From Flavobacteriaceae bacterium (GTDB lineage Bacteria > Bacteroidota > Bacteroidia > Flavobacteriales > Flavobacteriaceae), in contig JAQWGN010000004.1 in assembly GCA_029238215.1 (NCBI GenBank), positions 1 to 53,926 on the forward strand: 53,926 nucleotides of DNA. The letters run 5' to 3'. The notes beneath the pieces were generated by a model. It was not told the origin of the DNA, did not search any database, and saw only the letters and a list, made by a program, of their open reading frames with translations. Made by a program: the position numbers and the translations under genes. Shown one piece after another: positions 1-53,926 of the stretch (position 1 is its first letter; every line of letters starts with the position of its first letter).

Positions 1-304
1 TGGAAAAGAAGAACCGAATTGGACTGACTATGGTTGGATTTTCATTTCTCTTATGTATTTGGGACTATATTTTTACCAAAAGAATTACAAATATTTGACC
101 ATTGAAAACGGAATTATAAACGTAAATGGACCATTCGGAAAGAAAATAAATCTGACCGAAATTAAGCGGATTAAAAAATTTGCTGGAGATTATATATTAA
201 AAACTGACAAAAAAGAATTGACTATAAACACACAAATAATCGACCCAAAATCTTTGACGGAATTGAATGCTGAATTGGAGAAGTTAGATGTGGAATGGAA
301 TTAA
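1..304 (+). CDS. Hypothetical membrane-anchored protein, 5' end missing
   Basis: The reading frame is open from base 2 of the window, so the gene almost certainly begins upstream and only its last 100 or so codons are seen. An ATG at 53 lies inside a hydrophobic stretch and is an unlikely start. The visible part has one membrane-like segment (WIFISLMYLGLYFY, bases about 29-76) followed by a short charged, beta-rich domain of about 75 residues. This membrane segment plus small soluble domain resembles bacterial PH-like domain proteins, but I do not recognise a family and assign no function. It is followed 12 bases after the stop by a palindromic spacer related to the one after the next gene. 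Confidence 0.6.
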   Translation, partial: GKEEPNWTDYGWIFISLMYLGLYFYQKNYKYLTIENGIINVNGPFGKKINLTEIKRIKKFAGDYILKTDKKELTINTQIIDPKSLTELNAELEKLDVEWN

Positions 305-450
305 AAAACGTTTTACAACAATGTATAACCGCAATTACGGCGGATTCGACTACGTCCGAATCCACTCGGATTTTCGAGCGTCAGTGCTTAATTGAGAAAT
401 AGTAACTTAAAACCCGTAACTGACGGTTATACGAGACCGTTACCTGCAAG
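305..450. repeat. Palindromic spacer, cassette-like unit 1
   Basis: This non-coding spacer between two hypothetical genes is dominated by inverted repeats. GTATAACCG at 323-331 is perfectly repeated inverted at 424-432; CGTCAGT at 379-385 pairs with ACTGACG at 419-425; and GGATTCG at 342-348 pairs with CGAATCC at 357-363. It begins with AACAATGTATA (317-327), which recurs at 1407-1417 after the next gene, and ends with GTTACCTGC (439-447), whose inverse GCAGGTAAC is at 1401-1409. It does not fit the consensus core of integron attC sites. Confidence 0.65.
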
Positions 451-470
451 CTGAACAAAAAACAAACAAT

Positions 471-1391
471 ATGAAGAAAATAATACTCTTAGGAACTTTA
501 ATAATGACTATTGTTTCTTGTCAACAATCTAAAAAGTATGAATATGTTGAACTTGGAACAAAGGAATCAATCTTTGGTGGAACTGAACGTGACGAAAAAG
601 ATGGAGTAACAATAAGAGCAAAAACTGATTCTACCGCATATTTAGAAGCTTATCAAAAGTTTTGCATTTCCGAAAAAGTATCTAAAGATATGGAAGAAGC
701 TTATGGCAGTTCTGCTACCAAACCGACTGATTTCAAACTATTGGATGAGCAAGGAAATAATATTGCATTGACCATCAGTTTTGACAAAATGGACTCATTA
801 AAAATGAGTGTTCGTTCTCGAATATTTGAAATGAAAAACTCATTGAAAGAAAGTGCAAATGCCTATAAAGAAAAAGAAATTGAAGATTTTAAAAATTCCG
901 TAAAAATTGACAGCTCTAAAATCAAAGAATTAGAACCGTTCTTCAATTCGAAAAAAGACGAATTTGACCCGGACGGTTTAGTTTGGCACAAACCAAAATC
1001 AGCACCGAAATACACTAATCGAAATGGAATTTATTGCTATTTCCAATCAAATAATGGAATGCCAAGTAATCTAAGATTGAGACTTCAATATCACGCTGAT
1101 GATTGGTTGTTTTTCCATAAAGTACAGTTTTCTATAGACGGAAAAGCGTATGAGTTTATTCCAATGGACACAGAAACTGATTCAGGAAATGGTGGACGAA
1201 TTTGGGAATGGTTTGATGAATCTATGGGCAAATCTAATACTGAATTACTTGATGCTCTTGCCAATGCTAAGTCTGCTAAGATGAAACTCATAGGACGACA
1301 ATACCACGACATAAAAACAATTACTTCAACTGAAATTCGAGATATTAAAAGAACATTGGACTTGTACAAAGCAATGGGAGGAAATTATTAA
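471..1391 (+). CDS. Hypothetical lipoprotein
   Basis: A 306-residue protein with a typical lipoprotein signal: two Lys after Met, a hydrophobic stretch, then a lipobox ending in Cys17 (TIVSC), so it is probably anchored in the cell envelope. The rest is hydrophilic, with a Lys/Glu-rich, probably helical stretch at about residues 100-155 followed by a mixed domain rich in aromatic residues. I do not recognise the family and give no function. The gene is flanked by an inverted 9-base sequence (GTTACCTGC at 439-447 and GCAGGTAAC at 1401-1409) and by related palindromic spacers, so it may have arrived as a cassette. The ATG at 471 is the natural start because it leads directly into the signal peptide. 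Confidence 0.7.
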   Translation: MKKIILLGTLIMTIVSCQQSKKYEYVELGTKESIFGGTERDEKDGVTIRAKTDSTAYLEAYQKFCISEKVSKDMEEAYGSSATKPTDFKLLDEQGNNIALTISFDKMDSLKMSVRSRIFEMKNSLKESANAYKEKEIEDFKNSVKIDSSKIKELEPFFNSKKDEFDPDGLVWHKPKSAPKYTNRNGIYCYFQSNNGMPSNLRLRLQYHADDWLFFHKVQFSIDGKAYEFIPMDTETDSGNGGRIWEWFDESMGKSNTELLDALANAKSAKMKLIGRQYHDIKTITSTEIRDIKRTLDLYKAMGGNY

Positions 1392-1562
1392 AAAAAGCCA
1401 GCAGGTAACAATGTATATAAAAAATAGCGGTTTAATTGCTAAAACAAAAGTATAAACATAAAACAAAGGTCAGTGTAAATCCGAAAGGTTTGTGAGTAGA
1501 AATCCGCTACTATTCATAGCTAAATCGGTGCAAAGACCCCCAGCTAAACTCCACCTATGCCA
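1392..1562. repeat. Palindromic spacer, cassette-like unit 2
   Basis: A non-coding stretch between convergent genes. It carries GCAGGTAAC (1401-1409) and AACAATGTATA (1407-1417), both matching elements of the spacer at 305-450. It also has an inverted pair TAGCGG (1425-1430) / CCGCTA (1504-1509) about 75 bases apart, repeating the idea of a long palindrome with a large loop. The sequence from about 1510 to the next gene has no clear feature, and I see no intrinsic terminator for either flanking gene. Confidence 0.5.
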
Positions 1563-2654
1563 TTAAAGAAGCCGCTTTATCCGCAAACCTAGATCGCGCC
1601 TTAGACGTGTACTCATTGGTTTTAGTGTTGTGGGGTAAAGCAAGACTACTGCGGTAATGCCCACAACAAATAAAATAGCACCCGGTACGGCTACCTCCCA
1701 ACTCAAGGATTGCTTGTAATATTTATACAATCCAATACTGGTAAAACTTCCATACAAGACAACGTAGTGTACAATGTAAAGGGATAATGTTTTTGTACCA
1801 ATTTTTTGCCAGAGGCTTTGCTTTACAAAGGGTTCTAATAGCATAAATACTCCTATAAGCATGAAGACATCGCCAAGGTGGATGAACAAGAAATTGTTGT
1901 ACGAAACCTGTTTTAGTAATTCACTCGATAGTGTTGTAGATAGTGAATGAAGTAACGCGGTGGAGTAGAAGGAAAAAACAAATCCAATTAAAATAAAACC
2001 AAAGGCCCAGCGGTACAATTTTTCTGGTTTGTTGGGCATTAAAAAAGCAATGCCTGCACCAACACTTACATAGCCCAACCAAGGAAGCAGGTAAAAAACA
2101 GCACCGTGCGCTTTGGTTAAATATGCGGCAACAAACAAGGGTAAGTTTTCAAATACAACATCTTTGTACAGTGGTTCTGTAATAAAAATGCCAATGGTAA
2201 AAGCAATAAAAAGTACAGGACGCAACTTGCCAAGAGTGTTAAAAAGCAAGTACAGCACCATAGAAAACAGCAATCCACAACCAATAATTTGTAGCACATC
2301 GGGGCGTAAAAATGGTTTTGTTATCCGTCCGGTTGAAAGGAAATAGGGAAGGCTTAGGCGTAAGGCGTAGCCCCATAAAATCAGCTCTATGGCACGTTTT
2401 AATCCCTTACGAAGTCTTGGATTATGCCAACCAACAACAGAATTTTTTTGAAGCAAAAACATAAAAACCCAACCTGTTATGGTAAAAAAAACAGGTGCAG
2501 TAATGCCACGAAAATAGAGCCAAATCCGGTAAACCGGATTGTTAATGTCTAGGGTAGAGGTATCGAGAAGCCCACTTACAAAGTGGCCTTGGAGCATCAT
2601 TAAAATGGCAAAAGCGCGAAGGGCATCAATAAAATATAGCCGTTGCGAAGCCAT
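1563..2654 (-). CDS. DUF1624-family multipass membrane acyltransferase
   Basis: A 363-residue protein with about ten hydrophobic segments and the N-terminal signature of the heparan-alpha-glucosaminide N-acetyltransferase (DUF1624) catalytic family: RLYFIDALRAFAI followed by LQGHF with a conserved His at residue 24. Members move acyl groups from the cytoplasmic side to acceptors across the membrane; the acceptor here is unknown. The start is 5 bases after the argH stop, so it is probably the last gene of the arg operon or at least transcribed with it. Nothing links its chemistry to arginine, and the neighbourhood may simply be convenient. An acyltransferase-3/OpgC-like assignment is the main alternative. 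Confidence 0.75.
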   Translation of the reverse strand: MASQRLYFIDALRAFAILMMLQGHFVSGLLDTSTLDINNPVYRIWLYFRGITAPVFFTITGWVFMFLLQKNSVVGWHNPRLRKGLKRAIELILWGYALRLSLPYFLSTGRITKPFLRPDVLQIIGCGLLFSMVLYLLFNTLGKLRPVLFIAFTIGIFITEPLYKDVVFENLPLFVAAYLTKAHGAVFYLLPWLGYVSVGAGIAFLMPNKPEKLYRWAFGFILIGFVFSFYSTALLHSLSTTLSSELLKQVSYNNFLFIHLGDVFMLIGVFMLLEPFVKQSLWQKIGTKTLSLYIVHYVVLYGSFTSIGLYKYYKQSLSWEVAVPGAILFVVGITAVVLLYPTTLKPMSTRLRRDLGLRIKRLL

Positions 2655-2659
2655 TTGTG

Positions 2660-3943
2660 CTAAAAGTTTTTGTCGAATTTTTCTTGGATTGATGAAAGTG
2701 AAAGGTTTCCTATACTTCCAATATGTGTATGAGTAAGCCCTTTTGGAGCACTAAATGTTCCATCTTCAACCTGTTGTCCAACTTGCTTATACGCATCCCT
2801 AAAAGGCACACCTTGCTGTACCAATTCATTAAGAGCATCAACAGTAAAGGCATACGTATATTTATCATCCTCCATGATGTTCTTATGAATTACAATCTCT
2901 TTTATACTGCTATTTAAAATAGTAAGACAGTCTTTAAGACTATCGATACCTTCTAACATTTTTCCTTTAAACAATTGCATATCACGGTGATAGCCACTAG
3001 GTAGATTTTGCCCTAACAGTGCGAAATCATTAGCAAGCCCTTGAATTAAGGCACATTTCCCTCTGATTAATTCAAAAATATCTGGGTTTTTCTTGTGTGG
3101 CATAATACTCGACCCTGTTGTAAGGTGGTCAGGAAAATGTATAAAATTAAAATTCTGACTCATATACAAGCAAACATCCATAGAAAAACGGCCAAGCGTA
3201 GCGGCCAATGAGCCCATAGCACCGGCAGTAATGCGTTCTGTTTTTCCACGACCCATTTGTGCGGCAACAGGATTTATTTTAAGGGTGTCAAAACCCAATG
3301 CTTTTGTTGTTTGTGCTCTATCTATTTGGAATGAACTGCCATAGCCCGCAGCACTACCCAAAGGATTCTGATCACAAATAGTATATGCAGCATTAATAAG
3401 TGTGATGTCGTCTATTAATGATTCGGCATATGCTGAAAACCACATGCCAAATGATGACGGCATGGCAACTTGTAAGTGAGTATAGCCAGGTAGCAATTCA
3501 TCCTTGTGTGTTTCAGCCAATGTTAACCATGTGTCAAACAATTCTTTAGTAAGGGATTTTATTTCTAAAATTTCATCCTTCAACAATAACTGCATGGCAG
3601 TAAGTACTTGATCGTTTCTAGAGCGTGCAGTATGTATTTTTTTACCTACATCTCCTAAATGTTCAGTAAGTAAGTGTTCAATTTTAGAATGGATGTCCTC
3701 AAAATCTTGTTCTATACTAAAATCATCTTCCAATACGAGTTTCATAATCGCATCAAGCGCATCACATAATTGTTTTGATTCTTCGTTTGTAAGCAAGCCT
3801 ACACTTGCCAACATTTGCGCATGGGCTTTAGAAGCGACTACATCATAGGGAGCTAAACGTACATCCCAAAGCCTGTCATCTCCAACAGTAAATCTGTCTA
3901 CATCTTCAGTGACTGATGTTTTTTTCTTTTGCCAGAGTTTCAT
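2660..3943 (-). CDS. argH: Argininosuccinate lyase
   Basis: Splits argininosuccinate into arginine and fumarate, the last step of arginine synthesis, in the cytoplasm. The 427-residue protein has the fumarase/aspartase superfamily signature GSSIMPHKKNPD at residues 277-288 (carrying the catalytic Ser loop), the TARSRNDQ substrate-binding motif at 105-112 and the conserved catalytic His in YTHLQ at 154-158. It is somewhat shorter than the usual 450-460 residues but has all signature blocks. Its ATG overlaps the argE stop by 4 bases, indicating translational coupling. It is the last clear arginine enzyme of the operon. Confidence 0.96.
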   Translation of the reverse strand: MKLWQKKKTSVTEDVDRFTVGDDRLWDVRLAPYDVVASKAHAQMLASVGLLTNEESKQLCDALDAIMKLVLEDDFSIEQDFEDIHSKIEHLLTEHLGDVGKKIHTARSRNDQVLTAMQLLLKDEILEIKSLTKELFDTWLTLAETHKDELLPGYTHLQVAMPSSFGMWFSAYAESLIDDITLINAAYTICDQNPLGSAAGYGSSFQIDRAQTTKALGFDTLKINPVAAQMGRGKTERITAGAMGSLAATLGRFSMDVCLYMSQNFNFIHFPDHLTTGSSIMPHKKNPDIFELIRGKCALIQGLANDFALLGQNLPSGYHRDMQLFKGKMLEGIDSLKDCLTILNSSIKEIVIHKNIMEDDKYTYAFTVDALNELVQQGVPFRDAYKQVGQQVEDGTFSAPKGLTHTHIGSIGNLSLSSIQEKFDKNF

Positions 3944-5001
3944 AATGCTTGTTTTAAAATGGATATATACAATGGAATTGCTTCTTCTAATTCGTGTACA
4001 TAGATAAATTCATCTGCAGTATGGGATCTCAATGAATCTCCAGGACCTAGCTTAAGGGAATGACATGACAGTACCGCCTGATCTGATAGGGTAGGTGAGC
4101 CATACGTCTTTCTATCCTTTGCAATGCCAGCTTTTACCAAAGCATGGTCAATTGGAATAGAGGAGGAGTTTAATCGAAGTGAGCGTGCTTTGACTTCACA
4201 TGGTGCTTGTTGTACGATAGCACTAATTTCTTCATTGGTGTACATATCATTAACACGTACATCAATAACAAGTTTAACAGCCGCAGGAACAGCATTGTGT
4301 TGTTTTCCTGCTTGTACCTGTGTAACGGTTAGTTTAACAGGGCCAAGCGCGTCTGAAACTCGATCAAAATCTAGTTTTTGAAACCAATCTATAACTCCAC
4401 CAATTTTATAAATAGGGTTATCCTCATTTGGGTGTGCAGCATGACTAGCCGTACCTTGAATTGTTGCATCGAATACAACCAATCCTTTTTCCGCAACAGC
4501 CAAGTGCATTTGTGTAGGTTCCCCCACAATAGCCGTATCAATTTTTGGCAGTGTTTTAAGTAAACTATTCAAGCCATTTGGCCCGGAAGTTTCTTCTTCA
4601 GCAGTAGCCGCAACAACCAAATTATAGGCCATATCTTCTTGCTCATAGAAATATACAAATGTTGCTAGCAAACAGACCAAGGCACCACCAGCGTCATTGC
4701 TTCCAAGCCCATAAAGCTTTCCATCTTCAATGGCCGACTTATATGGATTGCGTGTATAACCACTATTGGGATATACCGTGTCATGGTGTGAGTTGAGTAG
4801 CAAATAAGGTTTTGCAGGGTCTTCATGCTTATTTACAGCATAAATATTGTTTTGTTGTTGGTTACAAACTACTCCGTGCTGTTCTAACCATGCCTTAATA
4901 TGAGCAGCTGTTTGGTCTTCACTGCTCGAAAGGGAGGGCGTATCAATCAGCTGTTGAAGGAGTGTTATGGCTTCTTGTTGAAGTTGCTTGATTCGATTCA
5001 T
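3940..5001 (-). CDS. argE: M20 metallopeptidase, acyl-citrulline/acyl-ornithine deacylase
   Basis: A 353-residue M20-family zinc deacylase. Metal ligands are visible: His72/Asp74 region (SHHDTV), Asp103 (SNDAGG) and the Glu cluster 135-137 (AEEETSG). In organisms with an ArgF' transcarbamylase such as the one encoded just upstream, this enzyme removes the acyl group from N-acyl-citrulline rather than from N-acetylornithine; that substrate is inferred from the neighbours. Overlaps of 4 bases with both argB and argH place it firmly inside the operon. A generic M20 peptidase is possible by sequence alone, but the context makes ArgE by far the best call. Confidence 0.9.
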   Translation of the reverse strand: MNRIKQLQQEAITLLQQLIDTPSLSSSEDQTAAHIKAWLEQHGVVCNQQQNNIYAVNKHEDPAKPYLLLNSHHDTVYPNSGYTRNPYKSAIEDGKLYGLGSNDAGGALVCLLATFVYFYEQEDMAYNLVVAATAEEETSGPNGLNSLLKTLPKIDTAIVGEPTQMHLAVAEKGLVVFDATIQGTASHAAHPNEDNPIYKIGGVIDWFQKLDFDRVSDALGPVKLTVTQVQAGKQHNAVPAAVKLVIDVRVNDMYTNEEISAIVQQAPCEVKARSLRLNSSSIPIDHALVKAGIAKDRKTYGSPTLSDQAVLSCHSLKLGPGDSLRSHTADEFIYVHELEEAIPLYISILKQAL

Positions 5002-5774
5002 TTTAATACGGTTTTGATTGCGTTTTTATTAATCAACGCATCTACGTTACTGATGATTACATCACCTACACCATTTTTACGTGCGTCAAAGCCATTGCTT
5101 AACTTTGGAACCATCCCTTGATGAATAATTTTTTTATCAATCAATTTGTTCATTTCAATTTCTGTTAGCGAAGATATTACATCTGTTGGATTTGAAATGT
5201 CATGCAATACTCCTGCATGCTCAAAACAATAAAATAGACGAACATCAAAGATTGCATTCATTGCAATAGCAACTTGCGCAGCAATTGTATCAGCATTGGT
5301 GTTGAGGAGTTGTCCATTTTTATCATGCGTAATTGCACATAAAACAGGAACAAAGCCTTGCGTAATCAATGAGTCAAATACTCCAGTATTCACATGAATA
5401 ATATCGCCAACCAATCCATAGTCAATGTCTGTTACTGGGCGTTTTAGGGACTGGATACAATTTCCATCCGCTCCACTTAATCCCAACGCATTTACGTCTT
5501 GGTCTTGTAGCGCTGCTATGATTTTCTTATTCGAAAGCCCAGCGTAGCTCATCACAGCGACATCAAGCATATCAACATCAGTAATACGCCTTCCATGAAT
5601 CATTTTTGGTGTTAGCCCCAATTTTTTGGCAAGCCCAGTAGCGTGTCTTCCTCCGCCATGAATTAAAATTTTAGCTCCGTCTAAAGAAGCAAAAGCGGAT
5701 AGTACTTTATCTAATGCTTTAGAATCATTAACCAAGTGCCCACCTACTTTAACGATATGTAGGTTCTTTTTCAC
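4998..5774 (-). CDS. argB: N-acetylglutamate (acylglutamate) kinase
   Basis: A 258-residue amino acid kinase that phosphorylates N-acylglutamate. Seen: the N-terminal KVGGHLV phosphate loop, the GGGRHATGLAKKLG substrate loop at about residues 40-54, and NTNADTIAAQVA near residue 185, characteristic of acetylglutamate kinases. The usual N-terminal arginine-sensing helix of feedback-inhibited ArgB proteins is absent: the protein begins only about five residues before the first beta strand. This suggests weak or no allosteric inhibition (inference). It overlaps argF' and argE by 4 bases each. Confidence 0.94.
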   Translation of the reverse strand: MKKNLHIVKVGGHLVNDSKALDKVLSAFASLDGAKILIHGGGRHATGLAKKLGLTPKMIHGRRITDVDMLDVAVMSYAGLSNKKIIAALQDQDVNALGLSGADGNCIQSLKRPVTDIDYGLVGDIIHVNTGVFDSLITQGFVPVLCAITHDKNGQLLNTNADTIAAQVAIAMNAIFDVRLFYCFEHAGVLHDISNPTDVISSLTEIEMNKLIDKKIIHQGMVPKLSNGFDARKNGVGDVIISNVDALINKNAIKTVLK

Positions 5775-6712
5775 GATAACAAATTTTTAAGCACAGCTGC
5801 TGCTGCATAGGTTCTGTTATTTGCTTGTTCAATGACCTTTGAAGTTGGATGGTCCAGGACGCCGTCTGACACAACTACATTTCTGCGTATAGGCAGGCAG
5901 TGCATAAAAGCTGCATTATTTGTCAACTTCATTTTTTCAGGTGTTAGCATCCAAGTATTATCTGTTCTAAGGATTTGTCCATACTGTTCGTATGAAGACC
6001 AGTTTTTGGCATATACAACATCTGCATCCTTTAACGCCTCATCTTGATTATGAATGACAGGGATGTTTTTTGTAATTCGCGGATCTAAATCATAACCCTT
6101 AGGGTTTGCAATAATAAAATCAGCATCCAAGTGCTGCATCATTCTTGTAAAGGAGTTTCCAACGGCATGTGGTAAAGCCTTAGGATGTGGTGCCCATGTT
6201 AGTACAACTTTTGGTTTTGCAGGAAGTGATAATTCAGAAAGTGTCAACGCATCTGCAAGTGCTTGTAATGGATGTGCTGTTGCACTCTCCATATTAAGTA
6301 TTGGCACTGTAGCGTGTTCAATAAATCGTTGCAAGACTTGCTCTGACTCATCTTTGTCTTTGTCCGTAAGTGTGGCAAAAGCTCGTATGCCCACAACATC
6401 GCAATACTGTGACACTACTTGAGCCGCTTCTTTTACATGTTCTGAACGAAGTCCCTCCATGATGGTTTCGTTTTCGTATTCAATTGCCCAAGCTTCATTG
6501 CTAAAATTCATGACCATGACATCCATTCCCAACAAACGCCCTGCTTTTTGGGTGCTAAGTCGGGTTCTTAAACTAGGATTAAAAAATAAAAGTCCAAGAG
6601 TTTTACGTTTTCCAATAGTTTCAAACTGATATGGATCTGCTTTAATTTTCTGTGCAAGTTTTACTTGTGCATCAAAGCTTGTTAAGTCATCAAGTGTTAA
6701 AAATTGTTTCAT
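5771..6712 (-). CDS. argF': N-acyl-L-ornithine carbamoyltransferase (ArgF')
   Basis: A 313-residue aspartate/ornithine carbamoyltransferase family enzyme. It has the carbamoyl phosphate motif SLRTRLSTQ (47-55), HPLQ (147-150) and HCLP (271-274). Its closest family pattern is the Bacteroidota/Xanthomonas type that carbamoylates N-acylated ornithine, consistent with the acyl pathway genes around it and the absence of any plain argF. In the family, Pro90 (Bacteroides, succinyl) or Glu92 (Xanthomonas, acetyl) in the segment before Glu-His controls acyl specificity. Here the aligned residue is Ser90 (LRSEHV), so acetyl versus succinyl cannot be decided from sequence. It overlaps argD and argB by 4 bases. 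Confidence 0.92.
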   Translation of the reverse strand: MKQFLTLDDLTSFDAQVKLAQKIKADPYQFETIGKRKTLGLLFFNPSLRTRLSTQKAGRLLGMDVMVMNFSNEAWAIEYENETIMEGLRSEHVKEAAQVVSQYCDVVGIRAFATLTDKDKDESEQVLQRFIEHATVPILNMESATAHPLQALADALTLSELSLPAKPKVVLTWAPHPKALPHAVGNSFTRMMQHLDADFIIANPKGYDLDPRITKNIPVIHNQDEALKDADVVYAKNWSSYEQYGQILRTDNTWMLTPEKMKLTNNAAFMHCLPIRRNVVVSDGVLDHPTSKVIEQANNRTYAAAAVLKNLLS

Positions 6713-7833
6713 AGTTCTTGTTCTAAAGCCTTGAAAAACTGGTTAAAATGTTTTTGTTCAATGGTAAGCGGTGGTAAAATTCGCAACAATTTTTTGTTGC
6801 TGCTTCCTCCAGTAAAAATACCGTGATTATAAATAAGCCTTTTTCGTAGTTCACCAACTTCAAAGTCAAATTCAAGTCCAAGCATCAAGCCTTTTCCCTT
6901 AATTAATTTAACTCCTTTTAGTGTTTTACTTCTCTCCATAAATGCTTCACCAAGTGCTTCAGCGTGCGTAGTCAATGATTTCTTTTTTAACACTTCCAAT
7001 ACGGCAAGACTCGCTTGACACGCCAAGTGATTTCCTCCAAAAGTAGTTCCAAGCATCCCATACCATGGCTTGATTTTTGGATGTGCTAATATTCCACCAA
7101 CAGGAAATCCATTACCCATTCCTTTTGCCATAGAAATGATATCTGGTGTTACACCATAGTGTTGAAAAGCAAAAAACTTTCCGGATCGTCCAAACCCTGA
7201 CTGTACCTCATCGGCAATAAAGCAAGTGTTGGTTTCATTACAGCTTTTTTCAACATGCTTCATGAACTCATGCGTTGGCATATCGAGTCCCCCAACTCCT
7301 TGAATAGCTTCGATAATAACCGCACATACATCACCTTTTTTTAGCGTTTCTATTAGCGCTTTTTCATCTCCGAACTCTAAAAACTCAACGTCTTGTTGTG
7401 CGTTTAATGGCGCTATTATTTTTGGTGTGTCTGTTGCAGCAACTGCAGCACTTGTTCGTCCGTGAAACGAATTTTTAAAAGCAACTATTTTGGATTTACC
7501 TGTATAAAACGATGCTAGTTTAAGAGCGTTTTCATTTGCTTCTGCTCCAGAACTACACATAAATAATTGATACCCTTCACATCCAGACTGCGCTTCAATT
7601 TCATTTGCTAGTTGCACTTGCAAGGGATTATGAATCGCATTTGAATAAAAACCTATTCTAGAAAGTTGTTTTCGTAACCTTCTTTTATACACCGGATGCT
7701 GATGCCCAATACTAATCACAGCATGGCCACCATACAGGTCCAAGTATTTTTTACCATCAGCACCATAAACATACATTCCTTTAGCACGTACGGGAGTAAC
7801 ATCATAAAGCGGGTAAACATCAAATAATGGCAT
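6709..7833 (-). CDS. argD: N-acyl-ornithine aminotransferase
   Basis: A 374-residue class III PLP aminotransferase converting N-acylglutamate semialdehyde to N-acylornithine. The PLP-binding Asp is in ADEVQSG (Asp208), the Schiff-base Lys is Lys237 (SMAKGMGNG), and the SSGAEANENALKLA block (94-107) binds PLP phosphate. The ATG is 2 bases from the proC stop and the end overlaps argF' by 4 bases. Family members can also act on ornithine itself; with proC next door, a dual arginine/proline role is possible but not shown. Confidence 0.92.
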   Translation of the reverse strand: MPLFDVYPLYDVTPVRAKGMYVYGADGKKYLDLYGGHAVISIGHQHPVYKRRLRKQLSRIGFYSNAIHNPLQVQLANEIEAQSGCEGYQLFMCSSGAEANENALKLASFYTGKSKIVAFKNSFHGRTSAAVAATDTPKIIAPLNAQQDVEFLEFGDEKALIETLKKGDVCAVIIEAIQGVGGLDMPTHEFMKHVEKSCNETNTCFIADEVQSGFGRSGKFFAFQHYGVTPDIISMAKGMGNGFPVGGILAHPKIKPWYGMLGTTFGGNHLACQASLAVLEVLKKKSLTTHAEALGEAFMERSKTLKGVKLIKGKGLMLGLEFDFEVGELRKRLIYNHGIFTGGSSNKKLLRILPPLTIEQKHFNQFFKALEQEL

Positions 7834-7835
7834 AA

Positions 7836-8630
7836 TTAATCTTGTGCTATTTCATTAATTTTTTGAAATGATGCCACGATTCCCTGAATTAAGGATGAGC
7901 TCAAACCTTGGTGTTCCATCTCGTTAAGCCCTTCAATAGTACATCCTCTTGGCGTGGTCACTTTATCGATTTCTTCTTCTGGGTGTGCGCCAGTTTCAAT
8001 TAATAACGATGCCGCTCCCATAGCAGTATACATAGACATTTTCATTGCTTCATTGGCATCAAAACCTAGCTGTACACCTCCTTGAGTAGTTGCTCTAATA
8101 AGTCGCATCCAAAATGCGATTCCAGAAGCGCAAATTACTGTAGCAGCACGCATGTGTTGTTCTTCAATCACAATACTAGTTCCAAGCCCATTAAAAATTG
8201 CCTCAGCTACAGGCATGCGTTCTTTACCCTTTTTATTTGCGCACAAGCAAGTCATCGACTTCCCGACTGAAATGGCTGTATTTGGCATTGAACGAATCAA
8301 GAAGGTATCAGGACCTACGACTTTTTCCATTTTTGACAATGAAAATCCAGTAACTGTAGAAATCAGTACGTGGTTTTCATGAAGACTGTCTTTTATTTCT
8401 GTAAGAACAGTGGTCAATTGTCTTGGTTGTACTGCCAAAATAATAATGTCAGATTTCTCAACAGCTTCTTTGTTGTCAGTTGTGATATACGTATTCGCAT
8501 ACTCGGTCCAAGTCGTAATACTATCAAGTGATCGACGCGTAAGGTAGAGCTGCGTGATGCTATTGTTGGTTATTAAGCCCCGTCCAATGCTTAACCCTAA
8601 ATTTCCGGCTCCTATAATGGCTATTTTCAT
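7836..8630 (-). CDS. proC: Pyrroline-5-carboxylate reductase
   Basis: Makes proline from pyrroline-5-carboxylate with NAD(P)H. The 264-residue protein starts with the Rossmann motif IAIIGAGNLGLSIG and has the C-terminal dimer/substrate signature around TPRGCTIEGLNEME (about residues 229-242), standard for ProC. It sits between argC and argD with 2-base gaps on both sides, so it is a true member of the arginine operon. This links proline output to arginine control, probably through the shared glutamate-semialdehyde branch. No proA or proB is in the window. Confidence 0.94.
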   Translation of the reverse strand: MKIAIIGAGNLGLSIGRGLITNNSITQLYLTRRSLDSITTWTEYANTYITTDNKEAVEKSDIIILAVQPRQLTTVLTEIKDSLHENHVLISTVTGFSLSKMEKVVGPDTFLIRSMPNTAISVGKSMTCLCANKKGKERMPVAEAIFNGLGTSIVIEEQHMRAATVICASGIAFWMRLIRATTQGGVQLGFDANEAMKMSMYTAMGAASLLIETGAHPEEEIDKVTTPRGCTIEGLNEMEHQGLSSSLIQGIVASFQKINEIAQD

Positions 8631-8632
8631 AG

Positions 8633-9619
8633 TTAAAATGATATTGATTTTAATTGTAATCCTGTCGTTTCTTCCCAGCCAAACATAATATTCATATTTT
8701 GAATCGCTTGACCTGAAGCCCCTTTTATTAAATTATCGATAATACTTGTAACAAGCAGTTGTCCTTCATGCAAATGCAGGTGCAAAAGACACCTGTTTGT
8801 TCCCACAACTTGCTTTAACGCTAAGCTAGAACGACTTACAAAAGTAAACTTACTGTTTTTGTAATAGTCATCATAAAGCCCATATGCTTCGTCGATAGTT
8901 CCGTTAAAGGCAGTATATGCCGTTGCAAAAATACCACGAGTAAAGTTTCCGCGTATAGGCAAAAAATGAAGCTTAGCAGCAGTACCTTGAGCTTGCGCTA
9001 ATGTTTCTCCAATTTCACCCAAGTGTTGATGTACAAAAGGCTTGTAGTACGAGATGTTGTTGTTTCTCCAACTAAAATGACCTGTTGCAGAAGGGACTGC
9101 ACCTGCACCCGTACTTCCAGTAATTGCATTAACATGAACTTCGTTTTCAAGTTTACTTGATGCAGCAAGGGGAAGTAGCGCCAATTGTATTGCTGTGGCA
9201 AAACATCCTGGGTTTGCTATCGCTTGTGCTGAAAGAATATGCTTATGATTAACTTCTGGTAGTCCATAAACGTATGATCTGCCTAAAAAGTGACGGTCTG
9301 CTGTTAATCTAAAATCATTGCTTAAATCAATAATTTTAGTATTGTCATTAATTACGTTTTCATGTAAAAATGTAGCCGAGTTTCCATGACCCATACACAG
9401 AAATAACACATCTACATCTGGATTTAACTCACTTGAAAAAGATTGATCAAGTACTCCCAATAAGTCAGGATGTGTTTCGAAAACAGGTTTTCCAGCACGA
9501 GTGGTACTGTATATGAAATCTATGGTTACGTTTGGATGGTTTACTAATAGGCGTAACAACTCACCTCCAGTATATCCTGCACCTCCTACTACTCCAATTT
9601 TAATTTTATTTATTGACAT
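8633..9619 (-). CDS. argC: N-acetyl-gamma-glutamyl-phosphate reductase
   Basis: Reduces N-acylglutamyl phosphate to the semialdehyde with NADPH. I take the ATG at 9619, giving 328 residues and opening with KIGVVGGAGYTGGELLRLL, the family's NADPH-binding start. A longer frame to 9712 would add 31 residues lying wholly inside argG and is not supported. The catalytic Cys is Cys139 in ANPGCFATA, and His is in the C-terminal PIRGNFTRG region. The chosen start overlaps argG by 14 bases, and the stop lies 2 bases from proC. Confidence 0.94.
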   Translation of the reverse strand: MSINKIKIGVVGGAGYTGGELLRLLVNHPNVTIDFIYSTTRAGKPVFETHPDLLGVLDQSFSSELNPDVDVLFLCMGHGNSATFLHENVINDNTKIIDLSNDFRLTADRHFLGRSYVYGLPEVNHKHILSAQAIANPGCFATAIQLALLPLAASSKLENEVHVNAITGSTGAGAVPSATGHFSWRNNNISYYKPFVHQHLGEIGETLAQAQGTAAKLHFLPIRGNFTRGIFATAYTAFNGTIDEAYGLYDDYYKNSKFTFVSRSSLALKQVVGTNRCLLHLHLHEGQLLVTSIIDNLIKGASGQAIQNMNIMFGWEETTGLQLKSISF

Positions 9620-10787
9620 GCTGATAAATTTTTCCAGCATTTGCTGAAAGTTTAATAAATCCTTTTGCTTCATCTGCACTCCATGCTTCGTTAGCCTCCC
9701 CATAAGTGCCAAAACTGTTGTCCATCAAATCATATTCTGATTCAATACCATCGAGGCTAAAACGATAGGGGTGAAGGGTAACATAAACCGATCCAGTTAC
9801 TGTTCGTTGGCTACTCTGTAAAAGTTGCTCAAAGTCTCGCATTACAGGGTCTAAGTATTGTCCTTCGTGAAGCATCATTCCATAGTATGTTCCTATGGAG
9901 TCCTTATGATGCAACTGCCATTTGCTTAAGGTGTGTTTCTCTAACAAGTGATGCGCTTTAATGATAACTAAGGCAGCAGCAGCTTCAAACCCAACTCTTC
10001 CTTTTATTCCAATAATAGTATCCCCAACATGGATATCACGGCCAATAGCAAAGGCCGCTGCACGTTCCTGTAACTCTTGAATGGCTTCAACAGGGCTATA
10101 GTTTTTACTATCTACTCCAATAAGTTCTCCATTTTCAAAACGAAGGCAAAGTGTTTCTGGTTTCGTTTTAGTACATGGGCTTGGATAGGCTGTTTCTGGA
10201 AGGGGTTTTTGTGATTTTAAAGTTTCGCTTCCGCCAACAGAAGTACCCCACAGTCCCTTATTTATAGAATACTGGGCTTTTTCCCAAGACCAATCTACCC
10301 CATGTTTTTTAAGGTATTCAATTTCGTCTTCTCTCGAAAGCTTTTGATCGCGAATGGGTGTGATAATTTCTATTTCTGGTGCTAGGGTTTGAAAAATTAA
10401 ATCAAAACGAACTTGATCGTTTCCAGCTCCTGTACTTCCATGAGCAATAGCTGTTGCATTAATTTCTTTTGCATAGTTTACAATCGCTACCGCTTGTGTA
10501 ACTCTTTCAGCACTAACCGATAATGGGTAGGTACTGTTTTTTAATACATTACCAAAAACCAAATATTTTACGATGTCTTGGTAGAATGTTTCTACAGCCT
10601 CAATACTTTTGTAAGAATGTGCTCCTAAAGACAGTGCTTTTTTCTCAAGTGCTGTTATTTCTTTAGCATCAAACCCTCCAGTGTTAACACTTACGGCATG
10701 CACTTCATAGCTGTGCTGGCTAAGTGACTTTACACAATACGAGGTGTCGAGGCCTCCGCTATAGGCTAAAACTAATTTTTGTTTCAT
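9606..10787 (-). CDS. argG: Argininosuccinate synthase
   Basis: Joins citrulline and aspartate with ATP. The 393-residue protein has the N-type ATP pyrophosphatase loop AYSGGLDTSYC (SGGLDTS at 10-16) and the GSTGAGNDQVRFD motif near residue 120 that binds aspartate/citrulline. The first ATG overlaps the stop of the GNAT gene by 4 bases (ATGA), and its 3' end overlaps argC. Placing argG near the operon front is typical of Flavobacteriaceae. Confidence 0.96.
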   Translation of the reverse strand: MKQKLVLAYSGGLDTSYCVKSLSQHSYEVHAVSVNTGGFDAKEITALEKKALSLGAHSYKSIEAVETFYQDIVKYLVFGNVLKNSTYPLSVSAERVTQAVAIVNYAKEINATAIAHGSTGAGNDQVRFDLIFQTLAPEIEIITPIRDQKLSREDEIEYLKKHGVDWSWEKAQYSINKGLWGTSVGGSETLKSQKPLPETAYPSPCTKTKPETLCLRFENGELIGVDSKNYSPVEAIQELQERAAAFAIGRDIHVGDTIIGIKGRVGFEAAAALVIIKAHHLLEKHTLSKWQLHHKDSIGTYYGMMLHEGQYLDPVMRDFEQLLQSSQRTVTGSVYVTLHPYRFSLDGIESEYDLMDNSFGTYGEANEAWSADEAKGFIKLSANAGKIYQHVNK

Positions 10788-11374
10788 TTTTTTTCTCGTT
10801 TAAAAGCTTTTTTAAAAGATTGAATTCTACCAACAATGCCATTGCTGTTTTTGGCAGCTGGATCATAAAGCATTCCAGTACACAAGCACATAGTTCGATT
10901 AGTTCTTGTTAATACATCGTAATTTTTACATGTTTGACAACCTTTCCAAAACGCTGGATCATCGGTAAGCTGTGAAAAAGTCACAGGCTTATATCCCAGG
11001 TCGTAATTAATTTTCATTACGGGCAAGCCAGTTGTTATTCCAAATATTTTGGCATTTGGATATTTTTCTTTTGTGTAGGCAAAAATTTGTGCTTTTATTT
11101 TTTTTGCCAATCCAATTCCTCTAAATGCAGGAGCAACAATTAATCCTGAGTGCGCAACATATTTTTCGTGCCCCCATGCTTCGATGTAACAAAAACCAGC
11201 AAAGGTTTCGCCATCAAGAGCTATTATGGCATTACCCGACTCTATCTTTTTCTGAACATATTCAGGAGTACGACGAGCAATTCCTGTTCCTCGTACTTGT
11301 GCAGAAGAAGAAATCGTTTCTGAAATAATGGACGCATACTTTACGTGAATGCGTTTAGCAACTTGGATTTCCAT
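10784..11374 (-). CDS. GNAT acyltransferase, candidate N-acylglutamate synthase
   Basis: The first structural gene of the arginine operon, 196 residues. It has a GNAT fold with the acyl-CoA pyrophosphate loop at 85-90 (RGIGLA) after the strand HSGLIVAPAF. The operon has no argA or argJ homologue, so this enzyme is the obvious candidate to acylate glutamate; that is inference from position. Unusually for a GNAT it carries a Cys cluster near the C-terminus (Cys146, Cys149, Cys163, Cys165: C-x2-C, then C-x-C), which could bind zinc. The ATG at 11374 follows the attenuator-like leader by about 80 bases, and the stop overlaps argG by 4 bases. Confidence 0.8.
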   Translation of the reverse strand: MEIQVAKRIHVKYASIISETISSSAQVRGTGIARRTPEYVQKKIESGNAIIALDGETFAGFCYIEAWGHEKYVAHSGLIVAPAFRGIGLAKKIKAQIFAYTKEKYPNAKIFGITTGLPVMKINYDLGYKPVTFSQLTDDPAFWKGCQTCKNYDVLTRTNRTMCLCTGMLYDPAAKNSNGIVGRIQSFKKAFKREKK

Positions 11375-11485
11375 GATAAATTAAAAAAATGATTGTACAG
11401 ATAAATGACGAGGGAGGAAACCGGACACACCTTGGTTCCATAGAAGAAGTGATCACCCCAAGGGGCGACGAAAACGTGGTGTGTT
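11375..11485 (-). promoter_or_regulatory. Candidate arginine attenuator RNA
   Basis: In the leader transcript, CACACC (11483-11478, just before the Arg codons) can pair with GGTGTG (11431-11426). CCTTGG (11463-11458, overlapping the end of the leader peptide) can pair with CCAAGG (11435-11430). The two right-hand arms share bases 11431-11430, so the helices compete. A ribosome waiting at the Arg codons (11476-11465) would decide between them. No stable hairpin precedes the only U-rich run (around 11384-11390), so the output is more likely Rho-dependent termination or start-codon access than intrinsic termination. Confidence 0.55.
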
Positions 11486-11515
11486 TAAAAACGGTAAAAT
11501 ATTACTTACAGTCAT
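11453..11515 (-). CDS. Arginine leader peptide (candidate)
   Basis: A 20-codon reading frame, too short for usual gene calling, located between the arg promoter and the first gene. It starts with ATG at 11515 and stops with TGA at 11455-11453. Codons 14-17 read Arg-Phe-Arg-Arg, and the peptide ends TPRFRRPLG. Three Arg in four codons just before a region of alternative RNA pairing is the classic layout of a ribosome-stalling leader peptide. The ATG lies only 4 bases after the -7 box, so the message would be leaderless. No homologue comparison was possible, so this remains a prediction. Confidence 0.65.
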   Translation of the reverse strand: MTVSNILPFLNTPRFRRPLG

Positions 11516-11519
11516 GCTG

Positions 11520-11552
11520 CAAATATATATTTTTTTTCACTGTTATGACAAT
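11520..11552 (-). promoter_or_regulatory. arg operon promoter
   Basis: On the minus strand, TATATTTG (plus-strand 11520-11527) fits the Bacteroidota -7 consensus TAnnTTTG. ATTG (11549-11552) lies 21 bases upstream and fits the -33 element. Transcription should begin at or next to the leader-peptide ATG at 11515. Confidence 0.7.
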
Positions 11553-11569
11553 TTCCTTCCTCATTTGCC

Positions 11570-11577
11570 TAATTTTG
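11570..11577 (+). promoter_or_regulatory. pabB operon -7 box
   Basis: TAATTTTG matches TAnnTTTG, 19 bases before the TTG start of pabB. It is arranged back to back with the arg promoter, whose -33 element ends 18 bases away. A clear -33 element is not seen. Confidence 0.5.
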
Positions 11578-11596
11578 TTTCAAATGATCACTCTCT

Positions 11597-12910
11597 TTGG
11601 TAAATCGCACAAAAAAAGTATTTAACGTTACTGGTATTTCAGATATCAAACAGCGCTTGTTTTCATGGGCAAAGGATTCTTCCCCTGTGTCGTGGTATGA
11701 TTCCAATGAGTACCCTCACCAACCACGTGAATACGATGCGATTTTGGCCGTTGGTTTAGCACATAAAAACGCACAACTTTCTACCCAAAAGGAACTTGCT
11801 CAACATTTGGGTAAGGATTGGTTATTCGGGTTTTTTAGTTATGAATATGCACAGGACTGGGAATGTGTTTCTCCAACAAACCCATTGCACCTAGATGTAC
11901 CATCACTTCACTTTTTTATACCTGACAAAATTTGGCTTCTAAAAGGAGATACCCTCATAGCACTATACAGCGGAGTTGACGATCCAGCTGCAGATTTTAT
12001 ACAACTAAAAAACACCACGCTCACAAACCAAAATCAACTTCAAGCAATTGATTTATCTCCTCGTATTTCTAGAAATCAATATGTGAAGAATGCTAAGGCT
12101 CTTCAAGAACATATTTTTCGAGGAGACATATATGAAGTTAATTATTGCGTGGAATGGTATGCTGAAAATGTTAACATTCACCCATCTTCATTGTTTGTAG
12201 CACTTAATCAAATTGCAAAAACACCCTATGCAGCCTATGTAAACATTGATGATGTTCACTTGATGTGTGCTTCGCCTGAACGGTTTTTACAACGCCGTGG
12301 AAATTCATTAAAATCGCAACCCATAAAAGGAACTGCTGCACGTCAAGTTGATCCAATATTGGATGTTGCTGCCGCACAACGTTTAAAAGATGATAGTAAA
12401 GAACGTTCTGAAAATATTATGATTACTGATTTAGTTCGCAATGATTTGTCACGAGTAGCCCAGAAAGGATCAGTAGCTGTTGAAGAGCAATGTGTTGTCT
12501 ATCCTTTTGCTCAGGTACATCAAATGATTTCTACCATCACCGCTACTTGTGACAGAAATACTTCTTCGCTTGATGTTATAAATGCCTGCTTCCCAATGGG
12601 AAGTATGACCGGAGCGCCAAAACAACGTGCTATGGAGTTAATTAATCAATATGAAAATAGTCAGCGCGGATTGTATAGTGGAGCTGTTGGATATTTCGCT
12701 CCTAATGGGGACTTTGATTTTAATGTCGTTATTCGAAGCTTGGTGTATGATGCTAAGCAACGTTATATCTCTGCTCATGTGGGAAGTGCCCTTACCGCAG
12801 CGGCAGATGTGGAAAAAGAATATGAAGAATGTCAGCTTAAAGTAAAAGCGATTAAGCAATTATTGGCAAATCAAGCTGTTAGCCTAGAGTTTTATGGATC
12901 CAAAGTTTAG
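11597..12910 (+). CDS. pabB: Aminodeoxychorismate synthase component I
   Basis: A 437-residue chorismate-binding enzyme that aminates chorismate for folate synthesis. The PabB-type Lys of PIKGT (Lys244, motif 242-246), which forms the covalent intermediate in PabB but is absent from anthranilate synthase, is present. GSMTGAPK (335-342) and the ITDLVRNDLSRV block (276-287) are also there. The start is TTG at 11597: a stop lies four codons upstream (11585-11587) and no ATG occurs before conserved sequence. No glutamine amidotransferase partner (pabA) is seen nearby. It overlaps tilS by 17 bases. Confidence 0.93.
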   Translation: MVNRTKKVFNVTGISDIKQRLFSWAKDSSPVSWYDSNEYPHQPREYDAILAVGLAHKNAQLSTQKELAQHLGKDWLFGFFSYEYAQDWECVSPTNPLHLDVPSLHFFIPDKIWLLKGDTLIALYSGVDDPAADFIQLKNTTLTNQNQLQAIDLSPRISRNQYVKNAKALQEHIFRGDIYEVNYCVEWYAENVNIHPSSLFVALNQIAKTPYAAYVNIDDVHLMCASPERFLQRRGNSLKSQPIKGTAARQVDPILDVAAAQRLKDDSKERSENIMITDLVRNDLSRVAQKGSVAVEEQCVVYPFAQVHQMISTITATCDRNTSSLDVINACFPMGSMTGAPKQRAMELINQYENSQRGLYSGAVGYFAPNGDFDFNVVIRSLVYDAKQRYISAHVGSALTAAADVEKEYEECQLKVKAIKQLLANQAVSLEFYGSKV

Positions 12911-14180
12911 CATGCATTTACTCGGTTCTTTAGGACCTCCAACCGAACACCGATTTTTAGTGGCGGTAAGTGGAGGTATGGATAGCGTCGTTCTGGCACA
13001 TATGTTACAGGCTTGTGGTTATTCTTTTGCATTAGCCCATGTAAATTATAAGTTAAGAGGAGTAGATAGTGATTTGGATCAAAAATTTGTTGAATCATTA
13101 GCACAATCATTTCAAGTAGATTGCTATTCAAAATCCGAGCCAATTAAACCTGAGGCTTCGGGAATTCAAGAAAAAGCTAGAAAGTTGCGCTATGCCTTTT
13201 TTGAGGAGATTAAAAATACTTATGGGTTTGATGCAGTGCTTACGGCCCATCACTCCGACGATCAATTGGAGACATTTTTCATGCGTCTCAGTCGTGGGAG
13301 CGGGTTAGCTGGTTTAGGAGGGATTCGCGAGCGTAATGGATTTCTAATTCGTCCATTATTGCATTTTTCTAAGAAGGTGCTTTTGAGCTACGCCAAAGAA
13401 AATAAGCTACAATGGCGAGAAGACATATCTAATAGTTCCACTAAATATTTACGCAATGCCATTCGACATAATGTAATCCCTGCTTTTCTGAGTAGCTCAC
13501 CTCAAGCCGCTACAAACACCTTAGAATCTATACGGCATATTGCTGAAACTTTTGATGTTATTTCTTTACAGCTGAATGATATTAAGGCACAATGGAAAGA
13601 AAATAACGAGTTTATTGAGATTCCAATAGTGTCTCTTAACACTTTAGTGCCACAATCGTTTTGGATGCATCATTTATTTTCGATGTATGGCTTTGATCAA
13701 GAAGAAATAATCAAACTATTACAGACCCATTCGGGAAAGAAATGTACAAGTAGTAGTCACGAATTACGCCGTGAACGCAATCATCTAGTGTTGCAAAAAA
13801 AATCACCTAAATCGAAAATGACTCAAGAACAGTATTTGGTGCCTATAACAGGTATTAAAACCCCAATTGAGCTGCAGATTAAAACGACAGGGTTTGATGA
13901 TGAATCTTCCAATTCTTGCGTTCTATTGGATGCTGATACATTGGATTTTCCTTTGGTTTTGCGTCGTTGGAAGACAGGAGATGTGTTTCATCCTTCAGGA
14001 ATGTTAGGAAAGAAAAAACTTTCAAAATTTTTTAAAGATGAGAAAATGTCTTCTTTAGAAAAACAAGAACAATGGTTATTATGCTCTGGCTCCGCTATTG
14101 TTTGGATAGTAGGTAAACGAATTAATCGTAAATTTGAAGCTACAAGCCCAATGTCTACCCTTCAAATAAAACTACAATGA
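12894..14180 (+). CDS. tilS: tRNA(Ile)-lysidine synthase
   Basis: Modifies C34 of the tRNA reading AUA codons to lysidine, an essential step. The 428-residue protein has the PP-loop SGGMDS at 26-31 and the tail region RRWKTGDVFHPSGMLGKKKLSKFFKDEK (from about residue 361), typical of the TilS C-terminal domain. It overlaps pabB by 17 bases and dsbD by 4, so these three genes form one transcription unit. A slightly later ATG at 12912 is possible but would leave less room before the PP-loop. Confidence 0.94.
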   Translation: MDPKFSMHLLGSLGPPTEHRFLVAVSGGMDSVVLAHMLQACGYSFALAHVNYKLRGVDSDLDQKFVESLAQSFQVDCYSKSEPIKPEASGIQEKARKLRYAFFEEIKNTYGFDAVLTAHHSDDQLETFFMRLSRGSGLAGLGGIRERNGFLIRPLLHFSKKVLLSYAKENKLQWREDISNSSTKYLRNAIRHNVIPAFLSSSPQAATNTLESIRHIAETFDVISLQLNDIKAQWKENNEFIEIPIVSLNTLVPQSFWMHHLFSMYGFDQEEIIKLLQTHSGKKCTSSSHELRRERNHLVLQKKSPKSKMTQEQYLVPITGIKTPIELQIKTTGFDDESSNSCVLLDADTLDFPLVLRRWKTGDVFHPSGMLGKKKLSKFFKDEKMSSLEKQEQWLLCSGSAIVWIVGKRINRKFEATSPMSTLQIKLQ

Positions 14181-16129
14181 GACACCTACTGTTATTTCTT
14201 TTGGTCGTTCAAAGTTTATGCGCACAAGAAAACCCCATACAATGGAGTGCCCAAGCTCAACAAGCTGAAGAAAACACTTACGACGTTATTTTAAAAGCAA
14301 GCATTCAAGAAAATTGGAAACTTTACGATGTAAATTTACCTGCTGGCGGTCCATTGCCAACGCTATTAATTTGGAACAATGCCACAGCAATAGGCGCCCT
14401 TGAGGGTTCGACACCAAAAACGGGGTATGATCCTATTTTTGAAATGGAATTAGCCTACCATTTAGAAGAGCTGGTATGGGTACAATCGGTTAAGACTAGT
14501 GATGATAACATCTCAATTACCATTGAATATCAAGCTTGTGATGATGCAATATGTATTTTTCGTGATGAGACCCTGATTATTCCTACTGATGGGAGCCTGA
14601 TAAATGCATCGAATCGCGATCTTACTACTATAACATTGGCAAATGATTCATTAAAACTTGAGTTGAGTAATACTGCTTTTTTAGATGATTCTGTTTCAGC
14701 ATCAAATGCATCTTGGTGGCGCATATTTATTTTGGGTTTATTTGGTGGTTTTATAGCCTTATTGACTCCATGCGTGTTCCCTTTAATTCCACTTACCGTT
14801 TCTTATTTTTCAAAAAGTAGCGTGAGCCGTGGCGTAGGCATTCGACGCTCATTAGCGTATGCATTTTCTATTATTGCCATTTATGCACTATTAAGTTTAC
14901 CCTTTCATTTCCTAGATCAGTTACGCCCAGAAGTGCTTAATACCATTGCTACAAACGTCGTTCTAAACCTTATTTTCTTTGCTGTTTTCTTAGCTTTTGC
15001 ACTATCGTTTTTTGGATTATTTGATTTAACATTGCCTGCTTCTTGGTCTTCAAAATCTGATTCGGCATCTACACGATCTTCATATTTGGGTATCTTTTTT
15101 ATGGCACTCACGCTTGCTGTTGTTTCATTCTCGTGCACAGGTCCAATTTTAGGCTCCTTATTGGTAGGATCGCTTACTGCTGATGGCGATGCACTTCAAC
15201 TTACTGCTGGTATGCTCGGCTTTGGAACGGCCTTGGCCTTACCCTTTGGTGTGTTGTCTTTTTTTCCTAGTGTATTGAACAAACTTCCAAAATCTGGAGG
15301 ATGGCTACATCATGTAAAAGTATCCTTAGGTTTTGTGGAGTTGGCCTTGGCGCTTAAGTTTTTATCCAATGCAGATATGGTTCAAAACTTTGGCATACTT
15401 CCACGGGAAGTGTTTATCGCAATATGGATGCTTATACTGCTTTTGTGGGCGGTGTATCTATTTGGAGGACTACGTTTTTTACACCACAACACTAAGAAAA
15501 CCTCACTCTCTCAAAAAGGGATTGCAGTATTAATAATACTGTTTGTTGTTTATTTAGCACAAGGAGTAGTTCCTAACCAGCAAACGCCATTACGCGCGCT
15601 TAGTGGATTTCCACCACCTACTTTTTATTCGATCTATAAAACAGAATCAGATTGTCCTTTAAACTTGGACTGTTACAAAGATTTTGAAACAGGAAAGGCT
15701 GCTGCGATTAGACAACAAAAACCCATATTACTCGATTTTACAGGTTGGGCTTGTGTGAATTGTAGAAAAGTAGAAGAAAACATCTGGACCATGCCTGAAG
15801 TGTATGCGTTGTTGCGTGATGAAGTGGTGCTTATTTCATTGTACGTAGATGATCGAAAGCTACTTGATGATTCAGACCAACAAACGATAAACTACGAAGA
15901 TGGTAGTACAAGAAAACTAACTACAGTAGGACAAAAGTGGTCAACTTTTCAAGCATTGAATTTTAAATCAGTTTCCCAACCGTATTATGTGCTTATGCTT
16001 GCTGATGGGACTATTTTGAACCCACCTGTGCAATACACAGATGCTGCAACATACTTGGCGTGGCTTAAAGAAGGAATTGCGGCAAGTAAATCAACCCAAG
16101 CGTTGGTACCCGCCTTTAACATAGATTAG
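14177..16129 (+). CDS. dsbD: Thiol:disulfide interchange protein DsbD
   Basis: A 650-residue inner-membrane electron carrier passing reducing power from cytoplasmic thioredoxin to the periplasm. The layout is complete: a signal peptide (about 1-16); a periplasmic alpha domain with Cys121 and Cys126 (ACDDAICIF); eight or so membrane segments (about 183-470) with the two membrane Cys (Cys199 in TPCVFPLIPL and Cys320 in SFSCTGP); and a C-terminal thioredoxin domain with Cys526-x2-Cys529 (GWACVNCRK). It overlaps tilS by 4 bases. Its 3' end overlaps the oppositely oriented flavin reductase by 39 bases. Confidence 0.94.
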   Translation: MRHLLLFLLVVQSLCAQENPIQWSAQAQQAEENTYDVILKASIQENWKLYDVNLPAGGPLPTLLIWNNATAIGALEGSTPKTGYDPIFEMELAYHLEELVWVQSVKTSDDNISITIEYQACDDAICIFRDETLIIPTDGSLINASNRDLTTITLANDSLKLELSNTAFLDDSVSASNASWWRIFILGLFGGFIALLTPCVFPLIPLTVSYFSKSSVSRGVGIRRSLAYAFSIIAIYALLSLPFHFLDQLRPEVLNTIATNVVLNLIFFAVFLAFALSFFGLFDLTLPASWSSKSDSASTRSSYLGIFFMALTLAVVSFSCTGPILGSLLVGSLTADGDALQLTAGMLGFGTALALPFGVLSFFPSVLNKLPKSGGWLHHVKVSLGFVELALALKFLSNADMVQNFGILPREVFIAIWMLILLLWAVYLFGGLRFLHHNTKKTSLSQKGIAVLIILFVVYLAQGVVPNQQTPLRALSGFPPPTFYSIYKTESDCPLNLDCYKDFETGKAAAIRQQKPILLDFTGWACVNCRKVEENIWTMPEVYALLRDEVVLISLYVDDRKLLDDSDQQTINYEDGSTRKLTTVGQKWSTFQALNFKSVSQPYYVLMLADGTILNPPVQYTDAATYLAWLKEGIAASKSTQALVPAFNID

Positions 16130-16558
16130 GGGATTCCCTTCTCTTTTTATACCCTCAGACACTTCACCATAATACACGATATGATCACCAATTTCATGAG
16201 ATTTGATAATGGTTCCTGTTAAATAACCCAAACTGTCTTCTATAACAGGCACCGTATTTTGTGTTAGAGTGACTTCTTTAAATCGGGTTTCTTGGTTGTT
16301 ATTTGGATTGGCGAAAGCATTTGAAATTGTTTCTTGATTCTCGGAAAGTATGTTAATCGCAAAGGTTTTACTCTCTAGAAATGCTTTGTTTGTTTCCGAT
16401 GCGGTTTTTAAACAAAATAAAACTATAGGTGGGTCTAAGGAAACGGAGGTAAATGAATTTGCTGTAAATCCAAAAGGGGAGTTGTTATACGTGGTAGTGA
16501 TTACAGTTACTCCAGTAGCAAATTGTCCGCAAACGGCACGAAAATCTTGTTTATCCAT
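16091..16558 (-). CDS. Flavin reductase-like FMN-binding protein
   Basis: A 155-residue member of the flavin reductase/NTA monooxygenase component B family. Characteristic are the N-terminal FATGVTVITT block followed by the FGFTANSFTSVSLDPPIVLFCL region (about residues 28-50) and the C-terminal IVYYGEV strand. Such proteins reduce FMN or FAD with NAD(P)H, often to supply a partner monooxygenase; no partner is adjacent. The gene overlaps the dsbD 3' end in the opposite direction by 39 bases, so transcription of each must run into the other. Confidence 0.85.
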   Translation of the reverse strand: MDKQDFRAVCGQFATGVTVITTTYNNSPFGFTANSFTSVSLDPPIVLFCLKTASETNKAFLESKTFAINILSENQETISNAFANPNNNQETRFKEVTLTQNTVPVIEDSLGYLTGTIIKSHEIGDHIVYYGEVSEGIKREGNPLIYVKGGYQRLG

Positions 16559-16608
16559 AAAGGCAAAGAACGTAAATATTTTTTGTAAGTTTATACAAAC
16601 CTACTGTT

Positions 16609-18141
16609 ATGCTTACCCAAATATTTGGCAGTGCTGTCTTTGGCATCGAAGCCCAATGTATCACCATAGAAGTTCATATACACCCTGGAGTTGGTTATCA
16701 TTTGGTTGGATTGCCCGACAATGCCGTTAAAGAAAGTAACCACCGTATTGCGGCTGCACTGATGGAGTGTGGGTATAAATTACCAGGCAAGCGCATTACC
16801 ATTAATATGGCACCTGCCGACTTACGGAAGGAAGGTTCTGCTTACGATGTCCCTATTGCTTTAGGAATTCTTGTTGCTTCAGGTCAGGTAAAACCTGAGC
16901 AACTGAATCAATGGCTTATTATGGGTGAACTGTCCCTCGATGGATCTTTACGACCTGTGCGTGGTGCATTGCCTATGGCGTTACAAGCAAAAGCAGATGG
17001 ATTCAAGGGAATATTACTTCCAAAAGAAAACGGACAAGAGGCCGCTATAGTTGATGGAATAGAGGTTCATACATTTACTCATCTTAATGCCTTAATTTCA
17101 TTTTTAATAACCTATCATCGCGATAATCTTGTCGATTATGATTTATCATCAGAGTTAAAAGATCAACCAAAAAACCTTTTAGATTTTGAGGATGTAAAAG
17201 GACAAGAATCCATTAAACGATGCATGGAAGTTGCTGCAGCTGGAGGTCATAATATTATTTTAATTGGTCCTCCCGGATCTGGAAAGACCATGCTTGCAAA
17301 ACGATTACCAAGCATTCTTCCTCCAATGACTACTACAGAAGCGTTAGAAACAACTAAAATACATTCTGTGGCAGGTAGAATGAAGGGGGGTGGCATCATC
17401 AGAAGTCGCCCGTTCCGTGCACCACATCATACCATTTCAGATGTTGCCTTGGTGGGTGGTGGTACATATCCACAACCTGGAGAAATCTCTTTGGCACATC
17501 ATGGAGTGCTTTTTTTAGATGAACTCCCTGAATTTAAACGGGGGGTTTTGGAAGTGATGCGCCAACCTCTAGAGGATAGGGAAGTTACCATCGCTCGAGC
17601 TAAGTTTACCATTACTTACCCCGCTTCGTTTATGTTGGTAGCAAGTATGAATCCATCGCCTTCAGGGTACTTTCAGGATGATATTGGTTCTTATGGGCAT
17701 TCAGGTGCTGAAATGCAACGCTATTTAGGTAAAATATCAGGACCTTTATTGGATCGTATTGATTTGCATATTGAGGTACAACCTGTTCCTTTTGAAAAGC
17801 TTGCACAGTCACCATTATCCGAGTCGAGTGATGTCATTCGTGAGCGTGTAGTTTCAGCGCGCAAACAACAAGCCAAGCGTTTTGTAAAAATGCCTCACAT
17901 ACATCATAATGCCGAGATGAATTCAAAACAAATTCGAATGTTTTGTACGCTTTCAGAATCGTCATTAAAGTTGCTAAAATCAGCGATGGATAAATTGCGA
18001 TTATCAGCAAGAGCCTATGATAGAATTTTAAAAGTTGCGCGCACTATTGCTGACTTAGATGGAAGTGAAAATATTGAAGATAGACATGTTGCTGAAGCAA
18101 TACAATACCGTAGTTTGGATCGTGAAGGTTGGTTGGGTTAA
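16609..18141 (+). CDS. comM: ComM/YifB AAA+ helicase
   Basis: A 510-residue Mg-chelatase-like AAA+ protein. ComM promotes branch migration during integration of incoming DNA in natural transformation in other bacteria. Visible are the N-terminal domain starting FGSAVFGIEAQCITIEVHI and GVGYHLVGLPDNAVKES, Walker A GPPGSGKT (220-227), Walker B FLDELPEF near residue 300, and the C-terminal KVARTIADLDGSENI block. It is monocistronic, and the stop interlocks with the aldehyde dehydrogenase stop in a shared TTAA (18138-18141). Confidence 0.92.
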   Translation: MLTQIFGSAVFGIEAQCITIEVHIHPGVGYHLVGLPDNAVKESNHRIAAALMECGYKLPGKRITINMAPADLRKEGSAYDVPIALGILVASGQVKPEQLNQWLIMGELSLDGSLRPVRGALPMALQAKADGFKGILLPKENGQEAAIVDGIEVHTFTHLNALISFLITYHRDNLVDYDLSSELKDQPKNLLDFEDVKGQESIKRCMEVAAAGGHNIILIGPPGSGKTMLAKRLPSILPPMTTTEALETTKIHSVAGRMKGGGIIRSRPFRAPHHTISDVALVGGGTYPQPGEISLAHHGVLFLDELPEFKRGVLEVMRQPLEDREVTIARAKFTITYPASFMLVASMNPSPSGYFQDDIGSYGHSGAEMQRYLGKISGPLLDRIDLHIEVQPVPFEKLAQSPLSESSDVIRERVVSARKQQAKRFVKMPHIHHNAEMNSKQIRMFCTLSESSLKLLKSAMDKLRLSARAYDRILKVARTIADLDGSENIEDRHVAEAIQYRSLDREGWLG

Positions 18142-19526
18142 CTTAAAAGGTTCATGATTTTTTTTATCAATGGGAATGTTTTTTCATAAGGAGCATACCG
18201 TTGTTTTGGATCAAACCAAGTAGAACGTTCTACATAGGGTTTATAATGCGTAAAAGTGTCAAATGAATGTTTGCCATGATAACTGCCTGTTCCGCTATAT
18301 CCAACGCCTCCAAAAGGAAGTTTTTCGTTTGTGAAATACATAACAACATCGTTTATCATACCTCCTCCATAACTGTGTTTTCGCATCATTCTACGTGCCC
18401 ATTTTTTACGTTCTGAAAACACATAAAAAGACAATGGTTTTTCAAAATGTCTAATGACTTCATTTATTTCATTTTCATTATCATATGATATTATTGGAAG
18501 GAGTGGTCCAAAAATTTCATCTTCCATGATTTTACTATCTAGAGATGCTATTTTAAGCAATGTTGGAGCAACATAACAATCATTTAGATCAGACTCACCA
18601 CCATGTAATATGGTTTGTCCTTCCATCAAGTCAATAATGTGTTGGGTATGTCCTTTATGCACCAAACGAGCATAATCTGGAGAAGTTTTGGGATCCTTAC
18701 CATACATGCGCTCGATCTCATGTTTCATAGCACTTACAAGTTGCGAATAAATGCTTTTATCTACCAATACGTAGTCTGGGGACATGCATACTTGTCCGCA
18801 ATTCATGAATTTACCCCAAACAATACGTCTAGCGCTAACTTTAATATTAGCTGTTTTGTCTACGATACATGGATTTTTACCTCCAAGTTCAAATGTTGTT
18901 GGTGTTAGGTGAACAGCTGCAGCCTTTGCTACAAGTTTTGCAATACGAGTCCCACCTGTAAAAAAGATGTAATCCCAGCGCATGTGTAATAATTCTTGTG
19001 CAATTTCAGGTCCTCCTTGAGCAACATAAACCCATTCGGGTGGAAATACTTCAGTAATAATTCTCTTTAATAATTCGGCTGTTTTAGGCGCATATTCAGA
19101 AGGTTTTAGAATCACAGTATTTCCTGCAGCAACGGCTCCAATGATGGGGTTTAACGCCAATTGAAATGGATAATTCCATGGGGCAATGTGTAAGGTAACT
19201 CCATAGGGCTCGGAAGCAATCCAGTCTTTACTTGGAAAGTTAATCCACTTTGAAGGGACTCGTTTCGGTTTTGCCCAATGCCTTAGGTTTTTAATTATTG
19301 TATTTAATTCCTCAATTGTTGTATTAATCTCGGCAAGCCATATTTCAGCTTCTGGTTTATTGAGATCTTGCCTTAATGCCGCAATTATTTGAGGTTCATT
19401 TTCTCTTATAATCTTGCGAAGCTTTTTTAAATGTTTTAAACGGTTTTGTATTGAAAATGATTTTTTGGCAAAAAAAAAGTCATTTTGATTGGTTTTTATC
19501 TCCTTTAATGTTTTTTCTACAACCAT
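18138..19526 (-). CDS. NAD(P)-dependent aldehyde dehydrogenase (class 3-like)
   Basis: A 462-residue aldehyde dehydrogenase with no membrane anchor. The general base Glu213 (TFELGGKNP) and catalytic Cys247 (NCGQVC) are present, with the cofactor-binding IAPWNYP (114-120) and FTGG (189-192). The short N-terminus and the KLPFGGVGYSGTGSYHGKHSF tail match the fatty/aromatic aldehyde group (YwdH/ALDH3 type). The actual substrate cannot be read from the sequence. It is divergent from the ilv operon across a 249-base gap and convergent with comM. Confidence 0.9.
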   Translation of the reverse strand: MVVEKTLKEIKTNQNDFFFAKKSFSIQNRLKHLKKLRKIIRENEPQIIAALRQDLNKPEAEIWLAEINTTIEELNTIIKNLRHWAKPKRVPSKWINFPSKDWIASEPYGVTLHIAPWNYPFQLALNPIIGAVAAGNTVILKPSEYAPKTAELLKRIITEVFPPEWVYVAQGGPEIAQELLHMRWDYIFFTGGTRIAKLVAKAAAVHLTPTTFELGGKNPCIVDKTANIKVSARRIVWGKFMNCGQVCMSPDYVLVDKSIYSQLVSAMKHEIERMYGKDPKTSPDYARLVHKGHTQHIIDLMEGQTILHGGESDLNDCYVAPTLLKIASLDSKIMEDEIFGPLLPIISYDNENEINEVIRHFEKPLSFYVFSERKKWARRMMRKHSYGGGMINDVVMYFTNEKLPFGGVGYSGTGSYHGKHSFDTFTHYKPYVERSTWFDPKQRYAPYEKTFPLIKKIMNLLS

Positions 19527-19775
19527 ATCAATTATACGCTGAATTTTTTAGCGATAATGTAAAAATAACGTATTCATTTATTAAACGGCGTACTTTTTTT
19601 AATTTTGACACTTCATTGTTTGCAGGAAGTAATTCGATATTTGTTGCCAGTGATTGCATTAAAAAACACAGTTAAAATTTGTTTCTAATAAAAAACAGCA
19701 CATTTTCTTGAGTATCGAATTCTTTTTTACCATCTTCGTTTAGCGATACTTTTAATTCAGCACGAAACATCCATA
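19527..19775 (+). promoter_or_regulatory. ilv operon upstream region with candidate leader
   Basis: A 249-base gap between divergent genes. TTG (19616-19618), 17 bases, then GATATTTG (19636-19643) is a near-consensus promoter; TAATTTTG at 19600-19607 is a second -7 candidate. Six bases after the first box, a GTG (19650) opens a 12-codon frame ending with TAA at 19686-19688. It contains Ile, Leu, Val and Ile codons, in a layout like the arg leader. Downstream, AGTATCG (19711-19717) pairs with CGATACT (19744-19750), followed by a short T-run. This is weak evidence for attenuation, because the codons are not clustered. Confidence 0.3.
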
Positions 19776-21449
19776 ATGGCCTATAAAAAATATTCTAAAG
19801 TTGTAACACAAGATTCAAGTCAACCAGCCGCACAAGCCATGTTGCATGCCATTGGTTTAACAGAGGATGATTTTGAAAAGCCTCTAGTTGGAATTGCAAG
19901 TACGGGCTACGAGGGTAATCCTTGCAATATGCACCTAAATGATTTGGCATTAGAGATTAAAAAAGGTACAAAATCAGCGGACTTAGTGGGCCTTATTTTC
20001 AATACTATTGGCGTTAGTGACGGTATTTCCATGGGTACACCTGGTATGCGATTTTCATTGCCCTCACGTGATTTAATTGCTGATTCTATGGAAACGGTTA
20101 TGGGTGGTATGTCATATGATGGTATGGTTGCTGTTGTTGGCTGTGATAAAAACATGCCTGGTTCTGTAATGGCCATGCTTCGTCTTAACAGACCCAGCAT
20201 TATGGTATATGGTGGTACGATTGCTTCGGGCTGCGCTGCAGATAAAAAACTTGATGTAGTTTCTGCTTTTGAGGCTTGGGGTGAACGAGTTTCAGGCCAA
20301 ATTGATGAAGCACAATACAAAGAGGTAATTCAGAATGCATGCCCTGGTGCAGGAGCATGTGGAGGAATGTATACTGCAAATACGATGGCCTCTGCCATTG
20401 AGGTTATGGGCCTTTCGTTGCCCTATAATTCATCAAACCCTGCAGTGAGTTCAGAAAAAATTGATGAATGTGTAGAAGCTGGAAAAGCTATGCGATTGCT
20501 GATTGAAAAAGACATTAAGCCTAAAGACATTGTTACCAAAAAATCGCTAGAAAACGCCATTCGTTTAGTGACTGTTCTTGGAGGCTCTACAAATGCTGTA
20601 CTTCACTTTTTGGCTATCGCCAAAGCAGCAGATGTTGATTTTACCCTTGCGGATTTTCAGCGTATAAGTGATACAACTCCTTTTTTGGCAGATCTTAAGC
20701 CTAGCGGAAAATTCCTGATGGAGGATGTACATCGTGTTGGTGGAATCCCTGCTGTAGTCAAATTTATGCTTGAAAATGACATGCTTCATGGAGATTGTAT
20801 GACTGTTACTGGTAAAACCTTGGCCGATAACATGGCGAATGTTCCTTCACTCATTGAAAATCAAAAGGTGATTCGACCGCTTAACAACCCCATAAAAGAG
20901 ACTGGACATATTAGAATCTTATTTGGAAATCTAGCATCTGAGGGTTCGGTAGCCAAAATTACTGGAAAAGAAGGCTTGTCTTTTGAAGGTCCAGCCCGCG
21001 TTTATGACGGTGAATTTGCAGCCAATGCAGGTATAAAAACTGGAGAGGTTCAAAAAGGGGATGTCGTTGTTATTCGATACGAAGGGCCTAAAGGGGGTCC
21101 TGGAATGCCTGAAATGTTAAAACCTACAGCTGCAATTATGGGGGCTGGTCTTGGAAAAGATGTAGCACTTATAACCGACGGACGATTTTCAGGTGGTACA
21201 CATGGTTTTGTGGTTGGACATATTACTCCAGAAGCTCAATTAGGGGGTACATTGGGGATCCTTCAAAATGGTGATATCATTCGTATTGATGCCGAAACAA
21301 ATGAGTTATATGTTAAATTAAGTGACGAGACATTAGCGGCACGACGTAAAGCATGGGTTGCCCCTGATTTAAAAGTTTCTAAAGGAGTATTGTACAAATA
21401 CGCACGTTCAGTTGCCTCGGCTTCTAATGGGTGTGTAACTGACGAATAG
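19776..21449 (+). CDS. ilvD: Dihydroxy-acid dehydratase
   Basis: The third common step of isoleucine/valine synthesis: dehydration of 2,3-dihydroxy-acids using an Fe-S cluster. The 557-residue protein has the three cluster Cys in the expected places: Cys50 (GNPCNMH), Cys123 (GCDKNMPG) and Cys195 ([10 protein letters not shown]). It also has the C-terminal [25 protein letters not shown] region. It is the first gene of the ilv operon, with ilvB starting 3 bases after its stop. Confidence 0.96.
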
Positions 21450-21452
21450 CAC

Positions 21453-23150
21453 ATGAAAATTAAAAAAAATATATCTGGTTCTGAGGCATTGATTCATTGC
21501 CTGCTCGAAGAAGGCGTTGATTTAATCTACGGCTACCCTGGAGGAGCAATTATGCCTTTCTACGATGAGTTATATAAATTTCAAGATAAATTACAACATG
21601 TACTCACCCGTCATGAACAAGGCGCTACGCACGCTGCACAAGGTTTTGCTCGTGTAAGTGGTCGTGTGGGTGTTTGTGTAGCTACTTCCGGACCAGGGGC
21701 AACGAATCTTGTTACTGGAATTGCCGATGCCATGATCGATTCAACCCCTATGGTATGTCTTACAGGTCAAGTTCCATCACACTTGTTAGGATCAGATGCT
21801 TTTCAAGAGACAGATATTATTGGTATTTCAACACCCGTAACTAAATGGAATTATCAAATTACTAACGCTGCTGAGATTCCAGAAGTAATGGCAAAAGCTT
21901 TTTATATCGCACGGTCGGGTCGTCCAGGTCCAGTTTTAATTGATGTTACTAAAGATGCGCAGTTTGATACGTTTGATTTTAGCTACAAACATTGTACAGG
22001 AGTACGAAGTTATAAACCGCTTCCTAAAATTGATGTAACTGCTGTTGATGCAGCTGCTGCAGTCCTTGCAAAAGCGAAGAAACCATTAATTGTTTGGGGT
22101 CAAGGAGTTATTCTTGGTAAAGCTGAAGAAGAGTTTAAAAATTTTGTTGAAAAATCAAACATTCCTGCAGCATGGACAATTTTAGGAGTTTCTGCAATTC
22201 CAACTGATCACCCTCAGAATGTAGGGATGGTAGGGATGCATGGAAATTACGGACCTAATATGCTCACTAATGAGTGTGATGTCCTCCTTGCAATCGGTAT
22301 GCGTTTTGACGATCGTGTTACAGGAAGTTTGGATACTTATGCTAAACAAGCCAAAGTTATTCACCTTGAGATTGATCCAGCAGAAATTAATAAAAATGTA
22401 GATGCTGATGTAGCTGTTTTAGGTGATGTTAAAAGTACATTGCCCTTACTGGCTGAGCGAGTAGCTTCAAAACCATATACCGAATGGTATGCGGCTTTTA
22501 AAAAGCACCACGATATTGAGTTTGAAAAAGTTATTAAAGGTGATTTGCACCCTACCAAGGATGGGCTGTCCATGGGTGAGGTTTTAAAAGAAATCAATCG
22601 TGCTTCAAACAGTGATGCCGTTGTTGTTTCGGATGTTGGACAACATCAAATGATTGCTTGCCGCTATGCGACATTCAATCATTCTAAGAGCAATATTACT
22701 TCTGGAGGTCTTGGCACTATGGGTTTTGCCCTTCCGGCAGCAATTGGCGCAAAAATGGGAGCTCCAGATCGTGAAGTGGTCGCTATTATTGGAGATGGTG
22801 GATTCCAAATGACAATTCAAGAGCTAGGAACGATATTTCAAACACAAGCTGCTGTAAAAGTAGTTGTTTTAAACAACGATTTTCTTGGAATGGTACGACA
22901 ATGGCAGCAGTTATTTTTTGATAAACGTTATGCTTCTACAGAAATGGTTAATCCTGATTTTGTTAAAATCGCAGAAGGATATTTTATTGATTCAAAACGC
23001 GTAACAAGTCGCAAGGAATTAGGCCCAGCTGTTGATGAAATGATGGCTTCTGATAAACCATACTTCTTAGAAGTATGTGTTGAAAAAGAACATAATGTAT
23101 TTCCGATGATTCCTTCTGGGGCTTCGGTTTCTGATATTCGATTGTCATAA
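21453..23150 (+). CDS. ilvB: Acetolactate synthase large subunit
   Basis: A ThDP- and FAD-dependent enzyme making acetolactate or acetohydroxybutyrate. It has 565 residues; the catalytic Glu55 is in TRHEQGATHAAQG, and the ThDP motif is GDGGFQMTIQELGTI with NN at VVLNNDFLGMVRQW near residue 475. IYGYPGGAIMPFYDEL (25-40) is the family start. The regulatory subunit ilvN begins 2 bases after the stop, as is usual for the two-subunit anabolic enzyme. Confidence 0.96.
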   Translation: MKIKKNISGSEALIHCLLEEGVDLIYGYPGGAIMPFYDELYKFQDKLQHVLTRHEQGATHAAQGFARVSGRVGVCVATSGPGATNLVTGIADAMIDSTPMVCLTGQVPSHLLGSDAFQETDIIGISTPVTKWNYQITNAAEIPEVMAKAFYIARSGRPGPVLIDVTKDAQFDTFDFSYKHCTGVRSYKPLPKIDVTAVDAAAAVLAKAKKPLIVWGQGVILGKAEEEFKNFVEKSNIPAAWTILGVSAIPTDHPQNVGMVGMHGNYGPNMLTNECDVLLAIGMRFDDRVTGSLDTYAKQAKVIHLEIDPAEINKNVDADVAVLGDVKSTLPLLAERVASKPYTEWYAAFKKHHDIEFEKVIKGDLHPTKDGLSMGEVLKEINRASNSDAVVVSDVGQHQMIACRYATFNHSKSNITSGGLGTMGFALPAAIGAKMGAPDREVVAIIGDGGFQMTIQELGTIFQTQAAVKVVVLNNDFLGMVRQWQQLFFDKRYASTEMVNPDFVKIAEGYFIDSKRVTSRKELGPAVDEMMASDKPYFLEVCVEKEHNVFPMIPSGASVSDIRLS

Positions 23151-23152
23151 CT

Positions 23153-23674
23153 ATGGAAAAAAATTACACCATATCAATTTACACTGAAAACAGCGTTGGA
23201 TTACTCAATCGTGTTTCTGCGATTTTTCAACGTAGACACATCAATATTATTAGCATAACGTCATCCGTTTCTGAAATTGAACAAGTTTCACGATTCGTGA
23301 TTGTTGTTCGTCTTACTGAAGCAGCCGTTAAAAAAGTTGTTGGTCAGATTGAAAAACAAATAGAAGTGATAAAAGCTTTTTATCATACGGATGAAGAAAC
23401 CATTTTTCAAGAATCGGCCTTGTATAAAGTGGCGTCTAAGTCGCTTTTTGAAGAAAGACATATTCAAAACATTATAAAAGAAAGCCATGCAAATATAGTA
23501 ACCGTTAATACGGACTTTTTTGTGATTGAAAAAACAGGGTTTAGGCACGAAACAGAGCAGCTTTACAACGACTTAGCTCCTTATGGACTATTGCAATTTG
23601 TGCGCTCTGGTCGTATTTCTGTTACTAAAGACCCTATGAATATAAAAGCATTATTAACAAAATTTAACGATTAA
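23153..23674 (+). CDS. ilvN: Acetolactate synthase regulatory subunit
   Basis: A 173-residue small subunit. Residues 1-75 form an ACT domain ([24 protein letters not shown], with the valine-binding turn around VGLLNR), followed by a second ALS small-subunit domain (about 85-165, with GRISVTKD). It activates IlvB and gives valine feedback control. It is coupled to ilvB (2 bases) and followed by ilvC after 11 bases. Confidence 0.95.
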
Positions 23675-23685
23675 ATACCAAAAAA

Positions 23686-25158
23686 ATGAGTAACTATTTT
23701 AATACGCTACCACTACGTGATCAATTACACCAATTGGCTCAATGCCGCTTCATGGATCCCTCTGAGTTTTCAGATGGTATTGCTGCGCTTAAAGACAAGA
23801 AAATTGTCATTGTTGGTTGTGGCGCACAGGGATTGAATCAAGGGCTTAACATGCGTGATTCAGGACTTCAAATTTCATATGCTTTACGTGATGGTGCGAT
23901 TACTCAAAAACGCGCATCATATATCAATGCAACCTCAAACGATTTTGCTGTTGGTTCTTACGATGATATGATCCCTTCTGCAGATTTGGTTATCAATCTT
24001 ACGCCTGATAAAAATCACACTTCAGTTGTAAAAGCGGTAATGCCACTGATGAAAAAAGGAGCAACCCTCTCATATTCTCATGGTTTTAATATCGTAGAAG
24101 AAGGAACTCAAATTCGAGAAGACCTTACTGTTATTATGGTAGCACCAAAAAGTCCTGGTTCTGAAGTTCGTGAAGAATACTTGCGTGGATTTGGTGTGCC
24201 AACGTTAATTGCTGTTCACGATGATAATGATCCTGAAGGAAAGGGATGGGCACAAGCCAAAGCATATTGTGTAGGTACAGGTGGTGACCGTGCAGGTGTT
24301 TTACAATCCTCATTTATTGCAGAAGTAAAATCTGATTTAATGGGTGAGCAAACCATTTTGTGTGGTGTCCTTCAAACAGGTTCTATTTTAAGTTTCGATA
24401 AAATGGTTGCGGAGGGAATTGACCCTGCGTATGCCGCTAAACTCATTCAGTATGGCTGGGAAACCATTACAGAGGCGTTAAAGCACGGTGGGATTACTAA
24501 CATGATGGATCGTCTTTCAAATCCAGCTAAAATAAAAGCTTTCGATCTTTCAGAAGCGCTAAAAGAAATCATGCAACCCTTGTTTCATAAACATATGGAT
24601 GACATAATTTCTGGACATTTCTCTAAAACCATGATGGAAGATTGGGCAAATGATGATATAAACTTACATACTTGGCGGGCAGCAACGGGTGAAACTGCTT
24701 TTGAAAAAACAACGCCTACCTCAGAACCTATTGATGAGCAAACGTATTTTGATCAAGGCGTTCTTATGGTTGCTTTTGTTCGTGCTGGAGTTGAATTGGC
24801 TTTTGATGCTATGGTAGCAGCAGGGATTAAAGATGCTTCTGCCTACTATGAATCATTACATGAAACACCACTTATTGCCAATACAATTGCACGTAAGAAA
24901 TTATTTGAAATGAACCGTGTTATTTCTGATACAGCTGAATATGGTTGTTATTTGTTTGATCACGCTTGCAAGCCTTTATTAACAGACTTTATGAAGGGAA
25001 TAGATACTTCTGTAATTGGAACTTCATATGGAACGGATAGCAATGGTGTAGATAATCAACGTTTAATTGCTGTGAATGACCAAATTCGAAATCACCCTGT
25101 AGAACATGTTGGTAAAACACTTCGTGCGTCCATGACCGCGATGAAGCGCATTGTTTAA
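23686..25158 (+). CDS. ilvC: Ketol-acid reductoisomerase, long (class II) form
   Basis: Converts acetolactate to dihydroxyisovalerate with NADPH and Mg2+. The 490-residue length, with a duplicated C-terminal knotted domain, marks the long class II form as in E. coli rather than the roughly 330-residue class I form. The NADPH-binding GCGAQG is at 44-49, and the metal/substrate Glu/Asp residues are in the [12 protein letters not shown] region (about 212-223). It lies between ilvN and ilvA in the same operon. Confidence 0.96.
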
Positions 25159-25161
25159 GTG

Positions 25162-26409
25162 ATGCCTCTATTAGACTTATCAATTATTGAAGCTGCTTGG
25201 GAACGGGTAAAGGAAGTTTCTATTGTCTCACCACTTGATTTTCACAAGCGATTGAGCGATGACTTTAGTGCAAATATTTTTGTTAAACGAGAAGATTTAC
25301 AGGCAGTAAGGTCGTTTAAAATACGTGGGGCTTACAACAAAATCTCTTTACTAACCAAGGAGCAATTAGTTAAAGGCGTCGTCTGTTCAAGTGCTGGTAA
25401 TCATGCACAAGGCGTTGCTTATGCATGTAAGCATCACAATATTCACGGCACTATATACATGCCAACTCCAACGCCACAGCAGAAGCTGTCACAAGTCGAA
25501 ATGTTTGGAGGTGAGCATGTAACAATTAAGCTTGTAGGCGACACCTATGACGATTGTTATGCGGCAGCTACAACCTTTGCTAAGCAATCTGGAAAAACGT
25601 TTATCCACCCCTTTGATGACGCTGACGTTATTGCAGGCCAAGCAACCATGGCACTTGAAATAATAGAGCAAGCCAGTGAACCTATTGATTATATTATTGT
25701 ACCTATTGGTGGGGGTGGTCTTATTTCTGGAATCATTAATGTTTTTAAACACAAATCGCCGCAGACTAAAATTATTGGAGTTGAGCCTTTGGGCGCGCCA
25801 AGTATGTACGAATCACTAAAACAGAAAAAACGTATTACGCTTGATGCTATTGATGTGTTTGTTGATGGCGCAGCTGTAAAAACAATTGGTGAAATAAGTT
25901 ATGGCTATTGTAGTCAATATATGGACGATTTGCTATTAGTAAGCGAAGGTGAAATCTGTCAAAATATTTTGTCCATGTATACTCGCGATGCAATTGTTGT
26001 TGAACCAGCAGGAGCGATGTCTGTGTCAGCGTTACCACAGTTAGCGGATCAAATCAAAGGTAAAAATGTTGTTTGCTTGGTGTGTGGTGGTAATAATGAC
26101 ATAACACGCATGGCTGAAATTAAAGAGCGTGCTTTGCTGTTTAGTGAGTTAAAACACTATTTTATCGTTCGTTTTCCACAGCGCGCAGGGGCATTAAAAG
26201 AATTCGTTCAAGATATTTTAGGCCCAACCGATGATATTACATATTTTGAATATTCCAAAAAAAGTGCCCGTGCTCAAGGCCCAGCCGTGGTTGGTATTCA
26301 AATCAAGTCAGTGAGTGATTTTGAGCCATTATTAAAACGAATGAAAGAAAAGGGATTTTTTGGTGATTATATAAACAATAAGCCCGATTTATTTCAATTT
26401 TTGATTTAG
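25162..26409 (+). CDS. ilvA: Biosynthetic threonine dehydratase
   Basis: Deaminates threonine to 2-ketobutyrate for isoleucine. It has 415 residues from the ATG at 25162; a GTG directly before it would add one residue. The PLP Lys is Lys53 in RSFKIRGAYN, and the Gly-rich phosphate loop is IGGGGLISG. A single ACT-like regulatory domain follows (about residues 335-415, FIVRFPQRAGALKEF), which is the shorter IlvA type rather than the two-domain E. coli form. Isoleucine feedback inhibition is expected from that domain. The start is 3 bases from the ilvC stop. Confidence 0.94.
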   Translation: MPLLDLSIIEAAWERVKEVSIVSPLDFHKRLSDDFSANIFVKREDLQAVRSFKIRGAYNKISLLTKEQLVKGVVCSSAGNHAQGVAYACKHHNIHGTIYMPTPTPQQKLSQVEMFGGEHVTIKLVGDTYDDCYAAATTFAKQSGKTFIHPFDDADVIAGQATMALEIIEQASEPIDYIIVPIGGGGLISGIINVFKHKSPQTKIIGVEPLGAPSMYESLKQKKRITLDAIDVFVDGAAVKTIGEISYGYCSQYMDDLLLVSEGEICQNILSMYTRDAIVVEPAGAMSVSALPQLADQIKGKNVVCLVCGGNNDITRMAEIKERALLFSELKHYFIVRFPQRAGALKEFVQDILGPTDDITYFEYSKKSARAQGPAVVGIQIKSVSDFEPLLKRMKEKGFFGDYINNKPDLFQFLI

Positions 26410-26435
26410 CTTTGTCGAGCTATGAAATTTAAATT

Positions 26436-28019
26436 ATGCAAATACCTTCTCAATTTTTAATTGAATCGCCTTATCATTACAATAGTTTTTTAATCAATGG
26501 TGAATTGTCGCTATGGGATGGACCAGCATCGGATGTTCATTCTACAATTGCAACACCAGACTCCAATGGCAGCCTTAAGCCTACATTGCTAGGTTCTGTT
26601 CCAGATATGGACGAGGCTCATGCTCTTGAAGCATTAAATGCCGCTAATGGAGCTTTTAATAAAGGTAAAGGAGCTTGGCCCACCATGAAAGTATCCGAAA
26701 GGATTGCATGTATGGAGCGTTTTGTTACTTTGATGAAGCTACAACGTGATGTCATTGTAAAGCTTCTGATGTGGGAGATTGGTAAAAACCTAAATGATTC
26801 TGAAAAAGAATTTGATCGAACAGTAGACTATATTGTTGATACTATTAATGAGTATAAAGATATTGACCGTGACAGTGCTAAATTTCATAACCATGGTGGT
26901 GTGTTTGCTCATATCCGTCGTGGGCCAATTGGTGTAGTATTGTGTTTAGGTCCTTATAATTATCCACTTAATGAAACTTTTTCGCTGTTAATTCCGGCTA
27001 TTATCATGGGGAATACGGCAATTTTTAAACCAGCAAAACATGGTGTTTTACTTATCGCACCATTGCTAGAAGCATTTAAAGAAAGTTTCCCTCCAGGTGT
27101 TGTAAATATTATCTTTGGTCGAGGTCGAACTATCGCATCCCCCATCATGAAAACAGGACTTGTTGATGTTTTAGCATTGATTGGTCATAGTTCTTCAGCT
27201 TTATCCTTGCAGGATTTGCACCCAAAGAAAAACCGACTTCGATTAGTATTGGGTCTTGAAGCAAAAAACCCTGCTATTATTCTTCCTGATGCAGACTTGG
27301 ACAAGACCGTACAAGAATGCGTAGCAGGTACGCTTTCGTTTAATGGTCAACGATGTACGGCTTTAAAGATTCTATATGTTCATGAGTCTATTAAAGATGC
27401 ATTTCTTACTAAATTCACAAAAGCAGTTGATGCACTACAATTAGGGATGCCTTGGGAAAATACGCTACTTACGCCACTTCCTGAACCTAAAAAACCAGCT
27501 TACATACAAGAGCTTATTGATGATGCTGTAGCTAAAGGGGCGGCTGTAATGAATCCACGAGGTGGAGAACGTACAGATAACTTTATTTTTCCTGCAATAC
27601 TATATCCTGTTTCTCATGATATGCGTGTTTATGAAGAAGAGCAATTTGGCCCTGTTATTCCTGTAATATCGTTTGCCGATATCGATACACCACTCGATGA
27701 TATGGCTGCTTCTTCCTATGGTCAACAGGTAAGTTTGTTTGGTAAAGATGTTACTACACTCGGACCATTAATTGATACGCTTGCAAATTTGGTTTGTCGT
27801 GTCAACCTTAATAGTTCTTGTCAGCGTGGTCCAGATGTATATCCTTTTACGGGACGTAAAGACTCAGCTGTTAGCACACTTAGTGTACGAGATGCACTTC
27901 GTTCATTCTCTATTAGAACATTTGTAGCCACAAAAGACAACGAGGGTAATAAAGAGATTTTGCGGAGTTTACTAGACTCACATAAGTCTAATTTTATCAG
28001 TACAGATTATATGCTTTAG
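26436..28019 (+). CDS. gapN: NADP-dependent non-phosphorylating glyceraldehyde-3-phosphate dehydrogenase
   Basis: A 527-residue aldehyde dehydrogenase family member. The catalytic Cys is Cys307 in [10 protein letters not shown] and the general base is Glu275 (LGLEAKNPA). The FNGQRCTA signature and the long N-terminus point to the GapN group, which oxidises glyceraldehyde 3-phosphate directly to 3-phosphoglycerate, forming NADPH without ATP. Another succinate-semialdehyde-type ALDH is the alternative. The start is 26 bases after ilvA, so it may be read through from the ilv operon and could supply NADPH to IlvC (inference). Its stop lies 6 bases from the convergent dnaN stop. Confidence 0.8.
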
Positions 28020-28025
28020 TAAAAC

Positions 28026-29144
28026 TTAGCTGTTTAACATCACAGGCATAACTAGCATGGTTACTTTTTCGCCTTGATCAAGCCCGTCTACAGGCGTAAT
28101 AATTCCAGCCCTGTTAGGAAGTGAAAGTTCTAGTTGAATCTCATCTGAATTCAAGTTGTTAAGCATTTCTGTTAGGAAACGTGCATTAAATCCTATTTGC
28201 ATGTCATCTCCTTGATACGAGCAACTAAGACGTTCTTCGGCTTTATTGCTGTAATCAATATCTTCAGCTGAGATATGGAGTTCTGCACCAGCAATACGCA
28301 AACGAATTTGATGTGTTGTTTTATTAGAGAAAATACTTACTCGCTTTACTGTGTTTAAAATTTGAGAGCGATTTATGGTCATCACATTTGGATTCTCTTT
28401 TGGAATCACTGCTTCATAGTTCGGGTATTTTCCATCAATCAATCGGCAAATTAATACCATGTCATCAAAAACGAACTGTACATTACTTTCATTATAATCA
28501 ATTTTCACCTCAGAGTCACTTCCTAAAAGCACTGATTTCAATAAGTTCAATGGTTTTTTGGGCATGATAAATTCTGCGGTATCTGGAGCTACTAAATCAG
28601 TACGTTCGTATTTGACTAGTTTATGGGCATCTGTTGCAACAAAAATGAGTCCACTTGACGTGAGCTGAAAAAACACACCACTCATAACAGGACGTAAGTC
28701 ATCGTTGCCACTTGCAAAAATGGTGTTAGTGATAGCAGTTGCCAATGTGTCAGCAGTAATTGTTACTGTTGAGGCATCAATTACGTCTGCTGCTTGTGGA
28801 AACTCATCAGCGTTGGCATAGGCGAGTGCATACTTTCCTTGTTCTGAGCTTATTTCTAACGTGTTATTATCGGCTAGCGAGAATGTAAGGGGTTGTTCTG
28901 GAAATGTTTTAAGTGTATCTAATAACAACCGTGCTGGAACAGCCAAGCGTCCTTCTTGTTGCGACTCAACGTTTAATGTCCCACTAATGGTTGTTTCTAA
29001 ATCAGTGGCAGTAACTTGGAGTTGTCCAGGAGTAAGTTCAAATAGCACATGATCTAAGATGGGAAGGGTATTGCTGCTATTTAAAACTCCACTGAGTGTT
29101 TGAAGTTGACGTAATAGCTGTGTACTTGATACAATAAAATTCAT
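28026..29144 (-). CDS. dnaN: DNA polymerase III sliding clamp (beta)
   Basis: A 372-residue ring-shaped processivity factor with three clamp domains of about 120 residues each. Recognisable are the start MNFIVSSTQLLRQLQTLSGVL, the ATDAHKLVKYER strand of domain 2 and the C-terminal TMLVMPVMLN end that forms the partner-binding pocket. The promoter is a -7 box at plus-strand positions 29163-29170. The gene is not next to dnaA, as is common in Flavobacteriaceae. Confidence 0.96.
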   Translation of the reverse strand: MNFIVSSTQLLRQLQTLSGVLNSSNTLPILDHVLFELTPGQLQVTATDLETTISGTLNVESQQEGRLAVPARLLLDTLKTFPEQPLTFSLADNNTLEISSEQGKYALAYANADEFPQAADVIDASTVTITADTLATAITNTIFASGNDDLRPVMSGVFFQLTSSGLIFVATDAHKLVKYERTDLVAPDTAEFIMPKKPLNLLKSVLLGSDSEVKIDYNESNVQFVFDDMVLICRLIDGKYPNYEAVIPKENPNVMTINRSQILNTVKRVSIFSNKTTHQIRLRIAGAELHISAEDIDYSNKAEERLSCSYQGDDMQIGFNARFLTEMLNNLNSDEIQLELSLPNRAGIITPVDGLDQGEKVTMLVMPVMLNS

Positions 29145-29162
29145 GGTATGTCTCTTTACCTA

Positions 29163-29170
29163 CAAATATA
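29163..29170 (-). promoter_or_regulatory. dnaN -7 box
   Basis: On the minus strand this reads TATATTTG, a perfect TAnnTTTG, 18 bases before the dnaN ATG. TTTG lies 24 bases further upstream, a slightly long -33 spacing. Confidence 0.6.
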
Positions 29171-29209
29171 TTGTTTCATGTTGCTAACCGAAAACAAATT
29201 TATCAACAG

Positions 29210-30043
29210 CTAACCCTCACTTATGAACGCTATTCTGACAGGATCAAGAAAAGACAAGCCGAAAAGAGTGTTAGCACCTCCACCATAAGTGGGATTTCCT
29301 TTATAAATAGCCAATTCTAAATGCCCCTGCTGGTTAAATAATGCAAGTTTTTTTCCTGCTTCTTCACGGCGTTCTTTTGGGATATCAAAGCGGACAACTT
29401 CATGATAGTTTTGAAAAACAGTTTTAAAACGATGATTTCGAGCATGAATTACGAAAGGACGTTTTTGCCCCACTTGATCAAAGATTTTTTGTGTAATGGT
29501 TGTAACAACATTTCCAAAGCGGTCTATGTGTAAAACATGACCCTGAATTTCATCCTTTTGATCGTTAATAAAAGGAGTATGTTGAGATAATTGTTTTAAG
29601 GATGAAGTTGAAGATCCAATAATACTCAGTGCTCCTCCACGATGTAAGTGTGCAATAGCATCCATGCCCTTGTCGATAATGGTGCTTTGCGGAGTGTTTA
29701 TGATAACACATTCTGATGGTTGAACTCCTGATTCCAAAAGAGAAAGAAATCCATTGTTGGTGCACACAAAATAATGCCCGTTTAATGATGCAACAATAGG
29801 TTCTTGTTCTGGTGTTTGATTAAAGTCAACACCAATAAAATGAATACTTCCCTCAGGAAAATCACGGTAAACAGAGCGCAGTACATAGGCCGCCTGCCCA
29901 ATGTGAAATGGATCAATGAAATGACTGACATCAACAATTGTTGGTGACTCTAATTGTTGATATAGCTTGGCCTTCAAAGAGGCAACATAAGCATCTTGAA
30001 GACCGTAATCTGTAGTTAGCGTTATAATTGGTGAGTAACTAAT
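29210..30043 (-). CDS. SAM hydroxide adenosyltransferase (DUF62)
   Basis: Converts S-adenosylmethionine and water to adenosine and methionine in characterised members of this family. The C-terminal domain has the NPTYGGGANTLFG motif. The first ATG/GTG/TTG-type start, TTG at 29977, would remove the conserved first strand. Upstream codons in the same frame, back to a stop at 30055-30053, encode SPIITLTTDYGLQDAYVAS, which is the family's N-terminal signature including the ribose-binding Asp of TTDYG. The only plausible start there is ATT at 30043, giving 277 residues, near the family norm. The start is therefore uncertain and probably non-canonical. Confidence 0.8.
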   Translation of the reverse strand: MSYSPIITLTTDYGLQDAYVASLKAKLYQQLESPTIVDVSHFIDPFHIGQAAYVLRSVYRDFPEGSIHFIGVDFNQTPEQEPIVASLNGHYFVCTNNGFLSLLESGVQPSECVIINTPQSTIIDKGMDAIAHLHRGGALSIIGSSTSSLKQLSQHTPFINDQKDEIQGHVLHIDRFGNVVTTITQKIFDQVGQKRPFVIHARNHRFKTVFQNYHEVVRFDIPKERREEAGKKLALFNQQGHLELAIYKGNPTYGGGANTLFGLSFLDPVRIAFISEG

Positions 30044-30077
30044 AACTTTATATTAATTTAAAAAAATAAAAATTCCG

Positions 30078-30085
30078 TAATTTTG
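30078..30085 (+). promoter_or_regulatory. phoH -7 box
   Basis: TAATTTTG matches TAnnTTTG and lies 56 bases before the phoH TTG start. It sits in the divergent gap with the DUF62 gene; no convincing opposite-strand box is seen. Confidence 0.45.
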
Positions 30086-30141
30086 AATACAAAGTTATCA
30101 AAAATCAAGCCCACAAGGCCATATTCTTTAAACACAATCAT

Positions 30142-31098
30142 TTGAACGAAATAACAATCGAACTTGCACAAGAAAATCCAACAGAATTTTATGGTGGTAA
30201 GAAAAATAAAAATGTTGAGCTTTTAAAAAAATATTTCCCTAAAATTAAAATTGTTGTTCGTGGTAACAAAATTTCAGCTTATGGTGAAGAAGAAATACTT
30301 GAGGTTTTTGAAAAGCAAGTAGATCGGCTGGTTACACATTACGGAAAGTTCAATACACTAGATGACGACATCGTTCAGCAGATTTTAGAAAGTGACGAAA
30401 CCGACAACTTCGGATTAGACCCAGCAGATCATAAAGCTATTTTGCATGGAGTAGGAGGTAAGCTAATAAAAGCACAGACCTTAAACCAAGCCAAACTTGT
30501 GGAGGCCATGTCAAAAAACGATATGGTTTTTGCCGTTGGTCCTGCGGGAACTGGAAAGACCTATACCGGGGTTGCTTTGGCCGTTAAAGCCTTAAAAACA
30601 AAACAGGTAAAGCGAATTATTCTTACACGTCCTGCAGTAGAGGCAGGAGAAAACCTTGGTTTTTTACCGGGTGATTTAAAAGAGAAATTGGATCCATACA
30701 TGCAACCGCTTTACGATTCCTTACGAGACATGATTCCGGCAGAAAAATTAGAGCATTATATTGAAACAGGAGTTATTCAAATAGCTCCCATGGCGTTTAT
30801 GCGTGGTCGTACGTTGGATAATGCTTTTGTCATCTTGGATGAGGCCCAAAACACAACCCATAATCAAATGAAAATGTTTTTAACTCGAATGGGTAAAAAT
30901 GCCAAATTCATGATTACTGGAGATCCAGGTCAAATTGATCTTCCTCGAAGGGTTATTTCAGGTTTAAAAGAGGCTATTTTAGTGCTGAATAACGTTAAAG
31001 GAATTGGATTGATTTATTTGGATGATAAAGATGTTATACGTCACCGTTTAGTAAAACAAGTAATAGAAGCCTACAAGCAAACTGAGCATCATAATTAA
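30142..31098 (+). CDS. phoH: PhoH-like ATPase
   Basis: A 318-residue protein: an N-terminal KH-like region (about 1-100) followed by a PhoH ATPase domain with Walker A GPAGTGKT (133-140), [18 protein letters not shown] (about 171-188) and Walker B/DEAQN near 230-234. PhoH/YbeZ proteins take part in RNA metabolism and ribosome-associated functions. The start is TTG at 30142, the only in-frame start before conserved sequence. purC begins 5 bases after the stop and is probably cotranscribed. Confidence 0.92.
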
Positions 31099-31103
31099 TA
31101 TTT

Positions 31104-32051
31104 ATGCAAACACTAATGAATTCAGACTTGCATCTAAATGATGTAATTGAAAAGTACAATGGTAAAGTTCGTGAGGTGTACACGTTGCCAAATGAAATCT
31201 TAATTATGGTTGCCACAGATCGTCTGTCGGCTTTTGATGTTGTAATGCCAAAAGGGATACCTTATAAAGGGCAAATTTTAAATCAAATAGCGGCACACAT
31301 GCTAGAGGCTACAGCTGATATAGTTCCAAATTGGCTTATAGCAACTCCTGATCCTAATGTTGCAGTTGGCAAAGCATGTACTCCGCTAAAGGTAGAAATG
31401 GTAATTCGTGGTTATTTGGCTGGACATGCAGCAAGGGAATATTCCTTGGGAAAACGAGTCCTTTGTGGCGCACCAATGCCAGATGGTATGAAAGAAAATG
31501 ATTCGTTTCCAGAACCAATTATTACTCCTGCAACTAAAGCAGATCAAGGCGATCACGATGAGGATATCTCACCAGAAGATTTAGTAAGTCGTGGTATCGT
31601 AACGGAAGAAGAGTACCAAAAAATAGCAAGCTATACGCGTGCATTATTTGCTCGTGGGACTTCAATGGCGAAAGCCCAAGGATTGATTTTGGTAGATACC
31701 AAATATGAATTTGGAAAAGATAAAGACGGGACTATCGTTTTAATCGATGAAATACATACGCCAGATTCATCACGTTATTTCTATGCAGAAGGCTATGAAG
31801 AAAGACAGGCTATTGGGGAACCTCAACGCCAATTATCAAAGGAGTTTGTTCGAAGATGGTTGATTGAGCATAATTTTCAAGGAAAGCCAGGGCAAGAGCT
31901 CCCAGATATGTCAGATGCCTATATTGCGTCTGTTTCTGAACGCTATATTGAACTTTACGAGCATATTACTGGAAAAACGTTTATAAAAGCTGATGTTTCA
32001 GATGTAGTCAATCGGATACAAAACAACTTAAGTGCTTATTTCAACACCTAA
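31104..32051 (+). CDS. purC: SAICAR synthase
   Basis: Joins CAIR and aspartate with ATP in purine synthesis. The 315-residue protein is the longer type, near yeast Ade1 in length rather than the roughly 240-residue bacterial type. Signatures are GKVREVYTL (13-21), [11 protein letters not shown] (about 29-39), [15 protein letters not shown] (about 92-106) and [20 protein letters not shown] (near residues 195-220). Its 3' end overlaps miaA on the other strand by 24 bases. Confidence 0.95.
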
Positions 32052-32942
32052 TTTAGCCAATAGGCTAGTGTCTACAATAGTGTCGTGAGGCAGGTCATAC
32101 ATAGATGGATGATTCCTTAACCAAGTGAGCTGACGTTTCGCAAACCTTCGCGTATTCATCTTAACATTCTCGATACTATCTTCTAAGCTAATTTCACCTA
32201 AGATGTAAGGGAAAACTTCTCTGTAGCCAACAGTTTGCAATGCATTTAAGTGTTTGTAAGAAATGAGCGACCGCACTTCATCGATCAAGCCTGAAGTAAT
32301 CATTAGCTCAACTCGAGAATTAATACGCTCGTAAAGTTGCTCACGTGGCATGTTTAAGGTTATGGAAAGCACATCAAAGTTTCTAGCTGTTTTAGTTTGC
32401 CCTAAAAATGATGAATATGGCTTATTGGTAGCCTTACACACACCAAGAGCACGCAATAAACGAACATGATTTTGCAAGTCTACAACCGTATAGTATTGAG
32501 GATCTAACTTCTTTAAAGACTCCTGTAAAAAATTAATTCCTTTGGTTGAAAATGCATCTTTCCAATAGGTTGAAATCTCATTTGAGACTTCTGGAAATTT
32601 ATCCAAACCATGAACAACAGCATCAGTATAAAGGTTAGACCCCCCGACAAGAATTGCTGTTTGATTGTTAGAAAACAAGGACTCAAGTACGTCTAATGCC
32701 TCCTTTTCAAAGTCAGCAACAGTGTACACATCATGAATGCTTTTGTGCTGAATAAAATGATGCGGGACTTGATTGAGCTCTTCTTCACTAGGGACGGCAG
32801 TGCCAATGTGCATCTCCTTGTAAAATTGCCTAGAGTCACCCGATAGAATAGAACAGTTTAGGGCTTTAGCCAATGCAATAGCAAAGGTGGTTTTACCAAC
32901 AGCAGTAGGGCCAGAAATGGTAATTAGCTTAGGCCTGTTCAT
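32028..32942 (-). CDS. miaA: tRNA dimethylallyltransferase
   Basis: Adds the dimethylallyl group to A37 of tRNAs reading codons that start with U. The 304-residue protein has Walker A GPTAVGKT at 11-18, [16 protein letters not shown] (about 34-49) with the catalytic Asp, and the tail [13 protein letters not shown]. The start overlaps the upstream nuclease gene by 14 bases; the 3' end overlaps purC by 24 bases in the opposite direction. Confidence 0.95.
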
Positions 32943-34302
32943 CTAAGTTTATAAGTTGTTTGACTTTGTTTTTTCGAATGAATTGTTGAATTAAATGTCG
33001 TGCAGCCCGCGAATTTTTCATGGGCGTGATAATCGTTTTTACAACATCTATATTTGTAATCTGATAGTTTAGACTAGCATAGCCAAAGCCCTTATATTCA
33101 TTGTTTTGTATTAATATAATACTTCGCTCATCATGTGTGCGTCCTTTATCAATGAGCAGTAAGTTGGGTGCACTAAAACTCAATGAGTCAACACATTGCT
33201 GTACTCTTTTATTATAGGTTTCTATAGGCTCCAATCCAGTGCATGCGCCCAGGCAAGTATTTGTTGCTGCGTTTGTGCATTGCTCGTTGGGAGACTCCAA
33301 TGCTACATACTTTAAACACAACGTATATTTCTGAGCATAAAAAAACAACGTTTTTCGAGCGCTATTTAAATTTTTGAATGTTGTGACATAAGGAATTCCA
33401 TCCTCAGCATGTACAATGCGTAAAAAACGATATCCTGATGCACTTATACCTTCTTCAAGACCAAATTGAATTCGATCTGATTTATGAACTCTGTTATGTT
33501 TGGGTTTATGAAGTTGTATTTCATTAATTTCCTTAAGCAGTGCAATAAGCTCACTTCCTGTTTCTTCTGTGCTTACACTGTGCGTTTCAAGTTGAATTTT
33601 TAGCGCCTTCCTGCTTGTGCCAGTAAAATGTTGATTTACACGCTTACGCATGTTGGTACTTTTTCCAATGTAAATAACATCACCTTTTTGATTGTGAAGG
33701 TAGTACACTCCTGTTATGGGCTTTATAGCATCGACCAAATGTTGAAACTTACGTTTTACCTGATCGGCTTCTTTACTTCTTAACGCCTCTTTAACAATAT
33801 CTTTTTTTACATCCTTATCCAGTAATAATTTTAGCAGTTTTACTGTGGCGCGTGCATCACCCGCAGCACGGTGCCGATCACTAAGTGGAATACCAAGTGA
33901 ACGAACCAATCGTCCGAGTTTGTATGAAGCCTGCTCTGGAATCAATTTTTTTGCAAGGGCTACAGTACACAGGGTTGCACGCTCAAAAGTGAATCCTAAC
34001 CTGTTAAATTCGGTGGATAACATGCGATAATCAAAACTTGCATTGTGTGCAACAAGTGTACAATCTTCAGTGATTTCAACGATACGCTTTGCAACTTCAT
34101 AAAACTTGGGAGCGTTGCGCAACATGTTTTCATTAATTCCTGTAAGCTGAACTACAAATGGCTGTATGGGCCGCTCTGGATTGATTAAACTTATAAATTG
34201 ATCAACAATTTCATTACCATCGTATTTGAAAATGGCTATTTCGGTAATACCTTCTTCGTTGTATTTACCTCCAGTAGTTTCTACATCAACAACTGCGTAC
34301 AT
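32929..34302 (-). CDS. DnaQ-like exonuclease fused to a GIY-YIG (UvrC/Cho-like) nuclease
   Basis: A 457-residue two-nuclease protein. Residues 1-165 form a DEDDh 3'-5' exonuclease (Asp6, Glu8, Asp91, His144, Asp149), as in the DNA polymerase III epsilon subunit. Residues 195-275 form a GIY-YIG domain (GVYYLH and VIYIGKS). Further on are four Cys (329, 342, 350, 354) spaced 12-7-3, close to the spacing of the Fe-S Cys of UvrC. This combination is typical of Cho/UvrC-related repair proteins. It may act as a second excision nuclease; proofreading is not excluded. It lies 3 bases after yggS and overlaps miaA. Confidence 0.88.
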   Translation of the reverse strand: MYAVVDVETTGGKYNEEGITEIAIFKYDGNEIVDQFISLINPERPIQPFVVQLTGINENMLRNAPKFYEVAKRIVEITEDCTLVAHNASFDYRMLSTEFNRLGFTFERATLCTVALAKKLIPEQASYKLGRLVRSLGIPLSDRHRAAGDARATVKLLKLLLDKDVKKDIVKEALRSKEADQVKRKFQHLVDAIKPITGVYYLHNQKGDVIYIGKSTNMRKRVNQHFTGTSRKALKIQLETHSVSTEETGSELIALLKEINEIQLHKPKHNRVHKSDRIQFGLEEGISASGYRFLRIVHAEDGIPYVTTFKNLNSARKTLFFYAQKYTLCLKYVALESPNEQCTNAATNTCLGACTGLEPIETYNKRVQQCVDSLSFSAPNLLLIDKGRTHDERSIILIQNNEYKGFGYASLNYQITNIDVVKTIITPMKNSRAARHLIQQFIRKNKVKQLINLDEQA

Positions 34303-34305
34303 AGA

Positions 34306-34947
34306 TTAATTTCGACTGCCAAAAATTAGACTTCCTACACGAATCATTGTGCTACCTTCAGCTATGGCAATATTATAATCATTACTCATTCCCATAGAGA
34401 GAACATTAAGAGATCTTTTTTCTTTCCATTGGTCAAAAAAAGCAGAAAGGGTGCTGAATTCTCGTTTTATCTGGCTTTCATCATTGGTAAAAGTAGCCAT
34501 AGCCATAAGACCAACAATATTCACATGCTTAAGGTCATTATTTCCTTCAAAAAGTTTGGCTGCCTCATCATAAGAAAATCCAAATTTTGTTGCTTCTTCT
34601 GCAATATGAATTTGAATTAACACATCAATAACACGGTTGTTTTTTGCTCCTTGCTTGTTTATTTCATTAAGTAATCGCTCACTATCTACGCCATGGATAA
34701 GATGAACAAAAGCTGCGATATACTTAACTTTATTCCGCTGTAAGTGCCCAATCATGTGCCAACGAATGTCATTGGGTAGGCTTTCAGCTTTTTGGCAAAG
34801 TTCTTGTACTTTGTTTTCTCCAAAATCGCGTTGTCCCGCTTCGTATGCAATAAGAAGGTCTGCGTTGGGCTTGGTTTTCGAAACGGCTACGAGAGTCACC
34901 TGTTTAGGTAATTTAGCAGCAAATGTTTTTATTTGAGCCGCAATCAT
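34306..34947 (-). CDS. yggS: YggS-family PLP-binding protein
   Basis: A 213-residue PLP-homeostasis protein with a TIM-barrel fold. PLP Lys24 lies in VAVSKTKPN; RWHMIGHLQRNKVKY (about 61-75) and SMGMSNDYNIAIAEGSTMIRVGS near the C-terminus form the phosphate site. It has no catalytic role known with certainty; it affects PLP and amino acid balance. It overlaps the upstream oxidoreductase by 4 bases, and the exonuclease/GIY-YIG gene follows after 3. Confidence 0.94.
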   Translation of the reverse strand: MIAAQIKTFAAKLPKQVTLVAVSKTKPNADLLIAYEAGQRDFGENKVQELCQKAESLPNDIRWHMIGHLQRNKVKYIAAFVHLIHGVDSERLLNEINKQGAKNNRVIDVLIQIHIAEEATKFGFSYDEAAKLFEGNNDLKHVNIVGLMAMATFTNDESQIKREFSTLSAFFDQWKEKRSLNVLSMGMSNDYNIAIAEGSTMIRVGSLIFGSRN

Positions 34948-35927
34948 TGTGAAGACTTTTCTACAAGATCCGTTATTTTTAAGGCCACATCAAGAGCATC
35001 TAAACCATGTTGTAAGGAAACAATAACAGCAGTGTTATTTATAATCGCATCAGCAAAACATTCAAGTTCCATTAGAATAGCATTCACTTCAGGGATTTCG
35101 GGATTGTCAAAATAAATTCGTTTCTTTTTTCCTTGTGCATTTTCAAGCACCATATCAAAAGCCCCTACATCTTCTGGTGCGTCGTGCATCTTCACTACCT
35201 CTACCTTTTTTTCTAAATAATCAACTGATATGTAAGCGTCTTTTTGGAAAAACCGTGCTTTGCGCATGTTTTTTAATGAAATTCTACTTGCTGTTAAATT
35301 CGCGACACACCCATTTTCAAATTCAATTCGTGCATTGGCTATGTCGGGAGTTTCGCTGATAATGGCAACGCCACTTGCAGAAACTTTTGACACTGGAGCA
35401 TCAACAACACTCAAAACAGTATCGATGTCATGAATCATTAAATCCAATACAACAGGAACATCTGTACCTCGAGGATTAAATTCAGCCAATCGATGCGTTT
35501 CGATAAACATGCTTTTATTAATATGGTCTTTTACTGCTAAAAAGGCTGGATTAAAGCGCTCTACATGGCCTACTTGTCCCAACACCTTGTGTTTGTCGGC
35601 TAAGTCGATAAGTTCTTGAGCCTGTGCAACAGTTTTGGTTATAGGTTTTTCTAAAAAAACATGTTTTCCATTTGTAATGGCCAGTTTTGCCAAATCAAAA
35701 TGGTACAGGGTAGGCGTTACAATATCGACTACATCAACAGCTTCAATAAGAGCTTGAGCACTTGGAAAGGCATGAAAGCCAAATTCTTTCGTGACCTGTT
35801 GTTGAACTTCAGGACTTTCATCAAAAAAACCTAGTAATTCATATTTGTTAGACTGATGCAATAGACGAAGGTGAATCTTACCTAAATGTCCTGCCCCTAG
35901 TACTCCTGCTTTTAATTTAACACCCAT
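34944..35927 (-). CDS. Gfo/Idh/MocA-family oxidoreductase
   Basis: A 327-residue NAD(P)-dependent sugar-type oxidoreductase. It has a Rossmann start VLGAGHLGKIHLRLL (about 9-23), the EKPITKT motif (about residues 93-99) with the catalytic-type Lys, and a C-terminal alpha/beta domain containing MIHDIDTVLSV. The substrate is unknown. It starts a minus-strand operon with yggS, the nuclease and miaA. The -7 box lies only 4 bases before the ATG, implying a leaderless mRNA. Confidence 0.9.
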   Translation of the reverse strand: MGVKLKAGVLGAGHLGKIHLRLLHQSNKYELLGFFDESPEVQQQVTKEFGFHAFPSAQALIEAVDVVDIVTPTLYHFDLAKLAITNGKHVFLEKPITKTVAQAQELIDLADKHKVLGQVGHVERFNPAFLAVKDHINKSMFIETHRLAEFNPRGTDVPVVLDLMIHDIDTVLSVVDAPVSKVSASGVAIISETPDIANARIEFENGCVANLTASRISLKNMRKARFFQKDAYISVDYLEKKVEVVKMHDAPEDVGAFDMVLENAQGKKKRIYFDNPEIPEVNAILMELECFADAIINNTAVIVSLQHGLDALDVALKITDLVEKSSQ

Positions 35928-35931
35928 GCTA

Positions 35932-35939
35932 CAAATGTA
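35932..35939 (-). promoter_or_regulatory. -7 box of the Gfo/Idh/MocA operon
   Basis: On the minus strand this reads TACATTTG (TAnnTTTG), followed by TAGC and then the ATG. Transcription would begin at or almost at the start codon. Confidence 0.6.
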
Positions 35940-35973
35940 ATAAGATTAGCAAGCCTATGGACGGTTGATTTTG

Positions 35974-35981
35974 TATTTTTG
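35974..35981 (+). promoter_or_regulatory. pcm -7 box
   Basis: TATTTTTG matches TAnnTTTG and ends 5 bases before the pcm ATG at 35987, again implying a very short or absent 5' UTR. Confidence 0.6.
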
Positions 35982-35986
35982 AACAA

Positions 35987-36631
35987 ATGAAGGGTGATAC
36001 AACCAAGCATCAAGGAAAACGACGCCAATTGGTAAGTGTTTTAGAAACGAAAGGGATTACAGACCCTGCGGTTTTAAAAGCAATTGGATCTATACCACGA
36101 CACCTATTTTTAGATAGCAGTTTTGATGAACATGCCTATCAAGATAAGGCGTTTCCAATTGGTGCTGAGCAAACTATTTCGCAACCTTACACTGTAGCAT
36201 TTCAAACAGAACAGCTTCAAGTGAAACCCGGAATGCATGTATTAGAAATTGGAACAGGATCGGGATATCAAACTGCTGTTCTTTGCCATTTGGGCGCCGT
36301 AGTCTATTCAATCGAGCGACAGCACGAGTTGTTTCGTACAAGCCTAAAACGCTTACCTGCTTTAGGCTATGCACCTAAAAAACTTATTTTTGGAGACGGT
36401 TATAAGGGATTTCCCGAAAAAGCTCCTTACGACAGAATTATAGTGACTGCTGGAGCCCCCTATATTCCTGAAGACTTATTGGCACAACTAAAAATTAATG
36501 GCAAAATGGTTATTCCTGTCGGAGATGAATCACAAAAAATGACTGTCATAACTCGGACATCTGAAACTGTTTTCGAAAAGTTGATTTTGGGAAACTTTCG
36601 TTTTGTGCCTTTACTTGGAGATAAAAACTAA
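35987..36631 (+). CDS. pcm: Protein-L-isoaspartate O-methyltransferase
   Basis: Repairs isoaspartyl damage in proteins using SAM. The 214-residue protein has [18 protein letters not shown] (about 57-74), the substrate region typical of PCMT, and the SAM-binding [14 protein letters not shown] (about 85-98) with [12 protein letters not shown] (about 150-161). It is on its own in the plus direction, divergent from the oxidoreductase operon. Its stop interlocks with the smpB stop (36628-36631). Confidence 0.94.
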
Positions 36632-37089
36632 TTCCTAAAGCTTTTTTTGATACGATCTAGGTTGCGTTTGTTATCACGATCTTTTATTGTTTCTCGTTTA
36701 TCGTGGATTTTTTTCCCTTTCGCAAGTGAAATAAGCACTTTCGCAAGACCTCTATCGTTTAAAAACACTCGAAGCGGAACTATGGTCAAACCTACATTCT
36801 GAACTTCTTTGTAAAGCTTTCGCAATTCTTTACGTTGCAGCAATAGTTTCCGATCCCCTTTTGTGCGATGATTTATATATCCGCCATGACTGTATTCGTC
36901 AATATGCATATTGATGATAAAGAGTTCTGCATTTTCATTAAACTCACAAAAACTTTCGGATATAGAAGCCTTACCGGATCGAATCGATTTGATTTCCGTA
37001 CCTGTTAGCACAATCCCCGCCGTGTATTGATCCATGAGTTCATACTCAAATCGGGCTCGCTTGTTTTTTATGTTTATTGCTTTTTGCAC
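36628..37089 (-). CDS. smpB: SsrA-binding protein SmpB
   Basis: A 153-residue tmRNA partner in ribosome rescue. [24 protein letters not shown] (from residue 5) and [19 protein letters not shown] (about 31-49) are the OB-fold signature, and the basic tail ends [13 protein letters not shown]. The start is GTG at 37089. A -7 box ends 4 bases upstream, so the message is probably leaderless. The tmRNA gene itself is not in this window. Confidence 0.96.
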
Positions 37090-37093
37090 TATG

Positions 37094-37101
37094 CAAAAGT
37101 A
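37094..37101 (-). promoter_or_regulatory. smpB -7 box
   Basis: On the minus strand this reads TACTTTTG (TAnnTTTG), followed by CATA and the GTG start. It supports GTG at 37089 as the true start. Confidence 0.6.
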
Positions 37102-37174
37102 TAGCTTCTGTTTTTATGTTCATTTGTTTTTAATAAAACAGTTGTTTTTAGAAGCTTGAATCTAGTGGATTAGT

Positions 37175-37182
37175 TATTTTTG
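37175..37182 (+). promoter_or_regulatory. glyA promoter
   Basis: TATTTTTG at 37175-37182 matches the -7 consensus. CTTG at 37155-37158 lies 16 bases upstream as a possible -33 element. The box ends 16 bases before the ATG. Confidence 0.55.
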
Positions 37183-37198
37183 TTTTTTATTTTATGCT

Positions 37199-38479
37199 AT
37201 GAATATTCAACGTGACGAACAAATTTTTGAATTAATTGATGCTGAGTACCAACGCCAACTAGGAGGTGTTGAGTTAATAGCTTCTGAAAATTTCACCAGT
37301 CCACAGGTTATGGAAGCCACCGGATCCATACTTACAAACAAGTACGCCGAAGGATACCCTGGAAAGCGTTACTATGGCGGTTGTGAGGTTGTCGATGAAA
37401 TTGAAACAATTGCTATTGATAGGGCAAAAGCACTTTTTGGGGCTTCCTATGCAAACGTACAACCACACTCGGGTTCTCAGGCAAACACAGCAGTATATCA
37501 TGCATTTATTAAGCCTGGTGATAAAATTATGGGCTTCGATTTATCTCATGGAGGTCACCTTACTCATGGATCGCCTGTTAATTTTTCTGGTCGTTTATAC
37601 AATGCTGTATTCTATGGTGTTGATAAAGAAACTGGACGTCTAGACTATGACATTATTGCTGAAATTGCAGCACGTGAAAAGCCCAATATGATTATTGCAG
37701 GTGCTTCAGCTTATTCTAGAGATATTGATTTTAAACGCTTTAGAGAAATTGCCGATAGTGTAGGCGCCTTTTTACTTGCCGACATTTCACATCCTTCTGG
37801 TCTTATTGCCAAAGGAATTCTAAACGATCCTATACCACATTGTCATGTAATTACAACGACAACGCACAAAACCTTGCGTGGTCCAAGAGGCGGCTTAATG
37901 ATGATGGGGCAAGACTTTGAAAATCCATTTGGTTTAAAACTTAAAAATGGAAATTTACGTATGATGTCCTCTTTATTGGACATGGCTGTTTTTCCTGGAA
38001 ATCAAGGGGGTCCATTAGAGCATGTTATTGGAGCAAAAGCAATTGCATTTGGTGAGGCACTTACAGACGATTTCTTACACTATATTTTAAAAGTACGTGA
38101 GAATGCCCAAGCAATGGCCAAAGCATTTGTAGATAGGGGTTATAACCTTATTTCAGGGGGCACAGATAACCACATGATGCTTGTCGATTTGCGGAATAAG
38201 AACATTTCTGGAAAGCAAGCAGAACAAGCTCTAGTAAAAGCTGAAATAACGGCCAACAAAAATATGGTGCCGTTTGACGACAAATCGCCATTTGTTACTT
38301 CTGGAATTCGTTTTGGAACTGCTGCCATTACTACACGTGGTTTAGGTGCAGCTGATATGGAACCTATTGTTGCTTTAATTGATGAAGTTATTCAACAACC
38401 TGAAAATGAGAAGTTACTTACTGGAGTAGGAGAGCAGGTTCATGCAATGATGGCGCACCGCCCATTATTCAACCCTTAA
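37199..38479 (+). CDS. glyA: Serine hydroxymethyltransferase
   Basis: Interconverts serine and glycine with tetrahydrofolate and PLP. The 426-residue protein has the PLP Lys224 in [14 protein letters not shown]. It also has [10 protein letters not shown] (25-34), [14 protein letters not shown] (48-61) and the C-terminal [19 protein letters not shown]. It is monocistronic with its own promoter. Its stop interlocks with that of the downstream convergent lipoprotein gene in TTAA (38476-38479). Confidence 0.97.
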
Positions 38480-40047
38480 TCTACAACCACATGTTGGTAT
38501 GCTCCTAAATCGGGTGGTGATGTTCTAGATTCACCTAACAAATCGGTTGTGATTTGTATTGAAGCGTCTCCAACGCCTATAAATTCACTTAATTGGGAAA
38601 TACGCATGTCACTTTCTTGCGGCATTATAAATCCAGCTTCTTTGTTTCGTAAAATTTGATTGTAATATGCAGCATTATTAAAATCAAAAAATGGATTTTC
38701 AAGGATTTCACTGTTTGAACTATCAAATTGAAATGCTGTATGATTTAAGAAAAAGTCAAACGGATCTTCGCCTGCTTGCTCCACAAAAAATTCCACATAT
38801 TGATTTCCAGCAATGATGCAATTATCAAATCTGGCGTTTGTAAGCGGTCGAATAAAATTTGTGGTATTGTCAATGGGCGTATAATCGTTTAAAAGTACCG
38901 CAGGGATAGATCGAAAACTATTGTTCCAGTAATTTGCGAAGGTGCAATGTACAAACGAGTAGTCTCCTCCAATATTACCAAAAAAGGAGGCCTGACCCGC
39001 ATTGCCAAATACGCTATTTTCTGCATAAATGTGCGCTGTTTTACCCCAGAGATTAATGGATGCGCTGTTATGGATCTGTGTGTTTTTTAAAGTTAGTGTC
39101 GGGTTACTGGTTTCGTCGTTATAATCCATTAAGATTCCAACGGTAGCATTTTTTATTGTGGTATGATTAAATTGATGCTGCGTACTACCTACAGTTAGCC
39201 ATATTGCACCCCACTGTCCCGGAATATCCTTGTATAATGGCTCAAGGCGATCTCCTTGAAAAATAACTTCTCCTTCTAACATATCGGGGTCAAGGCTTAA
39301 GACGCCGTTACTTTGTATCGTTGCACCATCGCCAACAATAATCCCAGAGTTTTCATGAAAATGTATTCGAGCACCTGCTTCAAAAATAGCTGTTTTTCCA
39401 GATGGAACGCCCATATAACCATACACGACATAAGGCTTTTCATTGGTAAATATCAGTTCATCGTCATTCAAATAAAAACCCTCTAAACCAACAGTCCCTC
39501 CTTGGTCGTCAATGCCAATGGGAATACTTTCCTTGATTCCTGTATCATCTTTTTCAGGATACAAAAACACAGCGTCTTGAACTAGAGTCATCAACGTAAC
39601 GGATCCTATATCTGAGAAATGCAATTTATCCTCATAGAGGAATTGGGTGTTATCTGCTGTAAGTGTAGAGATGTCGGCTGTTGTTTCTACATATACATAC
39701 ATGCTATCCTTAGGTAGCAATTCAACATTCACGAATGTTTTTCCACTTATTCCATCTACGTTTAACCTAAAGTTTGATGTATCGCCTTTTCCAAGTTGGA
39801 TGGATGGAATAGCGATGGATTCATCAGATGTATTGTATACTTTAAGTGTGTACGTTGCAGAGCTTATTTTCGTAAATATTGTATCGAGGTAAACCGTGTC
39901 ACGACTAAAGCGAAGTTCTCCAGCTTGAACAGGACGAAATGTAAACTCAGTACGACAACTGCTGTAAAGACTCGTTATAAGGATTAATACAAGTAATCCG
40001 ATTGTGCGTATTTGGTACGATCTATTTTTCAAATATTTCAACTTCAA
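38476..40047 (-). CDS. Lipoprotein with parallel beta-helix repeats
   Basis: A 523-residue envelope lipoprotein: an N-terminal signal with lipobox ending at Cys31 (LYSSC); an immunoglobulin-like beta domain around residues 40-150 ([19 protein letters not shown]); then a central stretch of about 190-450 with repeated short beta strands ([43 protein letters not shown]), typical of right-handed parallel beta-helix folds. It resembles conserved Flavobacteriaceae proteins of unknown function; no catalytic residues can be named. It overlaps the upstream cyclotransferase gene by 26 bases, so the two are cotranscribed. Confidence 0.75.
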
Positions 40048-41044
40048 AGATTTTATCCCAATATTTTCCAGTTACAAAGAACGTCTTTCGTTTCGGATGA
40101 TAAGCAATTCCATTAAAAACATCCAGTCGATTATGCTGAGTAACACGTTTTTTTAAGCCAGAAAAGTCTACAACTCCTGTCACAATTCCTGTTTCTGGTA
40201 CTATGATAACGACAACATCCTTATTAAATTGGTAGGTGTTGGCATAAATTAAACCATCAACGTATTCCAATTCATTAACTTTAGATAAAAATGTATTGTG
40301 TGTGACGATATCCTTACTCTCAAGCTCTTTAAATGTTTTTGGATCTATTGTCCATAGTTTTTCACTTCCATCAGTTTTGTACAATACATTCCCATCGGAA
40401 CAAAGTCCCCATCCCTCAGGACTTTTGACATAACGAAACGATTTTTCTATCGTTAAATCATTTGCGTTGTAAACAAATCCAAGCTTCTTTTTCCATGTTA
40501 GTTGAATGATTTTTCCGTCAAAATATGTAATTCCTTCAGCAAAATAAGCATTATCAAGCCGCAGGTTTTGAATGATCTCGCCTGTTTTTACATCAACCTT
40601 ACGTAGCGAAGAAGCGCCATACTGCCCCGTACTTTCATATAATGTTTCCCCTACAAACTCAAGTCCTTGTGTGTATGCATTGATATCATGGGGGTAGGTA
40701 TTCACAAGTTTATACGTGAAAACTTTAGGTTTATTAGCAGCAAAAACACGAATACTTTTCGTGATCTCTTTAACACCTTTTTCCGTTTCAATTACGGCTT
40801 TTATATAATGTTCACCAGTTTTGTTAGCAACTATATATCCTGCATTGACTTCTTGATCATTCCAATAAAAGGTGTGTTTTTTAGTGTTTTCAAGGGTGTT
40901 TAGTGAAACATGAATTGTGTCGGTTGGTTTTATGTTTTTTGAATTGGTTTGGGTTTTTATTTTATACGAAATAGCCTGCCTAGATGAACAAGCACTGCCT
41001 ATAAGCAAACACCCAAACAACACGCAATACAGAAACTTATTCAT
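40022..41044 (-). CDS. Glutaminyl-peptide cyclotransferase (plant/bacterial type), lipoprotein
   Basis: A 340-residue protein with a lipoprotein signal (lipobox ending at Cys19, IGSACS) and a five-bladed beta-propeller domain of the plant-type glutamine cyclotransferase family. The family start is at YPHDINAYTQGLEF (about 117-130), with YFAEGITYFDGKIIQLTW (about 166-183) and the C-terminal [27 protein letters not shown]. The enzyme forms N-terminal pyroglutamate on exported proteins. The residues before the propeller (about 20-105) form an additional beta-rich domain. It overlaps the beta-helix lipoprotein gene by 26 bases. Confidence 0.87.
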   Translation of the reverse strand: MNKFLYCVLFGCLLIGSACSSRQAISYKIKTQTNSKNIKPTDTIHVSLNTLENTKKHTFYWNDQEVNAGYIVANKTGEHYIKAVIETEKGVKEITKSIRVFAANKPKVFTYKLVNTYPHDINAYTQGLEFVGETLYESTGQYGASSLRKVDVKTGEIIQNLRLDNAYFAEGITYFDGKIIQLTWKKKLGFVYNANDLTIEKSFRYVKSPEGWGLCSDGNVLYKTDGSEKLWTIDPKTFKELESKDIVTHNTFLSKVNELEYVDGLIYANTYQFNKDVVVIIVPETGIVTGVVDFSGLKKRVTQHNRLDVFNGIAYHPKRKTFFVTGKYWDKIFEVEIFEK

Positions 41045-41106
41045 GGCTTGTCAATTAAAGTTTAAAAATATCTATAATCTTGGTAATAAAAAATGATGAA
41101 AGGATT

Positions 41107-41114
41107 TATATTTG
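41107..41114 (+). promoter_or_regulatory. SRP RNA -7 box
   Basis: TATATTTG is a perfect TAnnTTTG and ends immediately before the predicted 5' end of the SRP RNA. TTG at 41080-41082 lies 24 bases upstream as a possible -33 element. Confidence 0.65.
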
Positions 41115-41214
41115 CGCTGGGCAGGTTCTACACAACCAGCTCCTGCTGAATCCCCCCAGGGTGGAAACACAGCAAGGGTAAGTAGTCGTAGCGGTGTGCT
41201 GTAGGTAGCCTGCC
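41115..41214 (+). ncRNA. ffs: Signal recognition particle RNA, small (4.5S) type
   Basis: A structured RNA of about 100 bases that targets membrane proteins with Ffh. The outer stem pairs GGCAGG (41120-41125) with CCTGCC (41209-41214) and continues through CTACACA with TGTGCTGTAG. The conserved Ffh-binding domain has GTG-GAAA-CAC (41161-41170), a GNRA tetraloop. Its flanks CCCAGG and AGCAAGGG form the characteristic asymmetric internal loops. A run of eight T (41215-41222) directly follows the outer stem as terminator. Confidence 0.9.
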
Positions 41215-41222
41215 TTTTTTTT
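41209..41222 (+). terminator. Terminator of SRP RNA
   Basis: The closing strand of the SRP outer stem, CCTGCC, is followed by eight T (41215-41222). The next base begins the ATG of the short-chain dehydrogenase gene, so the terminator and that start codon touch. Confidence 0.65.
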
Positions 41223-42035
41223 ATGAAAAATCCTATCATTATTCTTATTACAGGCGCTTCCACAGGAATTGGTCTTTCTACAGGTAAGCATTTACATGCT
41301 TTAGGGCATCATGTAATAGGGACTAGTAGGACCCCTTCAAATTATCCAAATCATCCTTTCCCGCTTATGGCGATGGATGTCCTTAGTGATTCTTCAGTTG
41401 AAACTGCACTTGCGACAGTGATTGAAAAATATGGACGTATTGATGTGTTAATCAATAACGCCGGTATGGGTATGGCTGGACCTGTTCAGGAATTGGCAAT
41501 GGAACCTATTAACAATATTATAAATACCAATGTAAAAGGGCCTATTCGTATTATTCAACAAGTTTTGCCATTAATGCATAAGCAAGGAACTGGACGTATT
41601 ATAAACGTAGCGTCACTTGCTGCTGATAATGGATTGCCGTTTAGAAGTGTTTATTCTGCTTCAAAAGCAGCCATTTCTAGAATAACAGAAAGTCTTCGTT
41701 TAGAACTTCGCCATACCGCTATTCAATGTACGGTATTATCTCCTGGTTCTATTCAAACTCCAATAGCAGCCAATAGATATTATGCTCCTTTGCAGGAAGA
41801 TTCTGTCTATTACATACAATACAAACACGCGCTTTTGGATATGGATAAACATGTTTCTAATGGCTTAAAACCTATTGAAGTAGCCAAAAAAATTGAAAAA
41901 CTTATATATGTAAAGCGTCTAAAACCTCACTATAGTGTAGGTCCATGGCTTGAAGTTTTTTCACCAGTTTTAAAATTTTTCATGCCTCAACGTATGTATG
42001 AAAACCTAATAGCATCTTTTTATAATCTAAAATAA
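41223..42035 (+). CDS. Short-chain dehydrogenase/reductase
   Basis: A 270-residue classical SDR: the NAD(P)-binding TGASTGIG is at 10-17, NNAG at 78-81, and the catalytic residues are Ser131, Tyr144 and Lys148 (YSASK). The substrate is unknown; the retained His/Lys-rich loop and C-terminal [15 protein letters not shown] are like SDRs of lipid or short alcohol metabolism. The ATG directly follows the SRP RNA T-run. Expression must therefore come from read-through of that terminator or from a promoter inside the SRP gene. The fructose-6-phosphate aldolase-like gene follows after 5 bases. Confidence 0.9.
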
Positions 42036-42040
42036 TCCAC

Positions 42041-42694
42041 ATGAAGTTTTTTATCGACACAGCCAATTTAAATCAAATTAAAGAAGCCCAAGCTCTTGGC
42101 ATCTTGGACGGAGTAACAACTAACCCATCATTAATGGCCAAAGAGGGCATTACAGGACAAGACAACATCATTGCCCATTACAAAGCTATATGTGATATTG
42201 TAGAAGGCGATGTATCTGCAGAAGTCATTTCAACTGATTTTGAAGGCATTATTACTGAAGGAGAAGCTCTTGCAGCGCTTCATCCACAAATTGTAGTAAA
42301 AGTTCCCATGATTTTGGAGGGCATTAAAGCCATTAAATACTTTTCTGACAAAGGAATTAGAACAAATTGCACATTAATATTTTCCGTAGGACAAGCATTA
42401 CTTGCTGCAAAAGCAGGTGCTACTTATGTATCGCCGTTTATTGGTCGACTCGATGATATTTCAACTGACGGCTTAAAGTTGATTGAAGACATCAGAAATA
42501 TTTTTGATAATTATGATTTTGGAACACAGATTTTAGCAGCTTCCGTACGTCATACCATGCATGTTATTGATTGCGCGCACATTGGTGCAGATGTGATGAC
42601 TGGCCCATTAAGTGCTATTCAAGGACTTGCCAAACACCCATTAACTGATAGTGGTTTGGCAACATTTTTAGCTGATTATAAGAAAGGGAACTAA
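42041..42694 (+). CDS. fsa: Transaldolase / fructose-6-phosphate aldolase family
   Basis: A 217-residue single-domain TIM barrel of the TalC/FSA subgroup. The Schiff-base Lys is Lys87 (VVKVPM); [10 protein letters not shown] (4-13), [12 protein letters not shown] (25-36) and [12 protein letters not shown] (about 128-139) are the signature motifs. Members act either as transaldolase or as fructose-6-phosphate aldolase, which the sequence alone does not separate. It is probably cotranscribed with the SDR and ends in a strong terminator. Confidence 0.9.
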
Positions 42695-42713
42695 ATAAAA
42701 AAATACATTTTGT

Positions 42714-44588
<1,875 letters not shown>

Positions 44589-44589
<1 letters not shown>

Positions 44590-45221
44590 TAGCTGTTGTG
44601 GTATTTGCTATTCCAAATTACCTGACTTACATTTTTTCCACGAGCAAACGTATAATAAATGACAATAGCTGCTAGTGATTTAAACATAAAGAAATAAATC
44701 AGCATAAAGTCACTAATGGTCGGGTTTGGTGTAAATAAAGAAATGGGAACTAATAGTGAAAGAAAAAAACTTGCTACTAAGGTAGCAAGACACATATTAA
44801 TTAAGTTTTTAAACGGCCAAACCAACCATTTGCGTAGTGGATGTAAGTCGTTTCCCCATTGATGAATAAGGTAGTAATAGCCATTTCCCATAGGAGCAAA
44901 AAGTAAGGGATCATCTGCATTCTCTAGCTTAAAAAGCTTTGAAGGTGCCATAATTCTTAAATCTGTTAATTCCGTTTGGTGTTGCTCCTCAATCATTTTA
45001 ATTTGGGTTACAGCCTCAATAGGAAAACTCCCTTTAAAGAGCTTGGCATTTAAAAACCGCAAGCGATAATCAATGCAAATTTGCTTAATTTGACTTATAT
45101 GATAAATGCGTGAGGGCTCAACGGAATCAATATCAAAAGTGTTTTTATCAAATAATTCAACAGATTTCTCAACCCGCTTTATGGAATCTAACTCCGTTCT
45201 AATATTGGTGGATGAAAGCAT
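44589..45221 (-). CDS. Hypothetical membrane protein with two C-terminal TM segments
   Basis: A 210-residue protein. The first 135 residues are soluble and charged (LDSIKRVEKSVELF, ICIDYRLRFLNAKLFKG), with a short GNGYYYLIHQWG turn. Two hydrophobic segments at about 142-161 and 169-190 anchor it in the membrane. I do not recognise a family. It is coupled to the DUF2007 gene at its stop and follows pheT on the same strand after a 76-base gap. Confidence 0.65.
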
Positions 45222-45297
45222 ATTTTTCTTTTTAGCCCAACTAATATAAGCATAACAATCAAATAGTCAACTGCTTAAGTGTTGATTTACAAAACCT

Positions 45298-47703
45298 TTA
45301 TCGGAGTGTTGCTCCAAGCTGTTTATCGTACTGATGTGCAATCTTTTGGATTACTTTATCAATTTGCTTGTCGGTAAGTGTCTTGGTGTTATCTGAAAGC
45401 GTAAAGCTTAGTGCATATGACTTCTTCCCTTCTGGAACACCTTTACCAGTAAACACATCAAATAACCGAACCGCTTTCAGTAGTTGTTTCTCTGTTTTAA
45501 GGGCAATTTCATGCAGCGCTTCAAAACTTACGTTTTGATCTACCAAAAGTGCTAAATCACGTTGAACCGTAGGGAATTTTGACAACGATGCTACTTGCAT
45601 ACGTTTCTTAGCTCCATCAGTTAATGCCTTTAGCGATAGGGTACAACCAAAAACATCCTGTTCTATATCAATTCCTTGAAATTTATCTGTCGCTAGAACC
45701 CCTAATACACCAAGAGTTTTGTTTTTGTGTACGAGTTGAATTCCCTCTTTGAAAAACGGATGATTTGTGGGTTTTTCTTCAGCAATTACACCAAATCGGC
45801 TTAATAGTGCATGGATCACTCCTTTTAAATAAAAGAAATCAGCCTTTTGATTGTTTGATCGCCAGTGTCCTGAAGTTTGTTCTCCTGTAACCACAACACC
45901 TAATATTTCTTCTTGTATAACCCCATTTTCTGAGTTGTGGTAGGTGTTTCCAAATTCAAAAAAGCGAAGATCTTGTTGCTGTCTGTTGCTGTTAAACGCA
46001 ACCGTTTCTAGCATTCCATACAGGATGTTGGTCCGCATTACAGATAACTCACTGCTAAGTGGGTTAAGAATTTTCACCATTTCATTTTCTAAACCACCGT
46101 GTTTTGGTGTGGTAAGCGAATTGTTATATAACTCATAAAACCCTTGCGCTACAAATTGTTGTGTGATGCGTTTGTAATTCTCGTTTGCTGTTTGCGAGTT
46201 AAAGTCAGGAATCGAACTGTTAAGCTTTGTTCCTGATGGAATGTTATTGTAACCGTAAACGCGTAATACTTCTTCTACAATGTCTGCAGGACGTGTAACA
46301 TCACTGCGGTACGTAGGAACTTCAAGACCAATGCTCGTTTCAGTTACGTGTGTAATTTTAATGTCAAGCCCATGAAGGATTTGCTTAATAGTCTCTCTTG
46401 GAATTTCAAAACCAATCAGATTATTCATGTATTCGTACTTTAAAATCAACTGATTGGGCTCGTGCTTTACGGGGTATTCATCCGTGATTTCAGAGGATAT
46501 AGATCCACCTGCAACTTCTTTAATTAATAAGGCAGCACGTTTTAAAGCATACTTAACAAGATTAATATCGATACTGCGCTCATAACGAAAGGATGCATCG
46601 GTACTAAGACCGTGACGTTTTGCTGATTTACGGATACTAATAGGGTCAAAATAGGCGCTTTCTAGAAAAATCTCGGTTGTGTTTTCTGAAACTCCCGAAT
46701 CAAGACCACCGAAAACTCCTGCCAAACACATGGGTGTATCTCCATTACAAATAACCAAGTCTTCATTGCTTAGTTTTCGTTCTACACCATCTAGTGTTAT
46801 AAAAGGCGTACCTGCCTTTAGTTTTTGGACACAAACAATTCCACTTGTAATTCTTGACGCATCAAAAGCATGGAGTGGTTGACCAAGCTCATGCAACACA
46901 TAATTGGTGGCGTCAACGATATTATTAATTGGTTTTAGTCCAATGGCCTTTAGGCGGTGTTGGATATATTCGGGTGACGGCTTGACCTTAACATCTGAAA
47001 TTCGTAAGCCACAATAGCGTGGTGCTGCTTGACTGTCTTTTACATCAACTTGTAAGGGAGCCTTATTACTTTCAATGTGAAACGAACTTGCAGATGGTGT
47101 AATTAGGGCAGGAGTTTCTTGTTTTTGAAGCAGTGCAGCACGAAGGTCACGAGCAACGCCAAAGTGACTCATTGCATCGGAACGATTTGGGGTGAGTCCA
47201 ATTTCGAACACCTCATCATCTACAATAGAAAATACATCTTTACAGGGAGTACCTGCTTTGTGATGGTTTTCCAAAACCATAATGCCATCGTGTCCAGTTC
47301 CTAAGCCCAGTTCATCTTCAGCACAAATCATTCCTTGGCTAAGTTCTCCACGGATTTTACTTTTTTTAATTTCAAAAGACTCACCAGATTCTGTGAATAG
47401 GGTAGTGCCTATTGTAGCTACGGGAACAGTTTGCCCAGCGGCAACATTTGGTGCGCCACAAACAATTTGCACAGGTTCATCTAGCCCGATATCCACTTGA
47501 GTAACCTTGAGTTTGTCTGCATTTTCATGCTTCTCACAACTAATGACTTTGCCAATAACAACCCCTTTTAGCCCTCCTTTTATGGAATGGTATTGAGTTA
47601 CTCCTTCTACTTCTAAGCCCAAATCGGTTAGAATTGTACTTATAGCAGTGGCATCTAAATTAGGTTGAATAAAATCCTGAAGCCAATTAAAAGAAATATG
47701 CAT
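45298..47703 (-). CDS. pheT: Phenylalanyl-tRNA synthetase beta subunit
   Basis: An 801-residue bacterial-type beta subunit. The order is: an N-terminal EMAP-like tRNA-binding domain (about 40-150, VVIGKVISCEKHENADKLKVTQVDIG), B3/B4 editing domain (about 210-390), B5 domain (about 400-475), core catalytic-like domain (about 485-690) and the C-terminal anticodon-binding FDX-ACB domain (about 705-801, SKFPTVQRDLALLVD). pheS is not adjacent, as is common in Bacteroidota. The minus-strand promoter is just upstream. Confidence 0.96.
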   Translation of the reverse strand: MHISFNWLQDFIQPNLDATAISTILTDLGLEVEGVTQYHSIKGGLKGVVIGKVISCEKHENADKLKVTQVDIGLDEPVQIVCGAPNVAAGQTVPVATIGTTLFTESGESFEIKKSKIRGELSQGMICAEDELGLGTGHDGIMVLENHHKAGTPCKDVFSIVDDEVFEIGLTPNRSDAMSHFGVARDLRAALLQKQETPALITPSASSFHIESNKAPLQVDVKDSQAAPRYCGLRISDVKVKPSPEYIQHRLKAIGLKPINNIVDATNYVLHELGQPLHAFDASRITSGIVCVQKLKAGTPFITLDGVERKLSNEDLVICNGDTPMCLAGVFGGLDSGVSENTTEIFLESAYFDPISIRKSAKRHGLSTDASFRYERSIDINLVKYALKRAALLIKEVAGGSISSEITDEYPVKHEPNQLILKYEYMNNLIGFEIPRETIKQILHGLDIKITHVTETSIGLEVPTYRSDVTRPADIVEEVLRVYGYNNIPSGTKLNSSIPDFNSQTANENYKRITQQFVAQGFYELYNNSLTTPKHGGLENEMVKILNPLSSELSVMRTNILYGMLETVAFNSNRQQQDLRFFEFGNTYHNSENGVIQEEILGVVVTGEQTSGHWRSNNQKADFFYLKGVIHALLSRFGVIAEEKPTNHPFFKEGIQLVHKNKTLGVLGVLATDKFQGIDIEQDVFGCTLSLKALTDGAKKRMQVASLSKFPTVQRDLALLVDQNVSFEALHEIALKTEKQLLKAVRLFDVFTGKGVPEGKKSYALSFTLSDNTKTLTDKQIDKVIQKIAHQYDKQLGATLR

Positions 47704-47720
47704 GATTGTAATTTATGTGG

Positions 47721-47728
47721 CAAAGATA
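47721..47728 (-). promoter_or_regulatory. pheT -7 box
   Basis: On the minus strand this reads TATCTTTG (TAnnTTTG) and lies 17 bases before the pheT ATG. The recG stop lies only 28 bases upstream of the box. Confidence 0.55.
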
Positions 47729-47755
47729 CAATTAAGATGGATTTTTTTTATTCCC

Positions 47756-49855
47756 TTATCCGATGTACTTCCAAATACTTTTTCCTTGTTGTGTTAAGGC
47801 CAGCGCTTGACGCAATACCTGATTTTCTAACTGCTCAAAAGTTGGATCATTTAATAGAAGTTGATCCACAGCATAACGAACGGTTTTGAGTAAGTCTGCA
47901 TCCTTTTTTAAATCCGCAATGATAAACTGAAGGATTCCGCTTTGTTGGGTACCCATAAGATCACCGGGGCCTCGTAGTTGTAGGTCAACTTCTGCTAACT
48001 CAAAGCCATCTTGCGAGCGTACCATGGTTTGAATACGTGTTTGTGCATCATGGCTAAGCTTATTTCCTGTCATCAACACACAATAACTTTTATTGGCTCC
48101 ACGCCCAACACGCCCTCGTAACTGATGCAATTGCGATAAACCAAAACGTTCTGCACTTTCAATAATCATAATACTGGCATTGGGCACATCAACACCAACC
48201 TCAATCACGGTAGTAGCAACCATGATTTGTGTTTTCCCAGAAACAAAACGCTGCATTTCATAGGCTTTGTCTTCAGCTTTCATTTTTCCATGAACAATGC
48301 TAACCTGAAAATCGGGTAATGGGAATTCCCTAACAATGCTTTCATATCCATCCATAAGGTCTTTATAATCCAACACCTTAGACTCCTGAATTAATGGATA
48401 CACCACATATACTTGCCGCCCTTTTGCTATTTCTTCACGCATGAATTGAAATATCGCCAGGCGTTTGCTGTCGTAACCATGTAAGGTGGTAATGGGTTTC
48501 CGTCCTGGCGGAAGTTCGTCAATTACCGACACGTCCAAATCTCCATAGGCTGTCATGGCTAGAGTACGTGGAATAGGAGTTGCTGTCATTACCAAAACAT
48601 TGGGTGGACGCTTGTTTTTTCGCCAGAGCTTGGCTCGCTGTGCAACGCCAAACCGGTGCTGCTCATCGACAATTGCCAAGCCCAATTGATGGAATGTTAC
48701 GGGTTGTTCTAACACAGCATGTGTGCCGATTAGTATATGTAATTCTCCGCTAGCCAACTGATCTAATAAGGGAACCCGTGCGCTTTTTGATACCGATCCA
48801 GTAAGTAAACCAACGGTAACACCAAGGGGTTTTAATAATTCTACAATGCTTTTGTAATGCTGTTGTGCTAGAATCTCGGTTGGTGCTACTAGCGTGGCCT
48901 GCATGTTGTTGTCTACGGCCATTAGCATGCTTAGCACAGCAACAATGGTTTTTCCCGACCCCACGTCACCCTGCAGCAAGCGATTCATTTGGGCTTCGCC
49001 TTTTAAATCTATTCGGATTTCTCGAATTACTCGTTTTTGTGCTTCAGTAAGTGGGAAGGGGAGGTGGTTGTTGTAAAAATTATTAAAATAAGTCCCTAAG
49101 GATGGAAATGGAATTCCTCGAATTTTTAGTTTGTGATTGCGTTTTTTCAGGGCTAGTTGTAATTGCAGAAAAAACAACTCCTCAAACTTTAAACGGTACT
49201 GCGCTTTTGCGAGTTCTTCTTGGGTACTTGGAAAATGAATAAGTGTAAGTGCGCGATTTTTATCTATAAGGGCATATTGCTTAAGGATTTCTGCAGGAAG
49301 TACTTCTTGAAAGCTCCCTTGTAGCTCCTCAAAAAGATGTATCATTATTTGTCGGACTACCCGTTGCGAAATCCCACTTTTAAGTAAGCTTTCTGTGGAT
49401 GGGTAAACAGGTTGAAAATTCCCTTTTCGCTGTTCATGGTCTTCAAGCAATTCAAGTTCTGGATGTGCAATAGAACATTTCTTTCCAAACCAATTTAACC
49501 TACCAAAGGCCACATAAGGTGTATTGCTTTGCAGTGATTTTTGAATCCATTGATGACCTCTAAACCAAACCAACTCCATGGTGCTTTGCCCGTCACTAAA
49601 AGTGGCAACCAAACGACTTCCTCGTTTTTGTTTTACAATTTCTAAGTCAATGATGGATCCTTTAACCTGTACCTCTGCCGTTGTATTGGGAATATTAGAC
49701 GGAGTGTAATAGTGGCTCCTGTCAATGTAGCGGTGCGGAAAAAAGTACAATAAATCCTGTACCGTATGAATGCCCAAGTCTTTTCGGAGCAATTGCGCAC
49801 GGTTTGGCCCAACGCCTTTCAGGTAATCAATCGGTTTTTGTAAGACAGTTGACAT
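47756..49855 (-). CDS. recG: ATP-dependent DNA helicase RecG
   Basis: A 699-residue branch-migration helicase for stalled forks. The N-terminal wedge/OB domain comprises about 1-230 (PIDYLKGVGPNRAQLLRKDLG at the start). The helicase core has Walker A GDVGSGKT (near 300), DEQHRFG (near 400), TATPIPRTLAMT and the motif VI region QLRGRVGRG. Upstream on the minus strand a near-consensus -7 box TATCTTCG (plus-strand 49862-49869) ends 6 bases before the ATG. It is divergent from uvrD. Confidence 0.96.
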   Translation of the reverse strand: MSTVLQKPIDYLKGVGPNRAQLLRKDLGIHTVQDLLYFFPHRYIDRSHYYTPSNIPNTTAEVQVKGSIIDLEIVKQKRGSRLVATFSDGQSTMELVWFRGHQWIQKSLQSNTPYVAFGRLNWFGKKCSIAHPELELLEDHEQRKGNFQPVYPSTESLLKSGISQRVVRQIMIHLFEELQGSFQEVLPAEILKQYALIDKNRALTLIHFPSTQEELAKAQYRLKFEELFFLQLQLALKKRNHKLKIRGIPFPSLGTYFNNFYNNHLPFPLTEAQKRVIREIRIDLKGEAQMNRLLQGDVGSGKTIVAVLSMLMAVDNNMQATLVAPTEILAQQHYKSIVELLKPLGVTVGLLTGSVSKSARVPLLDQLASGELHILIGTHAVLEQPVTFHQLGLAIVDEQHRFGVAQRAKLWRKNKRPPNVLVMTATPIPRTLAMTAYGDLDVSVIDELPPGRKPITTLHGYDSKRLAIFQFMREEIAKGRQVYVVYPLIQESKVLDYKDLMDGYESIVREFPLPDFQVSIVHGKMKAEDKAYEMQRFVSGKTQIMVATTVIEVGVDVPNASIMIIESAERFGLSQLHQLRGRVGRGANKSYCVLMTGNKLSHDAQTRIQTMVRSQDGFELAEVDLQLRGPGDLMGTQQSGILQFIIADLKKDADLLKTVRYAVDQLLLNDPTFEQLENQVLRQALALTQQGKSIWKYIG

Positions 49856-49950
49856 GAAAAACGAAGATAGTAGTTTCCTGTTAATAACTATTTGTATTGC
49901 TCCTTTACCATGCGTTTGGGTTTGGTTATTTTCACTACTTATTATCCGTG

Positions 49951-52257
49951 TTGGAAGACTACTTAAAATTACTTAACGAGGCACAACAAAAACCCACCAT
50001 TCATAAGGAAGGACCCCTTATGGTTATTGCTGGTGCAGGTTCGGGAAAAACACGGGTTTTGACCTACCGAATGGCCTATTTGATGCAGCAAGGCGTGGAT
50101 TCTTTTTCCATCTTAGCCCTTACGTTTACCAATAAGGCTGCGCGTGAAATGAAAGCACGTATTGCGGAAATTGTTGGAGAGAGCGAGGCCAAAAACTTGT
50201 GGATGGGAACTTTTCACTCGGTTTTTGCACGTATCCTTCGTTCTGAGGCAGATCGCTTGGGTTACCCGTCAAGCTTTACCATTTATGATACCCAAGACTC
50301 TGAACGCTTACTGGCTTCGATTATCAAAGAGTTAAATCTCGATAAGGACTTATATAAAGTAAAGCAGATTCGCTCTCGAATTTCTTCCTTTAAAAATAGC
50401 CTTATTACCGTTCGTGCCTATTACAACAATCCAGAACTTTTGGAGGCCGACAAAGAATCCAAACGTCCAGAAATGGGAACCATTTATAAGGAATATGTAG
50501 ATAGATGCTTTAAGGCCGGTGCTATGGATTTTGATGACCTATTGCTTAAAACCAATGAGTTGTTAAACCGTTTTCCTGATGTGCTTGCCAAATACCAAGA
50601 GCGTTTTCGTTACATATTGGTTGATGAGTACCAAGATACCAACCACTCCCAGTACCTTATTGTACGTGCACTTGCCGATAAATACCAAAACATTTGTGTT
50701 GTTGGCGATGATGCGCAGAGTATTTATGCATTTCGGGGGGCTAACATTCAAAATATTCTAAATTTCCAACGGGACTATGACGATGCAAAAGTGTATCGTT
50801 TGGAGCAAAACTACCGCTCTTCGGGAACCATCGTACAAGCTGCAAATGCGGTGATTGCGCACAACCAAAATCGGTTGGAAAAAAATGTGTGGACTGCCAA
50901 TGCAGAAGGACATAAAATTATTATTCACCGCAGCCCAACAGATGGAGAAGAGGGTCGCTATGTGGCAGGAGATATTTTTGAACGTGCCATGCAAACCCAA
51001 CTCGGTTATGAGGAGTTTGCAATTCTGTACCGCACCAATGCCCAGTCTAGGGCGATGGAAGATTCGCTTCGAAAACGCAACATCCCGTATCGAGTATATG
51101 GAGGTGTTTCGTTTTATCAGCGCAAAGAAATTAAAGATGTGTTGGCGTATTTGCGGGTACTTATTAATCCGAGTGATGAGGAAAGTCTAAAACGCATTAT
51201 CAACTACCCCATGCGTGGGATTGGACAAACGACATTAGACAAACTTATCGTTGCAACCAAAGCGCATGACTGTACCTTATTTCAAGTATTGGAAAAAGTT
51301 CAGGAATTACCGCTCAACATCAATGCCGGTACACGCACCAAGCTTCAGAATTTTTATACGATGATGGAATCCTTTCGGATTCAGTTAACAACACTTGATG
51401 CCTTTGAGTTGGCAGATTTAGTAGCCAAAAAGGCAGGGCTGGTTTCAGAACTAAAAAAAGAGGGTACGCCCGAAGCCGTAACACGAATTGAAAACATTGA
51501 AGAGCTGCTTAACGGTATCAAGGATTTTGTTGAAGGACAAAAGGAACTTGTTGACGCTACCGGCTCGTTGGCGGAGTTTTTGGAAGACGTTGCGCTTGCC
51601 ACCGACTTTGACAATGAGGTAAAGGATCAGAAGGCGGTGTCGTTGATGACGATTCACTTGGCTAAGGGATTGGAGTTTCCAAACGTTTACATCGTTGGTT
51701 TGGAGGAAGATTTATTTCCATCAGCGATGAGCGTAAACACCCGTGCCGAATTGGAAGAAGAGCGCCGCCTGTTTTATGTGGCACTAACCCGAGCTGAAAA
51801 GCGTGTAACACTCACCTATACCTTATCCCGTTTTAGATGGGGGAAGATTATCGATGCGGAACCCAGTCGGTTTTTAACAGAACTCGATGCGGCTTGTGTG
51901 GACAATCAGGTTGTGAATGACGCTTATATGTTTAAACCGATGATAGACACTTCGGTATTTGATGCGCCAGACCCTAATCGGGTGCGATTTAAAGCACTTC
52001 CAAAGAAAAAACCCACTCCTGCAGCTTCGGTGCCTCCCAAGGCACGTATGAAGGCTGTTTCTAAAGCGACCACAGGCGAAACAATGTCTATTCCCGACAT
52101 CACTCAAGGCGCACGTGTATCGCATAGCCGTTTTGGTTTTGGTACAGTGGTTAATTTAGAAGGAACGGGAAATGATGCCAAGGCACTGATTCGTTTTGAC
52201 CAGTCGGGGGAGAAGAACCTGCTGTTGCGCTTTGCAAAGCTTAAACGTATTGAATAA
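49951..52257 (+). CDS. uvrD: UvrD/PcrA superfamily I DNA helicase
   Basis: A 3'-5' helicase for excision repair and removal of RecA filaments. I choose TTG at 49951, giving 768 residues starting LEDYLKLLNEAQQ, which matches the family's beginning; GTG directly before it is nearly equivalent. A TTG at 49897 adds 18 hydrophobic residues unlike the family. Seen are Walker A GAGSGKT (about residues 27-33), TFTNKAAREMK, DEYQDTN, GDDAQSIYAFRGA, and in the C-terminal part VALTRAEKR and the DUF3553-like tail GARVSHSRFGFGTVV. A terminator follows. Confidence 0.95.
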   Translation: MEDYLKLLNEAQQKPTIHKEGPLMVIAGAGSGKTRVLTYRMAYLMQQGVDSFSILALTFTNKAAREMKARIAEIVGESEAKNLWMGTFHSVFARILRSEADRLGYPSSFTIYDTQDSERLLASIIKELNLDKDLYKVKQIRSRISSFKNSLITVRAYYNNPELLEADKESKRPEMGTIYKEYVDRCFKAGAMDFDDLLLKTNELLNRFPDVLAKYQERFRYILVDEYQDTNHSQYLIVRALADKYQNICVVGDDAQSIYAFRGANIQNILNFQRDYDDAKVYRLEQNYRSSGTIVQAANAVIAHNQNRLEKNVWTANAEGHKIIIHRSPTDGEEGRYVAGDIFERAMQTQLGYEEFAILYRTNAQSRAMEDSLRKRNIPYRVYGGVSFYQRKEIKDVLAYLRVLINPSDEESLKRIINYPMRGIGQTTLDKLIVATKAHDCTLFQVLEKVQELPLNINAGTRTKLQNFYTMMESFRIQLTTLDAFELADLVAKKAGLVSELKKEGTPEAVTRIENIEELLNGIKDFVEGQKELVDATGSLAEFLEDVALATDFDNEVKDQKAVSLMTIHLAKGLEFPNVYIVGLEEDLFPSAMSVNTRAELEEERRLFYVALTRAEKRVTLTYTLSRFRWGKIIDAEPSRFLTELDAACVDNQVVNDAYMFKPMIDTSVFDAPDPNRVRFKALPKKKPTPAASVPPKARMKAVSKATTGETMSIPDITQGARVSHSRFGFGTVVNLEGTGNDAKALIRFDQSGEKNLLLRFAKLKRIE

Positions 52258-52287
52258 AAAAAAGCTGCTCGAAAGCAGCTTTGTATG
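52258..52287. terminator. Bidirectional terminator between uvrD and the OmpA-family gene
   Basis: AAAGCTGCT (52261-52269), loop CGAA, AGCAGCTTT (52274-52282) forms a perfect 9-pair stem. An A-run lies on the left and a T-rich stretch on the right, serving both convergent genes. Confidence 0.85.
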
Positions 52288-52304
52288 TTTTATTTATTCG
52301 AAAA

Positions 52305-53168
52305 CTATTTAGAAGCAGCTTCCATGCCTTGCTCTAACAATTCAAAGAACTGATCGAGTTTTGGAAGTACTACAATGCGTGTACGTCTGTTGCGTGAACG
52401 TCCACTAAGGGTGGTATTATCATCGAGCGGCACGTAGTGGCTACGTCCGGCAGCTGTCATACGGGCTGGATCTACCAAGAAATCGTTTTGAAGGATACGC
52501 ACTACGGCAGTAGCTCGTTTAACACTTAAGTCCCAGTTGTCTACAAGCACATTGCTGTCCTTTTTAACCGGTACGTTATCGGTGTGTCCTTCAACCATAA
52601 ATTCCAAGTCGGTTTTGTCGTTGATTACACGAGCAACTTTACCCAACACTTCTTTAGCACGAGTAGTTACATAATAGCTACCGCTTTTAAACAACAGCTT
52701 GTCGGAGATGGAAATAAACACCACGCCTTTTTCAACATTTACTTCAATGTCTGCGTCGTTAATGTCTACAAGCGCCCCTTTAAGGCTAGTTACTAGCGCA
52801 AGGGTTACCGAGTCACGGCGGGTTACAGCATCTTGCATACGTGTAATACGCATGTCTTTTTCTTTTAAGGATTCTAGCGAACGCTCCAAGTTTTCAGCAC
52901 CCTTTTGCGAGAGTGTGGTTAGGTTGCCCATATTGTTTATGAGTTCTTGGTTGTTTGCTTTTAAAAAACCGATTTGATCCCGTAGCGCTGCTAGGTTTGC
53001 ATCGCTAGTAGCCTTTTCATCAATACAGGAGTTTAACCGTACCGTTGCTGAGTTTAGCAGGTCTTTGGTTTCTTTTTGCGCTGATTCGAGTTCGGAATAC
53101 TTCTTTTGTGACACACAAGAAGAAAGGATAAGCGGAATTGCGAGTAGCAGTATAAGGGATTTGTTCAT
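52305..53168 (-). CDS. OmpA-family peptidoglycan-binding lipoprotein
   Basis: A 287-residue envelope protein. The lipobox ends at Cys18 (LILSSC). Residues 20-125 are a Leu/Ala/Lys-rich coiled coil (SAQKETKDLLNSATVRL and SLESLKEKDMRITRM). Residues about 150-275 are an OmpA C-terminal domain with EGHTDNVPV and the Arg-rich end SGRSRNRRTRIVVLPK, which bind peptidoglycan. It is probably a cell wall anchor. Cys48 is an extra Cys within the coiled coil. Confidence 0.9.
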   Translation of the reverse strand: MNKSLILLLAIPLILSSCVSQKKYSELESAQKETKDLLNSATVRLNSCIDEKATSDANLAALRDQIGFLKANNQELINNMGNLTTLSQKGAENLERSLESLKEKDMRITRMQDAVTRRDSVTLALVTSLKGALVDINDADIEVNVEKGVVFISISDKLLFKSGSYYVTTRAKEVLGKVARVINDKTDLEFMVEGHTDNVPVKKDSNVLVDNWDLSVKRATAVVRILQNDFLVDPARMTAAGRSHYVPLDDNTTLSGRSRNRRTRIVVLPKLDQFFELLEQGMEAASK

Positions 53169-53324
53169 TATATGATATTTATAAGATGTAAAATTACTAG
53201 AAAAACGCCGATTAACCGTGTTTGGTATGCGATTTTATAAAAAAATTAACGCTACTTCGATAAATGCGGTTGAATTGGATGCAGTGCAAGTAGGATTTGA
53301 ATGTTTAATTATACACTTTTTTAA

Positions 53325-53450
53325 GAGTGACACGCGTCACAGCCTCGCGCCAGCGGGGGCGCAGGCGCGCCAGAAGTTTTTTTACTTTTTATTGGCACGA
53401 GACACAGCCCTGTTTGCTACAGGCAAGCTCGCGCCAGCGGGGGGGGGTAA
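53325..53450. repeat. GC-rich repeat patch
   Basis: A GC-rich island in an AT-rich gap between genes. CTCGCGCCAGCGGGGG occurs at 53344-53359 and again at 53428-53443, 84 bases apart in the same orientation. CACAGCC is also repeated (53339 and 53404 regions), and GGCGCGCC is a palindrome. The second copy ends in nine G (53439-53447). A frame at 53218-53490 runs through it but is probably not a gene. The rest of the 296-base gap (53169-53464) shows nothing clear. Confidence 0.6.
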
Positions 53451-53464
53451 CAATGCAAATAGTT

Positions 53465-53851
53465 TTATTGATTTACTTTTGAAAAAGTAGCTATAAAGCC
53501 ATCAGCTGAAGGATCATTAGAAATGACTAAAGTGTTTTCAGTTATTAAAAAATCGTACTTTGAATTGTCAATATTTATAATATTTTTATTTAATGAAAAT
53601 TCATACTCTCCAATCAATTTAATTGGAGAAGACATGGTGTTATGTGTTTCTACTTTTAGTTTATTTGGTTGTTTAAACAACCAAATGACTTCACCATTAC
53701 TAAAATCTTCTGTCGGTGAGAAACCAGCTTCATATCTAATTAAAGACCATTTACCAAAAATTGAATTTTCTTGATGCCTTACTTTTTCTTCATTACACCC
53801 TAACGTTAATGTTACAAAAAGTGGCACTAATATGTTTTTTAAATGTTTCAT
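53465..53851 (-). CDS. Hypothetical small lipoprotein
   Basis: A 128-residue protein with a lipoprotein signal (lipobox ending at Cys19, LTLGC) and a compact beta-rich domain containing GKWSLIRYEAG, IGEYEFSLNKNIINI and YDFLITENTLVIS. This is reminiscent of small lipocalin-like lipoproteins common in Flavobacteriaceae. I assign no function. The ATG lies 8 bases after the stop of the partial gene upstream, so the two may share a message. Confidence 0.65.
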   Translation of the reverse strand: MKHLKNILVPLFVTLTLGCNEEKVRHQENSIFGKWSLIRYEAGFSPTEDFSNGEVIWLFKQPNKLKVETHNTMSSPIKLIGEYEFSLNKNIINIDNSKYDFLITENTLVISNDPSADGFIATFSKVNQ

Positions 53852-53859
53852 TTTTAATA

Positions 53860-53926
53860 TTATTGTTTAAGTATTTTTTTAGCTATTATTTCACCGTTTT
53901 CTCTTTGTAGTTCTAACAAATAAACA
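53860..53926 (-). CDS. C-terminal end of a probable T9SS-secreted protein (partial)
   Basis: The window edge cuts a minus-strand gene. Its last 21 codons, before TAA at 53862-53860, read VYLLELQRENGEIIAKKILKQ. A short beta pair followed by a Lys-rich end, as here, is typical of the type IX secretion system C-terminal sorting domain of Bacteroidota. So short a piece could also match by chance. Together with the small lipoprotein gene it may form one transcript. Confidence 0.45.
   Translation of the reverse strand, partial: VYLLELQRENGEIIAKKILKQ

Follow-up and report, generated by a model that had tools for sequence, protein, structure and literature searches.

The arg operon and its leader region

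In the 53,926-nt stretch of Flavobacteriaceae DNA that was analysed here as a whole (the window), genes for arginine biosynthesis follow one another on the minus strand in the order GNAT-argG-argC-proC-argD-argF'-argB-argE-argH, and a short frame with arginine codons clustered at its end precedes them. The coordinates of all these elements, together with those of two hairpins named P1 and P2, are collected in Table 1.

Table 1. Elements of the arg leader and of the arg operon, in the order of transcription (positions are those of the window)
Feature	Position	Strand	Basis or remark
TTG of the -33 element	11549..11551	minus	21 nt before the -7 box
-7 box TATATTTG	11520..11527	minus	read from the sequence
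Predicted transcription start, the A of the leader ATG (leaderless)	11515	minus	suggested by the 4-5 nt spacing
Leader ORF MTVSNILPFLNTPRFRRPLG with stop codon	11453..11515	minus	20 codons; 4 nt after TATATTTG; conserved frame
Arg codon 14 (CGT)	11474..11476	minus	read from the sequence
Arg codons 16-17 (CGT CGC), terminal Arg pair	11465..11470	minus	read from the sequence
Hairpin P1, GTCGCCC-CTTG-GGGTGAT, spanning the last Arg codon and the stop codon	11452..11469	minus	alignment, conservation
Hairpin P2, GGAACCAAGGTGTGTCCGGTTTCC	11416..11439	minus	covariation
P2 apex AGGUGnGUCC (here AGGTGTGTCC)	11423..11432	minus	conserved in relatives
G-poor spacer between P2 and GNAT	11375..11415	minus	2 G and 9 C of 41 nt, read from the sequence
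GNAT acetyltransferase, first gene of the operon	10784..11374	minus	PF00583, 24.5 bits over cut-off 20.7; no NCBIfam match
argG	9606..10787	minus	TIGR00032, 274.2 bits over cut-off 268.2
argC	8633..9619	minus	TIGR01850, 303.5 bits over cut-off 233.6; start chosen at 9619, longest ORF from 9712
proC	7836..8630	minus	TIGR00112, 206.7 bits over cut-off 196.75
argD-like aminotransferase	6709..7833	minus	TIGR00707, 355.4 bits, below cut-off 410.05
N-acyl-ornithine carbamoyltransferase (argF'), N-acetylornithine-type	5771..6712	minus	NF003384, 304.6 bits over cut-off 288
argB	4998..5774	minus	TIGR00761, 171.2 bits over cut-off 151.3
argE/dapE-type deacylase	3940..5001	minus	best matches below curated cut-offs
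argH	2660..3943	minus	TIGR00838, 341.3 bits over cut-off 279.5

Where would the transcript of this operon begin? The TTG triplet is what we take, by the -33 motif, to be the upstream promoter element. For the -7 element the consensus is TAnnTTTG (PMC9723704), and in F. johnsoniae candidates with 4-5 nt from the -7 element to the start site were deemed probable promoters (PMC6847099). Because of this spacing, the predicted first nucleotide of the transcript is the A of the ATG that opens the leader; in the same F. johnsoniae study, leaders were longer than 10 nt in 87% of the predicted transcripts (PMC6847099). A sequence-only reading of the locus had pointed to the promoter pair and to an ATG 4 nt after the -7 box, which the letters confirm, and had further suggested that the leader would be translated without a 5' UTR; the promoter geometry would put the start codon at, or a few nucleotides from, the predicted end of the transcript. 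In relatives, the distance from a TAnnTTT[GA] box to the leader start is 4 nt within the genus of the window and mostly 7-8 nt elsewhere. Of 94 loci scanned with a pattern, 80 yielded a box together with a start, the gaps being 4 nt in 12 of them, 7-8 nt in 53, and 5, 6 or 9-12 nt in 8, the outliers being one locus with 26 nt and six with 44 nt, in which the wrong box had been taken and which by eye have ATATTTG followed by 4 nt. The scan found no box or start in 14 of the 94, and L042, L046 and L059 among these likewise have ATATTTG and 4 nt when read by eye.

Conservation of the Arg-rich frame

The frame of 20 codons with Arg at codons 14, 16 and 17, which the sequence-only reading had taken for an arginine leader peptide, is indeed there, and it is far beyond chance because it is kept in relatives, has the same box-to-start spacing within the genus and shows a third-codon-position bias. 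Whether relatives lack this frame or these Arg codons was checked, as the sequence-only reading had asked, and both were found to be conserved. If the codons are counted backwards from the last Arg, which is Arg by construction, Arg occupies the preceding codon in 90 of 94 leaders, the second codon back in 60 and the third in 46. Arg makes up 289 of the 1743 residues (16.6%) in 67 distinct leaders whose start lies at most 12 nt from a TAnnTTT[GA] box.

Is this frame read by ribosomes? Over the 10 codons before the last Arg, 29 independent closest pairs of leaders differ 27, 22 and 50 times at codon positions 1, 2 and 3, respectively, and codons with a single change are synonymous in the proportion of 40:27 in frame, whereas the two remaining frames give 14:53 and 8:59. 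The bias of codon positions and the in-frame excess of synonymous changes together indicate that the frame is selected as protein, i.e. that it is translated. It is also this bias, along with the conservation in Flavobacteriaceae, that supports an Arg leader peptide 5' of the arg operon. A leader ORF that is translated and rich in the codon for the regulating amino acid, as his/trp-type attenuators require, is thus present.

The constraint extends to codons other than Arg. Non-Arg codons among the last 10 show synonymous changes in the proportion of 28:17 (expected fraction 0.29), with 12:38 and 8:48 in the other frames, and the first 9 codons, with 17:35 (expected 0.23), are barely constrained (26 pairs in both cases). 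In 51 thinned leaders, an F.P motif occurs in 20, compared with 7.8 +/- 2.4 in within-peptide shuffles, and F near the end in 41, compared with 29.2 +/- 2.8; patterns with P near the end exceed the shuffles as well. Conservation of non-Arg residues is not expected for a pure codon sensor; the constraint seems to exceed the needs of such a sensor, and a contribution of the nascent chain is possible. One may go further and suppose that the leader is a nascent-peptide sensor, in which arginine itself would cause the segment R-x-F-x-P-x-R-R-R-P to halt its ribosome on the stop codon or close to it, and the halted ribosome would set the fate of P1 and P2; arrest at TnaC responds to tryptophan, and that at SpeFL to ornithine. 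The amino acid-level constraint on the last 10 codons as opposed to the first 9, the excess of F.P and of near-end F, and the many leaders that end exactly in RRP-stop all point in this direction. On the other hand, the C-terminal end is variable (RRPLG-stop, RRPFGGI-stop, RRTFVRA-stop, RRRLLA-stop and more), which speaks against a strict arrest peptide, the within-peptide shuffles leave shared ancestry in place, and an arrest induced by arginine would have to repress a biosynthetic operon, the reverse of what TnaC does. We regard such a sensor as unlikely.

Two compatible hairpins, P1 and P2

An alignment of 72 thinned leaders, taken from 93 distinct segments among the 108 of 110 loci having the P2 apex, contains two hairpins. 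P1 consists of CGCCC, a 4-nt loop and GGGYG and spans the codons for the last Arg and Pro; the stop codon falls in its loop (RRP-stop types) or at its 3' edge (most of the genus of the window). Its core of five pairs is paired in 89.4% of cells in the 72 leaders and is mostly invariant, a single pair showing a double change; therefore, the support for P1 comes from conservation and from compensated variants recognised by eye (L020, L027, L028, L199 and L205). P2, which begins some 15-22 nt 3' of the stop codon's first base (16 in the window), has double changes in all 6 pairs below its two apical G-C pairs, and its arms gave z = -13.3 in a cross-species permutation with 94 leaders, in which they were the positive control. 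RNAalifold, with the alignment as its sole input, returned 3 pairs of the P1 core and 8 pairs of P2. Over the 13 named pairs of P1 and P2, 93.3% of cells pair as against 87.8 +/- 0.5 in shuffles, 7 pairs have double changes as against 3.8 +/- 0.9, and 59 cells are doubly changed as against 22.7 +/- 4.1, each of these being reached in 0 of 500 shuffles, and slid versions of the same pairs score far lower.

The sequence-only reading had placed two competing helices around the Arg codons, CACACC/GGTGTG and CCTTGG/CCAAGG. They exist as matches of letters, but not above chance: among 94 distinct leaders, a perfect 6-mer partner of the apex within the 37 nt that lead up to the terminal Arg run and the joint occurrence of CCTTGG with CCAAGG are each confined to the genome of the window, and folding the leader as a single sequence gives z = -1.04, which 32 of 200 shuffles equal. 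The conserved helices sit elsewhere, as P1 and P2, and the covarying helix that was to be sought across relatives turned out to be P2 rather than either of those named. Do other pairings compete with the two hairpins? P1 and P2 themselves are compatible and not mutually exclusive. Cross-species permutation of 17 other region pairs in 94 leaders gave none below z = -2.5, and three pairs among the 18 tests (leader ORF with the P2 5' arm, z = -2.2; Arg region with the P2 5' arm, z = -2.5; leader ORF with the spacer, z = -2.2) are to be read with the reservation that values near -2.5 can arise from shared ancestry. A helix between the 5' arm of P1 and the apex of P2 (CGCC/GGUG) was discarded: its complementarity reaches z = -1.68, but neither side varies, the adjoining base pair shows no covariation by eye, and L156, L159 and L195 lose the pairing and keep a hairpin. 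The P1 3' arm and the spacer, with z = -0.04, were discarded as partners as well. Since the proposed helices occur in 1 of 94 leaders and no convincing alternative pairing was seen, this is not a textbook terminator/antiterminator switch; mutually exclusive helices of that kind are not found in these leaders. A further hairpin, P0, in the leader before the Arg codons is not claimed for the window, the mean folding z being -1.74 for one clade (55 leaders) and -0.25 for the genus of the window (12 leaders, 2 of them below -1).

The remark of the sequence-only reading that no intrinsic terminator follows the leader holds in general, and none is found before the first gene. The window itself might suggest otherwise: P1 is flagged there as terminator-like by a pattern scan (shuffles 0.2 +/- 0.4). 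This flag, and a T content of 51% between the two hairpins of the leaders, would suit a classical attenuator with P1 as its intrinsic terminator. However, at least 5 T among the 8 nt after P1 are found in just 22 of 92 leaders, the stop codon stands in or at P1 so that a terminating ribosome would cover it, and no antiterminator partner covaries, which makes this arrangement very improbable. By eye, no regular T run lies 3' of P2.

The apex of P2 is another part that is strongly kept. GGTGNG[TC]CC is found 54-68 nt before the GNAT start in 79 of 80 loci, which are the best 80 of 570 relatives and share some genomes with a set of 60 genomes used below, and the 80th (L066) reads GGCGCGTCC. Such a record would fit P2 as the sensor itself, a small aptamer or a protein site built on the AGGUGnGUCC apex, to which the leader ORF would be secondary. 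Against this, the apex is altered in L156, L159, L195 and L205, all of which retain a hairpin and still have an Arg-containing leader, and Rfam has no match at the place, so we think this rather improbable. Rfam covariance models gave sub-threshold matches elsewhere only and none at the leader (positions 10000-12500 of the window, and nine relatives), and a riboswitch, a T-box or another Rfam family was set aside as no curated model matches there. The apex was also rejected as a genome-wide element, AGGTGNGTCC occurring 4 times in the genome and the reversed control pattern 8 times; one copy is that of the arg leader, one lies inside a coding frame and two are on contig C10. Conceivably, the apex might also partner the 3' end of 16S rRNA.

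The spacer before the first gene

Between P2 and GNAT extends a spacer that was measured in 89 leaders; its median length is 47 nt, and none is shorter than 38 nt. In these leaders its C content is 0.199 and its G content 0.052, a C/G ratio of about 4, while ordinary upstream regions of 23 genes in the window have 0.175 and 0.158, respectively; an excess of C over G of at least 5 in 48 nt is also seen in 5 of those 23 regions, and is thus not unique to the spacer. The spacer is less complementary than permuted partners to the P2 5' arm (z = +3.2) and to the GNAT start (z = +2.7), as is the P2 5' arm to the GNAT start (z = +2.3). It looks as if the spacer were kept single-stranded, and therefore the GNAT start does not appear to be sequestered. 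Rho is encoded (TIGR00767, 635.7 bits), and Rho together with a stretch of C over G beyond the leader stop, as in systems of the tnaC or mycobacterial cys type, is present here, although it is a weak feature. The sequence-only reading had suggested Rho, or else access to the GNAT start codon, as the output; of these, Rho may be the likelier.

These numbers bear on the possibility that the ribosome on the leader changes the fold or the decay of the mRNA, and thus translation start or mRNA stability instead of transcription, as with orf34 before speF in Salmonella. That system provides the precedent, in which 2 Arg codons lead to effects on Rho, on folding and on decay by RNase G (PMC6386406), and P2, the best supported structure here, would come immediately 3' of a ribosome that sits on the stop codon. 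But neither the unsequestered look of the GNAT start nor the length of the spacer after P2 fits it well, and we consider control at this level unlikely as well.

Distribution among relatives

How widely is the leader found, and does it follow the operon? The GNAT protein is encoded in 36 of 60 related genomes. A covariance model of P1 and P2, built for genome searches, finds the leader of the window with E = 2e-16, and the next match in the same genome (15.1 bits) falls within a trpC-like gene, on the opposite strand, nothing else being credible. Of 249 genomes of the family, 173 have a match at E<=0.05 and 167 have GNAT at E<=1e-40; a strong match (E<1e-5, by which 16 weaker ones are dropped) is found in 157, and 155 of these have GNAT. 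GNAT without a strong match occurs in 12 of the 167 genomes, a strong match without GNAT in two (G191 and G123), and neither element in 80. Among the matches listed, leader and GNAT lie on the same contig and strand in all 137 place pairs compared, with a median gap of 43 nt (range 34-238; 135 of 137 within 25-120), and the leader adjoins GNAT also in G134 and G162, with gaps of 36 and 39 nt, so that the total is 139 of 139 listed pairs. The leader thus stands directly 5' of its cognate biosynthetic operon, as is the rule for attenuators. In G191 an intact leader stands before another acetyltransferase-like frame, which takes the place of the first gene and has argG behind it; therefore, the leader is tied to the arg operon and not to this GNAT.

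The 16 exceptional GNAT loci, with no match or a weak one, were read by eye. Seven have an Arg-rich frame: L195 (VRRFPFRPLWV-stop), L196 (YPRRP-stop), L197 (RRRIRE-stop), L199 (RSFRPLS-stop), L200 (RRRRCRE-stop), L205 (FRRRLLA-stop) and L207 (YTRR-stop, at a distance of about 150 nt). In L201 one Arg was seen, and in the other eight (L198, L202-L204, L206 and L208-L210) no Arg-rich frame was seen near the gene. The weak primary matches L156, L158 and L159 are diverged arg leaders. Secondary matches of the model were considered as other targets; those read by eye, L160, L161, L166-L170 and L112, show no such leader and were dropped. In other families of the order, an Arg-rich frame precedes GNAT in 6 of 8 loci (L029, L030, L211, L212, L214 and L216) and none was seen before GNAT in L213 and L215. 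By eye, L216, from another family, has a P1-like hairpin. A search over 295 genomes of the class gave matches at E<=0.01 in 36, of which 31 lie outside the family and score at most 24.3 bits; by eye, none of the outside-family matches L179-L183, nor L184 from another family member, is an arg leader. P1 and P2 as modelled look confined to Flavobacteriaceae.

ArgR, which an ArgR regulon presupposes, was searched for with TIGR01529 and found in none of 60 genomes of the order, including that of the window (88% complete), 37 of them being at least 90% complete; the same model recognised ArgR in 9 of 14 controls, one of which is a Bacteroides genome. RNA-based control by arginine would fill this gap, the leader standing in for ArgR.

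How the leader might work

Taking all this together, we think it probable that a translated Arg leader acts in cis to control the whole arg operon, with stalling on the terminal Arg codons and with Rho as the likeliest output, so that arginine synthesis would be turned on as arginine becomes scarce. The life of such a transcript may be pictured as follows. It would begin at, or a few nucleotides before, the leader start, if the promoter geometry is a guide, and ribosomes would load at its 5' end. The frame of 20-30 codons, with its Arg codons clustered at the end, is then translated, as its conservation shows. When Arg-tRNA is scarce, a ribosome would stall on the terminal Arg codons, that is, at the 5' edge of P1, and when arginine is plentiful it would reach the stop codon in or at P1 and depart. 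The position of the last ribosome would decide whether RNA polymerase passes through P2 and the G-poor spacer into GNAT-argG, most likely by way of Rho-dependent termination in the spacer, and P2 might be a pause for RNA polymerase or a signal met by Rho or by the ribosome. The edge of a ribosome lies about 13 nt beyond its A-site, and since the distance from stop codon to P2 is 15-22 nt, neither of the two ribosome positions should melt P2. It is to be noted, as a point against this reading, that a stalled ribosome alone would not shield the spacer from Rho.

A bolder and tentative extension, which we hold to be possible rather than probable, is that the leaderless Arg leader combines a codon sensor with an arrest peptide (R-x-F-x-P-x-RRRP), that it signals to RNA polymerase or Rho through P2 without any terminator/antiterminator switch, and that it might be a family-wide regulator of Flavobacteriales lacking ArgR.

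The cis-acting leader favoured above would give a concrete answer to how arginine is controlled without a recognisable ArgR in a large group of abundant marine bacteria. It also offers a clean model, with a short leader, one operon and many natural variants, in which leaderless leaders and attenuation without a terminator can be studied in a phylum without Shine-Dalgarno initiation, and P1 with P2 makes a searchable RNA element that has no match in Rfam 15.

Comparison with known systems

Ribosome-mediated attenuators of the Yanofsky type control his, trp, leu, ilv, thr and phe operons. The arg leader, too, is short and translated, carries a series of codons for the amino acid that its operon makes, and stands immediately 5' of that operon; it differs in that the amino acid is arginine, the start is predicted to lie at or near the end of the transcript, the two hairpins are compatible, and no terminator/antiterminator pair was found in it. 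Within the Flavobacteriaceae, transcriptomics of F. psychrophilum gave clues for leader peptide attenuation before amino acid operons, and its conserved 5' elements, including those before pheA and hisG, are alike in family and in kind of operon (PMC9723704); the main text of that study names no arginine operon and mentions arginine for cyanophycin only (PMC9723704). The arg leader is very probably a deeply conserved regulator, and in the open-licence literature we found no description of such an element for arg genes.

Comparable systems are found in other phyla. Leaders without a terminator are known before cys genes in Mycobacterium, and these actinobacterial cys leaders share with the arg leader the regulatory codons near the stop codon, the absence of an intrinsic terminator and the suggestion of Rho, while the LEU element of leuA likewise joins a conserved structure with a leader ORF (PMC1262725). 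They serve other amino acids in another phylum, and here P2 is a covarying hairpin, not a pseudoknot with an SD box; before arginine operons of Actinobacteria, that paper reports no conserved RNA structure (PMC1262725). In Streptomyces lividans, the transcript of leuL1 starts at the leader start codon, as is predicted here, and no typical terminator follows, as here, but leuL1 is a leucine leader of Actinobacteria (PMC8079986). A leaderless leader peptide in itself is therefore not new, given this Streptomyces precedent (PMC8079986). The orf34 leader before Salmonella speF is similar in that consecutive Arg codons sense arginine, a hairpin lies just past the stop codon and Rho is involved (PMC6386406). 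Unlike the arg leader, it controls putrescine synthesis, has an SD sequence and a 5' UTR of about 30 nt, and carries its sensing codons at positions 12-13 of 34 rather than at the end (PMC6386406); no sequence kinship between the two is seen. The arg leader would thus work like an attenuator, but without exclusive helices and an intrinsic terminator, and is therefore best described as a variant of the classical kind.

Gene context of the leader

The first gene of the arginine operon, an acetyltransferase gene (GNAT), has no NCBIfam match. Among the genes of the window's operon neither argA nor argJ was seen, and GNAT may therefore supply the N-acylglutamate synthase step. On the other side of the leader, the start of a chorismate-binding (pabB-like) frame and the leader promoter are under 100 nt apart, and therefore one intergenic stretch is common to both promoters.

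Genes flanking the arginine leader
Feature	Coordinates	Strand	Remark
GNAT	10784-11374	-	first gene of the operon
Chorismate-binding (pabB-like) frame	11597-12910	+	divergent from the arginine leader

Other short frames upstream of GNAT

In some Flavobacteriaceae (L021, L022, L196 and L198, loci in relatives' genomes), there is a further short frame rich in Arg, with the pattern M...K-N-K-I-R-P/C-S-S/V-P-...-F/L*, about 210-300 nt 5' of GNAT. In L021, L022 and L196 it sits 5' of the described leader, and could there be a tandem second leader.

Three loci of genus g147 (L202, L203 and L204) have a different conserved frame about 250-330 nt 5' of GNAT, which reads MNKTSLHITSLSRTNRPTTSPEVRML* in L202 with variants, judged by eye, in the other two, and its end is resembled by that of a frame in L208. 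P1+P2, the hairpin over the last Arg codon and that beyond the leader stop, were not seen in this genus, and the g147 frame is possibly a substitute for them.

One match of the P1+P2 model (L184, genome G476) lies in what by eye looks like a CRISPR array, with unique spacers between copies of a repeat of about 36 bases.

Hairpins at or within leader frames

Within the leader frames of one clade (L049-L110), 5' of the Arg codons, there is a hairpin whose sequence is variable and often compensated, for example GAGCAACCTTGCTC and CGGAGTATCCACTCCG. Its mean folding z is -1.74 over 55 leaders of this clade, and in the window's genus it is weak (z = -0.25, 12 leaders). At two loci from another family of the order (L211 and L212), a hairpin AGGCGT...ACGCCT was noticed by eye, in which the Arg codons AGG CGT themselves form the 5' arm; its layout is like that of the Flavobacteriaceae leader, although its sequence is another.
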